From Gongronella butleri (Eukaryota; Mucoromycota; Mucoromycetes; Mucorales; Cunninghamellaceae), in NCBI GenBank assembly GCA_025201375.1, contig JAIWZP010000048.1, positions 124,001 through 188,000 on the forward strand: a stretch of 64,000 bases of DNA, written 5' to 3'. How positions within the stretch are numbered: the first letter of the stretch is position 1; the number at the start of each line of letters is the position of its first letter. The translations under genes and the position numbers were made by a program. Below, piece after piece: positions 1 to 64,000 of the stretch. The notes beneath the pieces were generated by a model, which was not told the origin of the DNA, ran no database searches, and was given only the letters and a program-made list of their open reading frames with translations.

Positions 1-515
1 GCGCTATATGATAATACTGTACGCACTGATTCCCATTAGAAGCTTTGCCCCCCTGTTTGTTATGAAAACTGCAGTAAAAATTGGGGATTGACTTGACCGA
101 TGTCGAGTAAATCGCGATCAAATATTTTGATGAAAAAGTGAATTTTCTCTGCTTGTATTAGCCATCCGTCGGTGAAACTGGTGTCATTCGATAGATATTC
201 AACAGATGCTTTCGACAAGTTAAAAGCGCTGCGTGTTGTCAAATTAGATGCCGAGAACATTGAGGTTGAACATTTTTGTAATGTTTGAACGGCTTTCGCA
301 AGCGTACAAGGTTGCGCATCAGGCAAACAAGCATTCCGGAAATGAGATCTGAACGTGTCTCTTTTGAGTGGTGCCAGATTCGTCCCGATTCACGAAATAT
401 CTCGAGAGCCACTGCTGAATTTGTGAAAAGGTCGATATTTTGAATTCATATGCACAACGAACCAACTGACCTCTGATTTTCAACGCCAAGTTAAAAGAAG
501 GCGCGACCAATGGCT
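1..515. repeat. Dispersed repeat, copy 1 (left end outside window)
   Basis: Non-coding sequence collinear with about 32885-33356 and, in part, with 11748-11925. Shared blocks include the stretch around 125-185 (GATGAAAAAGTGAATTTTCT, then CCATCC and GAAACTGG), a block near 262-300 (GCCGAGAACAT..GAGGT) and one near 410-480 (CCACTGCTGAATTTGTGAAA). Short open frames here do not stay open between copies, so I call it a decayed mobile or dispersed element. Positions 7-21 carry TATGATA and TACTGTA inserted relative to the other copies. Confidence 0.75.
7..21. repeat. TATGATA + TACTGTA footprint-like motifs
   Basis: TATGATA at 7-13 and TACTGTA at 15-21. Both are two TA dinucleotides separated by three bases, the form left when a Tc1/mariner-type element excises from a TA target. 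Confidence 0.55.
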
Positions 516-1094
516 CAACGCAAAGGTGTCTGGAAACAATCCAACCTTGACTTGCTGCGTTTAAAACGCATTTGCTTTAAAAATCTGTTTTTTTTTTTTT
601 GGATTCATTATCATACAGTAGGTACAACAACAAGATTTCAAGGATTTTTTTGAAACGAGGCGCGCCGAACTACAGTAATATAGTGGCAAAGCTTTTACTG
701 TAATGAATCTCTTTGCCAACGCAACAAAAATCATAGTATCCCACTCTTTCTCAAAATAAAGTCCAATCCACCTGTCTCATTCATCATGGCCACACCCCAC
801 CTTTCCTCCACGGGCCTATCCAGCACACATGACCAAAACGTAAAGCATGCCTTCCCCCACACTGGCAAATAAAAAAAAATATGAAGGATAACGCAATAAG
901 AGCTGGCTCTTTTAATGCTTTCAGCTCGTGACAGCTGCTGCGGCGTCGCTCAGGAGTGTAAAATATGGTCCAATGCAGCCATAGCAGGCGCATCTTGACG
1001 TTCCCCACCCACCAAAAAAAAAAAAAAAAAAGAAAAACACACTTTTTTATGTTTCTATGACGGATATAAATTTACAAAAGGAAAAACAAAAGAA
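516..1094. other. Intergenic stretch downstream of LYS4
   Basis: No gene seen. It holds poly-T and poly-A tracts near 588-600 and 1014-1031 and the footprint-like motifs described at 609-702. The 3' region of the minus-strand LYS4 gene lies at its right edge. Short reading frames on both strands look random. Confidence 0.6.
609..702. repeat. Footprint-like ladder and singles
   Basis: At 609-620 the bases read TA-TCA-TA-CAG-TA, two overlapping TA-NNN-TA units. Single copies follow: TACAGTA at 671-677 and TACTGTA at 696-702. TAC(A/T)GTA is the canonical excision scar of Sleeping Beauty/Tc1-type transposons. TATCATA would fit an element with TCA/TGA ends. Confidence 0.55.
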
Positions 1095-2019
1095 TCACAG
1101 GCGATTCTTGACCCAGCCCTCGAGGCCATTGTCGAGCCAGATTTCTTGGACAGACTTGCCGAGGCCGCCGACGCGATAGGTCTTTTTGGCGCCGTCGGGC
1201 TTGGTGAGGTCGATCTTGCCCTGAGCGACGTGGATGGCGACGTTCCAGCCGGTGCGCTTTGTCAAAATGTCTGCGCCGAATTCGGCCTTTAGGTCATTGA
1301 TGAGATCGGCGGATTCCATGAGGAGGAGGGCATTGTTGATGGAATTGCGCTTAAAGATGTCCGAGTAAGAGCCCGCGACCATGATGGGGATGTTACGCGA
1401 CTTGATCGCGGTGGCGGCCTGTTCGCGGGACGAGCCGGTGCCAAAGTTGAAGCCGCCGACCAAAATGTCGCCCTCCTTGACGATGTTGACGAATTCAGGG
1501 TCGTAATTCTCCATGACGACCTTTTTCATGTCGTCGACGGTCATGTCGTCGTTGTACGTGTACTTGCCCGGGTAGATGCCGTCCGTGTTGAGGTTGTCGG
1601 CGGGGCAGAAGAGGAGCTCGCCCTTGATCACGGCGGGGAAATTGTCCAAGACCTCGGGTGCCGCAGCATTTGCCGCATTGTCATCGCCCGCAGCTGCCTT
1701 GGTGGTGGCCGTGTGATCCTCAATGGTGATCTTGGGCTCCGTCACGCTCAGCACGTCCTTGCCAATCGAGTCGGGCGACGCGATCTTGCCAGCAATGGCG
1801 GATGCGGCAACGACGGTGGGCGATGCAAGGTAGGCGAGCGAATTGGGCGAGCCCATGCGGCCCTTGAAGTTGCGATTCGTGGCCGAGATGCCCACCTCGC
1901 CGTCCTTGAGCAGACCCATGCCGAGACCTGGGGGAGAAATGGTAAAATGACGTTAAATCGTGTATTTTTTTTTTTGGATTGCGTAAATACAATCGCATCA
2001 CATGTGCCTCAAATTATCG

Positions 2020-2069
<50 letters not shown>

Positions 2070-3409
2070 AATGCAGGGGCCACAGCCAGCAATCAAGGGC
2101 CTTGCGCCAGCTTCGAGCAACACGTCCCAGTCACCATTTTCTTGGGCCTCCTTTTGGACCTCGGAAGAGGCGGCAGCGACGTAGAATTCGACGCCGTCCT
2201 TGACCTTTTGGCCACGCATGACATCTGCCGCCTGCTTGAGGTCGCTAGCGCGCGAATTGACGCAGGACACGAGGTAAGCCTTGTGGATCTGGATGTCCTT
2301 CTTTTCGAGCTCGTAGAGCGGCGTGGCGACCTTGACCGAGTTGGGGCCGGACAAGTGCGGGGACAGGGTGGTCAGATCGAGGGTCAATGTCTTTGCATAG
2401 GCAGCGTCCGCGCCGGGGACGATGGGGTTGTCGATCAATTTCTGGATGGATTCATCATTGATGCGCGGGTGAGTGTAAGGATGGCTGGGGGCGTTCAATT
2501 GGAGACGAGCGAGGCGTTTGCGCAGATAATCGATGGTGTGATTGTCGACGCGGAAGACGCCGGCAAGGGCGCCCCATTCGGTGGTCATGTTGGCAATGGC
2601 CAGGCGGTCTTCAACGGACAAGGCGTCCATGGCGCCATCTTGGCCGTGGAATTCAATGGCCGTGTTGAGCACCTGGTCCTTGTTGAAAAGGCCGCAAAGC
2701 GTGACAATCACATCTTTGCCTGTGACGCCGCGCGGCAACTCGCCCTTGAGCAACACCTTGACCACCGGCGGGATCTGCCACCACGTCTGGCCCGTTGCCC
2801 AGATGGCCGCCGCGTCCGTGCGCACAATTGGCGTGCCCAGCGCGCCAATGCCGCCGTACATGTTGGAATGCGAATCCGACGCGACCGTCATCGTGTGCGG
2901 GAACGCGTAACCTTCTTCGATCATGACCTGGTGCCCAATGCCACGTCCAGCAGGGTAAAAGTCCACACCTTGCTCCTTGGCAAACGCCTCAATCTTGGCA
3001 TACTTTTGCAAATTCTTCTCCGTCTTGTTTTGCACGTCGTGATCCAGCGCGTACACGGGCTGGCGGTTGTTAAAGATGCGTGTCGCACCAATGGACTTGA
3101 ACCTGGGCGAAAAAAAAAGGCAAAAAAAAACGAAGGATGAGCGTCTATTTTCCCCTTTTTTCAAAAAAAACATGATTTTTTTTGTTTTTACTTTGGAATG
3201 ACGGCACCCGTGTTGTCATGGGTGAGGACATGGTGTGGGCGGATCGCCACATAGTCGCCGCTCTTGACCAGCGTGCCCTGCGGAAGGTCGAGGGCGTATT
3301 TTTGCACGATCTTCTCAATAAGATTTTGGGTGTCCTTTTCAGTGGCATAAAAACGGCGCGCCGGTGTCCACGTGCGCGCAACACGCGCCTTGACAAGGTG
3401 GAAAAGCAT
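1095..3409 (-). CDS. LYS4: Homoaconitase, mitochondrial (lysine biosynthesis)
   Basis: Homoaconitase of the fungal alpha-aminoadipate lysine pathway. It hydrates cis-homoaconitate to homoisocitrate in mitochondria using a [4Fe-4S] cluster. Exons (minus): 3409-3192, 3102-2069, 1927-1095; spliced length 694 aa, the usual size. The Met at 3409 opens an Arg-rich, transit-like N-terminus. Visible motifs are [24 protein letters not shown], cluster Cys in VTLCG and AGCGPCIG (the last across an intron), and the swivel-domain [12 protein letters not shown]. The second intron (2068-1928) starts with GT followed by 45 A. It is divergent from the G-gamma gene with a 326-bp shared promoter. Aconitase is the main alternative, but length and the lysine-type motifs favour LYS4. 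Confidence 0.95.
2022..2066. repeat. T45 homopolymer (A45 on the sense strand) at an intron start
   Basis: Forty-five T on the plus strand, equal to A45 immediately after the GT of the second LYS4 intron. It is the longest member of a repeated pattern of A-runs at intron 5' ends in this window. Confidence 0.9.
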
Positions 3410-3735
3410 ATTTAAGAGTGGGGAGAGAAAACAAAGCAGTGACGAAAGAAAAAGTCGAAAAAGATGGAGATGGATGGAGATCTGGCCTTTTTGAACGGAT
3501 GACAGCAGCGGCCAAAAAGGGAAGTGGCAGATGATTATCGCTGCTTTGAGCAGCCAATCAGAGCACACCTATTTTTTGAATGAAAAAAGCATGCGGCCCT
3601 TCAATTGGGTTGTACGACCGTCGTGGTTGCGAAGGTGGACGGCCAATCTCGAGCGGGTTTTCCGGGCACCCTCCCTCGCCCCCTCCCCTTTTTTCTCTTT
3701 CAGCTTTTTTCTTTCTTTTTTTCCTCACCTTTAAA
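3410..3735. promoter_or_regulatory. Shared divergent promoter, LYS4 / G-gamma
   Basis: 326 bp between two divergent start codons. Two CCAAT boxes are visible at 3554-3558 and 3643-3647, and a T-rich leader precedes the G-gamma start. No clear TATA box. Confidence 0.55.
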
Positions 3736-4082
3736 ATGTCGACGCCTCAGTATACCCCTATGGCGACGCGCCGCGCGCAAAACATTGCCGAAGCGAAGCT
3801 CAAGCGGCTTCTCGAGTACAACCAGCGCCTGCGGGAGCAGCTGGACGTGCAGCGCATCACGGTGTCGGAAGCGTCCACTGGGTAAGACGTCGTTTTGTCG
3901 AGATGGTACGCGAATTGGGGCTCACACGATTCTGTTTTTATCATTTGATTGCTTTTTGTAGCCTTATCGACTATTGCAAGTCGACCAAGGATCCCATGTT
4001 GCCCTCCGTGTGGGGTCCCATTGATAAAAAAGACGACCCCTTTGCCCCTGTCAATGGCGGTGGCTGCTGCACCGTCATGTAA
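3736..4082 (+). CDS. Heterotrimeric G-protein gamma subunit
   Basis: Small G-gamma subunit that pairs with G-beta and anchors it to membranes in receptor signalling (mating, nutrient or growth cues in fungi). Exons 3736-3881 and 3962-4082; 88 aa, typical for fungal G-gamma. An N-terminal amphipathic helix (residues about 15-42, AEAKLKRLLEYNQRLREQL) suits coiled-coil contact with G-beta. The family signature DPMLPSVWGP follows. The C-terminus GGGCCTVM ends in a CaaX box (CTVM) with an extra upstream Cys, so prenylation plus palmitoylation are expected. The intron is phase 2 within a Gly codon. An AATAAA lies at 4369-4374. Confidence 0.93.
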
Positions 4083-4651
4083 ATGCGACGTTCTCCTTGT
4101 TTTGTTACTTTTTTTTTTCACTTTTTCTCCATACTCCATAATTGTCTCTACCTTATTCCCCCTACACACACTCTCTCTTTTTTTTTTCTATCTCTTTTTC
4201 CCTCACTTCATGTTGTCCCCGTCATCCATTGCGGGCGGCCCGTCGTCCCAGCTCGCATTTTCGATTGTTTTGCACTTTTTTAAACCCGCATCCTCGTGTG
4301 CTTCCGTGAAGTGACACGAGGATCATTACCTTTCAAGTTGTCTCCGCACCCCATCTCGCTTTTAATGCAATAAAACGCCCATTATTTTTCCCATCGCATT
4401 TTATCTGTAGCTGCAAGTCAAAAAAGGTGGCCCCTGCTTTTTTTTCGCTCTCTCTTCCCCTTCATTTTGGGTCACAGACAATTTGGATGATCCCATGGCA
4501 GAAAGGAGAACCAAGGACGAAACGCGCGGACTTTTAAATGGGTGGCAGATCATCATCTCCTGATTTCTCGCCAAGGTTGGCTATTTTTTTCTCATTTTTT
4601 CTTTGTTCTGTCCCCCTCCAACCCTATACCCGCCTTTTTTTTTTGCGCACC
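4083..4651. other. Intergenic, 3' region of G-gamma and 5' region of the next gene
   Basis: Pyrimidine-rich DNA with T runs and the poly(A) signal AATAAA at 4369-4374. No reading frame with family resemblance on either strand. Confidence 0.6.
4369..4374 (+). terminator. Poly(A) signal AATAAA after G-gamma
   Basis: Exact AATAAA about 290 bp after the stop codon in otherwise non-coding DNA. Confidence 0.5.
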
Positions 4652-6029
4652 ATGACACTCTTGTTGACCAAGTCGTGCGACTATGCGCTGCTCGTTGCTA
4701 TTGAAGAAGGTATGACCGAGCAAAAAACAAAAAAAAAAAAGAAAAAATCGAGAAACATGGCCGTTTTATGCTTTTTTTTGCCCGTTTTTTGCCCCCATTT
4801 TTTCTTTTGGGCAATTAGGCAAGCACTTTTCCAGCCCTGCCGACGACGACAAGGACCTCTTTATTCACAGCCGGTTGGACTTGCCTATGCCGGAGCCCAT
4901 GGAGGACCTTATCCCACCACCGACACTTATTACGACACAGCCAATTCCTTTAAGCAGCGCGCCGCAGTGGCAGACGACGCTTGTGTACTTTTTGTCGAGC
5001 AAGATCCTGCGGCGGTTGCGGCAGCATGGCGCGTCTGTGAAAATGCAGATTTTGACCTTGTCTGTTGACGGGGACACGGAGGTGGTGGGGCGCGTGGACC
5101 TGCCTTTGGACGCGGCCAAGGTGGTGGTGATGAAGGACGGCAAGCGGCCCCTCAGCTGTGTCAAAGACTATGTGATTGACAAGGGCGCGTGGCACCCATT
5201 ACGCGCGGCCACGCGTACACCCACCAATGGCCAAATCCATGCCACCAATCCAAAAATCAAGGTAGGACTTTTTGTGGTCGACATGCCACCGCCCGCAGGC
5301 GCCACCAATGCTGTCCATGGCATGCCAATTCCAATTCCAACGACAACAGCAGCAAATTATCAAGCGACAAGGCGCGTCCCTACTGACCAGAGCGGACTCG
5401 AGCTGCAGGCCATTGACGAGAGCATTTTGTTGGACAATGGCAACAGCAACAGCAATAGCAACAGCATTAGCAGCCACGGAGTAAGGAAACAAGGAGAAGG
5501 CATGAGCACGCCGCCGCTCATGCCGCCACAACACGTCCAGGTCAGTGGAAGTAGCAGCTACGTGCAGATAGGCAATGGCACGGACCACCACACCTTTGTA
5601 TTACGCGTCAAAGACGCGCTTGTGCCACGCGCCATGGAGGGCCGCAGCGACAATGACAAAATCGATGAAAATGGCGAGAAAAACACAAAGAGATGGATCA
5701 AATACACGTTTCCGCCATGGCAAATCCGGCATGCCGTGAATGCTACATGGCAAGTCGTCGATCCGCCCATGTGCCTTGCACTGCAGGGCTCGTTGGACGA
5801 CATCCGCCGTTGGCTGGCCGACCAGGACGCCATTGCCATTGGTCTTTATCTAGACGACACACTCGTAGGCACCGCAAACGTCCTGCTGCAAGGCTTCCAT
5901 CACAAAGGTAGCGTCGAGCAAGCCTCTTTCCCATTGCATGACAGCCAAAATCGATGGCATCTGCAGCCCGATAATCAGCTCGCAAAGGTCACCGTCCAAG
6001 TCGGCCTCACACCAGGATGGACCCAATAA
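4652..6029 (+). CDS. CEP120-like protein with two C2-type regions
   Basis: Exons 4652-4709 and 4819-6029, giving 422 aa. The N-terminal about 160 residues follow the order of the CEP120 first C2 domain: a short beta strand (YALLVAIEEGKHF), a conserved spacing to a region with ILRRLRQHGASVKMQILTLS, then DTEVVGRVDLPLDAAKVV and a strand KIKVGLFVV. A low-complexity Asn/Ser linker (about 185-235) leads to a second C2-like half (about 255-420) with WIKYTFPPWQIR and YLDDTLVGTANVLLQG, in the position of the DUF3668 region of CEP120. CEP120 acts in centriole and basal-body assembly, which is unexpected in a fungus without flagella. It may be a reduced relative with another role. The family call is from memory of the pattern, not a search. 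Confidence 0.6.
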
Positions 6030-6458
6030 ATAAAAAAAAAAAAAAATTGCCAAAAACTTGCCAAAAAAAAAAAAAAAAAAGCGAGTGGGTCGGGCAATTA
6101 GGGCGCTGTGCTAGGAGTTGATATTTTTTTCGAGCATGGGGTGTCAATTGGATGCAGCGCACAGACAATTGGCAGACAATTGGGCAAGCAATCTAGCCAG
6201 AAAAAAATATTTTTTGAGTTTTTGGTCTCTTTTTTTTTTTTCTGCCACCTTTTGTTTCTTCTTCGTCGCTCCTGTGTCCTTGTTCTTTTTTCTTTTTATC
6301 GTCGTCCTATTTTTTGCCCGGTTGGTTCTTTTTCTTCTTATTCCCTCGGTTTACCCTCTTTTTTTTTTTTTTTTGTTCTTTTTGCACCCCCACGGCACCT
6401 CAGCCTCTCTTTCTCTCACCTTCACTTCCTCTTTTCTTACCACCACGCTCTTCCTTCG
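6030..6458. promoter_or_regulatory. Spacer and T-rich leader of the kinase gene
   Basis: Poly-A runs follow the previous stop, and then a long pyrimidine-rich stretch from about 6230 leads to the kinase ATG. CAATTGG/CCAATT-like boxes occur near 6144-6180. No gene seen. Confidence 0.45.
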
Positions 6459-9400
6459 ATGGCGAACAAGAGCCAGTCTTGCGCAAACAGCCGTGCCAGC
6501 AGTCCGTCTAGTACGCCGCTTTCGCGGTCACGGTCCAACAGCGTGAAAAAGAGCAATTGGCTCGACTCGCCCAACCACGGCAATATTCGCAACCACTACG
6601 ATCACCTCTTGTCTCGCCTGCCCAGTCTGCACCACCATGACGACCAAGGCCACTCGGAACTATCCAACAAGGCCGAAGATTATGAAATCAAGGATACCAT
6701 TGGTAAAAAAAAAAAAAAAAATGACCCTCTGTTCAGTGTCACATGGGGGCAACCCACTCATCGTCCTTCCATCCCTTTTAATTATTTTGGGTCATTCAGG
6801 TTACGGGTCGTCGGCTGTCGTGCACGAGGCCATTTACAAGCCCACACAACGCCGCGTCGCCGTCAAAGTGATTGATCTCGACATGTTTGAACGCAACCAA
6901 ATTGACGAGCTCAGGGTAAAAACAGAGTGGCACATGCAGAAAATAGAAAAGAGCGCTGTCAATGCTGTACGACGTTGCTGGGTGACACCAATTGAGGGGT
7001 CTTTTTGCTCATGATGCGCTATTTTTACGCCATTTAGAGAGAAACGGCGCTGATGGCATTGTCCAAGCACCCGAATGTGCTGCGCGTCTACGGCTCGTTT
7101 GTGCAAGGGTCCAAGCTGTATATCATTACACCGTATTTATCAGCAGGCTCGTGCTTGGACATTATGAAAACCGCGTTTCCCGACGGATTCGACGAACCTG
7201 CCATTGCCGTCATTCTAAAACAGACCCTCGAGGGCCTCGTGTACCTGCACAAAAACGGCCACATTCACCGCGACGTCAAGGCCGGCAATCTGCTTATGGA
7301 CGACCACGGCACGGTTCAACTCGCCGATTTTGGCGTCTCCAGCTCACTCACGGAGAACAGCGAGGTCAGAAAGACTTTTGTTGGCACGGTAAGGATCAAT
7401 TTGCAAAAGATTGAGAGACAGAGACAGAGACAAGGAACCGTGTATTCCATCTCGCTCTTTTTTTGTCGCTTTTTCTAATTTTATCGCCTTTTCTTTTGTT
7501 CCCTTTTGAATTCAGCCGTGCTGGATGGCGCCCGAGGTGATGGAGCAGCTGGGGTACGACTACAAGGCTGACATTTGGAGCTTTGGCATCACGGCCATCG
7601 AATTGGCCACAGGCCACGCACCTTTTGCAAAATACCCACCGATGAAGGTCCTCATGATGACTCTGTCCAATGCGCCGCCCACCCTGCCTCGCGAGACAAG
7701 CACGCACAAGTTTACAAAACTCTTTCAGGACATGGTCGACTCGTGCCTGCAAAAGGATCCCAAAAAGAGGTAAAAAAAAAAGCACGCGTTTTGAAAAAAA
7801 ATAACTCACGCCCTTTTTTTTCTTGACCCCATTAGACCCACAGCGGAAAAGTTGCTTGCCAATCCGTTTTTCAAGCAGATCAAAAAGCGTGAGTACCTTG
7901 TCAAGACGATTTTGGCGCACGTGCCTGCATTGGATCAGCGGCCACACAAAAAGGTGGCGCAAAAGCAACTTTCGTTCGAGACGACGGATCAATGGGACTT
8001 TGACAATGACGACGACATGGACGAGAAGAAGAGCGCGGGCAACGCGACGAATGGGGGCCCGAAAAAGCACATTTCGTTTGGCAATGTGGTGATCAAGAAC
8101 CCGAGCACGAGCACGAGCACGAGCGCCAACAACAGCGCGAGCACGAGCGCCAATGCGTCTGCAACGCCCTCCGCGACGGCATCAGCCAATGTGTCGCAGC
8201 CTGGATCGCAGCCAGGATCGCCCGTCTTGTCCGCGAGCAAATCAGTGTCGCCGGACCTGATGATGCCCACGCCACAACGAAAGTCGCGCTTCATCGTGTC
8301 CGACACCCTCGACAGCACGGCCACCACCCAATCCCAGCGCTCGCTATCGTCCCTCAACGAGCAGTCCATCCCGCGCCTGTCCTCGGCCATGTTCAGCCCC
8401 GAACAGCAAGCTGCCGCCAATGCAGCCACCACCACCTCCATCTCGGAAGTGAAAAAGGGCAGATTCAGCGTCAACAGCGCGTGTGTGCCCCGTTCCAACT
8501 CCGCGGCGCCAACCGCCCCGTCCACGGCTACGTCGATCAATGCGGTCCCCATTATCAGGAACAACAGCAATGACAACAGCGCCACCACCACCACCAGCAA
8601 CCAGCCATTGACCGGCATCCTCATGCAGGAACAACTCGAAAAACAACAAAATAGCATCGTCTCGCCGCATTCCGCCGACAGCACGCCCATGACGGCGACA
8701 CCGACAACGTTGACAGGCGATCATCCCCTTGTCCACGAATTCCGAGCAGTGCCCGTTGCACGCATCGGCAGTAGCGATAGTTTACGCAAATCGCGATTTC
8801 AGGTGGACAGCGGCAGCAGCAGCGTCGTCGGCGGCAGCAATGGGAAAACAGGGTCACAGCAGGGCACGCCGCCGGCATCGTCGACATCCTCGTCGGTCCC
8901 GCCTACCTCAGGGACGCCTGTCATCACGACCGGTGTGGAGTTGCACAGACAATCGTCCAAGGCAGGCAGATTCTCCATTGAATCGGACGACCCGCATTTC
9001 CATCATCCGCCGCACCACCATCATAATCCCATGCAGCAGCACACATTGCATCACACACCTAGTGCCACCGTCACGGGCATGTCGGATTTGACACGGAAAA
9101 AGAGTCGATTCCAAGTTAGTGGGGATAATAGCCATGAATCGCCTCCCATGTCGTCGGCATCGAGTGCCTATTCGCCCAATTCGTCTCTTTTGCGCGGCGC
9201 CAAGGTGCCGGATCCAACGCTGCCAAACATTGTGTATGCGCATATGGAGAATTTGTACAAGCAAACCGAAGCCCAGCGCATTCTTTTGCACGATCTTTTG
9301 TCGAGCCTGGCCCTCATGCCCGCTGCACACCCACAGCAAACACAGCAGGCTCAACAGACACCGTCAACACAGCAACACGCGTCGGCCGCTTTGTGGTTCC

Positions 9401-9537
9401 ACCATTACCAGCATCCACCTGCCCCCGCGGCCACACCGGGTGCCGCATCGGCACTGCCATCTTCCCAGCCTAGCACCGTCGCGTCCGCCACAGCCTCACC
9501 CTTGTACCCCGCGCCACCCTCGTCTGCAGCAGCCGTC

Positions 9538-9572
<35 letters not shown>

Positions 9573-10110
9573 GTCGCACGCGCGCCCACGTTCGCCTTCC
9601 GTTCACACAGACATGATTGCCACTATGGACCATTTGCACCACCTGCTGCAATCGTCGCAGCGCGAAAAGGAGCGATTATTGCGTGAAAACGAGGCCTTGA
9701 AGCGTGAATTGGAACGTTGCAAGCGCGCAGCCGCATTGCAGCAGCACCCTGCCCCCGCCAAGCAGCCATCTTCTTCTCATCTGGTATCCTCATCAACTGC
9801 ATCGTCCGTGTCGTCATCGTCTTCATCCACGGCCGCAGGTCCCATGGCCGTGGCACCAACGAGCAAGCCAACGAGATCCGTCGATGATTCGGCCGTCGAC
9901 CCGCTGCCTCCTCTGCCAGACACACCCACGTCCGTCCAGCGCGCACACAGTGTGTCTGCACCACCACCGCCACACCAGCACGATTTTTTGGGATCCCACC
10001 CCAACGGCATCAAATCTACGCCATCCACAGCCAATTCGAGTCCCGTTCTCCCGCCACACCGCGACAATGTATTACCGACACCATCCTCCTCATCCACGCC
10101 TTATCCCTAG
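6459..10110 (+). CDS. STE20-family Ser/Thr kinase, OSR1/SPAK (GCK-VI) type
   Basis: Exons 6459-6702, 6800-6915, 7038-7388, 7516-7769 and 7836-10110; 1079 aa. Kinase domain about 76-350: Gly loop, VAVK Lys104, HRDVKAGN with Asp199, DFG Asp217, and activation loop [17 protein letters not shown] with Thr233, which closely matches OSR1/SPAK. After the kinase come a short acidic block ([10 protein letters not shown]) and a long Ser/Ala/Gln-rich tail. The tail holds five RFx[V/I] motifs: RFIV 473, RFSV 531, RFQV 642, RFSI 700 and RFQV 746. A predicted coiled coil (about residues 592-621 before the stop of the tail, [20 protein letters not shown]) and a poly-Ala run are also present. I see no CCT/PF2 domain. 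A role in osmotic or cell-wall stress signalling is inferred from the family. Confidence 0.88.
9538..9570 (+). repeat. (GCA)n microsatellite encoding poly-Ala
   Basis: About eleven GCA units in frame in the kinase tail, giving an Ala run. Such a triplet tract is likely to vary in length between isolates. Confidence 0.85.
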
Positions 10111-10376
10111 CTTATCTCTCTACCTTTGTCCTTGCGCCGGAAGCATCGACTCCTTTTCTGGATCAAAATTTCCTCCCCACCCCCCGATAACCCTTTTGTA
10201 CATGATTAAATTATGCATTACACGAAAATAACATGTCGCAGGAGTGGAGACTGGAGAGATCAATTTTTATTCATTGTGCGTGATTAAAAAAAAAAAAAAA
10301 AAAAAAAAAGATCCACAGGTGATGCGCATTGAATTTGACGCAATTGCTTCACGAATCATAGGATATCTTCACTGTA
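10111..10376. other. Kinase 3' region with A24 tract
   Basis: Non-coding. An A run at about 10286-10309 follows the gene. No AATAAA hexamer is obvious before it. Confidence 0.5.
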
Positions 10377-10922
10377 TATGATATGATACAGTATTATGAT
10401 ACACTTTACACACGACGCACTCGGCATGCACGCCAACGCATGGAGTGTATGATAGTCAGCTGCAATTTCGTCACTCATGTACTTGAGACTGCAAAGCAAT
10501 CTGAAAGGCGCTTGCTGCGGATAAAACGGATATTTCGCGTTTTTTTACATTTTGTGTCATTTACACTATACGTACAGTACACCGTATACAGGCGCTCGTC
10601 TCAAATGTAAATCGCATCTATTATACGTATGATACTGTATGATATGATTTATGATACAAAAGAAAAAAACTATGATACTGTATGATACATCATAAAAGAA
10701 ACGCTGCTGCAGCCGAATGATGGGCAAAATTTGGAGGCGACGAGGGCCCGGTTGCATAATTGCGCGTCTCGGAATACTGTAGTTACTGCATGTTATGATA
10801 TTTGAACGAAATTGCTACAGGATGCTCCAAATCCAGCAAGCGATTTGACGTTCAATTTAGATTGAGCATACAGTAGTATGTACTGTTGTAAGTCTGTAAC
10901 TACCGGTATGTACAGTATCATA
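10377..10922. repeat. Footprint-like ladder island
   Basis: Dense TA-NNN-TA units. Ladders: 10377-10393 (TA-TGA-TA-TGA-TA-CAG-TA), 10628-10644 and 10671-10687 (both TA-TGA-TA-CTG-TA-TGA-TA) and 10911-10922 (TA-CAG-TA-TCA-TA). Singles: TATGATA 10395, 10448, 10650 and 10794; TACAGTA/TACTGTA 10573, 10775 and 10869. Only the triplets CAG/CTG and TGA/TCA recur, which argues against a simple microsatellite. No gene is seen here. Confidence 0.7.
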
Positions 10923-10989
10923 AATTTATTTTACTGCTTAATACTGAGTACTGAGTTTTGCCTAGAACAGTACAAATTGCAGCAGAGGA

Positions 10990-11959
10990 GCAACGCGCTA
11001 CACTGCCCAAAAAAAAGCGCAGAAGGCGCGTTTTCCAGATTTTGAAGGCCTGATGTGCATCCAGAAATTTTTTTACAGCCTGCCTGCCCGCCAATGAAAG
11101 ACGCGTCACGAGAGGAACTACGGCAGCAGTGCGCGGAGCAGTCCGCCCGATTTTTTTTTCAGCCCATGAATTTCAAAAACGCCACATTTGTTTTATTTTG
11201 CATTCATCTCGCCATCTGCATGGTCGAGCCCGTTGAAAAATACAGTAGCTACATCGCGTCGCATTCAGCGCAAATTTTCCAACAATTATGATAAAAAGCT
11301 TAAACCCCTAAAGCGCTACGACCACTTTTGAAAATTCAGGGGCCACTCAGGGGTCACGCTTTTCAAGCTCAGAAAATGCCAAATTTGGGAAATTTCGAAC
11401 TCCGAGTGATCAATGCATCCCAAGCAAGTAACTCCGGCAATTTGCGTTTGGCAGACAAAATGGCAGCCAGGTCGCCCCAGAGTAAAAAAAAAATGCCCAA
11501 AGAGTGACGCATGAATGGCGATCGACTAAAAAAAATGACTGTTTTGGTGCAAATTTTTTTGCAAAAAATTAATGTTTGACACTTCCAAATTAAGTTGCGT
11601 GGATTGCATGGAATTTTTTATTTTATTTTTTATTTTTTTTAATTTTTATTTTGCACACTTTTGTGCGCTGGGTGGGCTGCAGGCTGGTGTAGAAATGATC
11701 GATGCAAAAAGCCAAAACCCAAGCTAGCGCACTGCGAGTCATTCCATCATTAGATGCTTTGGTCCCCTATTTGTTAGTGAAACTGCAATAAAAATCATAG
11801 GTCTATTAGACCGTTGGAGAGCAAATCACGATCAAAAAATTTGATGAAAAAGTGGATTTTCTCTGCGAGTTTTAGCCATCCATCGATGAAACTGGCCTCA
11901 TTCGATACTGTACAGTACAGTAGTGATTCAAGCATTCAACAAATGTTACAGTATTTTCA
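10990..11959. repeat. Dispersed repeat, copy 2
   Basis: Collinear with 32220-33050 over roughly 850 bp, including near-identical blocks such as the one at about 11385-11431 (AAATTTGGGAAATTTCGAAC and following) and the one at about 11312-11358. It is broken on the right by the inverted-repeat element at 11960. It contains TACAGTA at 11241-11247, a 17-bp ladder at 11906-11922 and TACAGTA at 11947-11953. No conserved reading frame. Confidence 0.85.
11906..11922. repeat. Triple footprint ladder TA-CTG-TA-CAG-TA-CAG-TA
   Basis: In repeat copy 2 the context TTCGA-[ladder]-GTGATTC replaces a single TA in copy 1 (TTCGA-TA-GATATTC, TA at 192-193). Copy 3 has CA at the matching point (about 33040). 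The net gain is three 5-bp units. Confidence 0.7.
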
Positions 11960-12428
11960 CTAGGGTTGTTAATTCGAGCGAGCGAGACGAGATTCACCTT
12001 GTCTCGTCTCGTCTCGACAAAATTCTGGGTCATCTCGATCGAGATTCTCCTGGTCGAGATCGAGCGAGATTCGAGCGAGATTCGAGAATGTCACATGACA
12101 AAACTCGAGCATTTTTCTTCAAAACTTTGTCTGGTGGGGTGAAAAAATCCACCAAAAAAGTCGACACAAAGACAAGAGTTGAACCTTTCACATCCTGATG
12201 AGTGCCAAGACAAAGCTTTTTCCCATTGCACCACACCACTAATCTTCTAAAATACATGATGAAACATTACACCTAACCTAATTTTTTTTGTTCGAGATTC
12301 GAGCGAGACGAGCGAGATTTTACTTTCTTGTCGATCGAGACGAGCGAGACTCAAGTCGTCTCGATCGTCTCGATCTCGTCTCGAACCCTCGAGATTTTCG
12401 AGCGAGATTCTCGATTTAACATCCCTAG
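11960..12428. mobile_element. hAT-like MITE with CGAGA/TCTCG subterminal repeats
   Basis: A 469-bp element with imperfect terminal inverted repeats. The left end is CTAGGGTTGTTAATTCGAG and the right end read on the minus strand is CTAGGGATGTTAAATCGAG, 17 of 19 matching. Inside each end lie many GAGCGAGA/TCTCGTCTCG motifs (about 11977-12090 and 12295-12417), as expected for transposase binding arrays. The core (12096-12294) has no transposase frame. TAGGGATG-type ends resemble Ac/hAT. The 8-bp flanks ATTTTCAC and GTTTGCTC match at five positions, so a decayed 8-bp duplication is possible. A TA duplication inside the CTAG ends cannot be excluded. Confidence 0.7.
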
Positions 12429-12846
12429 TTTGCTCGGGCCCAAGGCGAAACGCCACCAACGCCGTGCTGCACGCATCTCTGCGCGCGCCCTTGTATCAAA
12501 AGCGGACGCGTGCGTATCATACGTATGATATCTTTTCGAGGCATTGGCGCCCTGGGAAAGGCTGGAACGCGACACAGTGTGAATTTCATTTTACGAGCTC
12601 GACGATTTATTTGTCGAGCAAAGAGTTAAAATAATGAATGCAGTGGGCCAATTGATAAAGTCGTGTGTTTTCTCAAGCAATTTTTAATGGGATAGCTGTT
12701 TTTTTTTTTATCTCTTTCAATAGAAAAGGGGTGAAAGTGGCAAATCAAATGGGCAACTCCTGCATGATTTTGACGTGCATTCCCAGACAGTGATTTGTGC
12801 CACACCGCGGGACGGCGGGTTGCCTAAAAAAGATGACTTGAGAAAA

Positions 12847-12882
<36 letters not shown>

Positions 12883-12943
12883 TCGCCCCTTTTTCTTTTC
12901 CATCCGCGCATCTTTTTATTACATTGTGGCAATCGGACAAGCC
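12429..12943. promoter_or_regulatory. Spacer and leader of ERGIC3 gene
   Basis: Contains a perfect 16-bp palindrome TATCATACGTATGATA at 12515-12530, a T run of about 31 at 12850-12880 and a pyrimidine-rich leader. CCAAT occurs near 12647. No gene seen. Confidence 0.45.
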
Positions 12944-14612
12944 ATGGCCAAGCAAGGATCACTATTTGTTCGGTTTCGTCAGTTTGATGCGTATGCAAAG
13001 ACGCTGGACGACTTTCGCGTCAAGACGACGACGGGCGCCACAGGTACAAAAGAAGAAAGACTCCAAATGATGCGTTCGCCATTAGATGGAAACAACAAAA
13101 AGACGCGCCCTGTTTCCTTTTTGCCTGCCCATTTTCCTTGCTCATGCCCTCTGGCAACGCTCGTTTTGATCTCTTTATAATTTAGTGACGGTGCTGAGTG
13201 CGCTTGTGATTTTCTACCTGGTGCTGTCAGAATTTTGGGCCTATACCACGCCGCATTGGCAGCCCAGCCTCGTTGTCGACAAGAGCCGCAAGGAAAAGCT
13301 GAATATTCACTTCAATGTCACATTCCACCATATGCCCTGCCATAGTGAGTTTTGCCAGATATGGCTCTTGGACCAAGCAATTGACCCTTTTTTTTTTTCT
13401 TTTTTTTTTTTTCTATTTGCGCAGTGCTCAGCCTGGACGTGATGGATGACGCGGGGTCGCATTTGACGGGCCTCTCGCACAATGTGTTCAAGGTGCGATT
13501 GGATCCCCAGGGCAATGAGATTGACAAGAACAAAGAATATGGTATGAACAGGGTGGGATGAGGATATGACTGTGTTGTGTTTTTGGTGGGAATTCATGTC
13601 TTTTTTTTTTTTTTTTGTGCATCAGAACTCGGTGACAAGACACACGTGTTGCAAGAGGCATTGGCGTCCAAGGACGAGTGTGGCAGCTGCTATGGTGCGA
13701 CGTCGGCACGCGAGGATGGTTGCTGTCCGACGTGCGCGGATGTGCGCGAGGCGTACGTGAAGATGGGATGGGGGCTTGTGGAAATGGACAAGATCGAGCA
13801 GTGTGTGCGCGAGGACTGGAAGGAGCTGATTGAGCACCACTCCAACGAAGGCTGCAACATGCACGGCCAGCTGTCCGTCAACAAAGTGCGCGGCCAATTC
13901 CACTTTGCGCCCGGCCAGGCATTTGCCGCAGGCAACATGCATCTCCACGACATGCAGGCCTTCATGGCCGGCGCACCCGACGGCCACAAATTTGACTTGT
14001 CGCACGACATCCATCACCTCAAATTCGGGCCAATTGACGCCGAACACGTCCCCGAGGATCTGCTCGCTATCACCAACCCCCTCGGCGGCACGGGGGTAGT
14101 CACTAACAATCGTAAGTCACGTCTCACTTTGTGCCATTACCAAGCTATCGCGCCATTTTTTGTCGGGTCGTGAAAAACACGCGTCTCTAATTCCTACTTG
14201 TTCAATTTGTCATATAGCACACTCGGCCTTCCAATACCATCTCAAGATTGTGTCGACTGAGCTGCTTCCTCTCAAGGGCCGACCTGTCTACACCAACCAA
14301 TACTCGGTCATCAGCCAGGAACGCATTGTAAATGAGCACGGCGGAGGCGGCCTTCCAGGTAACAGATGAAGCGAGAGAACAAAAAAAAAATTGAGACGCG
14401 CTCACATCGACTTTTTAGGCGTCTTTTTCATGCTCGAAATCTCGCCAATGCAGATCATCCACCGTGAGACACACGCGTCGCTCTCTAGCTTCGTGACCAA
14501 CATTGTTAGCATTGCCGGTGGCATCTTCACGGTGGCAGGTCTATTGGATCGCCTGGTGTATCGCGCTGAGCGCTCGTTCAAGCGCAAAGTAGAATTGGGC
14601 AAAGCGCTCTAA
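12944..14612 (+). CDS. ERV46: ERGIC3/Erv46-type COPII cargo receptor
   Basis: Membrane protein cycling between ER and Golgi that, with Erv41, retrieves and sorts cargo in COPII/COPI vesicles. Exons 12944-13043, 13186-13344, 13425-13541, 13626-14111, 14218-14358 and 14419-14612; 398 aa, the usual length. N-terminal motif FRQFDAYAKT precedes transmembrane segment 1 (about 36-56, VLSALVIFYLVLSEFW). The lumenal part has PCHMLSLDVMDDAG, a Cys-rich loop (CGSCYGA..CCPTCADVREAY) and GCNMHGQLSVNKVRGQFHF. The C-terminal membrane segment is at FVTNIVSIAGGIFTVAGLLDRLVY. The cytoplasmic tail is basic and ends KVELGKAL. The first exon is only 100 nt. Confidence 0.95.
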
Positions 14613-14869
14613 TGAAATCTCATCTTTTTTTCAATACAAAAAATTATCACGTTCCTTTCGTTTTATAATGTTCTGTGATTTTATGATATTTGCTCTTTTT
14701 GTTGGTGCGCATTGAAAAAGTGGACGAGCGCGTCCGGCCAATTTGGCTGGCAGATGCGGGAAAAATGGAGGGGAGAGGATGGTCTTTTTGGCCGCCGCCT
14801 CGATTTTTTTTTTTTTCCCTTTTTCTTGCCGCTCCCTTCCTTTTCATTTTCGATCTATAAAAAGCAAGT

Positions 14870-15217
14870 ATGGGACGCAGTGCCAAGTTTTACAAGCGCC
14901 CGTCCAAGAAGCAAAAGGAGGTGATCAAGCTGACAAAGCCTGACACTATCAAAAAAGCGGGCGACGAGAAGAAACAAGCTGCCCAGCACGCGGCTCAAGC
15001 CGTTCTTGCCGCCGTGGTGCCGACGGCGACGTCGACAAAGGCCAAGGCCAAGACCCCCAAGGCCAAAACGGCCGACGAACATAGCATGGACGTGGATACC
15101 CCGGTGGCGCGCAGCAAGAAACCCGCCGACGAGCCATTGCTTCCCGAGAAACCCGATTACGTCGATCTTTTGGCGGGCAAAAAGACATACAAGCGCGTCC
15201 CCAGCAAGCGTCGTTGA
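14870..15217 (+). CDS. Small Lys-rich basic protein, probably nuclear/nucleolar
   Basis: Single-exon frame of 115 aa. The N-terminus MGRSAKFYKRPSKKQKEV and C-terminus YKRVPSKRR are strongly basic. The middle is an Ala/Lys/Thr low-complexity region with AKAKTPKAKTADEHSMDVD, and there is a short conserved-looking C-terminal block PEKPDYVDLLAGKKTYKR. Composition suggests a nucleolar or ribosome-biogenesis factor, but I do not recognise the family. A TATAAAA at 14856-14862 lies only 8 bp before the ATG, too close for a normal TATA element. Confidence 0.7.
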   Translation: MGRSAKFYKRPSKKQKEVIKLTKPDTIKKAGDEKKQAAQHAAQAVLAAVVPTATSTKAKAKTPKAKTADEHSMDVDTPVARSKKPADEPLLPEKPDYVDLLAGKKTYKRVPSKRR

Positions 15218-15585
15218 TCATTTTCTCCATTGTCGCCTCCATTCAGCACGTCAAACCCTGCCCAGACGGCAAAAAAAAAAACGGATTTTGTCCTTTCATT
15301 CCTTCATCTTTTTTCATTGCATCATGTTTTTTTTTTTTTGATAAAAGACTCGATTTTTTTTTTATTTGCCATTGTGGGGAGGGTGAAGGGAAAGGAGGTG
15401 TGTGTGGCTGCTACTTGAATCATTTTTTTTGGGGAATCCAGGGGATTTGCATTCTTGAGCGGGGGCATTTTTTCAATGTTTTTTTTGAGGATTTCAAGGT
15501 TTTTTGATCGAGTCTTGGGCCAAGCCAGGGGAAAAGGGAAAGGGGGGAAACGGTAAAAGGGGGATGTGGGGAATTGATGAAGGGC
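15218..15585. other. Spacer between convergent genes
   Basis: Convergent 3' regions of the basic-protein gene and Argonaute. T and A runs, no gene seen. Confidence 0.55.
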
Positions 15586-18500
15586 CTACATGAAGTACAT
15601 GACCTTTTGGAGATCAGGCTTGACGACGGCGAATGCGGCGAGCTGCTTCTCCGAATCGAGCGACTCCGAGGTGGCGTCGGTGTCGCTCCAATTCTCGCCT
15701 TGACGATGGAAGCGGGCGCGTGCGGCGACGAGATCGGCATAGTACGCGGGCGGGCAAATGGAAACGGCGCGGGTGGCACGGCCATAGATGTAGCAAAGGC
15801 GGTACGTGAGCTCCTGGAGCGCATCGGGTGTGAAGCCATTGTCATCGTACAAGACGTGGTAGTGAGTGGGACGCGACGTGCCTTGGAGACCGGCGTGCGA
15901 CTGCAAGAAGAAGTCGAATTCGAACGGATGGACAATGTCGGTATCGACGACAGTGCCTGGCATACAATTGCCGGTGCGGTCAGCGTCGGACTGCGAGACG
16001 GGGAAGAAGCGAGCGTGATGGCGCTTTTGCACAACGACGAACGTCATCTTGGGCTTGTAGTTGGGGTCGAGCGACGTGCACGCGGTGCGGATCGCGGCAA
16101 TCTCGTTTTCAAGCACTTGCGAGAATTGGCCCTCGGACACACCATCGCGGTAGAACACCATGCGCGCGGGTTTTTGACCAGTCGACTGGAAGAATGTCTT
16201 GAGCATGTCCTTGACCATGTTGGCCAAATCGGCAATGATTTCTGTGCGATTGGCTTGCACACGGATCGTCGACGCGTAGCGCGATGCAAACGCGTCCATG
16301 GACGCCGTCACTGCAGCAACAGATGGACGATTCATGTCGCCAGGTGACGGGTGAGTCACATCGGCACCAAAGATGATCGTGGGCACTTGAGCAACGAAGG
16401 GAATCTGCGAGCCATCCAAGAACACGTTGACACCGCCGAGCTTCATGTTGACCTTGAGACACACGTTGGCGCAGTATTGCTTCTTGGGTTCGCCAATGTG
16501 CTTGCTCTGCAGACACTGCGTGGGCACGCCGATGACTTTAAAAAGGGGGAAAAAAGAAAAAAGACGCGTCAATTTGACTATTTTTCCTATTTTTTTTCTT
16601 TTTTTTCTTTTTTTTTTTTTTTTTTTTTGCTTACTGGTGTCAGAGACGCGCTTGATTTCAGCGTACAATGCCACGCCAGTGTTGGGCAACAAGCAGAAAA
16701 TCATCTGGGGTTGAGCCTTGGCAGCATTACCGGCCTTGAGCCACGCCTCCTTGAGCGTGCGCTCGATGTTGCCCTGAGGATCGGCATTGGTGATGGGCGG
16801 CTGGCGATTGACGACGTTCTAGAAAAAAAGAAAAAGAAAAAGAAAAAGAAAAAAAAGGAGAAAAAATGAGCAATTGGTTTTTTTTTCTTTTTTTTTTTCA
16901 AAAAAAACGAGCTTACAAGACCGGTGTCAATGAAGGTCTGACACATTTCGCGAATGAAGCGCTGGATGGCTTGTGGGTTGAGGCTAGATGTGAAGTTGAC
17001 GACGGACCAAGAGCCGAGGGTGGCGCCCTTGGCGACCTTTTTGCCGCGGAGATTCCAAGCACCACCTTGGGGCGCAAAGACGGCGTCTTGGGAGCTGGGG
17101 TGGTACGAGATCTTGGGCGTGGGGAGGACGCGAGCATTGACCATGGCCATCTCGGGCTTGACGGTGACGCCGAATTCTTGCAAATGGGGGTTGTTCTTGT
17201 ACTGGAGCATCTGGATGCCCTGGTTGATCTTGTTGGCGCGGACATTGGGCTTTTGGCACGTGAACTTGATCATTTCGGCGGTCTGCTTCTCGTTGAGCTT
17301 CTTCATGTGGCGCTGGCCGGGCACAACCTCGCACACTTCCATGGGGAGGTAGGCATTCTTGCCAACAGAGATACAGGGCAGGAAGCCATAGGCGAGGCGC
17401 GTGTTGTAATTGGCGCGGAAGTAGTCGGCGACCGACAATTCCTTGCCATCTTCCGTGCTGAACATGGTCGAGTCGGCAGGCGAGGGCGTCAAGCGGTTGA
17501 TCTTGTACTTTCGGTTCTTTTCGCCACGATGCTTGGTCATGACACGGAGCGTCTTGAGCACCTTCTCGAGGCGGATCTTCTCGCGTTCGGGGATGCCGCG
17601 GCGCAAGTCGTCGACGGAGCGACGGCCAAGGATCTTGGCCACAATCTCGTGCAGAGGGCCAGATTCATAGAAAGCCGTGGCAGACACGTCCACATTGACC
17701 ATCATCTTGCCTAAGAAGCAAAAAGGGGACAAAGGGGTGCGTGAGTCATGTGAGTCGCGTGTTTTTCTTTAAAAAGTGTGGCAAAAACGCGTACTTTTCC
17801 TTCAAACGCGTGCCCTTTGTGGCAAAACGCGTGTTTTTTTTCTGTTTTTCTGTTTTCTTGTCTCTCTCTTGCTTACCAACAGTGGGGCGCGCCGACTGGT
17901 AGTAGCCTTGCCACACCTCACAGCCATTGGGCAAGGGGCGGCTGCCCTCGGGGGTGTAGAACGAGCGGCCGACCGTGCAGTACAAAGCAGAGGGAGCCTG
18001 GCGCATGAGAATGTCGAGGACCATGATCGCTAAGATAAGGGAAACAAATCATAATGAGTGAATCGGCCAATTAAAATGGACAAGGGGAGAAGGGGGGACA
18101 AGGGAGTCAAAAAGACAAAGAGAAACAAAAAAAAAAAAAAAAAAAGAGAGAGAGAGAGAGAGAGATGGGCGTGTGTCACGCGTCGACCGCATGGAAAAAG
18201 GCAGGAGGGACGGATTGACAACAATGAAAATAGAATTGAATTGACAGGCGCAAAGCGAGTGAAGAGCGTGGGAATGGGGAATACAAAGTGACAAGGAAAG
18301 CAAAAAAAGCGAAAAAAAGAGCGAAACGAGGAAAAAAAAAAAAGGGATACTTACCAGTCAAGCAGTTGTTGCTCAGTTCGCACTTGCCCTGCAAGAACAT
18401 TTGCAGCTCGGTCATGTTCACGGAGCCAACGGGACGGATGTTCAGCTTGAAAATGCCGCCGGAACGAGCCTTGCCCTCCTCTTGGAGGTTCACCTAAGAC

Positions 18501-18883
18501 AAATCAAGAAAAAAAGTGAGCCCAAATTCGAATGATAAACAAAGGGGAGTTTTTTTCTTCTTCTTCCTTTTTGGCCTTACCTCAAAGGTAATCGCGCTAT
18601 TGTCGTCGCCACATTGCAAGGGCTTGGGCGAGAAGATGTTGCGGCGACCGTCAAAGATGGCTCTGGTGCCCTTGAAGAAGGATTGACCAACACCTTCCTC
18701 AAAGCACATCCACACCTTGCGGAGGACGGCGGGAGGCGCCTCTGGCATAATCTGGACGTCCAAGTGCTGAATATTCTGCGAGGGAATCGAGGTCATTTCA
18801 AAGAAATTGGCGCGCACGCGCACGGCACGGCCGTTCTTGCCAGGACCGGGGCGAAGAACGAATTTCGTCAGTTGCGTCGACAT
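15586..18883 (-). CDS. Argonaute, slicer-competent
   Basis: RNA-silencing effector that binds small RNA and cleaves targets. Exons (minus): 18883-18581, 18493-18355, 18029-17877, 17710-16917, 16818-16635 and 16535-15586; 840 aa. Order is N-domain (FVLRPGPGKNGRAVRVRANFF), linker (VWQGYYQS), PAZ (ADYFRANYNTRL..GFLPCISVGKN..YLPMEVCEVVPGQR), MID (GSWSVVNF..IFCLLPN) and PIWI. The PIWI catalytic tetrad looks complete: Asp583 (FGADVTHP), Glu623 (NRTEII), Asp655 (FYRDGVSEGQ) and His749/751 (PTHYHVLYDD). The protein ends VMYFM. An intron holds A and GA runs near 18128-18164. At 840 aa it is slightly short because the N-terminal extension is missing, but no motif is lost. Confidence 0.95.
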
Positions 18884-19116
18884 GAGAAGCAAAAGTTAAA
18901 CAAAGAGAAAAAGGAAGGTAAAAAAAAAAGTGAGGAAGAGAAGGAAAAGGGAGAAAAAAACAACAAGCTCTCCGTTTTGAGTGTGATTCGGACTCTTTGA
19001 GGCCTCTGATTGGCCGCGTGTGACGCCCAGAATCCTCCTCGTACACTCGGCAGCCAATGATGGCGCGTATTCGACGCCCATCAAACACGATTTTTTAAAA
19101 AAAATTTATTGCCTTT
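18884..19116 (-). promoter_or_regulatory. Argonaute promoter region
   Basis: A CCAAT box on the minus strand at 19013-19009, about 126 bp before the ATG. The region also holds the 3' end of the Ca2+-ATPase transcript. No TATA box is evident. Confidence 0.45.
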
Positions 19117-22100
19117 TCAGACGGAATCTAAAGAGACACGCGTGTAAAATAGGGGGAGCGACAGCGCCTGCGTGTTTGCAGCGTTGCGGCAGCGGAAAAG
19201 CACGTCGTCCGGGACCATACGGATGAGCGAGCCAATGGGGATGGCAAAGAATCCAAGGCCAACGCACAGCGCCCAATGCGCCTGTGATAGCGGCACCGTT
19301 TGGAACGCAGAGCCTCCAAGCTGCACAATGACCACCTGGCCAACTACACAAATCACAATGATCACCATAAAGAACCGATTCCGCAACAATCCCTCCAAAA
19401 TGTTGAATTCATTGTCAATCCGCCGACAGCTGGTAAAAAAAAAAAAGAGAATGTGAGCTGGCCGTGTCGCCTCTTTTTTTTTCCTAAAAGACGCGTGGTC
19501 TCATTGTCACTTTTTATTTTTTCTCCTCTTTTTCCACACAATTCCTCTATTTTTCGCTTTTCCCCGTCCCCTCCCCCAATCCAGTCTTACTTGAGCTCGT
19601 TAAAGATTTGACAAAAAACAAAGGTGGTAAAGACGATGGTCTGGAGCGTGGCGGGATCGTCGTGCAGGGATGGGAGCAGCCAATTGGTGTAAAGCAGGGT
19701 GGGGATGAGAATCATCTGGTAAAGGGCTTGACCAAGGATCATTTTCCACATGGTGGGTGTGATCAATGGGGCGGATCGTGGCTCCGGCTGTCTGTGCAAC
19801 AGATGGGGTGTGGGTGGGTCGGTGGCGAGGGCGAGGGCGGCAAAGGTGTCCATGATGAGGTTGACCCAGAGCAATTGGACGGCGGTGAGGATCGATGCCT
19901 GGTCATGGCTGATAAGCGCCGACAGCATGGTGAGGAGGACGGCAGTGATGTTCACGGTGAGCTGGAATTGGAGGAATTTTTTGACGGAATCGTTGACACA
20001 TCGGCCCCAGGCAATGGCGTGCACAATATTGGCGAAATTGTCGTTCATGAGCAAGATACTGGAGGCCTCTTTGGCCACCTCGGTGCCCGATTGGCCCATA
20101 CTGAAGCTGACATGCGCGGCTTTGAGTGCGGGCGCGTCGTTTGTTCCATCGCCAGTGACAGCAACAATATCGCCGTGTTCTTTGAGCACTTGAATCAATA
20201 GCCGCTTATCATCGGGCGTGCATCGCGCAAGTACGCGCAAATGCGGTAATAATGACGCGCGCAGGTCGGGGGAAAGACGCCGGAATGACGCGCCATCCAT
20301 GGCCAAATCGCCATATTGGTAAATTCCGCATTTTCGTGCAATTGTCTTTGCCGTCACCATGTTGTCACCCGTGACCATGCGCACACAAACGCCTGCACTC
20401 TGGCAGTCTTGCACGGCCTGCTTGACACCGGCGCGCAATGGGTCTTCAATGGCAAGCATGCCAATAAATGTAAAGCTGCCCTCTTGAACCAATTCTTCAA
20501 GCAAAAGGCTTTGATCCGGCTCAAAAGAAAAGTCCTTGTACGCGAGGACAATGGTGCGCAAGCTCTTGGACCCATAGTTCTGCAAGATCTTGGCCAATCG
20601 CTGGTAATTGTGCTCCGTCATGGCCCTTGTTTGCACTGCGTACCTATCGGCAGCCTCACCTTGATGGTAAGACGCGTCGTGCATGGACAACAGATGTGTG
20701 CATTGCGCGAGCAGCACTTCCGGCGCTCCCTTGACGTGCACGCGCCACGTGTCGCCCACGCGAATCACCGTCGCCATGCATTTTGCCCGCGAATCAAACG
20801 GATAAACGCGTACAACTGGCCAACACGCACGCAAACATTCAAACGGCTCGCTGTCCAATTGATCGCGCGAAAACGTCAACAGCGCGGTCTCTGTCTTGTT
20901 GCCCACGAGCGTCGTGCTGAGCCGGAACGCCGTCGAATTGACGGCCACCGCCTGATTGACAAAACACCGCACCGGCAGTGGCAAACGGCAGCGCACGGCA
21001 CTCATGTCCACCAAATCGGCACGGTACCCGGGTGCCTCCTTTTGGAACCGGAACGACGACCCCAGCGTGCCTGCCACCACCGTCATTTTGTTCTGTGTCA
21101 ATGTGCCCGTCTTGTCCGAGCAAATCGTGGTTGCATTGCCCATCGTCTCGCATGCCGCAAGAATACGTACCAAATTGTGCTCCTTGAGCATCCTTTGCGT
21201 CGCATAGGCCAAAGCTAAAAAAAAATAAAAGAAAGAAAGAAAGAGAAAAAGAAAGAGAAAAAATTGGACAAAATGGATCAGAAAACGCATAAAACGAAGC
21301 GACGCGCCCTCAGCAGCGGAGTTGTCGTTTTAGGCATTTACGATGAAACTCCGCTTAAATGACTTGTTCCCCCTTTTTTTTCGCTCTTTCGTTTTTTTTT
21401 TTCTCTTTTTTTTTTCTTTTTTTTTTCTTTTTTTTTTCTTTTACCAAGAGTGACGGCCAAAGGCAAGCCCTCTGGTACGGCCACGACGACGACGGTGACG
21501 GTGGTGATGAGGATGTGTGTGAGCTGATCAACCATTTGCGTGACGGGGGGCTCGGATGGGTCTGCCAAAAAATCAAAGACGGCGCGAATGGAGAGCAGCA
21601 TGAAGAGGAGGCCAGCGGCGGCGACGCCGAGCTTGGCAATGTACGCGGCAAGGTCATTGAGCTTTTCTTGGAGCGGCGTCATCTCGGATTGTACGCGCAG
21701 GGCCATGAGTGTGCGCCCGTGGAACGAATGCGGGCCGACGGCCGTCACCATGTACGTGCAAATGCCCTCGAGCACTTTGCTTCCGCTGATCATGAACGGA
21801 TCTGGCCGATGTGGCTCGTGGTGTGCGTGCGTCTGAGCTAAAGACACCGATTTGTCGTTTTTGGCATCGTCTGCGCGCAAAATCATGAAATCGTCGCAGC
21901 ACAGCTGCCAATGCGCCTTGCGCACCGCGTCAGATTCACCCGTCGCCGCCGACTCGTCGCACTTTGTGCCGTGGCCCTGGATAAACACGCCGTCTGCAGG
22001 CACAATGTCGCCTGGCTCAAGTGAAAGCACGTCACCTACTTGGATGTCGTGAATGGAAATCAGGCACGGCTGCCCGGAGCGAATCGCCTTTTAAAAAGGA

Positions 22101-22852
22101 AAAAAAGGTGAGCAAAATGAGCAAAAAAAAAAAAAAAAGAGATTGTGAAAATGCGCAAGAATGCGTGAAACAGCGTATTTAACGAAAATCGAGGCAATTT
22201 ACATTGACAAGTCGGTCTTCTTTCTTGGCATTGAGCTTGCGAAACTGCTTTTCCTTTTGGTAATCATTGACGCTGCCGACAATGACGACGAGAGCAACGG
22301 CTGCAATGATGGCGATACCTTCCACCCACTTTACACCGGGAATCCGGCGGCCATTGGCGTCAAATGCAACGCTTGTCGTGTCCTCGTAAATACCCATCAC
22401 GAGCGAAATGATGGCGGCTACAGTCAAAAGAATCTGCGCATGAAAAAAAATGAAAACAAATGAAAAAAAGGAGAGAGTAAAAAACGATGAGTGGTGCACC
22501 AATTGCTTTTTTTTTTTTTGCGCATCCTTACGAGTGTCTTGTCTTGAAAAGCGGCCCACATGAGTTGAAGCAGGTTCTTGCTATGCAGATCGGGTAGCCG
22601 ATTGGTACCAAAGATGAGTTCTCGCTGTGCACCTACGTACGATAGGCCATGGACAAGACTTGAGTGTAAGCCATTGGCTAGTCCATCCATGCCGTCCATC
22701 GCAGCAAGGAAATTCACGTCCTTTTTGTCGACAAGCGAGATCAATTGCTGCACAGTGAATGAAAATGGGTTGCTGGGATCGCGGTGTGGGAGTCGCACTT
22801 CCGTATCCTTTTCAACATCATGAATTGCAATCTCTTCAAAGTCAAACGTCAT
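19117..22852 (-). CDS. PMC1: P-type Ca2+-ATPase, PMC1 (P2B) type
   Basis: Calcium pump moving cytosolic Ca2+ into the vacuole or out of the cell. Exons (minus): 22852-22532, 22433-22203, 22087-21445, 21214-19591 and 19429-19117; 1043 aa. Visible features: FGTNRLPDLHSKNLLQLMW near the first membrane segments, actuator TGES (DESAATGESD), membrane segment 4 VAVPEGLPLAVTLALAYATQRM, phosphorylation site CSDKTGTLTQNK with Asp432, nucleotide site KGAPE, hinge TGDGTNDAPALKAA, and segment 6 QLLWVNLIMDTFAALALAT. Segment 8-10 region FNELNCRRIDNEFNILEG is rejoined across an intron. The C-terminus is short, with little room for a regulatory tail. Confidence 0.94.
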
Positions 22853-23586
22853 GTTGGTGATACAAAATGTCTGTAAAAATGAGCGTCGGCAATAAATAAA
22901 AAAGGAAGGGGAGGAAGGCGGTGATGTACAGAAAGAAAAAAAATGAATGGATGGGGTGCGTAAGAAAAGGAAAGGATGGGGGTGCCGCGAAAAAAGGGCA
23001 AGTGAGCAAATTGAAAGAAAAAAGAGTAAAGAAAAAGAGAAAAAAGTAAAAGCAAGAATCGCTGGCGAGTGAATCTCGGGCACCACAAAACACACACGCG
23101 TTGATTTCGACCTCCTTTTTTTTTGTATATGTGTGCGTGTGTGTGTGCTTGTTCCTTAGTTGCTCCATTTTCCTTTTCAGCCCATGAATTCAGGGGGGGC
23201 ATTGGTCCCGCTTAAGGAGCAACAAAAAGAAAAATAGCCCAATGGCATCGCTCGCCTCCAAATCACCCGCACCATGATCATAAATTGCGTCTCAATTGAT
23301 AATTACTATTTTTTTCATTTTATATATACAAAAGTTGGGGAGAGTGGGGAGACAGAAGCGAGGACGAGGAAGGGCGTGGGGACAAAAAGGGGCACGCGCG
23401 TGGACTTGTCATAAAACAAAGAGAAAAAAAAGAGCGCGAGGCGCGTCACGCACTCTTTTATGGAGCATCCATGCAGAAAAAAAAAGGAATTGGAACAGGG
23501 AATCATGAGGAATTGTGTCTGAATGGAACAAGTAGAAACAGGAAAAAGAGAGAGAGAAAAAAAAAGGGGGGAGGGAAAAGAGCGGA
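22853..23586. promoter_or_regulatory. Ca2+-ATPase promoter and spacer
   Basis: Purine-rich on the plus strand (GA/A tracts from about 22900 to 23070), which gives a pyrimidine-rich leader for the minus-strand ATPase. The right half is the 3' region of the next minus-strand gene. No coding frame with recognisable features. Confidence 0.5.
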
Positions 23587-24900
23587 TCAGGTGGCAAGCG
23601 ATGTGGATGGTGGATCGGCATGATCGGCTGTTTCAAGGGAAATGACAAAGCGGCCTTTTTTGATGACACATGATTTGTTGCGTCGCAAATTGGGCGGATG
23701 GTGTCGGCCTGTGTTTGTGGAATGGATGCGTCTGAGCTCGTTCATAATGGGCAATGCGTGATTGCTATGCTGATTGTAATGGATGTTGCTTGGCGATGGG
23801 GATGGCGGCTGCGACCAAAAGGCGGCGTCCCAGATTTGCGGATCGCGGCTCCTTGTGGACCGCATGGATGGGTGTCGGCTTAGAAAAGTCGTGGACGATG
23901 TCAGAATGGACCGCGACGTGTTTTGGTGATTGTGTTGAAAGTAGCCCATGTCGTCATCCGTCGTGCCGCCTGACCCGTCTTCCAATTGGTGCACAGACAT
24001 CTCTTTTTCTGCTGCCATGCGCAGCGCTCCCTCCTCCCTTGATTCCATCGGAAATGCCTTATTTTCATCTGCTGTTGCGTTTTTATCGCGTGGTTGGCCA
24101 TTATCGCCGTCATCATCATGATAGTCATGATGGTCATCATTGTCATCATCTTCTTCATCATCAGACAGGATCCGGATGCCGGCCAAGTCGGCAAACTCCT
24201 TGGCCGTCAGGTCCTCCGAGTGTGTTGTAACGTTGGACGAGGTCTGGATCGACCATTCCGCTGACGGTATCGGTGTTGACGACAATTGGGTGGGCGAAGG
24301 GGCTGCTACCGGTGCGAGCAGCAAGCTCTTGAAAGAAGATGACGATGCTGTGGATGCGAACGATGGCCGGCGGATCGTAATGCTCGGAATCAGCTTGTCG
24401 GTGCCCAATGTTGAGCCATTGTTCATCCAAAATTGCGACGACGATGACGGCGATATGGGCGATGCATTGGAGCTGGGCGGCGTCGTGCCCTCGGCCACCA
24501 CCACAGACGACATGGACAGCGCAGGCACTTTATTGCCTCGTCGATGCGTCTGACTCGTCGTACGCCGACTCAGATACCGCTGACGCTCGTAATCCGCATC
24601 CTTACCCATCAAAATCGCATGATCCGGCGACTCGCGCGAACGAACCGTCCAATGGCTCGCGTCGTCGTTGTCGTCGTTGTTGGCGCCAAATGCACCAAAT
24701 TCGCTGTTTTCGCCATTTTCTAGCCTTATCGCCTTGTCATGGCCTTGGCGCCCGCGCCAAGAACCCTTTGCAGCGCGCTTGCTGCTCCCATGGGGCTTGA
24801 CATGCTTGAAAAGGCGTTGCAACAGGCGCGCAAGCTTGCTGTTGTGTCCATTGTCGTGTTTTAAATGTTTTGAGTGCGTGAGAGGCCTGTGCGAAATCAT
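23587..24900 (-). CDS. Uncharacterised Ser/Asp-rich protein with C-terminal RFVI motif
   Basis: Single open frame, 437 aa from the Met at 24900. The frame is open a little further up, but that part is low-complexity leader. I do not recognise a domain. Visible features: a His/Lys-rich start, Ser-rich tracts (SSNASPISPSSSSQF, STASSSSFKS), an acidic stretch (DDEEDDDNDDHHDYHDDDGD) and candidate phosphosites such as RRPSFAS and SMRSTRSRDP. Near the C-terminus is the motif KKGRFVISLE (RFVI at 417-420), which looks like the five RFx[V/I] motifs of the kinase at 6459-10110. Such motifs dock to the CCT domain of OSR1/SPAK kinases in animals. Likely disordered and regulatory. Confidence 0.65.
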   Translation of the reverse strand: MISHRPLTHSKHLKHDNGHNSKLARLLQRLFKHVKPHGSSKRAAKGSWRGRQGHDKAIRLENGENSEFGAFGANNDDNDDASHWTVRSRESPDHAILMGKDADYERQRYLSRRTTSQTHRRGNKVPALSMSSVVVAEGTTPPSSNASPISPSSSSQFWMNNGSTLGTDKLIPSITIRRPSFASTASSSSFKSLLLAPVAAPSPTQLSSTPIPSAEWSIQTSSNVTTHSEDLTAKEFADLAGIRILSDDEEDDDNDDHHDYHDDDGDNGQPRDKNATADENKAFPMESREEGALRMAAEKEMSVHQLEDGSGGTTDDDMGYFQHNHQNTSRSILTSSTTFLSRHPSMRSTRSRDPQIWDAAFWSQPPSPSPSNIHYNQHSNHALPIMNELRRIHSTNTGRHHPPNLRRNKSCVIKKGRFVISLETADHADPPSTSLAT

Positions 24901-25237
24901 CGAACAGGGGGAAATGGTATCATATAAAAATAAAATAAAAAAGAGAGAGAGAGAATGGGGAAGAAGGACCGAAATAAAAAAATCAGGGGGCAAAGAAGCC
25001 CAAAACCCTTTTTTTTTTTTTTTTTTGTCAAGATGCAGCTTCATGCAGCCGCGGCGCTTGTGTCACCTCAACCCTCGACTGGCGTCAATTGGAGACAATC
25101 AAATTTGGGCTGCGCGGCGTGTGTTTATGTGTCGCAGCCGCACACGTCAGCACTCTCATTTGTCGAAAAAAAAAGCCCGCTTGGCCCCAGATCTCCTCTC
25201 CACCTTCTCTTTTACTTTTTTTTTTTATTCACACACC
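24901..25237. promoter_or_regulatory. Divergent promoter of the RFVI protein and PI31 genes
   Basis: 337 bp between divergent starts. It contains A/GA-rich tracts near 24925-24975, a T run at about 25011-25026 and a T-rich PI31 leader. No clear TATA box. Confidence 0.45.
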
Positions 25238-26929
25238 ATGCACAACGTCTTGGATCCGTCTTCCGTGGTCGAGCGCATGATAAAGGCGTTGCCAAACACC
25301 GTCCAATCGCCTTACGACGCGCTTATGCTTATGGCCCACGCCGCTATGTTGAGCGTCGGGTTCAAATATGCAGGTCTTGGCGACGACGCACGACAAGGTA
25401 AGACTGGCAAGCGCCAAAAAAAGAATATAAAAAAATATAGGGGAGTGGGGAGGACGCGGATAAACCTCAAAAAAGAGACCCGCAGGCCTGCATGACACAC
25501 AGAAAGATGGGAAAACGTCCATCTCCCTTGCTTTTTTTTCGATGATGGAACGCGGTCTTGCAGGTTCATGCAAGGCGCCATGGCTGATTTACTTTTTTTT
25601 TTTTGGTGAATTAGAGGGCGACGGCACACAAGAGCAATTACCAGATGCATGGAATCAGCAGGGCCCGCACGTGTATGCTATCCGGTACAGCCATCCTCAA
25701 TCCAGCATGACATTCATCATAAAAAGCATCAAGCTCGCCGAAAAGTGGATCATTCATGGCCTGGCCATCGAGGTAAAAAAAAAAAAAAAAAAAGACATAA
25801 AAGACGCGTCCAAACGCTCAATTTTCTATTTTTTTTTCCCGTTTAAAAGGATAACAAGACGGCAACACTCGAAATTGCGACATCTGATTACACATCGGCC
25901 TCGTTCTTTCCTTATGCTTCTTCCTCGGATCAATCGTTCATCCATGGCTTCATTTCCAGCCAGCGACTCAATGATCTGCTCGTCTTGTACAAAATCAATA
26001 TCATCCAGCGCTTGATCCCGGGCATTGTCAAGCCAGGCTATGAGGAAGAACAAAGGTAAAAAAAAAAAGAGGGGAGACAAATGACTGGAAATCGTCTCAA
26101 TTGACGCGAAAAAAAAATTTAGCAAAACGACGACCACGGCAACAAGCACTGGCCATCGCGATCCGGCCTCGTCCTCGCATATTCCCGCATCAAGTACCGT
26201 GCCACCTTCTCGACCCCCGCTCATGCCACCCATCTTCGATCCCGCAACCGCCCCTGATCAGCCATCCACGTTGTAAGGCCTTGTCCCCGCTGACCCTTTT
26301 TTTTTTTTTACGAGTTGCATCAAACCTTAATATTTGCCAATTTGCCTTTTTTTTTGCAGGCCCAATCCCTTTAGTGTAGGCCGCGACGATCTGGATCCTC
26401 TGCATGTCACGTTTCCTGGGTAAGCAATTTGTAGCCAAATCCAATGGTCCGGCGATTGTGCCACGGCAAAATCGCTCATGTCCCCCTTTTTTTTTTCTCT
26501 TTTATTAGACAAGGAGGCGGCATGTACGTGGGCCCAGGCCATCCTATGTTTGGCCGCCGTGACGATGATCCCGCAGGTGTGCTTGGTGGTGGACCTCAAT
26601 CTCTCCCAAGGTAAAAAGGGAGAAAAATTGGCCCGCTTTTTTTTGTTTTCTTTTTCTTTTTCTTACGCGCTCGCATTTGCTTTTTGTAGAGGCTCGGTGC
26701 CGCCAGGCGCGCGCTTTGATCCCATTGGTCCCTTCCAGGGCCGCCCACCCACGCGTGGCCGTCGCCCGCCCAGACAATTCCCTGGCGAACCAGACAATGA
26801 CGAGCCCCCTCCCCCTGTAAGCGACAAACACGCGCTAAAAAAAGAAAAAAGGAGCATGCTAAACCAACATGGGTCTTCTTTTTTTTTGTTATCTCTCCCC
26901 AATAGGGCTTTGACAACATGTTCATGTAA
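25238..26929 (+). CDS. PI31-type proteasome regulator (PSMF1 homologue)
   Basis: Proteasome regulator binding the 20S core. Eight exons: 25238-25397, 25615-25772, 25850-26055, 26123-26272, 26360-26419, 26509-26610, 26690-26816 and 26906-26929; 328 aa. The N-terminal FP-type domain (about 1-175) includes SPYDALMLMAHAAMLSVGFKYAGLG, YAIRYSHPQSSMTFIIKSIKLAEKWIIHGLAIE and LNDLLVLYKINIIQRLIPG. The Gly/Pro-rich tail carries the family signature in order: PFSVGRDDLDPL, GGMYVGPGHPMF, PPGARFDPIGP, and the end PDNDEPPPPGFDNMFM. The last exon codes only GFDNMFM plus stop. Seven introns in about 1.7 kb makes it intron-dense. An AATAAA is at 26995-27000. Confidence 0.93.
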
Positions 26930-26994
26930 ATGAGCAACGAGCAAAAATAGGCACCGTCGGGAAAATCCAGGGCAAATCATCCCTATGCATTGAA

Positions 26995-27000
26995 AATAAA
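26995..27000 (+). terminator. Poly(A) signal AATAAA after PI31 gene
   Basis: Exact hexamer 66 bp after the stop codon. Confidence 0.6.
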
Positions 27001-27046
27001 CTACGTGGAAGCCTTTTGGGCCTCCGCGCGCCCCCTCGTTTGTCGC

Positions 27047-27053
27047 TATAAAA
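27047..27053 (+). promoter_or_regulatory. TATA box of CofD-like gene
   Basis: TATAAAA 68 bp before the ATG at 27115, in a GC-rich context, with a T-rich leader between. Spacing suits a TATA element. Confidence 0.55.
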
Positions 27054-27114
27054 AGGAATTGGGATCGCCAATAGCGTCTTTTTTTTTTCTTTGACTTTTT
27101 ATTTTCCATACTTT

Positions 27115-28351
27115 ATGGACCGTCCTTCGTTTATTGTTTTTTCTGGTGGCACCGCGTGCAACCATATTGGTAGGCACATGCGCCCTTTTGGCTCTGTATG
27201 CATTAAATCGTTTTTTTAATATCTCTTGTCGCATAGCCAACGCCTTTCAAGGCATCACACCCAGTGTTTGCTACGTGCTCGCCATTAGCGACAATGGCGG
27301 CAGCACCGTAAGGCACAAGAAGAAAAAGTCGCTGGGACCGTCTTTGACGACCTTTTATGGTCGTTTCCGGTGGTTGGGGGGATCAATTGGGCTGATTTAT
27401 GCGTCTTTAGAGCGAATTGCTGCGTATTCTTGGTGGCCCGGCCATTGGCGACCTGCGCTCCCGCCTGACACGACTGATCACGACGGACGGCAACGATGTG
27501 GTCGAGCGCCTGGCCATCAAAGAGCTGCTGAGCTACCGTTTGCCTAGCGAGGGCTCCGAAAGCAGCATTCGTGAGGAATGGTATCTGATCGTCGAAGGCA
27601 GGCATAGGTAAATAGAAAAAAAAATGGGCAACACGTGTCCATGTCACATGCATGGAATCCACGTACGCGGAATCGAGAGCCTGTTTAGCCTGACGACGCG
27701 CTCAATGGGTCTGTTTCTTTGACATTTTACCTAATTAGATTATGGCAACAGATTTCGGTGGAGAAAAAAGAAACGCTGCGTGGGTTCCTGGTCGCCTTTA
27801 ACAGCGAGATTCTCAAGCGCGCGCACAAACAATTCAACTTTCGTAATGGCAGCATCGGCAATTTCTTCCTGACGGGCGCACGCCTCTTTTTTGGCTCGCT
27901 CGAGGCCGCCATCTTTCTCTTTTCCGCCATCACAGGCATCCGCGAACCAACCCACGTCCTGCCTTGCATCAATACCAACCACAGCGCAGCCATTGCAGGT
28001 AAAAAAAATAAAAACAATAAAAAACTTAGGAATAAAGGAGAAAATTTGAGCGCGTCGCGTCCTCACGCCTTATTCGTGCTTAGCTATCTTGGAAAATGGC
28101 CAGGTTTTGCGCGGCCAGTGCGAGATCAGTCACCCGGGACAGAGTACAAGCAAGTCGACCAAGGTGATGAACCCAATTGATGCGTTTTCAAAGCTGGCCA
28201 TGCCCAATTCGCCCACGCAGGGCGACGATGCCGACAAAAACGCCAATTTGATCTTCAACAAATCCGAGGACGACAAGCTAAAATCCGCCATCCGCCGCAT
28301 CTATTATATGAATGAGTATGGCCAGGAAATCTACCCGCTGCCTAATGCCAA

Positions 28352-28383
<32 letters not shown>

Positions 28384-29239
28384 CACAGGGACATGCGCCG
28401 GTGTGGCGAGCACGACGTGCCTCAATGGCTCTTTTTTTTTTTTTTTTTAGGTGATCACGCACTTGAACAGCCGCAATTTCTTGATTTATTCCATTGGGTC
28501 GCTGTACACGTCGTTGCTGCCGAATTTGATCCTCCGGCGCGTGGGTGCGGCGATCAGCAATTCGCCGACGCTGCGGTTCAAGGTGCTTGTATTGAATGGG
28601 ACGCCAGACCGCGAGACGGACGGGTACACGGCAATGGATTTCATCGGTACCATCACCAATGCTCTCAACGAGAGCCAGCTCATTGACGCGAGGCACAAGT
28701 ACTACGACGCGATGCCCTCGGACTCGGCCGAATATGTCAACCATTATCACCACGCCGACGCGTATCACCGACCCGTCGACCACGGGTTTAGACAGTGGCC
28801 GCCTCCCCCGCCCGCGCCGCTCTGCACCACCGCTGCTCAAACCCCGCAACAGCTGCCGCAGTCATTCGAACTCGCTCTGCCGCCGTTGCCCTTTAAATCT
28901 CCATCCATCCACAGCAGCGGCGCATCGTCACCAGGTTATCGCACACCCCCTTTTCCTCCAGAACTCGTCCCCAATCTGCCGCCATCCTCGTACATCACAC
29001 ACTTGGTCTACCTCACCAATTCAAGTAAGCAGGATTCTGAAAAAAATAATATGGGTGCGCGTCTCACCTCCATTTTTTTTTTTTTTGCGCGAATTTTAGA
29101 AATACCAGTGGATGTCGTTGCCATCGAAGCTCTGGGGATCCAATGCTTGCCGGTTGAAGGCGAACGCGCCGCGTCCATGCCTCAATACCACGCCGAGAAG
29201 CTGCAGCACCTCATAGAGAAACTTTTGACCTCGCAATGA
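27115..29239 (+). CDS. CofD/UPF0052-family protein (YvcK-like)
   Basis: Seven exons: 27115-27169, 27237-27307, 27411-27607, 27739-27998, 28084-28352, 28451-29024 and 29100-29239; 521 aa. The N-terminal nucleotide-binding pattern FSGGTACNHI and the segment ISDNGGSTSELLRILGGPAIGDLRSRL match the GGT..DDGGS signature of bacterial YvcK and CofD transferases. Then come GSIGNFFLTGARL, IRRIYYMNEYGQEIYP, SIGSLYTSLLPNLIL (the family GPGSLYTS region), VLNGTPDRETDGYTAMDFI and a final IEALGIQCLPVEG. The role of fungal members is not settled; bacterial YvcK binds UDP-GlcNAc in cell-wall control. A Pro-rich insertion (about 410-450) is specific to this copy. One intron starts with GT plus 29 A. Confidence 0.9.
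28355..28383 (+). repeat. A29 run at intron start
   Basis: Twenty-nine A directly after the GT of the fifth intron of the CofD-like gene. Confidence 0.9.
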
Positions 29240-29250
29240 GCACTTGATCG

Positions 29251-29256
29251 AATAAA
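29251..29256 (+). terminator. Poly(A) signal AATAAA after CofD-like gene
   Basis: Exact hexamer 12 bp after the stop codon. Confidence 0.55.
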
Positions 29257-30369
29257 ATTCCCGCAAATGCTACACTTTTGACCTTTTTTTTCGTAATGAG
29301 GATGATTTCAAACCTTGTCAAATTGTTTTCTGGTCGTGCGTGACAATGTGTCTAAAATTGAATCCGATCGCTGTGATATGAGAAAATCTCAATTTGACGT
29401 GTTTTAGAATTTAATGCTTTGTTGCTCACAGTTTGAGCTTAACGCGTATGAAGACTTACTGCAGGTGATTACGACCTGTGCAATTGCGGCCGCGCCGCTC
29501 TGCCTTAAAATCGGCGGGCAACCAGTACCGCCAAAAATCAAAATCAGCCGCCAGCAACGCTGAAAACGGTGACAACTTTGTCCTCTGGTACTAGCGCAAT
29601 TAGTAAGCAAATCGGCCTGAGATCCTTGAGTTCCATTTGCACGTAAGGGCACACTTAACAAGGATCTTTACAAACTGGAAATCGTCACTCCCGCAAAAGC
29701 ACTGGCGATGATCAACCACCGCTTTGGCACAGATCTCAAACTGGAACAAGTTGGCCGATGGATTAAAACCTCGGGCATTTGGGGCGAGATCATGCGGCGA
29801 GTGGTCCATGGGAGCAATACTAGCTGCACAAGAGGCTACAAGGTCTATTTGATGCAGCCGGCCCTATCGAGGTATGTCAAAAATCGCATTGACATGGCCT
29901 TTTATTGATGGATTTGAATTCGTAGATGAGCTGCCGAAGTTGGCGCCGTAGTTTTCAAGCGCTACGTGTTGAACAGCCCAATGAAAACCTAGGGCGACGC
30001 TCGAAAATCTAAATTATCGGACGCCTCCACGCATGCACACTTGCTTAGAGCAAATAATTTTTCGATGCGCACCGCCATTTTCTGACTGGGTATTCCAACT
30101 TTCCGCAGCGCGTTTGCCTCTGTCCAGGAGAAACCCATTTATTAAAATTCAACAGGGATCCGTGACCAACTTGTTTCCTCCCTGCCATCTCCACCATTGA
30201 CGACACACAGTGTCTGTTTCTTTGAAAGAAAGAATAAAGTGACAAATCCGAGGCTCCTTGATGGCCCATCAAGACTTTTTTTAATTCAGGACAACTCTGG
30301 GCACCAAGGGGCACAAGCACGTGCTGTCCAACGCGCCCATTTGCACCAAAAATGTCTGCTTTGTGATCT
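29257..30369. other. Intergenic, no gene recognised
   Basis: 1.1 kb of moderately AT-rich DNA. A plus-strand frame at 29708-29908 and a minus frame at 29404-29661 show no family pattern and no splice-supported extension. The right side is the 3' region of the minus-strand amidase gene. Confidence 0.5.
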
Positions 30370-31753
30370 TTATTCCTGATCCATGTCCACAACTAACACG
30401 TCTTCCTCATTTTCTTTCAAATATCCGAGCAAAATGGCTTTACGGTCCCCAGAGAGCTCAAGCACCGCGCTTGCTCCTGCAAAGGTCGAGCCTGGAACGC
30501 GGGACAATAAAAAACAAGTGAGCCAATGTGCCCGCTGATCGGCTTGATTCCCGTATTTTACCTCTTTCTGTCCCAATGCGATTGCACGCGACAAAAAGCG
30601 TGCGATGGTGGGTATCTTTGGCCATGAGCGGCATGAGTCGCGTGGCCCAGTAGTTAATGACGTCCTTTTCCTTGGGTCCATCATCCTTGTCCGATGGCAG
30701 CCGGCTCTGTAGCCACGCCATGCTGCACAAAAGCACGTCTGTCCGCTCGCGCGCGTGAAACGACGCAAACTCCATGTCCCAAAAGTCTGCCTTGAACTGA
30801 TACGGATTGATGTCCATGCAAATCCCAAAACCAACCTGCCAAAACAGCCAACACGATGAGCCCGCATGCATGAAATCCCTGAGGCGCTTTACCTTTCCAA
30901 GATCTTCCAAGTCCACGGTGTCAAATCCACGACCCTCTTGCGCCCAGTTCTCATCCGTCTCGTACAGGAATGATTTGCGGTACGTCTTGAGCAATCGACC
31001 CTCGCGGTCGACAAAGCATAGGCTGTTGTAATAAATCAGCTGCCCGCTTGATTCATCCACTAGCCATAAAAATGAATTGAGCAATGGATCCATCACGCGA
31101 CGCGACTTTTTTTTTTTTTTTTTTTACCATGGCGCTCGGGGTACCCTGCGGCCACGTAACACCGTAGCCGTTGCGCTGCGCGCAGCGAAATTACAAAAAA
31201 AGGGGGTGGGCACGTGAGGTCGTGTTCTACTTTTTTACGCGTACATGCTTTTTTTGCGCGCTTATTTACCTTGGCGCTGTGCCCAGTGCACCGTAGGGCC
31301 TGTGCGCGTGTCCTCGAGGAACGGCTCAACCTCGTCCTTGGTGTGGAAGACATACCCTTGAATTGTGCACACGCATGCGTGAGAAACTGCCTTTGTTGCG
31401 CGCCACGGGCCCTCGGCCTGCCTCTTTTTTCCCCCTTCCCCTCCCAGTACCTGTGAATGCCATCTCCGGAAGTACAAGCACGTCAATGTCGCCTTTTGTG
31501 AACCTGTGGGAATATGCAAACGGCGGTTTAATAACAATTGTAAGAATGTCTAGTGAGCAGGGGCCATTTACCTGGCAAGCATGGCGTCGGCTTTGGCCAT
31601 GTTCTCTTGTCGCTCGCCCCACTTGGGATTCAGCTGGCAGCATGCTGTCGACCGCGTAAAAAAAAAAAAAAAAAAAAGAAAAAAGAAAAATGAATAAAAC
31701 AAATGAGACTCTCATTGCTGTTCACATGCACAGCCTACCCTACCAAATCGCAT
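30370..31753 (-). CDS. NTA1: Protein N-terminal Asn/Gln amidase (nitrilase fold)
   Basis: Deamidates N-terminal Asn and Gln, creating destabilising residues for the Arg/N-degron pathway. Eight exons (minus): 31753-31744, 31644-31572, 31503-31451, 31356-31270, 31175-31128, 31059-30893, 30835-30562 and 30491-30370; 277 aa. The first coding exon has only 10 nt (MRF plus one base) and joins to give MRFACCQLNPKWGE, a normal nitrilase start. The catalytic triad is visible: Glu41 (VLVLPEMAFTG), Lys119 (TYRKSFLY) and Cys152 (FGICMDINPY). SMAWL follows as in yeast Nta1. At 277 aa it is much shorter than yeast Nta1, lacking the long C-terminal part. Confidence 0.88.
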
Positions 31754-32100
31754 AAAGAATGACCGTCGTATAGCAAAAAAAAAAAAAAAAAAAAGAGTGA
31801 AAAAGGTGCGCTGAGGTCGAATTGACATCTGCGGCGCGCTGGGTGTCCTTTTAATTCGTAGTCCCGCGTTCTCAAATGGCCGCCCATTTTCCAAGCTCGT
31901 TGTTCAAGCTGATTTTGCCATCTTATGACGCTCATATGTATTTGGGGGTGACGACGCTGCGCGCATCCTGTATCGCCTCATCTTGATTTGCAACAATTCA
32001 GCCATTCATTGCACGAGAAAAGGCATAAAAGCGCGATTTTCACCCCGTTTTGGATTTTTGCACGCGAATAAAGCGCTTGATCTGCCCATGTTTCGATCTC
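31754..32100. other. NTA1 upstream region
   Basis: 347 bp without a gene. It has an A run at about 31775-31794 (T-rich leader for the minus strand) and nothing else recognisable. Confidence 0.45.
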
Positions 32101-33356
32101 AGTGGATAGAAACTGACGCGTGCTATCATTTCAGTGCCTGAGCCATCGTGCTGCACAGCACAAAAACATGTGAAATTCCTTTTAAAAACCAAAGCGCGTG
32201 TTATTCAGACATTGCCCGCCTGCTGTGCCTCCAGAAATTTTTTTACAGCATACCTGCCCGCCAATGAAACCTGCGTCACGGCATAAACTCTAGCCCAGTG
32301 CTCAAGAAGGATCCGCCCGATTTTTTTGGACTCGAAAATGCCAAAAACCTCAGATTTGTACTATTTTGCATTCATCTGGCCATTTGCATGATCGACCCCG
32401 CTCAAAAATACCTGCATCGAAATCAGCGTAAAATTTTCAACAAAAAAGCTTAAAACGCCAAAGCGCTACGACCACTTCTGAAAAATTCAGGGGTCACTCA
32501 GGGGTCACACTTTTCAATCTCAGAAAATGCCAAATTTGGGAAATTTCGAACTCCGAGTGATCAATGCATCCCAAATAGGTAACTCCAACCATTTGCTATT
32601 GGCAGACAAAATGACATGTCGCCCCAACTTCAAAAAAAAGCCCAAGGAGTGACGCATGAACGGCGATCGACTGAGAAAAGTGCCTACTTTGTGCAAGTTT
32701 TTTTTCCAAAAATTTAAGGTTTGACACTTCCAAATTAAGGTGGTGGATTGCATGGAATTTTTGTTTTTTTTTAATTTTTTTATTTTTTAATTTACACGTT
32801 TTTGTGCGCTGATGAGTGGGTGGCAGGCTAGTGAAATTACCGATGCAAAAAGTTAAAACACAAGCTAGCGCGCCGTAAGTTATTGCATTAGGTGCTTTGC
32901 TCCCCTATTTGTTGTAAACTGCAATAAAATCACAGGTTTATTAGACCAGTATCGAGCAAATCGCGATTAAAGATTTTGGTGAAAAAGTGAATTTTCTCTG
33001 CGATTTTAAGCCATCCATCGATGAAACTGGTCTCGTTCGGCAGAGATGAAAGAGGTGCCTTCGACACGTTAAAAGCGCCGCCAAGCCTTGTCCAATCCGT
33101 TGCCGAGAACATCGAGGTCAAAAAAATTGAAATGTTTGAACGACTTTCACAAGCATACAAATATCATGAATCGGGCAAACAAACATTCTGGAAACGACAT
33201 CCAAGCGTGTTTTTTTTTGAATGGTGCCAGTTTCATCCCGATTCGCGAAATATTTCGAAAGCCACTGCTGAATTTGTGAAAACATCGATATTTTGGATTC
33301 ATCCGCACAACGACTCAACTGACCTCTGGTTTTCAACGTCATGTCGAAAAAAGACG
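32101..33356. repeat. Dispersed repeat, copy 3 (fullest copy)
   Basis: The longest copy: the left 0.8 kb matches copy 2 (10990-11959), the right 0.47 kb matches copy 1 (33-515), and the left end matches copy 5 (48841-49085). It lacks the TACAGTA insertions seen in copy 2 at the matching sites (TA at 32409-32410 and CA near 33040). A plus-strand frame of 129 codons (33021-33410) is not kept in the other copies, so I do not call it a gene. Confidence 0.82.
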
Positions 33357-33599
33357 CGACAAAATGGCCTAATGAAACAGTTTTGCAGGCGCTTCAACCA
33401 TGGTTTGTAGTATTTAAGATTGTATTTGTGAAAATAGATTACTGTAAAAATTGTCAAATTTACAAAATTGTTGACTATTCGCCTGGCTGGTCTCTGGTTT
33501 TTATTGATTTTGAAAGTAAACGCGCGGAAATGGCATTGTTTTGGCAACGTTCCTACCCTTTGTTCTTGGCGTTCAAATTGAATTTGCGGTTTTTCGTGA

Positions 33600-34500
33600 A
33601 ATTGATGAATGCCTCGACAACGGCCTGATCGACTGCCGGTTTCCAATTTTTCCTGAAAAACAAGGCGCAAATCGACCACGTGAAGAATTTTCGCGGTGAT
33701 TAAAGCACGATTTCACCGCGAAATGATTTTTGAAAAAACGGGCTACAGCCAAGCAAATTTTCAGCAATGTCAAGTTTCTCGTCGAACCAGCCGATTGATA
33801 TCGGGGTTTTAATTTTTCTGAAAAGAGAGGAGCCAAATCCTATAAGTGGCAAAATTTCGTGGCTCTGCGACGAGTCCTTGGTAGCGAATGATTTTTCGAC
33901 TTTTTGAAAAAAGTTGTTGGTCAGCAGGCCGAAATGCATCTGGAGGGTCCCCCGCTTGATAGGTTTAAGCTCAGCCAGAATATCCAAATCCGTTTGGCAA
34001 CCTACACGCCAGCGCTATGAGAGTCATGTCATTAGATGCGTCGACCCCTCTTTTCAATTAAATCTGCAAAAAAATCGGACGTTGACTTAATGGATCACGA
34101 GGAACAACAAGCGAACGAAGTCAAATTTTTGAAACTCGAATTTCTCCACCAGTTTTCGTCTCATGCCCATGAAACTGGGCTCATTTGACTGAGAATCAAA
34201 TTCTGCATCTTTTGTCTCTGCAAGTTTGCTGCCATGGATTGCTTTGTTCTTTCCCGAGAAAATTGATGAAGTTGAAATTTTAAATCTGGAGTCGCAAGTG
34301 GACAAAGGTTGGGCATCGGCCTTGCAAGACCGGGATAAAATGTTCTTGTCGCATTACTGTACTCTTGCCGTGAGTAAGTTTTCAGCAAGATCAAACCAGA
34401 TTTTTACGTGCCAGGATCAAAATTGTGAATTTCTGGAGAAATATCGATTTTCTCCTCAACGGCCTGACGAACCCCCGGTTTTTATTTTTTGTTTTCGAGA
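33600..34500. repeat. Diverged units related to the dispersed repeat, including copy 4
   Basis: 34010-34220 is a diverged but collinear relative of the copy 1/2 block (ATTAGATG.., CCATGAAACTGG). A shorter core of about 50 bp (roughly CAACGGCCTGA, then CGGTTTTTA, then TTTTC) appears at about 33615-33660, 33780-33830 and 34455-34500, and again near 61890-61940. Copies 1 and 3 carry a version near 455-490 and 33305-33345. Confidence 0.55.
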
Positions 34501-34733
34501 AGCATGTAGCTAGCCAAAAAGCATAAATCACGATACCGGTAAGCCTCATGATAAAATACAGTTCTAAGCACTTTATAGCGAGCATTGCTGCTGATTATTT
34601 TAATGAGTTAAGGATTTTCTAGCGATTTTGCAAGGAGGTCGGTCGGCATTTTATGGCAGAAAAATTAGGTCTTCGTCGGAATCTCGGATCGCTGCTGCGC
34701 CAGTTACAACACGGGAAGGTACGTACAGTACAG

Positions 34734-34998
34734 TAGTAGTAAAAAAACATGCCTTCTTGTACGTATTTTGCGAAAATGAAATACAGTATTGGAAAAACCA
34801 ATCAAGGACTACGGTGGTGGTACTTAACTCGGTACTTCTTCTTCTGTGCCAGGATCCTCCGCCCCGCGTCGTTCCAGAAGACATGCGCCACGCCTTCTTG
34901 ACGACTGTACAGTAGAATCTGGGGTGGTGGAGAAGTACGGTAGTGTGAACAAGAAAACAATAAGACAAGAAAATACAATCGCAAACAGATGTACTGTA
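34734..34998. repeat. Footprint-like island
   Basis: TA-CAG-TA-CAG-TA at 34734-34745, TACAGTA at 34782-34788 and 34908-34914, and TACTGTA at 34992-34998. Nearby singles are TACTGTA 33440-33446 and 34355-34361. Confidence 0.6.
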
Positions 34999-35347
34999 TG
35001 AATTTGTCGATGGCCGTAAAAATCGGTTTGTTCGGAATGGCGTCCTCGTCACGAACAACTTGTAGCACTGGCAGGTTGCGAGGAAGGCGCACCAGATCGG
35101 CCACACTTAGCAAATTTCGATCCAGGCGATTGTGACGATCCTCTGCTGGACCGTCCTCTTGCGGTGTTGGGGCCCAACGGGCCAGCGTCTCTGGCGCAAG
35201 CACGGAGCGCAAAGTGGGGCGGCGATGGGTCACGTCGACGGCCCGCTTAACGAGACGTCCGCAACGTGGTTGTTGTTGCGCATGGCGTGAAGCGGCGCCA
35301 CGGATGTGGCGAGCAGGGCGCTCGTGGACTCTCTTGGCAGGACGCAT
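34802..35347 (-). CDS. Hypothetical Arg-rich reading frame, possibly broken
   Basis: Open frame of 181 codons from the Met at 35347. Residues 1-115 look coding (Arg/Ala-rich MRPAKRVHERPARH, then LLSVADLVRLPRNLPVLQVV and NKPIFTAIDKF). The last third falls in the footprint island, and TACTGTA at 34992-34998 lies within it. If that 5-bp unit is a scar, the original C-terminus was in another frame, which would read into a hydrophobic segment. I recognise no family. It sits downstream of the Crypton-like pseudogene on the same strand and could be part of that element or an independent small gene. Confidence 0.3.
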   Translation of the reverse strand: MRPAKRVHERPARHIRGAASRHAQQQPRCGRLVKRAVDVTHRRPTLRSVLAPETLARWAPTPQEDGPAEDRHNRLDRNLLSVADLVRLPRNLPVLQVVRDEDAIPNKPIFTAIDKFIQYICLRLYFLVLLFSCSHYRTSPPPQILLYSRQEGVAHVFWNDAGRRILAQKKKYRVKYHHRSP

Positions 35348-35814
35348 CTTGATATTGTATACAAACAAGGGAGTTTTATTGTAACAGCAAGAGGGGGTTC
35401 AGGGGAGGAGAAACGGTGTTGAAAGGGTGAAGAAAAAAAAGAAAAGAAAAAAAGGGGGAAAAAAGGAAAGTGGCGGGTCTTTTATGTGCGACAAGGCCAA
35501 TTGGTCTGCTGCCTTGGCGCACAGACAGATCGAGATTCCAGCGGCGCAGCAAAAGGAGAAAAAGCGGGGCAAAGGAGAAGATCGGCCATTGCTCGATGGG
35601 GAGAGCAGCTACAAACTTGTGAGAGAGTGCGTTTGAAAGCCACGAGCCATGGCCAGATGATGGTGTTGGAATTGGGCGGCGGCCAAAGGAAAAGAGAAGG
35701 ACTGGAAACAAAAAGGAACGAAAGGGAGCAAGAAAAAAAAAAGAGTTGTGGACAATGCTCACGAATTGGATCGTGACAGCGATACGGTGGCGAATTGGCT
35801 GTGCTGCTTTGTCC

Positions 35815-37493
35815 TTAAATGTTGCTTACCGGTAATTGGCCTTGGGTGCTGCTTAAACCATCTGTGTTGAGACCCATTGCTGCGTTGTCAGGGCTGACAA
35901 AATACGCGCAGGCTGATTTCAGGACGTGCTCCAGATGGCTCCTAACAGCCATCACATCCCGCTGGACACCGGCAACTTGAGCAGATTCAGAGCTGGTCGT
36001 CGCTTGCTGCTGAAGTATCATGTTTCGGATGATCTCCTGGTTGCTGTCAATCTTGTTGCTTAAATTTTGCAATTGCTCGGCGAACAAGAAGGTCCTGGGG
36101 TTCTTCCGCAACGTTGATTGCAGAAAGCAATTGCTCCTCAAATGTGAGGTGGTATTCGGGGTCGCTAAAGACAAGAGTGCCGAAAAAAAAGGATGGTTCG
36201 GCCAGCAGTCAACGCAGTTCATCAACACGGAATCTTGGAGCAGCACGCGGCGCATTGTCGCCAGAAGGTTGAGAAACGCTTCCGCGCAAATGGAATACTC
36301 TGCTCCATCGAGTTTTTTGTGCGTGACCTTGTTGAGCCATTCTTCAACTTGCGGAAAGATTTTCTTTTGCAGCGACTCGGGGGGTCCAAATTTGCTCTGG
36401 GCAGCCAGTAAAAGCCCTTTTCCGAGGAAAACCCATTGATGATGCGAATGGATTTGCGAGGGAGAGCAAGCAGGTACAGTAGCGCTTTTCCATGCTTCCA
36501 GTTTCCCAACGACCGTGGCGGCGCAGGTCTTCTTCTTCCGTCGCACCATCGATTTCCGCCAATTGGGCACCACTTCCACGGCCAGAATGTGTTTTCTTGG
36601 AAATGCGAATGTTCAAGTCCTCAAACATGCATTTCACAGCCCTAAGCTGCGTTCGATAGGTCATTGCATTTTCCGGGTAGCCATTCTTGAATGCCTTGAC
36701 ATCAAACCCAAGTCGCGTTTTTCTCAAAATTTGGGAATTCTTCGCCTGAGATGTGCCATCGATAAAAAAAGTATTGTGCAAGGGTACCAAACGCACACAC
36801 ACGGTGGTCCTTGTGTCGGATGGCGCCACCAAACTCAACCTTGCCGAACTTGTTAGTTTTTCCATGGTCGAGACGAACCACCAACGCAGGACATTCGCTA
36901 AATCCTTCATCAGGAAAGTGCACTTTGCAAAGATCCGAAATCAATGTCTCGAGAGCTTTCACCAAGCAACAGCATCATATGCTGGAGCAGAAACCAAGTA
37001 CGATCCCTGAGCGAGGAATCTCTTTGTTGATCAAAAAAAAAAAAAAACATCGAGATTTGCACAAGCTGGTCACCAGAGTAGCCGTCCTGAGCAGTATGCG
37101 CGCCACGACCCACATATTCTTCACGCTTGCTTTTGTGCTCCGCAATGCGCTTGTTCTTCATCCAGGCTTGCAATGCCTTGCCTCGAATCTTCCCAGGTTC
37201 CACACCCGAGATTTTCTGAATGACTTGCGTTGAATGCAAATCAATCAAGGCCTTCACCTCCATTGAGTACAATTCGAAGGATAAATCACAAGGCGTGCCA
37301 TCGCCGCGTTTTTTGGATGGGTGGCCACGGGCCTACGGCGAGATACGATGTCCTCCAAACACACCAAGATCTTTTCCTCTGTGACGGCGGGACCATCAGC
37401 ATATTGTCTCTCGGCACAGAAATTCTATAAAAGACATTCGCATTCAATTCGACCTCTACATACGTTCTCTTGAGCTGCTGCGCAACCATTCAT
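35815..37493 (-). pseudogene. Crypton/NDC10-like tyrosine recombinase, decayed
   Basis: Minus-strand remnant of a fungal Crypton-type tyrosine recombinase (the family related to the Ndc10/CBF3 DNA-binding fold). It starts at Met 37493 with a small first exon (37493-37464) and a 39-nt GTATGT..TAG intron. In order, across shifting frames: TEEKILVCLEDIVSRRR, DGYSGDQLVQI, LLLGESSRDIDF, ECPALVVRLDHGKTNKFGKV, RHKDHRVCAFGTLAQYFFYR, MTYRTQL, KKTHSGRGSGAQLAE (HxxR), RRHGRW, MEKRY (presumed nucleophile Tyr), LPRKSIRIINGF, and a C-terminal coiled coil. At least six frameshifts: 37309-37314 (T6), 36911-36920, 36703-36711, 36475-36481, 36379-36384 (G6) and 36183-36190 (A8). Intact genes in this window show none, so decay is more likely than assembly error. 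Confidence 0.8.
36475..36481. repeat. TACAGTA scar at the recombinase Tyr codon
   Basis: On the coding strand CGC-TAC-TGTAC-CTG-CTT. Taking out five bases restores CGC-TAC-CTG-CTT (R-Y-L-L) and joins the two flanking frames. That is exactly a TA to TACTGTA change, the +5 bp Tc1-type footprint. Confidence 0.7.
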
Positions 37494-37708
37494 GGCTTAC
37501 AATGAGTTTTTCTTGTCTTGGTTTAAGCTACCCAGCGTGTTTGTCGGTCTCACTTCTTGCGTAAAAGGTGTTCATTGTTTGGCGCACGTCTTCCTGGCCT
37601 CGCTCCGTGTTTCTATCATTAGCGGATGTGCTGCTGCTAGCAGTCTCACGTGACGCATTAGATCGAGATCAGGGAGAGGGCATAATAAAGGTGTTTCAAA
37701 ACAAAAAA

Positions 37709-37741
<33 letters not shown>

Positions 37742-38853
37742 AAAGAAAAGAATTGACCCCTTTTCCCCTTTTTTGTATTGAATGGAAAAAAAAAGATCTC
37801 CGCGGCAGCCCAAAGTTTCTCCTTCAAATGCATCCATCCCCGTGTCACTGCGACCACCAGATGACGTGCAATAAAAATCGCGAGTTCAAAAGCTCCATTT
37901 CGCGCAAAACGCGATTGAAGGTGTTTGAGACCATGTTTTCGTCACAATACTACCCTGGTTTGCAACCCACCAGCAAGAGCTTGATCTGCCGCGTACGTGA
38001 CTATCCATGATCAAAGAAAAAGTCCGAGTTTTGGAAAATAAGCGCGTCGCAAAGTTAAGTGGCACTTTAGGCGATTTTCTGACGCGTGATTTATCGCGTG
38101 TCCCTCTGGCTTATAAAATCGATGTACCTGGCCCACAAGTTGCTGGTAGACGTGTTGGCACGGCTCTAGGACGAGAGTTTAAGGTGCTATTATCCAATAA
38201 AGTTAAATCCAAAATCATCCATTGCTCGATACGTACTTGTCTGGGCGAATGGCCCGCTTTTTGGGTATACTAGTCATTTCTCCAAGGGCTGCATCCTTCG
38301 TGCAAGTTTGGTGCTCTTTAGGCGAGCTGGTTTTCCGCTCGGGCGCCTTGTTAGATATGATTTTGATTTGCGCGTTGAGCCCACCTCATGGCTTTTTCGG
38401 CGCTGCAACCCCCCCTCCGCGTCGTACACGTGGGACGTGTTCTGTGGCACCGTGGGCCTGGATTGGTGCATTTTTGTCATGATGCACTTGTGAACCCCGT
38501 GATTTCCGCTATTTTCTGTTGTTGCTGCTTTTTTGATTGACAACCAACGGCGCCAGCGTGATGGATATCTGGTGCGGTGGACGTAGTGGGCGTAGGTTCA
38601 AGAATGGATGAAATGGGCAATTGTGCGCGGGCGGATGGATAAAATTTATACGCCGCACGCGGATCAGTGCCCCAGTGCGCGGGAAGAAATGGCCAATGAC
38701 CCTGTTTAAGCGCACGTGTTGAAAGTCAGCGGTCGAGACGCTTCGATAAAAGTGGCTTGGGGGCGGGTTAGTGGCTCGAAACAAGAAAAAAAATAATCCC
38801 AGCTTCTTTTTTTGTTTTTTCTTCTTTCTTTCACTTTTCTTATTCACATCAAC
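37494..38853. other. Intergenic, upstream of the exchange-factor gene
   Basis: Contains an A run at 37710-37739, AT-poor but unrecognised frames at 37753-38273, and a pyrimidine-rich leader (about 38800-38850) before the next start. No gene is supported. I could not define the ends of the Crypton element here. Confidence 0.5.
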
Positions 38854-39804
38854 ATGTCTGTTACTCTCCCCTCTGGCTTGGCCTACAAGATCCTCAACGG
38901 CTTCTTCGAGAACGCCTCTTACGTCCGTGGGTAGGTGTTGTTTTCTCGCTCGTTTTGCCCAAAAAGCGCGTACGCGCTTTTTTCAAGTCGACCCCCTGCC
39001 GAAACTGACACGCTTTTTTTTTTTTTTTTCAAAACTAGCGTCGAGGCCTCTGACTGCGACAAGGCTCTCTTTGAGTCTCTCTCCGAGGGTGCCAATGCCC
39101 AAGACTACCCCCACTTGGCCCGCTGGTACGCTCACATTGCCGCCGTCCAGGGCTTGACCGCCAAGTAAGTTACTATTTTTTTTCTAATTGCGTTGCCACG
39201 CGATTTTGGAGACCATCCTGGTGTGTATGATGATGATGACTGATTGTGTTCTTTTTCTCTCCTTTTTTGTTTTACCCCTGTTTAGGGCTGCCGCTGCGCC
39301 CTCTGCCGCTGCCGCTGCTGAGGAGGACGACGACGACGTCGACTTGTTCGGCTCCGACGACGACGAGGTCGATGAGGAGGCCGAGCGTGTCAAGGCCGAG
39401 CGCGTTGCCGCCTACAACCTCAAGAAGGCTGCCAAGCCCAAGACCATTGCCAAGACCACCGTCACCCTTGGTAAAGAAGAAAAAAAAGTGCAAGATGAGC
39501 GAGCATTGAAAATGCTAACAATGTTGCGACATGCCCCTTTTTTTTAAAAAAAAAAATAGACGTCAAGCCCTGGGATGATGAGACCAACATGGACGAATTG
39601 ACCGCCGGTGTCAAGGCGATCACCATGGACGGTCTGTTGTGGGGTGGTTCCCAGTTGGTTGCCATCGGCTTTGGCATCAAGAAGCTCCAGATCAACTGTG
39701 TTGTTGAGGACGACAAGGTCTCCATGGACGACTTGCAAGAGGCTATTGAGGGTCTTGAGGACTATGTCCAGTCGGTCGATGTTGCCGCCATGCAAAAGAT
39801 CTAA
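38854..39804 (+). CDS. Translation elongation factor 1B, GEF subunit (EF-1 beta type)
   Basis: Guanine-nucleotide exchange factor that reloads eEF1A with GTP. Exons 38854-38930, 39039-39164, 39286-39470 and 39560-39804; 210 aa. The N-terminal GST-C-like part ([38 protein letters not shown]) is followed by an Ala/acid linker ([32 protein letters not shown]). The exchange domain is [57 protein letters not shown], ending DVAAMQKI. Codon use is biased to C-ending codons and the leader is pyrimidine-rich, as for a highly expressed translation gene. Confidence 0.96.
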
Positions 39805-39939
39805 GCAGTTCCTCCTCTTTATTTTTTCTTCTTCATTGCATTTTTATTAAAAGAAATCCAACGCTCTCTCTTCCTCTCTCTTTTCATCTTGATTTTGTGT
39901 GTCACACTTGTTTTCACGCGAGATTTGTCGCGCGTTCCA

Positions 39940-39973
<34 letters not shown>

Positions 39974-40135
39974 GCGCTTGTGCGCGTGTCCCCTCATCGG
40001 GCTCGTCATCTGTCGCTCCTCACTCTCCGCTGTTAGCCTGTCCTTTTTGCCCCCTTTTTTTGGGTGCGTCGGCGAATTCTTGTTGCTTTTCTCTCTTTTC
40101 GCTCTTTTTTTACTTTTCTGCACAAAATCATCCTG
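39805..40135. promoter_or_regulatory. Spacer and leader of the J-protein gene
   Basis: 331 bp with a T run at about 39941-39970 and pyrimidine-rich sequence up to the ATG. No gene seen. Confidence 0.5.
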
Positions 40136-41458
40136 ATGTCCGTGACCACGGCGTCCATGCTTAAGGCGTCGACGTCGACGACGACCGAACCATTCGATGA
40201 TGCGGCGGCGGCGGCTGCGCGGCCCATTGACGACATTCTTGCCGCCGTCAATTACTTTGACGTGCTGGGTGTGCACAAAAAGGCGACGAATGACGAGATA
40301 CGCAGCGCATATATCAAGGTACACCTCCAATGATGACAGCACTCGTGCGCCGTGGTGTTTGTCGCGTCATACAGCTTTTTTTTATTTTATTTTTTATTTT
40401 TTTGTCTTTTGTGGGGCCCATGGCCATTAGAAGAGCAGGGTGTGCCATCCGGACAAGCTGCCCAACGATCCGCGTGCGACGGCGTGTTTCCAGCGTAAAA
40501 AGAGAACACAAAAAAAACAACTGAAACACGCAAATCCAAATTTTTTTTTTGGGTCATATCGCTCCCCCTCTCCCCTTATTTTGCCTTTTATAGGCCTGAC
40601 GGAGGCACATGAAACGCTCATCCACCCGCGCTCACGTTTAAATTATGAAATCACACTGGAAGCCGATCCGTCGCACGCCATGATGAATTATCCTATGGAT
40701 GAAGCGACGGCTCAAGAGGTGTTTGAGCGTGTTGTGCACCAGGTATTTGTTTTTTTTATGAGGGGAGAGGGTGCTACGCTTATCAGCAGAAGCGACGGTG
40801 GGGCAGGGGGGCCGAGGCAACGCGTGTTCCATGGCTGAGGGGCGTGTCGATGAGCTGACCCGAGTCCTTTTTTATTTTTATCTCTTAGTTGTACACAGAG
40901 ATGGTGGATGGGGAGTTTGAGACGATGAGGGTGATTCTTGGTAGGGCCGAGTCGTTGTCTGTGGCACAGACACGTGAAATTGGGACGATGACAGCTCATG
41001 CACTTATTTTTTTTCTTGTAAAATTGGCAAGGTGCGGTCAATGAGGCGTCGCCATATCTCAAAGTGTCGGATGACCTGATCAATCACACAGAGGACGCGC
41101 TGCGCAAGATCCGTGATCTGATGTTTTGTAATCATGGCTCCTTTTTTTCACTTTTTTTCAGCACTAATGCCCGTTTTTGGTTTCAACAGCAACGCAAAAG
41201 TATTATCGTGTGATTGAAGATGAACTGTTGCGGCTGTACGAGCTGCAAATGGCATTGCGGTCGCTAGGGCTCTTTGAGCTGCGGTCGCGGTTGCGGCTGT
41301 CGCTGGCGATCAGCCGATCGCTGCTTGAGTTGCCGATCCTGATCAACAACGCGACTAAAAAAGACCATCCGACGGGCATCTTGGGTGCGTATGTCGAGTC
41401 CATGCTGCAAAAAGTAGCGACTGCTCTTGAGACTGGAGAGCAGTACGCGTCAAGGTGA
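40136..41458 (+). CDS. J-domain protein (Hsp40 co-chaperone)
   Basis: Six exons: 40136-40318, 40431-40494, 40594-40742, 40889-40940, 41032-41127 and 41190-41458; 270 aa. The J domain spans about 38-105: NYFDVLGVHKKATNDEIRSAYIKKSRVCHPDKLPNDP, read in two pieces across an intron, with the HPD motif at 67-69 (CHPDK), then LTEAHETLIHPRSRLNYE. It would stimulate an Hsp70 ATPase. There is no G/F or zinc-finger region, so it is a class C J-protein. The C-terminal half (helical, LLRLYELQMALRSLGLFELRSRLRLSLAISRSLLELPI) is like the helical tail of CAJ1/DNAJ X-domain proteins, but that match is uncertain. Client and compartment unknown; no signal peptide. Confidence 0.85.
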
Positions 41459-41467
41459 CGCTTTTGC

Positions 41468-41473
41468 AATAAA
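41468..41473 (+). terminator. Poly(A) signal AATAAA after J-protein gene
   Basis: Exact hexamer 10 bp after the stop. Confidence 0.6.
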
Positions 41474-41679
41474 ATTGCTGTTTTTCATGATACCATTCAT
41501 TCTTGGTCCTTATATTGAAAAGATGATCCAGAGGAGCGGGGTTTCAAATGTCGAAGCATGGGCGCGCGCTGCCCTTTTCTTGTCGTGAGGCACCGCACCC
41601 CCCATTTTTTTCCGCTCTCGTTTCCACTTTTTTTTTTTTTTTTTTTTTTCAGTCTTTTTACTGCTGTTTTTCTCTGTTT

Positions 41680-44600
41680 ATGCCTGCCTCACTGTCGCTG
41701 GGTGATACGACGACGACCATGACCCCTCTTATGGGTCCGCTGGTGTCGTCCAAGCCGAGTATTCTGTGGGTGCATGACCCGTCGACCACGTCGTTTCATC
41801 AAGACGCCGTTGTCAACCCGGACGCTTTTCCGACGATTCAAGACGGGCAACTTCTGCGGCTCCACTTTGCGCGATCCCAAAACAACGGCCCGCACGTCGA
41901 GCCCATCATTGTCAAAGCGGCTGTTGCCGACAGGGAAGCCATTGGCCGCCAACAGCAGCTACAGGTAAATCCTCGCCAAATGGCCCTTTTTGTTGTTTTC
42001 TCACTCTTTTTCTTCTTTTTTTTTTTTTTTTTTTTGTATGTGTGTGTGATCGGATCGGATTAGATCTCGCTGTGCAAAGACATTGCCGATCGCCTACAGC
42101 TGCGGTTTCGCAAGGAGGTGTTTATCGAGCTGGTACAGATAAAAAAAAAACATGCGAAATCGACAAATCAACCGTTTTTTTTTGTTTTTTTTTTTGCTCA
42201 TTTTTAATGCTTCTCACTGTGCTAGATTGATACAAGCATGCCCGGTGTCGTGCTGGACCACGTAGAATTGGGCTTCAAGGAGCAATACCTGGGTCGTAGC
42301 GACATGTGGCGGCTGCAGCAACACCTTGCGTCGTCGTGCGTGTATTTGGAAAAGAAGATCTTGTTTGCCGGGTCGATTAAGACGACAGTCAAAAAGTTGT
42401 GGTCTGGAGACAATGAGGTAAACGAAAAAAGGAAAAAAAAGACGCGTCGCGTCGAGTAGTGACGTCTTTTTTATAAAAAAAATAGGTCTTTTCCGGGTAC
42501 ATCAATGACCACACCAAGATTGTGTTCCGGTCTGGGTCGGCCAAGTACTTTTTGTTCATCCAAATGTCGCGCGAGATGTGGGAATTTGACGAGGATGGCG
42601 AGCTGTACTTTGAAAAAGTGGTGAATCACTTTTTGCCGCAGCTATTCCATCGGTGGAAGGACGAGGGCACAAACCACGTGGTGTCGATTGTGCTTTTTAC
42701 GCGCGTGTTTTACGATGGTGCGCCGTCATTGGATCAAAAAGACAAAAGCGGCAAAAAAGACGACAAAAAGAACGACGACGATGATGATATGCTGCTTCAA
42801 ACCGAAGATGGGCGCTATTACAAGGATTTTTACAAGGTGCTTGCGGATTGGGAGACAGCGGATGACTGGACATCGATCATCATGCCTCTCAAGGAGGAGC
42901 AGCTTCAATTTGAGTCGCGCGTGCTGACGCGTGTGGACGTGCACAGCGGCGTGACGTCTGTGTCTGGCAGCATTGGCATGGCGTACGAGGGCAATATCCT
43001 CGAAGCGGTGAATTTGGCGCTGAATCCCTTTGACAGGCACTATGTGGATCGTGATTTGATGCGCACAGGTCTTTCGTTGATCCTGATCACGCCCGGGGCC
43101 GGCAAATTCCACGTGGACAAGAAGCTGTTGCGATTGACGAATGAGCGCATGTCGGACAATGGCATTGCGATGGATCTTGTGTGCCTTGCACGGCTTCCGC
43201 TGCACATCACGCCTCTTCTGCGATACCAAAGCGGGCCGCCGCCCGAGGAACTGGTCGTGTCTGCTGCCGCCGCTGCTGCTGCTTCTAATGCACAAGAAGG
43301 AGGAGGGTTTGCGAGACATCACACAACGACTCTTTCGCCGGATATCAAGGCACCTTTACCATCATCTTATTCGGACCCATTGTACCACGACACGGACGAC
43401 GCCTTGGGCAAAAAGTACACGTACTATGCAGTGCCGCACTGGATCGACTGCAGCTTTTATTCGCACGAGACGGGCCAATTCATGCGCAATGACAGCTTCA
43501 AAACGCGATGCAAGATGTTTGACGTGCAAATGATGGGACTCATGGAGAGCGACATTGCCACACTGCAATTGCCATTGATGATCGACGATGTCCAGCCTCC
43601 CACAAGGTCAGCATCCATGGCATCCACCATGTCTGCGCATTTCCCACCCTCATTACGCACAAAACAGAGCAGTAGCAGCCTCAATGACAAGGACGACTCC
43701 CAAAACATAACCCCAATGCATCTGCAGGGCGCCGCGCCAAGTTCTCTGGGCAATGGCGAATCGTACCTGTCGCGATCCGCCAATTTTGCAATGACCCCAC
43801 GTCGTTCATCCTTCCATCCTCCTCCTCCACCTCCGCTTCCGCCCTCAATGGCCAATCCTCCGCCTCCCACAGAGAAAACCATCGACCCCGAGCGATATGA
43901 CGCCCTCGTCTTCAAGGATTCGTACGAACCGCGGTTCCACCGCCGCGGAGCCGACTTTAAGGGCACCAATCAACCTTCCACAGCGTCCAAATGGTCTGCC
44001 ACCAAGAATGGACCCTCAAGAACATCCATGGACACGGCTGACAGCGACCATTCTCGCACCAATTGGAAGTATGCCTCGGGCACAACGGTAAATTCAAGAA
44101 CAAATAGATAATCGAAAAAAAACCGCGCTTTCGGCTCGAAATTCACACCTTTTTTTTTTTTTTTTTTGTTTCTTTTTTTTTTTTTTCCAAAAAAGACGTG
44201 GCACCATCATGAGCAACAACAACAGAGACGAATGGCGATCCCCATCTCGCAGAGCCAGCAGGCGGGGGGCAAAATTACGTTTTTTGATCCAAAAGAAGAT
44301 GCGCCGCAGCATGGTGCGCCGCATGGAAGCAACAGGGAATCGTCGCCAACGTACACAAGGCCCGGTGGGGCGACATTGTCGCGGCGCAACACGAGCGGTG
44401 ATTTGCGGCCGTTGTCATCGGGTGAAAACGAGGACGACGAGTCTGTGGTGATCAGTTCGAGCACCGTAGAGCCCGTGCCCATTGGCGGCAACAAGTCGAT
44501 GCATCGTGTTCCGCCAGGCAAAATCAGCGGTCCAAACACCACAACCAATCCCGCAATTACAACGACCAGTGGTGGCGGCGTCACGGACGCCAAGATGACC

Positions 44601-45165
44601 GTCACTGGCAATGGCAGTCTGCCATCGCTGCACAAGCACGCATCTGGCAATAGCGATCATTTGCGAACAACGACGCATTTAGCCGCGAATCGGAGCTCAC
44701 CTTCGCATCATGCGCCATCGCAATGGAACAGCCACCGCTCCATAAAGTCCACCTCTGTGAATCCTTGCTTTCCAGCGGGCTACACCGCCCTGTTCACGTC
44801 GCATCTACGTCGCTGGCAGCACGCCTTGCCCAAACAGGCCACTTACGATGGACCTGTCGTCTATTGGAAGTCCTTGGCTACACCTGCCTGTCTCCCGCTC
44901 ACAACAGATTATTTTCCTTCAAACGACGAGTTGAAATTGCTCTACACTCACTACATGTATACCGTTTCCGCATCAGAAGACGTCAATCTTTATCAAGCAG
45001 GCGACCGCAACCTTTCTGAGCTCAAAAAGACAGAAATATTGCTCACAGAAATGATCAGCCAACGGCTTGCCCAAGGTTTCCAAATCATTGTCGACATCAC
45101 TGGCTCTTCCAACTATCAAAAGACATCCACGTCTGCTGCTGCTGCCGCGTCAAAGGTAAATCATA

Positions 45166-45201
<36 letters not shown>

Positions 45202-48200
45202 GCGGGGCAAGCATATTAGAAAAAAATTGAAAAAAATGACTAATTTTCCCTCTTTTTATTTTTTAAAAAAATCGCAGGTTGTCAATCCGATGCTCGTGGA
45301 TCAAGAAGACGCGGCGTCATTGTCGTCGGCCACGATGTCGCCGCCGCTGCCGCCGTCTGTTCCACACGTGGCTGCACAGCAAGCGCGGCGCCAATGGCAG
45401 CAACAACAGGTGCCACAGCAACCTCCGGTGCCAAGCAGGCCCACAGGCGGAATCTCGCACGCCTTGTCGCGCGCGGCAGCCGCTGCAGCAGCGGCCGCCG
45501 CTGCCAATGCGTCGTATTCGACAAATGCGCTCACGGAAAAATCCATGTCCACGCCGCCCGCACCGCCGTCATCGCCGGCCATCATCAAGCCATTGCAACC
45601 ACCAACGACGACAACAAGCACAAAAACACGCGTCGCGTCCGGTCTGACCACTTCGCTCTACGCGCCGCCACGCACACTCACTAAACCGATCCCAGGGCCA
45701 CCGAGCACGACCGAAAAGTTGGCGGTGACCGCCGCCACCGCTGCAGCCATGGCAACACCCATGTCGACGACGGCGACAGGTACCAATGGCACCACCAACA
45801 CAGCCACCGCAACCACGTCTGGTGGCCAAGGCGTGCTGTCGACGACACTGGTGGGCGATCATGCGAGTCAAGGGCGGTGGAAGCATATGGTGTGGTGGTT
45901 GTCCATGGGCCACCAGGTGCATCAATTGACGTTTGATCCGTCGGGGCAAAATGTCGAAGTGCGCCGATACGTGCGCGAAGTTGACTTCGACGATACAAAA
46001 ATTGGGTACAAATGCGCCATTTGGCCCAAGAATGTCGATTCGTACCGGCCAAAGGCGGTCACCTTTAGCTATACCAATGTCATGTACGCATGGAATTATC
46101 TTGACCACCTCGTCGCGGGCTACCAGGAGGAATTGACAGACAATCTGCGCTTTTGGCGCGCACGCTTCATTGTCATTCCACGTGAAAAATTACCCTCCAA
46201 CACCTTGGCCGTGCGTAGCACCACCGACGACAGACTCAACGACGAGGAGCGTCGACTCGTTCTCTTTGACACATGGCTCCAGACATTACGCAAAGCCAAA
46301 TGGTTCTCCCCAGTGGAGCGCGAGGAGATGCAGCGACGCAAAAAAAAGGAAATTGGCCCGGATTTCGGCCTCAAGCTGACCACCATGGACCCATCCACGT
46401 ATCTGACCATTGAGGCCGCCAAGGCCGTCGAGGGCCGTCGTCATCATCTTCACAGCGACAATGACAACAACGCCAATGTGCACGCCATGTCATCCTTTTT
46501 TTCTTCCTCGTCGCCCTTGCATGGCAGCAGCAAGGACGCCAAATCGCTCGATATTGTCAATGCGATGCGCGACCCAAAGGATGGCGTCAAGATCATGGAC
46601 AGACGATGGCATTTCAAGGTGTTTCGCGGCGCCTTTATTGGCTCCGAGGCCGTCGACTGGCTCATTGCTCACTTTGATGACATCAATTCACGCACCGACG
46701 CCGTCAAACTCGGCAATGACCTCATGAAACGCGACCCTCCGCTCTTTGTTTCGTCGTCCAATCGCCACGGATTCTTGGATGGCCATTATTTTTACCAGTT
46801 CCACGAGGAATTCGCCCCGGGTCATCAGCGCTCCTGGTTCCTCACCACACGCTCGTCCTCGGCTGCCCGTCGCCAAGTGGCCGACCCTGAAAAGGCGTCG
46901 TCTGATCAGACGTCGAGTGAAAAGGACGACGAAAAGAGCGATTCGACGGCAACGGCAGCGGCACCGGTGTCATCCACGTCTTCGTCAACCACAACCACCA
47001 CCACCACAAACGCCACCACACCGAGCGGCCCGGGCACGCCTGCTACTGCTGCGCCACCTCCTGAAAAAAAGAAAAAGACGACGTACTTTGATATGGCGCG
47101 GTCTATGATCATTGACGTGGATCCGTACAAAAAGAGCAATCGCCGCGAAACGGCCATTCTGCACTACGACACCATCCACAATGCGAACAATTGCTATCAT
47201 TTCCAGCTGCACTGGATGGGATGCACGGCGCAGCTGGTCCAGGAGCTGCTGCGTGCCTGGAGCCTGCAAGCCGACCGCTGTGGCTTGAAATTGGTCGAGG
47301 GCTCCGTCGAGCAGGCGTACGCCGAATCAGAAAACAACAATCCGTTCCAGTGCCCGGTGCCCATTACGCTAGCGCAGTCGCCCCCACCCGTCACGGAGCT
47401 CGCTCACCTGTTTGATGTCCCCGACCAATTTTACGAGATTGCTCTTGTGCGCCATTTGGGCTTTGTGCTGGATGTCGAGGCCGACGACAAGTACGAGCGA
47501 GCACGCGCCAATGCCGGCGTCCAGGTCAGATATCCTTACTTGAAATACCCTTACAAGTACGACCAGTATATTCACCGCACAGGCGTCGCGTTTGTCCAAA
47601 TCCGACCTGACGGCAAGGGCTTTTATTGGGTCAACAATCGCCTCTACACCAACCACACGCCAGCGCTTGCTGCTCGCAGACGCGATGCATCATCCCACTT
47701 GCAGCACCCCGACTACCTGCGCAGGCTCTTTGTCGACGCATGCAGCGACAAAGACTGGCTCGCCGCCTTTTGGACCGCCACACGCAACCAATTGCTCCAC
47801 ATTAAGGATGACACAAAGGACGAGGACGAGGACGACGGAGACGACTTGGTCCACGACGACGATCCCGCCGCCACCGCTGGCCATGACACACTCAGCAGAA
47901 CAACCTCCTCCACATCCACGTCCGCCACCACCCTGACAACCACAGACAAACCCGAGCCCGATACCAACAAGAAGAGCAACAAGCAGCCGCCAACAGCCGG
48001 AGGATTTCTTCAGGATACCATTGGTCGCTGGGTGTTTGAGAATGCACGCGCTGTCGTCGATCCCGGTTTGCCAATCACCACTACCACCGCCACTACTACT
48101 ACACCGCCCCCAACTTCACAACAACAACCCGCCGCCACATCGTCCTCGTCGTCACGAACCAATTCCACTGCCACAACACCCGTCCCAGCAGCATCCACAT

Positions 48201-48283
48201 CAACAACACTTCCACATACTACCTCATCCTCCACCGCCACCACACCCCAAGCAGCAAGCCCCAACCCGCCGCCATCCACCTAA
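41680..48283 (+). CDS. IML1: IML1/DEPDC5, GATOR1/SEACIT subunit
   Basis: GAP-side subunit of the SEACIT/GATOR1 complex that turns off TORC1 at the vacuole when amino acids are low. Exons 41680-41964, 42064-42132, 42226-42417, 42486-44087, 44196-45155 and 45278-48283, all joined in phase 0; 2037 aa, longer than yeast Iml1 because of Ser/Thr/Ala/Gln inserts. The N-terminal IML1 domain shows DVELGFKEQYLGRSDMWRL-type sequence (here DHVELGFKEQYLGRSDMWRL), [42 protein letters not shown] and VSIVLFTRVFYDG. A DEP domain lies at about 1465-1555 (GSEAVDWLI..HGFLDGHYFYQF). The C-terminal domain has ETAILHYDTIHNANNCYHFQLHWMGCTA. The start could be further upstream if a leader exon exists. Confidence 0.93.
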
Positions 48284-48840
48284 ATTCAGTCCCCTCCGTT
48301 TTTGTATATTGATTTGATTTCATAAAAAATACTTTGTCACCTTGGTTTTTCATGAAAATTCGCTTGTTCTTGCCTGCCTGTCATTCAATTTCTACAGTAT
48401 TGCCATTTTACCAGCGGCATGAGACTACAGTAGAGGATGCACAACTTTAGGGGTTTTGATACAATATACAGAAAAAAAAATATGATATGACAACCGTATC
48501 ATATAATACAGGAATACGTATCTAAAAGAACTAATTTCGCAATGTTTGTTTCGCAACACTTACATTATCTCAGGAACCTACAGTAGACCTCTTCTCGGAT
48601 TTGAAAAGGCCATTGCTTACGACCTTACGTAGTACGTACATTACAAGCCTACAGTATGATAATGCGTCTCCGGCATCCCGCATCCGTTTGAAAAAAAAAA
48701 TCGGCCAAGCCGCCAGCGTCCGAGAAAATACATAGAAGCTCAAATTTTTTTTTTTTTTTTTACGTATCAAAGGATTTTACACGCAACAACGTAAGTACAG
48801 TAAACCACACGGATCGACCATTTTTAAATCGCCTTGTTGG
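48284..48840. repeat. Footprint-like island downstream of IML1
   Basis: TACAGTA at 48393, 48426, 48579, 48653 and 48796. TATGATA/TATCATA at 48481, 48497 and 48658. 48653-48664 reads TA-CAG-TA-TGA-TA. No gene seen. Confidence 0.65.
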
Positions 48841-49085
48841 TGGATAGAACCAGACGCGTACTGTCACTTGCATGCATAAAACATCGCGCTACACCGCACA
48901 AAAACGTGGATATTTACTTTTTAAGAACCAATACGCGTGTTTTTCATACAAATGCATCACGGCCTAAACTGCAGCTCTGTGCTCAAGACTGACCCGCCCG
49001 ATTTTTTTTTTTTTGGGATCAAAAACACCAAAAACCTCATATTGTGCTATTTTGCGTTCATCAAAAATAGCTGCATGGATGACCA
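48841..49085. repeat. Dispersed repeat, copy 5 (partial)
   Basis: Collinear with 32103-32415 of copy 3, with an internal loss of about 50 bp. The TA at 49078-49079 sits where copy 2 has TACAGTA (11241-11247). Confidence 0.7.
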
Positions 49086-50342
49086 CCATTAAATGAATCA
49101 TCGGCCGGACAAGTAAAAATAGTGTACGGTATTGTGTACACAAAACACAATGCGGTACCCTGAGGAATCGATTTTGTAAAAATTGTGGCTCGGTGCCAAA
49201 AAAAAAAAAAAAAGCGATTACATTAAAATCGCGTCAATTCAGCGCGTTGACACGCGACATTTTGCCGAGCATTGATGCTTTAATTGGCAAAAAATGTAGT
49301 AAAACGAATAGCAAAGCATGCCAGGACTCTGTGAACTTAACTTTGAACACAATGTAATGCAATCTTGCAAAAAATTAAAGCAAAAATAAAAAAATTACAG
49401 CACCTGGTATTCCCGCATGATCTCTCACTGCAGTACTAACCAGGCCGTACTATGGATCGCTGCAGAGATCGGACGGGATCTGGCGCTTTCATAGTCGTAT
49501 GGCCGTAACATGTTAATGTTTTAGCTTGGCTCAACACATCGCCGCTTTTCGGCAATTCGGCCGCCGAAAAGCCGAACCAATAAGTGAATCCAAGTTCCCA
49601 AAAGCTGTTGTGATTGGCTGATCTTCGTCATGGCATGATTTAAATTTGACAGGTGGCGCAAAATGGCTTTTGCTCTGAGAAAACAACGGCATTGTGCGCC
49701 TCAAGGGGCTGCCGTTGGCACAAATGGTATGTAAAAGCACCATGAAGATAAAAAGCTAGCGCGCAAAAGACACCAATGCTGACAAAGTGGCTGTTGCTGT
49801 CAAAAAACCCAGTTTCGCCGTTGCGATAAAAAATGTGGGCGTGTCAATGTGCGTTGCTGCGATCGAGCAAAAAAAATAGGGGGGGGAGCGCTAGGTCGAT
49901 CCGTTCAAATTCGAGTTACGAGCGCTTGATGATATTTGTTGATTGTGAATGCGTTGGCGCGACCATTGGTCTACTTAGACACACATGTACCGCGTCAAGT
50001 CGTCCAGAGCGACCGTAGTCCATTTGATAAGGCTCGCACTATGCAAGCCATGGACAATTAGTCAGACAGCTGTCGAGAAAAAGGGTCATTTCGTGATTTT
50101 CAAAGATTTCGACTGAAAATGGCGAGTGAGCGGGGCTGTAGCTATGCACGTGGGCTTTTTTGAACGCCAATTTCTACGCGCATATTTCAAAATGAGATGA
50201 TTGCCAAGCGAACAGTTGATCAAAGGTAATATGAGCTTCAAAGCACATTGTGCCAGTTTTCGCAACACAAAGCCGTAGAGACTCGACGTACGGGGTGCTG
50301 GCACAAGGACGAGAAGATTGTAATATGATGGTACAGTGGGCA

Positions 50343-50401
<59 letters not shown>

Positions 50402-50637
50402 AGAGCGGGAAACTTGCAACTCTGGGACACTTGGATCCGACATGGCAACAACGTTGATGAATGGCTGCTTGATCGGATGGTGTGCCACGTTACACAGAGA
50501 TCGTGGAAAAGTTTTTCAAGTCCGCGGTGTCAATTTCCCACCCGTCAAAAAGTGAGGCGTATGGACTCGCATCCCCCTGCCCCTTGTTTCCCCTCTTTCT
50601 TTTTCCTTTTTTTTTCACAAAACACAAACAGCATATC
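49086..50637. other. Intergenic, no gene recognised
   Basis: 1.55 kb. It contains a 9-bp inverted repeat CTTTTCGGC (49545-49553) / GCCGAAAAG (49563-49571), an A47 run at 50344-50390 and, at the right, the CBS promoter and pyrimidine-rich leader. Frames on both strands are short and unrecognised. Confidence 0.5.
50344..50390. repeat. A47 homopolymer
   Basis: Longest mononucleotide run in the window, in intergenic DNA upstream of the CBS gene. Confidence 0.9.
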
Positions 50638-52753
<2,116 letters not shown>

Positions 52754-52908
52754 AAAAAAAAAAAAAAACGCGCTCCTCCTCCCTCTCCCAATTAGGCATT
52801 GAATTGGCTTTTTTCAAAGTGACCCTAAAGCTTGTTTTTATTTTTCTTTTGCATTACAAAAAATAAAAATCATGACCATTTGCTTTATTCTATGCTCTTT
52901 TTTGCTTT

Positions 52909-54496
52909 CTATTGATAGGCAGTGCGCTTCTTTTTGATGGACACGCCAAGTGATTGCGCGGAAATCTCATCTTCGTGGCTGAGCTCGCCGTCGGTCTCCT
53001 TGTCATGCTTGTACTGGCGCATAAACGCGTCCGTGCGCTTGTCAAACTGGCCCTCATCGATCGATGTGCGAATCGCTTGCATGAATTCGTTCATCTTGAA
53101 CACATTGTGGCTATGGAGGGTGCACAAAAAGGACGTGTTAGCGGCAAACGAATTAAAAAAAGAAATAAAAAGATCGAAAAAGAGTGAATATCTTACCTCA
53201 TGAGCAGGATGGTCGCAAGCATTTCGTGCGCATTGAGCAAATGGTGGATGTATGCACGCGTCTGGCCGCGGCTGCACGCGTAGCAGGTGCAGGTCGCGTC
53301 CAATGGCTCAAATGCATCGGCATACTGCTTGTCCCACAGATTCAATGTCTTTTCCTGGAGCTCGTCACTGTGTGAGTCGGCGCCATACTTGAACATGATG
53401 GCACGACCACGCTGTGTCGTCCTGTACGCATAGCTTTTACACAAAAAGTGAGCAAGATTGCGGTTTAAAATGTGAAATTTGCCACTTTTTCTCTGTTTTT
53501 TACCTGCCGTCAAACATGTCAATGCCGTGGCGGACGCCTCGTAGGATCTGCTCGGGGGCAATAAGGCCGTAGCCAATGCGCAGCTTGTCGGCTGGCAGCG
53601 GCTCCAGCGACGCCTTGATAAAATCGTCGAACTTTGCGTGATCCAGCGTGTGGACGTCCAACACAAAGCCCTGGACATCGCGTTTGGCGGTCTCCTCGCT
53701 TGAACGCTTGCGCTCCTCCACATTGTCGTTACCCATCACGTGCGCAATGATCGGTGTCGCGTCACCCTACGCAAAAAGCGAAAAGAAAAAAAAATAGAGA
53801 GAAAACGCGTCAACAAACCCGTCTTCATGCTCAATTACGCATTTCCACGCGTCGTGCGTACGTACCTTTGCTTTGGCAAGGCAGGCATCAAGCCATTTTA
53901 GCGTGCGATCGACGGAGCGACGGATACGCTTGACACCGGGGTCTTTGTCGTTGATGGTGTCTGCCATGGTGGCAATGAGATCTGGGCGGTACGATTGCAG
54001 AATGCGCGTCCACAGTTCCGGCGTGATCTGACGTGTACCGCCATGGGTATCGATCGACAAGTACTTGTCCGTATTGATCGCCTTGAGCGTGTTCTTTTGC
54101 GGGTCGCGCACGTCGCAAAACACCAATTGGCCCTCCAAGTTCAGGTATTTGTGCAATCCTGCCGTGAATTTCAACGACGACGGGTCCTTTTCCTCCAAGC
54201 TGGTGATAAAAAAAGGAGTCACTATGGCAAAATCCATCTCGTTTTTTGTAATTTTTTTTTGTGCTTTACAAGTGCTCCAAGGTGATGTGGTACATATCAA
54301 TTGGCAACCCCTTTGTGTTTTCGACGATCAGGTGCGGAATAGTGCCTCGTATAGTGTACGACAGACAGGCAGGCGTCTGGACCGTCTTGCTCTTGCTGGC
54401 AAACTGCACCGTTGCACGGCGCGGGTATAATTTGTTCGTGGAGCTCTTGGACTCGGTCAAACAGGCGAAGGAGAGCGTGCTAGCCATTCTACGCAT
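52909..54496 (-). CDS. QTRT2: Queuine tRNA-ribosyltransferase accessory subunit 2
   Basis: Non-catalytic partner of QTRT1 in the enzyme that swaps guanine-34 for queuine in Asn, Asp, His and Tyr tRNAs. Exons (minus): 54496-54270, 54199-53866, 53766-53504, 53433-53197 and 53110-52909; 420 aa (417 if the next Met, at 54487, is used). Motifs: TPACLSYTIRGTIPHL near the start, KRIRRSVDRTLKWLDACL, VEERKRSSEETAKRDVQGFVLD and GIDMFDGSYAYRTTQRGRA. The zinc site is Cys323, Cys325, Cys328 (CTCYAC) with RAYIHHLLNAHE and His355 across an intron. QTRT2 rather than QTRT1 is favoured by the VEER..SSEETAKR and RSVDR motifs. The organism should be able to salvage queuine if QTRT1 is present. Confidence 0.9.
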
Positions 54497-54728
54497 AGAC
54501 AAGAGAGGACAACGTGAAGTAAAAAAAAAAAAGAAGCAAAACGAGCAAGAGCAGGTTGTCAAAACTGCTTTTTTTTTTTTTTGTGGACTGCAGCCTTCCA
54601 TTTAGGGAATTGAAGCACCGACGTGGCTTGGGACAGATTCCCACTCTTCGCGACGCGTCAATTGCACTTTTTTTTTTTTTTTGGATGATTGACCTTTTTA
54701 TTTTAAAAAAGTAAAATATTAAAATAGC

Positions 54729-56060
54729 CTAGTAGTAGGTTCCAACAAGTTTTTTGGTGCGTCGCTTCCTTAGAGTGCCATTGGCGACTTTTTCTTGGCG
54801 TGTGACACGGCGCGATCGCAGCTCTGCATGCCTGTTGCGGTAGGAATCCACGGCGCGTTGAATCAGACCGCGCTTGCCAAAGAGCTGGTCGCGATTTAAC
54901 CAGCAGAGCTTCCATCCAAGCTCATTGCAGCTTGTTTCGTAATTCCACCGATTGCCATCGTATTCCTCCTTGTCCACATTGGCTCGTGGATAAATCTAAA
55001 AAAAAAAGTAAGAAAAATTCGAAACCCTGGCGTTTTTTCTTTTTTTTTTTTTTTTTGATTTTACCGCGTTTTGCAGTCGGAAATCCATTGGTATGTCATC
55101 GAGATTCACACTGTTGATGTCTGTTCGGACGGTGTACTCCTTGACCAGTCGTTCATGCGAATATAAAAACGTGATGTGCTCAATTCCATTGACAAAATGG
55201 GCGACTGGCTCGTGGGCGGTCAAGGACACGACGGACGCGACCGAGGATGCTCGACGGCGCGTCGAGCTCTGTCTGCGTTGCTGCTGTTGCTGCTGTGGAT
55301 GTGGATGTGGATGTGGCAGATACGCGCCGTGGTCGGAACGCCGGCGCGGCTGGGCGTGCATTTTGATGTTTGGGTGGAACGGCGAGGTCATGATCATGTT
55401 TGCTAAGGAATTGGCTTGTGCTGGAAGGGGCATGGGCGCTTGGCACGCGACGTATGAGGCCTCAATGGGCGGTGTGGGCGGCAACAGGCCGGGAAACCCA
55501 GTATTTGTCGCGTGTGGTGGTGGTGGTGGGAGTGCGTCGCCTGTTTGTCCAAGTGGATGCACGGCGCCAGCTGCTGCGGCGGCGGCATGCATCATGGAAG
55601 CATTGAAGGGTGTGTAGGTCGGGGTTGGGGGCTGCGACTGGTGATGGGGCGGATGCTGAGGCGCGTTTTGCTGATGTTGCGGCGTAATTTGCTGATTCGT
55701 GAGCCAAATTTCGTCTGTGGACTTTAGCGTTGCCGGTGCCGAGTGGTGCTGCTCGGCAGACGATGGAGTGGCCACTTCCGACGGCAATGTGGGCGTAATG
55801 CTTGTCAATGCAGACCAAAACGAGGGATCAACGACATTGCCCATAGACAGATCACCACCCAATGGGTCCATATCCAGGCATTGGCCATCATCACCTACAA
55901 AGGCAAGCAAATCATCCATCGAAGATGGCATCAACACGTCCTCTGGCAACTTGCTGTTGTCATGGCTGCTGCTGCTGCCGCCGCCGCCGGCACCAAGCAT
56001 CAGGCCATCCACGCTCTCCAACTTGAGCTCAGGGCTGATCTTTGTGTTTGCTGTCGTCAT
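54729..56060 (-). CDS. Regulator-like protein with conserved zygomycete C-terminal domain
   Basis: Exons 56060-55065 and 54995-54729 (minus); 420 aa. The N-terminal 260 residues are low-complexity and probably disordered: acidic patches (MDDLLAFVGDDGQCLDMDPLG), poly-Ala, Pro- and Gln/His-rich tracts. The C-terminal about 145 residues form a compact conserved block: VNGIEHITFLYSHERLVKEYTVRTD, VNLDDIPMDFRLQNAIYPRANV and EEYDGNRWNYETSCNELGWKLCWLN, then a basic tail GKRGLIQRAVDSYRNRH..KKLVGTYY. I know this block from zygomycete proteins (DUF8032-type, from memory). Acidic/Gln-rich plus basic architecture suggests a transcriptional regulator, but no DNA-binding role is shown. The single intron sits at a conserved-block joint. 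Confidence 0.75.
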
Positions 56061-57008
56061 TTACAGGTGGATCAAAAAGTAGTGGGTTTGTTTGTTGGAT
56101 ACGAGAAGCAAATAAAAAAAGAAAAAATGCAACAAACAATGCGCGTCGTCTCTTAATCTCGGCCTGTGTCATTTGTCGCCTAAGACAAACACCACCTCAC
56201 TCGTCCCAATGGCTCTCTCTCGATCTTTTTTGACTTTGATGAGTCCGGCTACAAGCGTGTTGAATGGCTACGAAGCATCAGGGGCGTCACAACAAGGGAA
56301 ATTCATTTGAAACCGGTGATTGCCTGTCCATGGGCGGGGTCGGCGGGAATGTGAGCCGAGGTGGAACCATGTGCGTCAAACATTTTAATCGAAAAATGAA
56401 TCAAAGTTGATGCCTAATTAGGCGAGCAGATGGGTTTCAGAAAGATGATCCAAAAATAAAAAAAAATGGCACGCTGGCTTGTCAATGAAAAGGAATCGTG
56501 AGCAGAAAAATCGAGAGAAAAAAAAAATACAAATGTTTGTTTGATCACTATTTTTGCCTCCATGGCCGACAAGACCACCTTTGCGGGCTGCCGTTTTGGG
56601 TTAGGTTGGTAGAATTTTGTCTAAATTTGGAGAATTTATCCTTTTGCCAAGAGACCCGTGTCACCTTTTGCATGTCCCCGCTCCTAGTTCCTTCCCCCCC
56701 CCTTTTTTTTATGCACAGCACGCGAGGGTGATGGTTTTTCCTTTTCGTTTTTGCGCGTTTTGTGCGTATTTGGGGGGAGAAAGAGACGAGTTTTGCATGG
56801 CATGGGCACACAAGATGAAAAAGGAGTGTGTGTGCGACTCAGAAAAAAAAAATAGATTTGAGAAAGCGACAAAGGCGACCGTCGTCCGCTGGCTGAGCTT
56901 GATACATCAAAAAAGACACCACGAATATAAAAGGTGGAAAAGAGGTCCCTTGATTTTGCCATTTTCTTCCTTCTTTCCATCCATTCCTTTTATTTATTTC
57001 ATCTTCCA
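56061..57008. promoter_or_regulatory. Divergent promoter region, regulator / chitin deacetylase
   Basis: 948 bp between divergent starts. TATAAAAG at 56926-56933 is 76 bp before the deacetylase ATG and looks like a genuine TATA box. CCAAT occurs at about 56206. No coding frame recognised. Confidence 0.55.
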
Positions 57009-58492
57009 ATGCTTGCCAAGCTCGCTGCATGCGCCGCCTTGGCCCAGGGCATCCAATTGGTGTCTGCTGACTATTGGTCCAACTTCAATTCGAGCGTGAA
57101 CCCTCTCAACGTGAAGGTGCCCCAAATCACACAGACCACGTCGATTGATCCCGTCACGGAGTGCACGTACTACACGCCTGATCCCTCGTTGATCACCATC
57201 ACGCCCACCGACTGGCCCTCCAATTGGCTCACGGCCACCACCAATGGCATGAACACCAGTGCTGAATTCACCGCCCTTTACAACTCGATCAATTGGGCCA
57301 ACGCGCCCAACATCTCGGTGCGCACCTTCAACACCGATGGCTCCATGAACACCAATGGCTACGACGTGGCCAATGATCCCGATTGTTGGTGGACTGTCTC
57401 TGGCTGCACGGTGCCCAAGCTCCAGGATGTCAATGCTGACATTTACAAGTGTCCTGAGCCCGATACGTGGGGCTTGTCGTATGACGACGGCCCCAATTGC
57501 TCGCACAATGCCTTTTACAACTTTTTGCAGGAGCAAAATCTGCGCGCTTCCATGTTTTACATTGGCTCCAACGTCATGAACTGGCCCTATGGTGCCATGC
57601 GTGGTGTCCAAGACGGCCATCACATTGCTTCCCACACCTGGTCCCATCAGGTAAAAAAAAACATCCATTGTCGTGCCCTCTTTTTTTTTTTTTTTTTTTT
57701 TGGCTTCATGCCAAGCTATTGGCAATGTTTCACGATCCCCGATCACTCAACTTTATGATTTTTTGTTCATTTTTGATAGTACATGACGACCCTGACCAAC
57801 CAAGAAGTGCTCGCCGAGTTCTACTACACGCAAAAGATGATTCACTTGGCCACTGGTGTGACACCTCGCTACTGGCGCGCTGTAAGTCTCCCATTGGCAC
57901 CCTAAAAACACGCATTTTCGCATTGACCAGGCGATTGACACGGTCGTTTTTTAATTTTTAATTTTTTTTTTAGCCCTATGGTGATGTCGATGATCGTGTG
58001 CGCTGGATTGCCACGCAATTGAACCTGACGACGATCCTCTGGGACTATGATACCAACGACTGGCAGGCAGGCGACGGTGTGCCCGAGTCGACGGTGCAAA
58101 ACACGTACAATGAATTCATCCAGATGGGCAACAATGGCTCGATGGCCAGCGGTGGCAACATTGTGCTGACGCACGAGATCAACAACACGACGATGCAATT
58201 GGCCGTCGAGAACATCCCCAACATGCTCAAGTCTTACAAGCACGTCGTCAACGTTGCCACCTGCATGAACATCACGTACCCGTACATGGAGCAGACCGTT
58301 GCCTTCCCCTCCTTTAGCCAATTCATTGCGCAAAACAGCTCGGGTGCGGGCGGTGCCGCCTCCAGCATCACCACGGGCGCCGGCGCTCAGAGCTCAAGCT
58401 CGTCTTCCTCGTCGGGCGCCATGTCCTCTGCCCAAGCCAATGCCGGTGTCGCCATTTTGATGACGGTCGTGGCCGCTGCGCTTGCCCTCTAA
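57009..58492 (+). CDS. Chitin deacetylase, secreted, GPI-anchored type
   Basis: Carbohydrate esterase family 4 enzyme turning chitin into chitosan in the cell wall. Exons 57009-57650, 57780-57881 and 57974-58492; 420 aa. Signal peptide about 1-20 (LAKLAACAALAQGIQLVSA, then DYW). CE4 motifs: LSYDDGP (156-162, Asp159/160), HTWSH (His209, His213), RYWRAPYGDVDDR (across an intron), DTNDWQ and VLTHEI. Many N-x-S/T sites. Ser/Ala/Gly-rich stretch before a hydrophobic end (VAILMTVVAAALAL) indicates a GPI signal. A TATA box precedes it and AATAAA at 58550-58555 follows. The size and layout resemble known Mucorales chitin deacetylases. Confidence 0.95.
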
Positions 58493-58549
58493 ATCTTTCC
58501 CAATGGGCCCCCTTTCTCCCTTCCCTCATATGCTCTCTGTACAACCCTC

Positions 58550-58555
58550 AATAAA
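58550..58555 (+). terminator. Poly(A) signal AATAAA after chitin deacetylase
   Basis: Exact hexamer 57 bp after the stop codon. Confidence 0.6.
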
Positions 58556-60395
58556 AACTAGTCTTTTTTTCACTCCAAAACGCGCAATGTCTTTGGTCTT
58601 GCCCAGGATGCTGGGATTTGCATGAGCCTGTACGACTCTGAGTTGGGCGCGCACACGGGGGGTTCCATTTTTGATCAAGGTTGAATAAAAAAACGTCCAT
58701 TTTTGGCGAAATTAAGCTGTCTCTGTGTCACGTTGAGCGGCCTATGATGTTGCTCTTCTTGGTCAGTTCAAAGGTGAGGCCGATGAAAGAGCTTGATTTG
58801 GCCACCGGTGTTCTCAATGGCACCTCTATTGGCCGCAATCGCCTCCTTGAGGGTCAATGGACGAACGGCAGACGCGCCATCCTTGCAACGTGCTCGAGTG
58901 GCTTTGTAAACGCGTCATTTTGGTCCTTGACCCCCCTCCCCTTTTTTTCGCCACCCTGCACGCCCTGGCACCAACGACCCAGCAACCCAGTGCCAAGAAA
59001 ATTTCTGTAGCAACAAAAATAACAAGATTTTGATTTGCCCATCTCACGACCACTATATTTTCCACCCCCATCCGATGAATTTTAAAAAAAAAGACGACAA
59101 AAAGCATGTTCCACTTCCTTTCAGGGCTGTCTCGCCTTGCCCTGCAAACCGCAGCCAAGTCTAGACTCATTGTCTTTTCCCTGTGCATGTACCCCACGCC
59201 TGCTCTGTATAAGCAATGGCTGGAAAATGACGTGTCCATTGGGCCAGGCCACATTGTCGCCATAAACGGCCGCAAAAAAAAAAAAAAAAAAAACAAAAAG
59301 CCTCGCGATGCACGACAAATAGCCGCCGTGCACGGCTGGCCCTCTTCTCCCTTCCAATGTTCCAGTTTTGAAATATTAAAAGCCTAATCTTTATTTTTAG
59401 ATGCATGTGGGCGTGCTCGGCTCCTCCGGGGACACCATTACGTCAGTTGTCAAAACAAAAGCACTCCCTCACGCGACCCGTCTCACCCACCGTCCTCATT
59501 GGCTTTGTACTCCCCCTCTTTTTTTTTTGCCCCCTCCCCCCTCGTGCTGATTCTGAAGGACTAAGCTCGGCTATTCCTTGTGTGGAGCCCCCAAATGCAG
59601 AAATATTCGACACGCATGGCTTATGATGTACTTTTATGTGCGAAGGCGCTCAGTGCTTGGCAGTTCAAGAAAATAAAATGGGGACACGCGCACTGTGCAT
59701 TATTGCAATATCATTCTCCTGCAAATTAATACGCAAAATGGCTTATTGCTCGTCAACTGACAGATGGGCTGTTATCATTTTCGGTTTTTTTTTTTTTTTT
59801 TTTGTGGTTTCTTCATGCCTATTACTTGCAGATGAGCTTGGCGTCATCCTGGAGCCCTATTTTTTTCGATTTTGGTTTGGAAGCTGGGTTATAGCTGATT
59901 TTGGATCGGCTATGATAGTGGCGCCCATTTTGCCTGCTTCAAGCCAGCAAATTTGACGCCCTCACTGGGGTTATCAGCTCATTAGGACGCCCTGGACGCG
60001 TTTCAGACCATGTGCAGCGTGCCTGTTTGCTGAAATCATTACGAGTTGCGCGATTTTGCAAAATGCATGACATTAAATCCCTTTTTATAGGACAATACCC
60101 GTGAAATTTTTTTCTTCATCGTCTGCATCTTTCATCGAGCTAGTGCACCCTGGCATTGCAAGGTCCAATGCCAACAGTTTTGTCTTTTTGCTGGCAAGTT
60201 CTCGCAAGTTTGCAAAAAAAAAAAAAGATAAATCACCATGAAGCGTCTCCAATTTAAAGTGATAGCGGACAGGTTCATGCCATATTGCTGTGATTTGAAG
60301 CCATTAGAGCCTCCACGAACAGGCAAAACTTTGATTTTGGTAGCAAGTGACCGTTGGCGCTCAAACGCGTCCGAGTTGCGGGGCTTTAAAAGTGA
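58556..60395. other. Intergenic, no supported gene
   Basis: 1.8 kb with A and T runs (59274-59293 and 59786-59803). A minus-strand frame near 58785-58960 reads LTLKEAIAANRGAIENTGGQ at its end and could be the 3' exon of a small gene, but I found no convincing upstream exons. A plus-strand frame starting at 59106 runs into an A tract. Neither is called. Confidence 0.4.
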
Positions 60396-61586
60396 ATGTC
60401 GCAGTCCGACCACGTTCGTTTCTCTCCCTTTCCGTTTCAAACTATCTTTTGCGAGATGCATCCCCTCACACAAGCGAAACGAGACGAAATCAAAGTTTGT
60501 CTACTGAATGGCAAGTCAAACCTGCAAACGGCGCACGACTGTGGCGTCAGTCAATCTTCGGTGTCAAGAGAGCGAATCAGGAACGGTCTTTGCAGGCCGC
60601 CCCGCGACGCGTCGACTACAAAAAAAATCAAGCAGCTTCTTCTCGACGGCATATCTATGAATAAGATTGCTCGAGAGTGCAGCGTGCCGTGGGACAAAGT
60701 GCGAAGGATACAATTTTTGAACGACATCCCGGCGAATAACCGCAGAACATATGACGAAAGCACGCTTGAAGAGATCAAAAGGCAACTCATAAACGGCACG
60801 CCAGTGACTACGGTTGCAAAGGATTTCCATGTCGGATTTCAATTTGTGAGGACGATAAAAAAAAAAGCCAGTATCGGCCTAGGCAGCTCAAGTATGAGGC
60901 TCAGTGCGAATAAAATCGAGGAGATCAAGAAACGCCTCCACGACGGCCAATCTGCAATGGCCACAGCGAAATTTTGCGGTGTGAGCTGCACGACAGTTAC
61001 GAAAATTAGAAATCGCTACAAGATCCCAATTACGTGGATGACCAGGTCAAAGCTCAGTGCAACAAAAATCGAAGAGATCAAGAAGCACCTCTGCGATGGC
61101 CAATCTGCTAGTGCCACGGCGAAATTCTGTGGTGTTAGCCGCGACACGATTCGCAAAATTACAAAATACTACAAGATCCCATTTGCTCGGAGGCGCTTTT
61201 CACCCAGTACGACAAAAGTCAACGAGATCAAGAAACAACACCTTTGCGGCGGACGATCTGGCAATTTTACAGCGAAATTTTGTGGAATGTGCTGCGCAAC
61301 AGTTTGCAAATTCCCCAAGCATCACGGGATCTTGCGGCTGCTCAAACAGCTAAACCAAAACGACATAGATCCTTGCTGGACCGTAGAAAAGTGCAAAAAC
61401 AGCAAAGTCACTGCGAGGCATGTGGAAATGTCGCGTGAAACCGAAGGCTTGCAGGTCATCAAGGAAGAATCGATTGAATTGCCATCGTTGACAACCAGTG
61501 GCATGTCCTTCAACATCACCACTGTTGATGTACCATTGGCGAGCATCGAGTTTCTGGACGCGATCCCTTTTTGCATCTTGATTTGA
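60396..61586 (+). CDS. Six-repeat helix-turn-helix protein
   Basis: Single-exon frame of 396 aa; the Met at residue 21 (60456) is an equally good start. Six tandem helix-turn-helix units of about 41-44 residues lie at 24-65, 71-111, 120-160, 168-210, 219-261 and 269-312, spaced about 47-51 residues. Each has the pattern [K/E]I[K/E]xxLxxGxSxxxxAxxxxVsxxxVxxI. Units 4 and 5 are nearly identical (KIEEIKKxLxDGQSAxATAKFCGVS) and unit 6 is close, so the C-terminal half grew by recent duplication. A Cys/Ser-rich tail (320-396) has no known domain. The units resemble the Hin/Psq-type HTH of Tc1/mariner transposases, but no DDE catalytic domain follows. It lies in an island of repeats. Function unknown; DNA binding is inferred. 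Confidence 0.75.
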   Translation: MSQSDHVRFSPFPFQTIFCEMHPLTQAKRDEIKVCLLNGKSNLQTAHDCGVSQSSVSRERIRNGLCRPPRDASTTKKIKQLLLDGISMNKIARECSVPWDKVRRIQFLNDIPANNRRTYDESTLEEIKRQLINGTPVTTVAKDFHVGFQFVRTIKKKASIGLGSSSMRLSANKIEEIKKRLHDGQSAMATAKFCGVSCTTVTKIRNRYKIPITWMTRSKLSATKIEEIKKHLCDGQSASATAKFCGVSRDTIRKITKYYKIPFARRRFSPSTTKVNEIKKQHLCGGRSGNFTAKFCGMCCATVCKFPKHHGILRLLKQLNQNDIDPCWTVEKCKNSKVTARHVEMSRETEGLQVIKEESIELPSLTTSGMSFNITTVDVPLASIEFLDAIPFCILI

Positions 61587-63215
61587 TGCCTCCCGTTGCC
61601 TCCTATATTTTTTTTTGCCTCAATTACTGTAACAAGAGCTGCCTATAAAAGTACAAAGAGCACAATAGAAGCGTGTAAAAATATTTCAAAAGGAGTAATT
61701 GAAGTTTTACATTTTTGATTCGATTTTGATTTGCGTAAATATTCGCCCATCTGGACATCCATGTGGGGACCGAAGTGTGCCCGAGCGCGTCGCCATTTAA
61801 CGGTGCAAGATTCATCTCGATCGACCAGATATTTTGCGAGTTTTGATACGATTGTGCTGAATTTGTAAAAATGTCGCGCCTTTCTCGACAATGAGCTAAT
61901 GAACCTCCGATTTTTACTTGTTTTCTGTGAAGAGAAGATAGATACCGTTGTGCATCCAGTCTGGGAGTGCTGCGGCCACGGGATGGTTTACAATGATGAT
62001 TTTCAAAAACGACGCACTTTCCAAGGGTAACGCCGAGGGGTTGAAAATGACGAGATATAGGTCTTTCAATCACAAGGTAGAGCGCGCTTTGTTTGCCAAT
62101 AAAAATGAAGTAAAAATCGCAAATCGATTAACTGGTTCTGGCGTGAAACGTGATGGACACGGTCGTTTTCGACCCAAGGCCAAGTTGACAAAATCGGAAA
62201 CAGAGCCGTGAAGCATGGACCATCAGAAAGAGCACGGTCTGCTGCATACGTAAAACGATTCCCAAGCAGAATTAAAGTGAGAAACTCGATTGCGGGTCAA
62301 CTTGGGCGCGTGATAAACCGCGTCAAACATTGTGTTGCACGCGTATGTACCTAATCAAGTCCATGGACTTGGTGCCTCTCGTGATAGCGGACGCGTCGGC
62401 GGCGATATAGGAGCGCGTTTTCCCCGTGCAATTCACGCTTGAGGTTAAATTTAAAATCACAAATTGCTCGTCAACGAGTACGTTGATCCCCTTCTGTTTT
62501 GGCCGTTTCGGTGAGGTCTCCATGCAGTAAACCATGTGTGCAAGTTTAATGCAATTACGGCGGCCTGATTTATCAATTTTCAATTTTTTTTCTCTTTTCC
62601 AGCAGCCATTCACATCTAATTTTTGATTCGCATGCGATGCTTCTCCAACTAATTTGCGACAGATGCAGCCTGATTGAGGAAGACGCCAGTGCATAAAGAT
62701 CGGGGGTTGACAGAAAGGGTGGCGAAGAACGGCGAAACGTCAACTTTTACAGTATAAAACGCTGATTTCTCCACCAATTTACGTTGCATAGTGGTAAAAC
62801 CACATTCATTTGGAAGCGAGATTCGAATCCTAGCTCTTGCCAGAAAGCTACATATTGTGTTGGCTGAGTCTCGAATTTCAGGCGCGAAACATATAAAAAA
62901 CATTTTAATGCATTGCTTACGCCTACAAAATCCAACGTCAGTACCATTACCTGGTAAGTAGATATACAGCGTAAAGGCACAGCTTTCCAATGATCTAAAT
63001 GGCACCGCCGAGGTCTATGTGTTTGTAAAATTGTGAAGAAAATAAGCGAAAAGCGCATAAAAAGTGCCAATTCACCGCAGTCGAGCGCCCGCCGGGCGAG
63101 CGGAGTTGTGCCCCACACCTTGGGGGGGAACATTGAGCCAGAATTTTAGCGCGGCGTTGTTCCGCTGTGCCCTATTTCTTCTCTTTCTTTCCTTATTCCC
63201 TTTTCTTGGGCTGCT
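61587..63215. other. Intergenic island with weak repeat copy 6
   Basis: TACTGTA at 61625-61631 and TACAGTA at 62748-62754. 61797-61940 is a weak relative of the dispersed repeat (GTGCTGAATTTGTAAAAATGTCG.., then the 50-bp core). Nothing else is recognised. The right end is the cyclophilin leader. Confidence 0.45.
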
Positions 63216-64000
63216 ATGATCAATCCAAGAGTCTTTTTCGACATTGACATTGATGGTCAAAGGAGTAAGCTTACCGAAGCGATCTGCGCAGGATGCTTTG
63301 CTGTGAAATCATACTCATGGTGGTTTTTGCTTTTTTTTCTTAGTTGGGCGCGTGATCTTTGAGCTTTTTGCCGATGAGGTGCCCAAGACGGCCGAGAACT
63401 TTCGATCGTTGTGCACTGGTAAGGGCGGACGGATCCGAGCGACATTGAGAGGGGGGAGGGGGGTTGCTTATTAAATTTTTTATTTTTATTTTTATTTTTT
63501 AGGCGAGCGCGGTATTGGCAAAGTGAGCAACACGCTTTTGCACTACCGCGGGTCGATTTTCCACCGGATCATCAAAGGCTTTATGTGCCAGGGCGGCGAC
63601 TTTACAAAGCGCAATGGCTCTGGCGGCGAGAGCATATATGGCGCGACGTTTGCAGACGAATCGTTTACGCGCAAGCACACGTCCGAGGGCCTTCTTAGCA
63701 TGGCAAACCGCGGACCCGGCACCAATGGGTCGCAATTCTTCATCACGACGCGCCCAACACCGCATCTCGATGGAAAACACGTCGTTTTCGGCCACGTCGT
63801 CCATGGATTCGACGTTGTGCAAAAAATGGAGGCCGAGGCTGTTGATGAGCGCGATAGGCCTCTGCACACCGTGATGATTGCCAATTGCGGCGAGCTCGAG
63901 CTGCGCCTGCCTGCCCAGCAACAAGGTAGCCTAGAATTGACGGCCATTGGGAGTACAGATGGAGTGGAAGGGGGTCAAAAACTGAAATTCTCATTTCCTT
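63216..64000 (+). CDS. Cyclophilin-type peptidyl-prolyl isomerase (3' end outside window)
   Basis: Proline isomerase. Exons 63216-63264, 63344-63418 and from 63503 on. The frame is still open at the window edge, unless a GT at 63926 is used as a donor. Motifs in order: [57 protein letters not shown] with the catalytic Arg, [33 protein letters not shown], and [18 protein letters not shown]. The [10 protein letters not shown] insert and a continuing C-terminus point to a long cyclophilin (Cyp40/PPID or nuclear RS-type) rather than CypA. The terminal domain cannot be seen here. Confidence 0.92.

Follow-up and report, generated by a model that had tools for sequence, protein, structure and literature searches.

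Probable Tc1-type scar words in the Gongronella butleri genome and a group of Tc1-like elements that probably integrates almost only beside them

The gene-poor parts of a 64-kb stretch of the Gongronella butleri genome (the window, G000:C54:124001-188000 of a 33-Mb assembly in 110 contigs) contain many copies of two kinds of seven-base words, TAC(A/T)GTA (TACWGTA) and TAT(C/G)ATA (TATSATA), which often interlock in ladders whose rungs, CWG or TSA triplets, alternate with TA. The first kind equals the excision footprint that PMC3432063 gives for Sleeping Beauty, raising the question of whether these words are the scars of departed transposons and what relation they bear to the transposons still resident in the genome. 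As far as comparison of sequences can tell, the words are likely to be Tc1/mariner-type scars, and a group of Tc1-like families is likely to integrate almost only at TA flanked on both sides by CNG (nearly always CWG), old landing sites seeming to become new ones. The features of the window are listed below, where scar denotes a word read in this way.

7..21, no strand: scars TATGATA (7-13) and TACTGTA (15-21), from word counts
609..702, no strand: two-rung ladder TATCATACAGTA (609-620) and single scars at 671-677 and 696-702
10377..10401, no strand: ladder TGA-TGA-CAG (10377-10393) with adjoining scar TATGATA (10395-10401)
10448..10579, no strand: single scars TATGATA (10448-10454) and TACAGTA (10573-10579)
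10628..10656, no strand: ladder TGA-CTG-TGA (10628-10644) and scar at 10650-10656
10671..10687, no strand: ladder TGA-CTG-TGA
10775..10922, no strand: scars at 10775-10781, 10794-10800 and 10869-10875, and two-rung ladder TACAGTATCATA (10911-10922)
11026..11904, plus strand: copy of a dispersed repeat, used as empty-site reference, from similarity search
11241..11247, no strand: scar TACAGTA within the dispersed repeat, from alignment of copies
11287..11293, no strand: scar TATGATA within the dispersed repeat, from alignment of copies
11906..11922, no strand: three-rung ladder CTG-CAG-CAG, just beyond the end of the repeat match
11947..11953, no strand: scar TACAGTA
12515..12530, no strand: two TSA scars, TATCATACGTATGATA
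34724..34735, no strand: two-rung ladder CAG-CAG
48393..48802, no strand: scar group at 48393, 48426, 48481, 48497, 48579, 48650-48661 (CAG-TGA ladder) and 48796

Other features of the window were also recorded. Directly after the scar at 11947-11953 stands an element of about 470 bp (11960-12428), rich in CGAG/GAGA units and with imperfect inverted ends (CTAGGGTTGTTAATTCGAG and CTAGGGATGTTAAATCGAG), one of which has a relative in locus L141. An ORF of 396 aa (60396-61586, plus strand) contains repeated helix-turn-helix units of about 50 aa, with a 153-bp repeat at 60899-61181, and matches helix-turn-helix families of resolvases and transposases, a catalytic domain being absent from its ten Pfam matches. 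A 5S rRNA gene lies at 49392-49510 on the minus strand (Rfam RF00001, 98 bits), and GT followed by at least nine A occurs 13 times, against 4 for its reverse complement, perhaps marking intron starts. Among named sequences, the best Iml1 hits are those to Entrophospora and Basidiobolus, at 47%, which points to a probably early-diverging fungus.

TACAGTA occurs 21 times in the window, TACTGTA 10, TATGATA 18 and TATCATA 5, which gives 31 TAC(A/T)GTA and 23 TAT(C/G)ATA words and agrees with the first-pass annotation of this DNA, where about 30 and at least 15 had been claimed, respectively. These four words make up 54 of the 114 TA-NNN-TA words, the next most common triplets being AAA (8) and TTT (7). 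In Markov simulations of the window (orders 1 to 4, 40 each), the means are 1.0-2.9 for TACWGTA and 1.5-3.9 for TATSATA, with maxima of 6 and 10, and the composition control TAGWCTA is absent from the window; the enrichment thus holds against random sequence. It holds as well for the whole genome, where TACWGTA is found 16,213 times on one strand, against 554 for TAGWCTA and 6,355 for the reversed control without TA (ATGWCAT), and TATSATA 9,529 times, against 1,031 for its reversed word ATASTAT. The gene-poor stretches (10.7 kb in total) hold 28 of the 31 TACWGTA and 19 of the 23 TATSATA words, in line with the claim that almost all of them lie in gene-poor islands, this count not being blind because the boundaries were drawn from the ORF list with the finding already seen; scars beyond the islands lie at 14682, 24918, 34908, 34992, 36475, 58046 and 59911. 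The ladders reported at 10377-10393, 10628-10644, 10671-10687 and 11906-11922 are all in place, whereas the one given as 34734-34745 exists but had been placed ten bases off, its true position being 34724-34735.

Copies of the dispersed repeat offer empty sites with which these words can be compared. A search with positions 11230-11960 gave 991 first-look candidates, of which 40 were scored, 39 of them being copies other than the query itself, with 81-84% identity; further copies lie in the window at 32196-33039 and 34-514. Pairwise alignments among the window and 59 loci, at no less than 75% identity and 200 bp, gave 73 five-base insertion sites, of which 41 are exact steps from TA to TANNNTA; sites were counted as locus positions, so that a scar common to two copies counts once in each. 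Insertions of other lengths seldom have the corresponding form, which is seen at only 28 of 339 sites for lengths 3, 4, 6, 7 and 8 and at 1 of 204 sites for length 2. The triplets of the 41 steps are CWG (26), TSA (11), CSG (2) and AAA (2), and their outer bases are complementary in 39 of 41, as would be the case if identical 3-nt overhangs annealed with their middle base mismatched. Copies are compared at 75% identity or above, many near 80%, and old mutations may blur individual sites. Of the 10 further copies aligning at the scar 11241-11247, 4 show TA, 4 CA, 1 GA and 1 TG. Most copies aligned at 11287-11293 show only A or nothing, so that this site lacks a clean TA as its empty state, and the ladder at 11906-11922 is a plain TA in L013, the sole other copy aligning across. 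Some scars are young, given that one copy of a transposon described below (L060 of family A) has TACAGTA where others, about 99% identical to it, have TA. The reading of the TAC(A/T)GTA words as Tc1-type scars, already put forward in the first-pass annotation, therefore gains support from exact steps between repeat copies, and the words of the window behave as Tc1-type excision scars would. As a separate observation, TA-CG-TA (78 times) and TA-CCGG-TA (22 times) lead their size classes in the window and loci L002-L030, the latter behind AAAA; both are polymorphic between repeat copies (at 3 and 2 sites, respectively) and are possibly other scar forms.

The first-pass annotation had pointed to TA-flanked elements with CAG..CTG ends, and both intact Tc1-like transposases and such elements are present in the genome. 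A genome profile search gave 74 matches to PF13358, several of them within near-identical copies, and none to PF01359 (mariner), for which the positive controls were silent as well. Family A (L050-L058 and L060) is about 1,630 bp long, 98.8-100% identical between copies, and has an ORF of 339 aa and CCG-type ends, TA|CCGTGGCTCTCAA..TTGAGAGCCACGG|TA, with TA at both sides and flanks that differ between copies. Family D (L062) has an ORF of 358 aa starting with GTG and the end TA|CAGTGCCCGGACA; its transposase matches PF13358 and PF01498 above the cut-off, has Sleeping Beauty SB100X as its only PDB sequence match (E 3e-29) and, by manual count in the L062 ORF, shows the 34-residue spacing of DD34E. 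Its inverted repeats, including the ends starting with CAG, are 36 bp and identical in L062 and 43 bp at 93% in L061, and TA stands at both sides in all 20 elements taken with their flanks. Sleeping Beauty-group transposons have CAG-type ends. By its TA flanks, DDE and paired-like helix-turn-helix domains and CAG inverted repeats, family D is assigned to the Tc1/mariner superfamily as Tc1-like. A fold-back element (L021, L023 and L059), about 1,005 bp long, has ends identical to those of family D, and the related ends CAGTRCCC and CCGTRCCC, or near spellings, occur in L046, L047, L049, L053, L061, L066 and L068-L071. Excision of elements with CAG/CTG ends would account for the CWG scars and that of elements with CCG ends for the CSG scars; TAC(A/T)GTA scars are abundant genome-wide, none of them being tied to excision of a family D copy.

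Other elements were considered as sources of scars. A 5.3-kb Tc1-like element with TA|CTGGATTTGTCC ends (TA|CTG...CAG|TA; facing end words at C54:14101 and 19408) has a non-CWG triplet in front of the TA at 5 of the 6 ends read and is a candidate maker of first rungs. Five of its 6 fetched transposase copies lie at most 1.4 kb from a contig end (C5, C6, C15, C86 and C104), these being probably places where the assembly broke. Three pogo-like matches (PF03184, DDE_1) each contain stop codons, and the ends of pogo-like L063 and L064 contain TACAGTAGGTTCTGG, so that CAGTA ends do occur, one L064 end having an extra G; such degraded copies are at most a possible old scar maker. The second element, with TCA/TGA ends, that had been proposed for the TATSATA scars was not found in the stretches scanned, where the only hits were words belonging to the fold-back element or to other repeats, leaving about a third of the scars without a source.

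The main result, which the first-pass annotation lacked, concerns the sites that family D occupies. Its exact end word TACAGTGCCCGGACA, common to the fold-back derivative, occurs 130 times genome-wide, and CWG precedes it in 122 cases, CSG in 5, another triplet in 3 and TSA in none. Among 100 matches listed, 98 form 49 facing pairs, and among these 49 pairs CWG stands on both sides in 42, on one side in 7 and on neither side in 0. For comparison, among 6,434 TA dinucleotides of the window and 29 repeat loci, only 65 have CWG on both sides, and CWG stands on 8% of TA sides. The variable base of the rungs beside family D pairs is near 50:50 (41 CAG and 51 CTG of 92). In 20 pairs picked with their flanks for CWG on both sides, and therefore informative on the outer TAs only, full TA-CWG-TA rungs stand at both sides in 19, the last one adjoining another element, compared with 39 of the 65 CWGTACWG sites in the background (p 0.002), an excess that hints at a target of more than 8 bp or at insertion shaping its own flanks. 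The other CAGTRCCC and CCGTRCCC ends, taken by search word in the loci, have CWG at 18 of 20, a figure computed without 11 rows belonging to family D and without 3 that were judged to be no ends (18 of 23 if these 3 are counted). The CCG-ended family A has CWG at only 1 of 19 distinct ends, L010 and L052 overlapping.

Simpler accounts of the ladders have to be weighed against this. If no target preference existed, any TA of an island could be hit and chance reuse of TAs would make the ladders, and an urn model of random TA reuse (window and 29 loci) does account for much of them, giving 61, 72 and 94 links for pieces of 4,000, 1,000 and 300 bp (94 +/- 8 at 300 bp) against 110-112 seen; ladders also mix CAG, CTG and TSA rungs, CWG and TSA being neighbours in 99 links (window and 78 loci, one overlap removed). 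The ladders alone thus show a modest excess and scar clustering shows little preference, so that the earlier idea that repeated insertion and excision at the same TA built the ladders keeps its support from the mixed rungs, while much of the pattern follows from random reuse. Family D, on the other hand, is CWG-flanked at 122 of 130 ends against 8% of background TA sides, and never adjoins a TSA rung, although TSA makes up about 30% of rungs, while family A in the same genome has 1 of 19; an absence of preference is for these reasons very improbable. Growth of a five-base microsatellite, (TACAG)n, by slippage could explain arrays of period five and the same-orientation runs that exist, such as five CAG at L067 1183, but among neighbouring CWG rungs of the window and 78 loci 50 pairs share one orientation and 43 are opposed, different rung types alternate in the 99 CWG-TSA links, and single steps of +5 are seen at plain TAs. 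The rungs are thus not head-to-tail in one orientation and slippage, whose chances we put close to nil, was rejected. Nor are the words at all likely to be the ends of resident short elements instead of empty scars: some element ends do read TACAGTA (TA|CAGTACCC in the L071 family and TA|CAGTAGG in pogo-like L063), but a search of the window for nine element-end words detected only CAGTGCCC, in three places and at no scar, and repeat copies have TA opposite the word at 11241 and the ladder at 11906. Resident ends were accordingly rejected as the source of the window words.

A closer rival holds that the rungs beside family D are products of insertion: both ends of the element would carry or generate TACWG, as might happen if the two end overhangs mispaired in a circular intermediate. 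The excess of outer TAs (19 of 20 against 39 of 65), the even W beside an otherwise fixed end word and the presence of the same outer rung at 18 of 20 ends of related families would all fit this account. Against it, three copies identical over 1,004 bp (L023, L123 and L125) are flanked by CAG|CAG, CTG|CTG and CAG|CTG, respectively, so that rungs do not travel with the element, and a degenerate but inherited terminal CWG was rejected on the same ground. At element-element junctions (L062, L094/L095 and L071), a single TA and no rung stand between the two, the CTG of one element end serving the next as its rung. Left and right rungs, read on the plus strand, are the same in 29 and different in 17 of 46 pairs (p 0.10), which fits independent rungs and argues against a 7-bp TACWGTA duplication, an explanation rejected because the sides differ in those 17 pairs. 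A search with joined flanks, on five insertions with one rung at each side, gave no clean empty allele for any family D site, and an 87% copy compared at L110 has no TA at the site; the joined-flank search led to a young element, E1 (L141-L149, L109 and L021; TA|CTGTATCTGACACCTGAG..), of which 172 bp recur unchanged at 13 places in addition to L109. At L108, the CTG on the right is the end of E1, with no extra rung between, so that the TA stood between a CAG rung and the CTG of E1; this terminal CTG is fixed in 10 of 10 E1 copies read (9 of the 13 other exact matches having been fetched), the triplets outside E1 being CAG (5), CTG (4) and TCA (1). In L021, E1 shows inner repeats made up of T-runs and GCGCGTGGATGGATGGGCTCAATGTGGTGACC; its other end was not found. 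Finally, the site occupied by an element in L114 shows a ladder in L033, which matches the L114 flanks at 92% identity; both loci have CTG as right outer rung, and on the left L114 has CTG and L033 CCTG. Differing flanks of identical copies, zero-rung junctions and the case of L108 and E1 together indicate that the rungs belong to the target, and their making by insertion is considered unlikely, though less remote than the accounts weighed above. The two readings make different predictions: if family D homes to scars, empty sites of its one-rung/one-rung insertions should hold TACWGTACWGTA, and a plain TA if insertion makes the flanks.

Excision of Tc1-type elements leaves 3-nt overhangs that are paired with a mismatch in the middle. 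On the scar-homing reading, an element would sit between two TAs, and staggered cuts would leave its last three bases at each broken end; the two overhangs would pair at their outer bases, and repair of the mismatched middle would fix either one, so that TA-CWG-TA would result from CAG/CTG ends and TA-TSA-TA from TCA/TGA ends. With every scar the site would gain 5 bp and one new TA, and two rungs would form CWG-TA-CWG, the site apparently chosen by D-type elements. The homing group would comprise family D, the derived fold-back element of about 1 kb and the families whose ends read CAGTRCCC or CCGTRCCC; these would land within ladders of scars or abutting another element's end, and each excision there would leave one more rung and with it a further target, making the ladders a self-feeding landing zone. 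We infer this excision chemistry, the extension of ladders by these same elements and any benefit of sparing genes. Since 678 of 840 ladders in the window and 78 loci have one rung, yet the listed family D pairs never sit at a TA that lacks CWG on both sides, another agent must start the ladders. On balance, and with more reserve than for the site preference itself, we favour a self-propagating target, in which Tc1-like families would be specialised on scars, CWG-TA-CWG would arise from excision or from an element end, and each departure would add a target.

With Sleeping Beauty, Frog Prince and ZB, family D has in common the TA target, CAG-type ends and a related transposase (SB100X), and the scar words of this genome have the TAC(A/T)GTA form of the Sleeping Beauty footprint. 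ZB and, by the same report, Sleeping Beauty and Bari prefer the palindrome ATATATAT around TA (PMC7913693). This preference is not that of family D, which has CWG-TA-CWG in 42 of the 49 pairs listed, a sequence that such scars themselves create. For Stowaway in intron 4 of the Triticeae beta-amylase gene, a single TA has been described as undergoing insertion and excision repeatedly, an element having inserted next to an older footprint (PMC1925063); that account concerns a single locus, whereas here scar-like words number tens of thousands genome-wide, form interlocked ladders, and carry almost all young elements of one group. In aberrant non-TA integration of Sleeping Beauty, the consensus of the target sites repeats the sequence of the transposon end (ACTG) and changes along with it when the end is mutated (PMC7987939), which sets a precedent for end-like targets. 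As presented there, such targets are rarer, mainly aberrant and at non-TA sites, whereas here they are the main mode, at TA sites, and families with CCG ends also sit at CWG. Among open-licence PMC papers listed for such footprints, for reinsertion at them and for target choice of Tc1-type elements, no report of scar ladders or scar-homing elements was found.

Tc1/mariner elements are used as tools because they can insert at almost any TA, and a family found almost only on an 8-bp scar-like site, together with a family in the same genome that lacks this habit, offers a direct route to the determinants of target choice. If the self-propagating reading is true, excision and insertion would stand in positive feedback and maintain a growing network of landing strips common to several families. 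This suggests that a cut-and-paste element may spare its host by having excision scars as its next targets. The scars would also be a readable record of very many excisions, where transposons usually leave only survivors.
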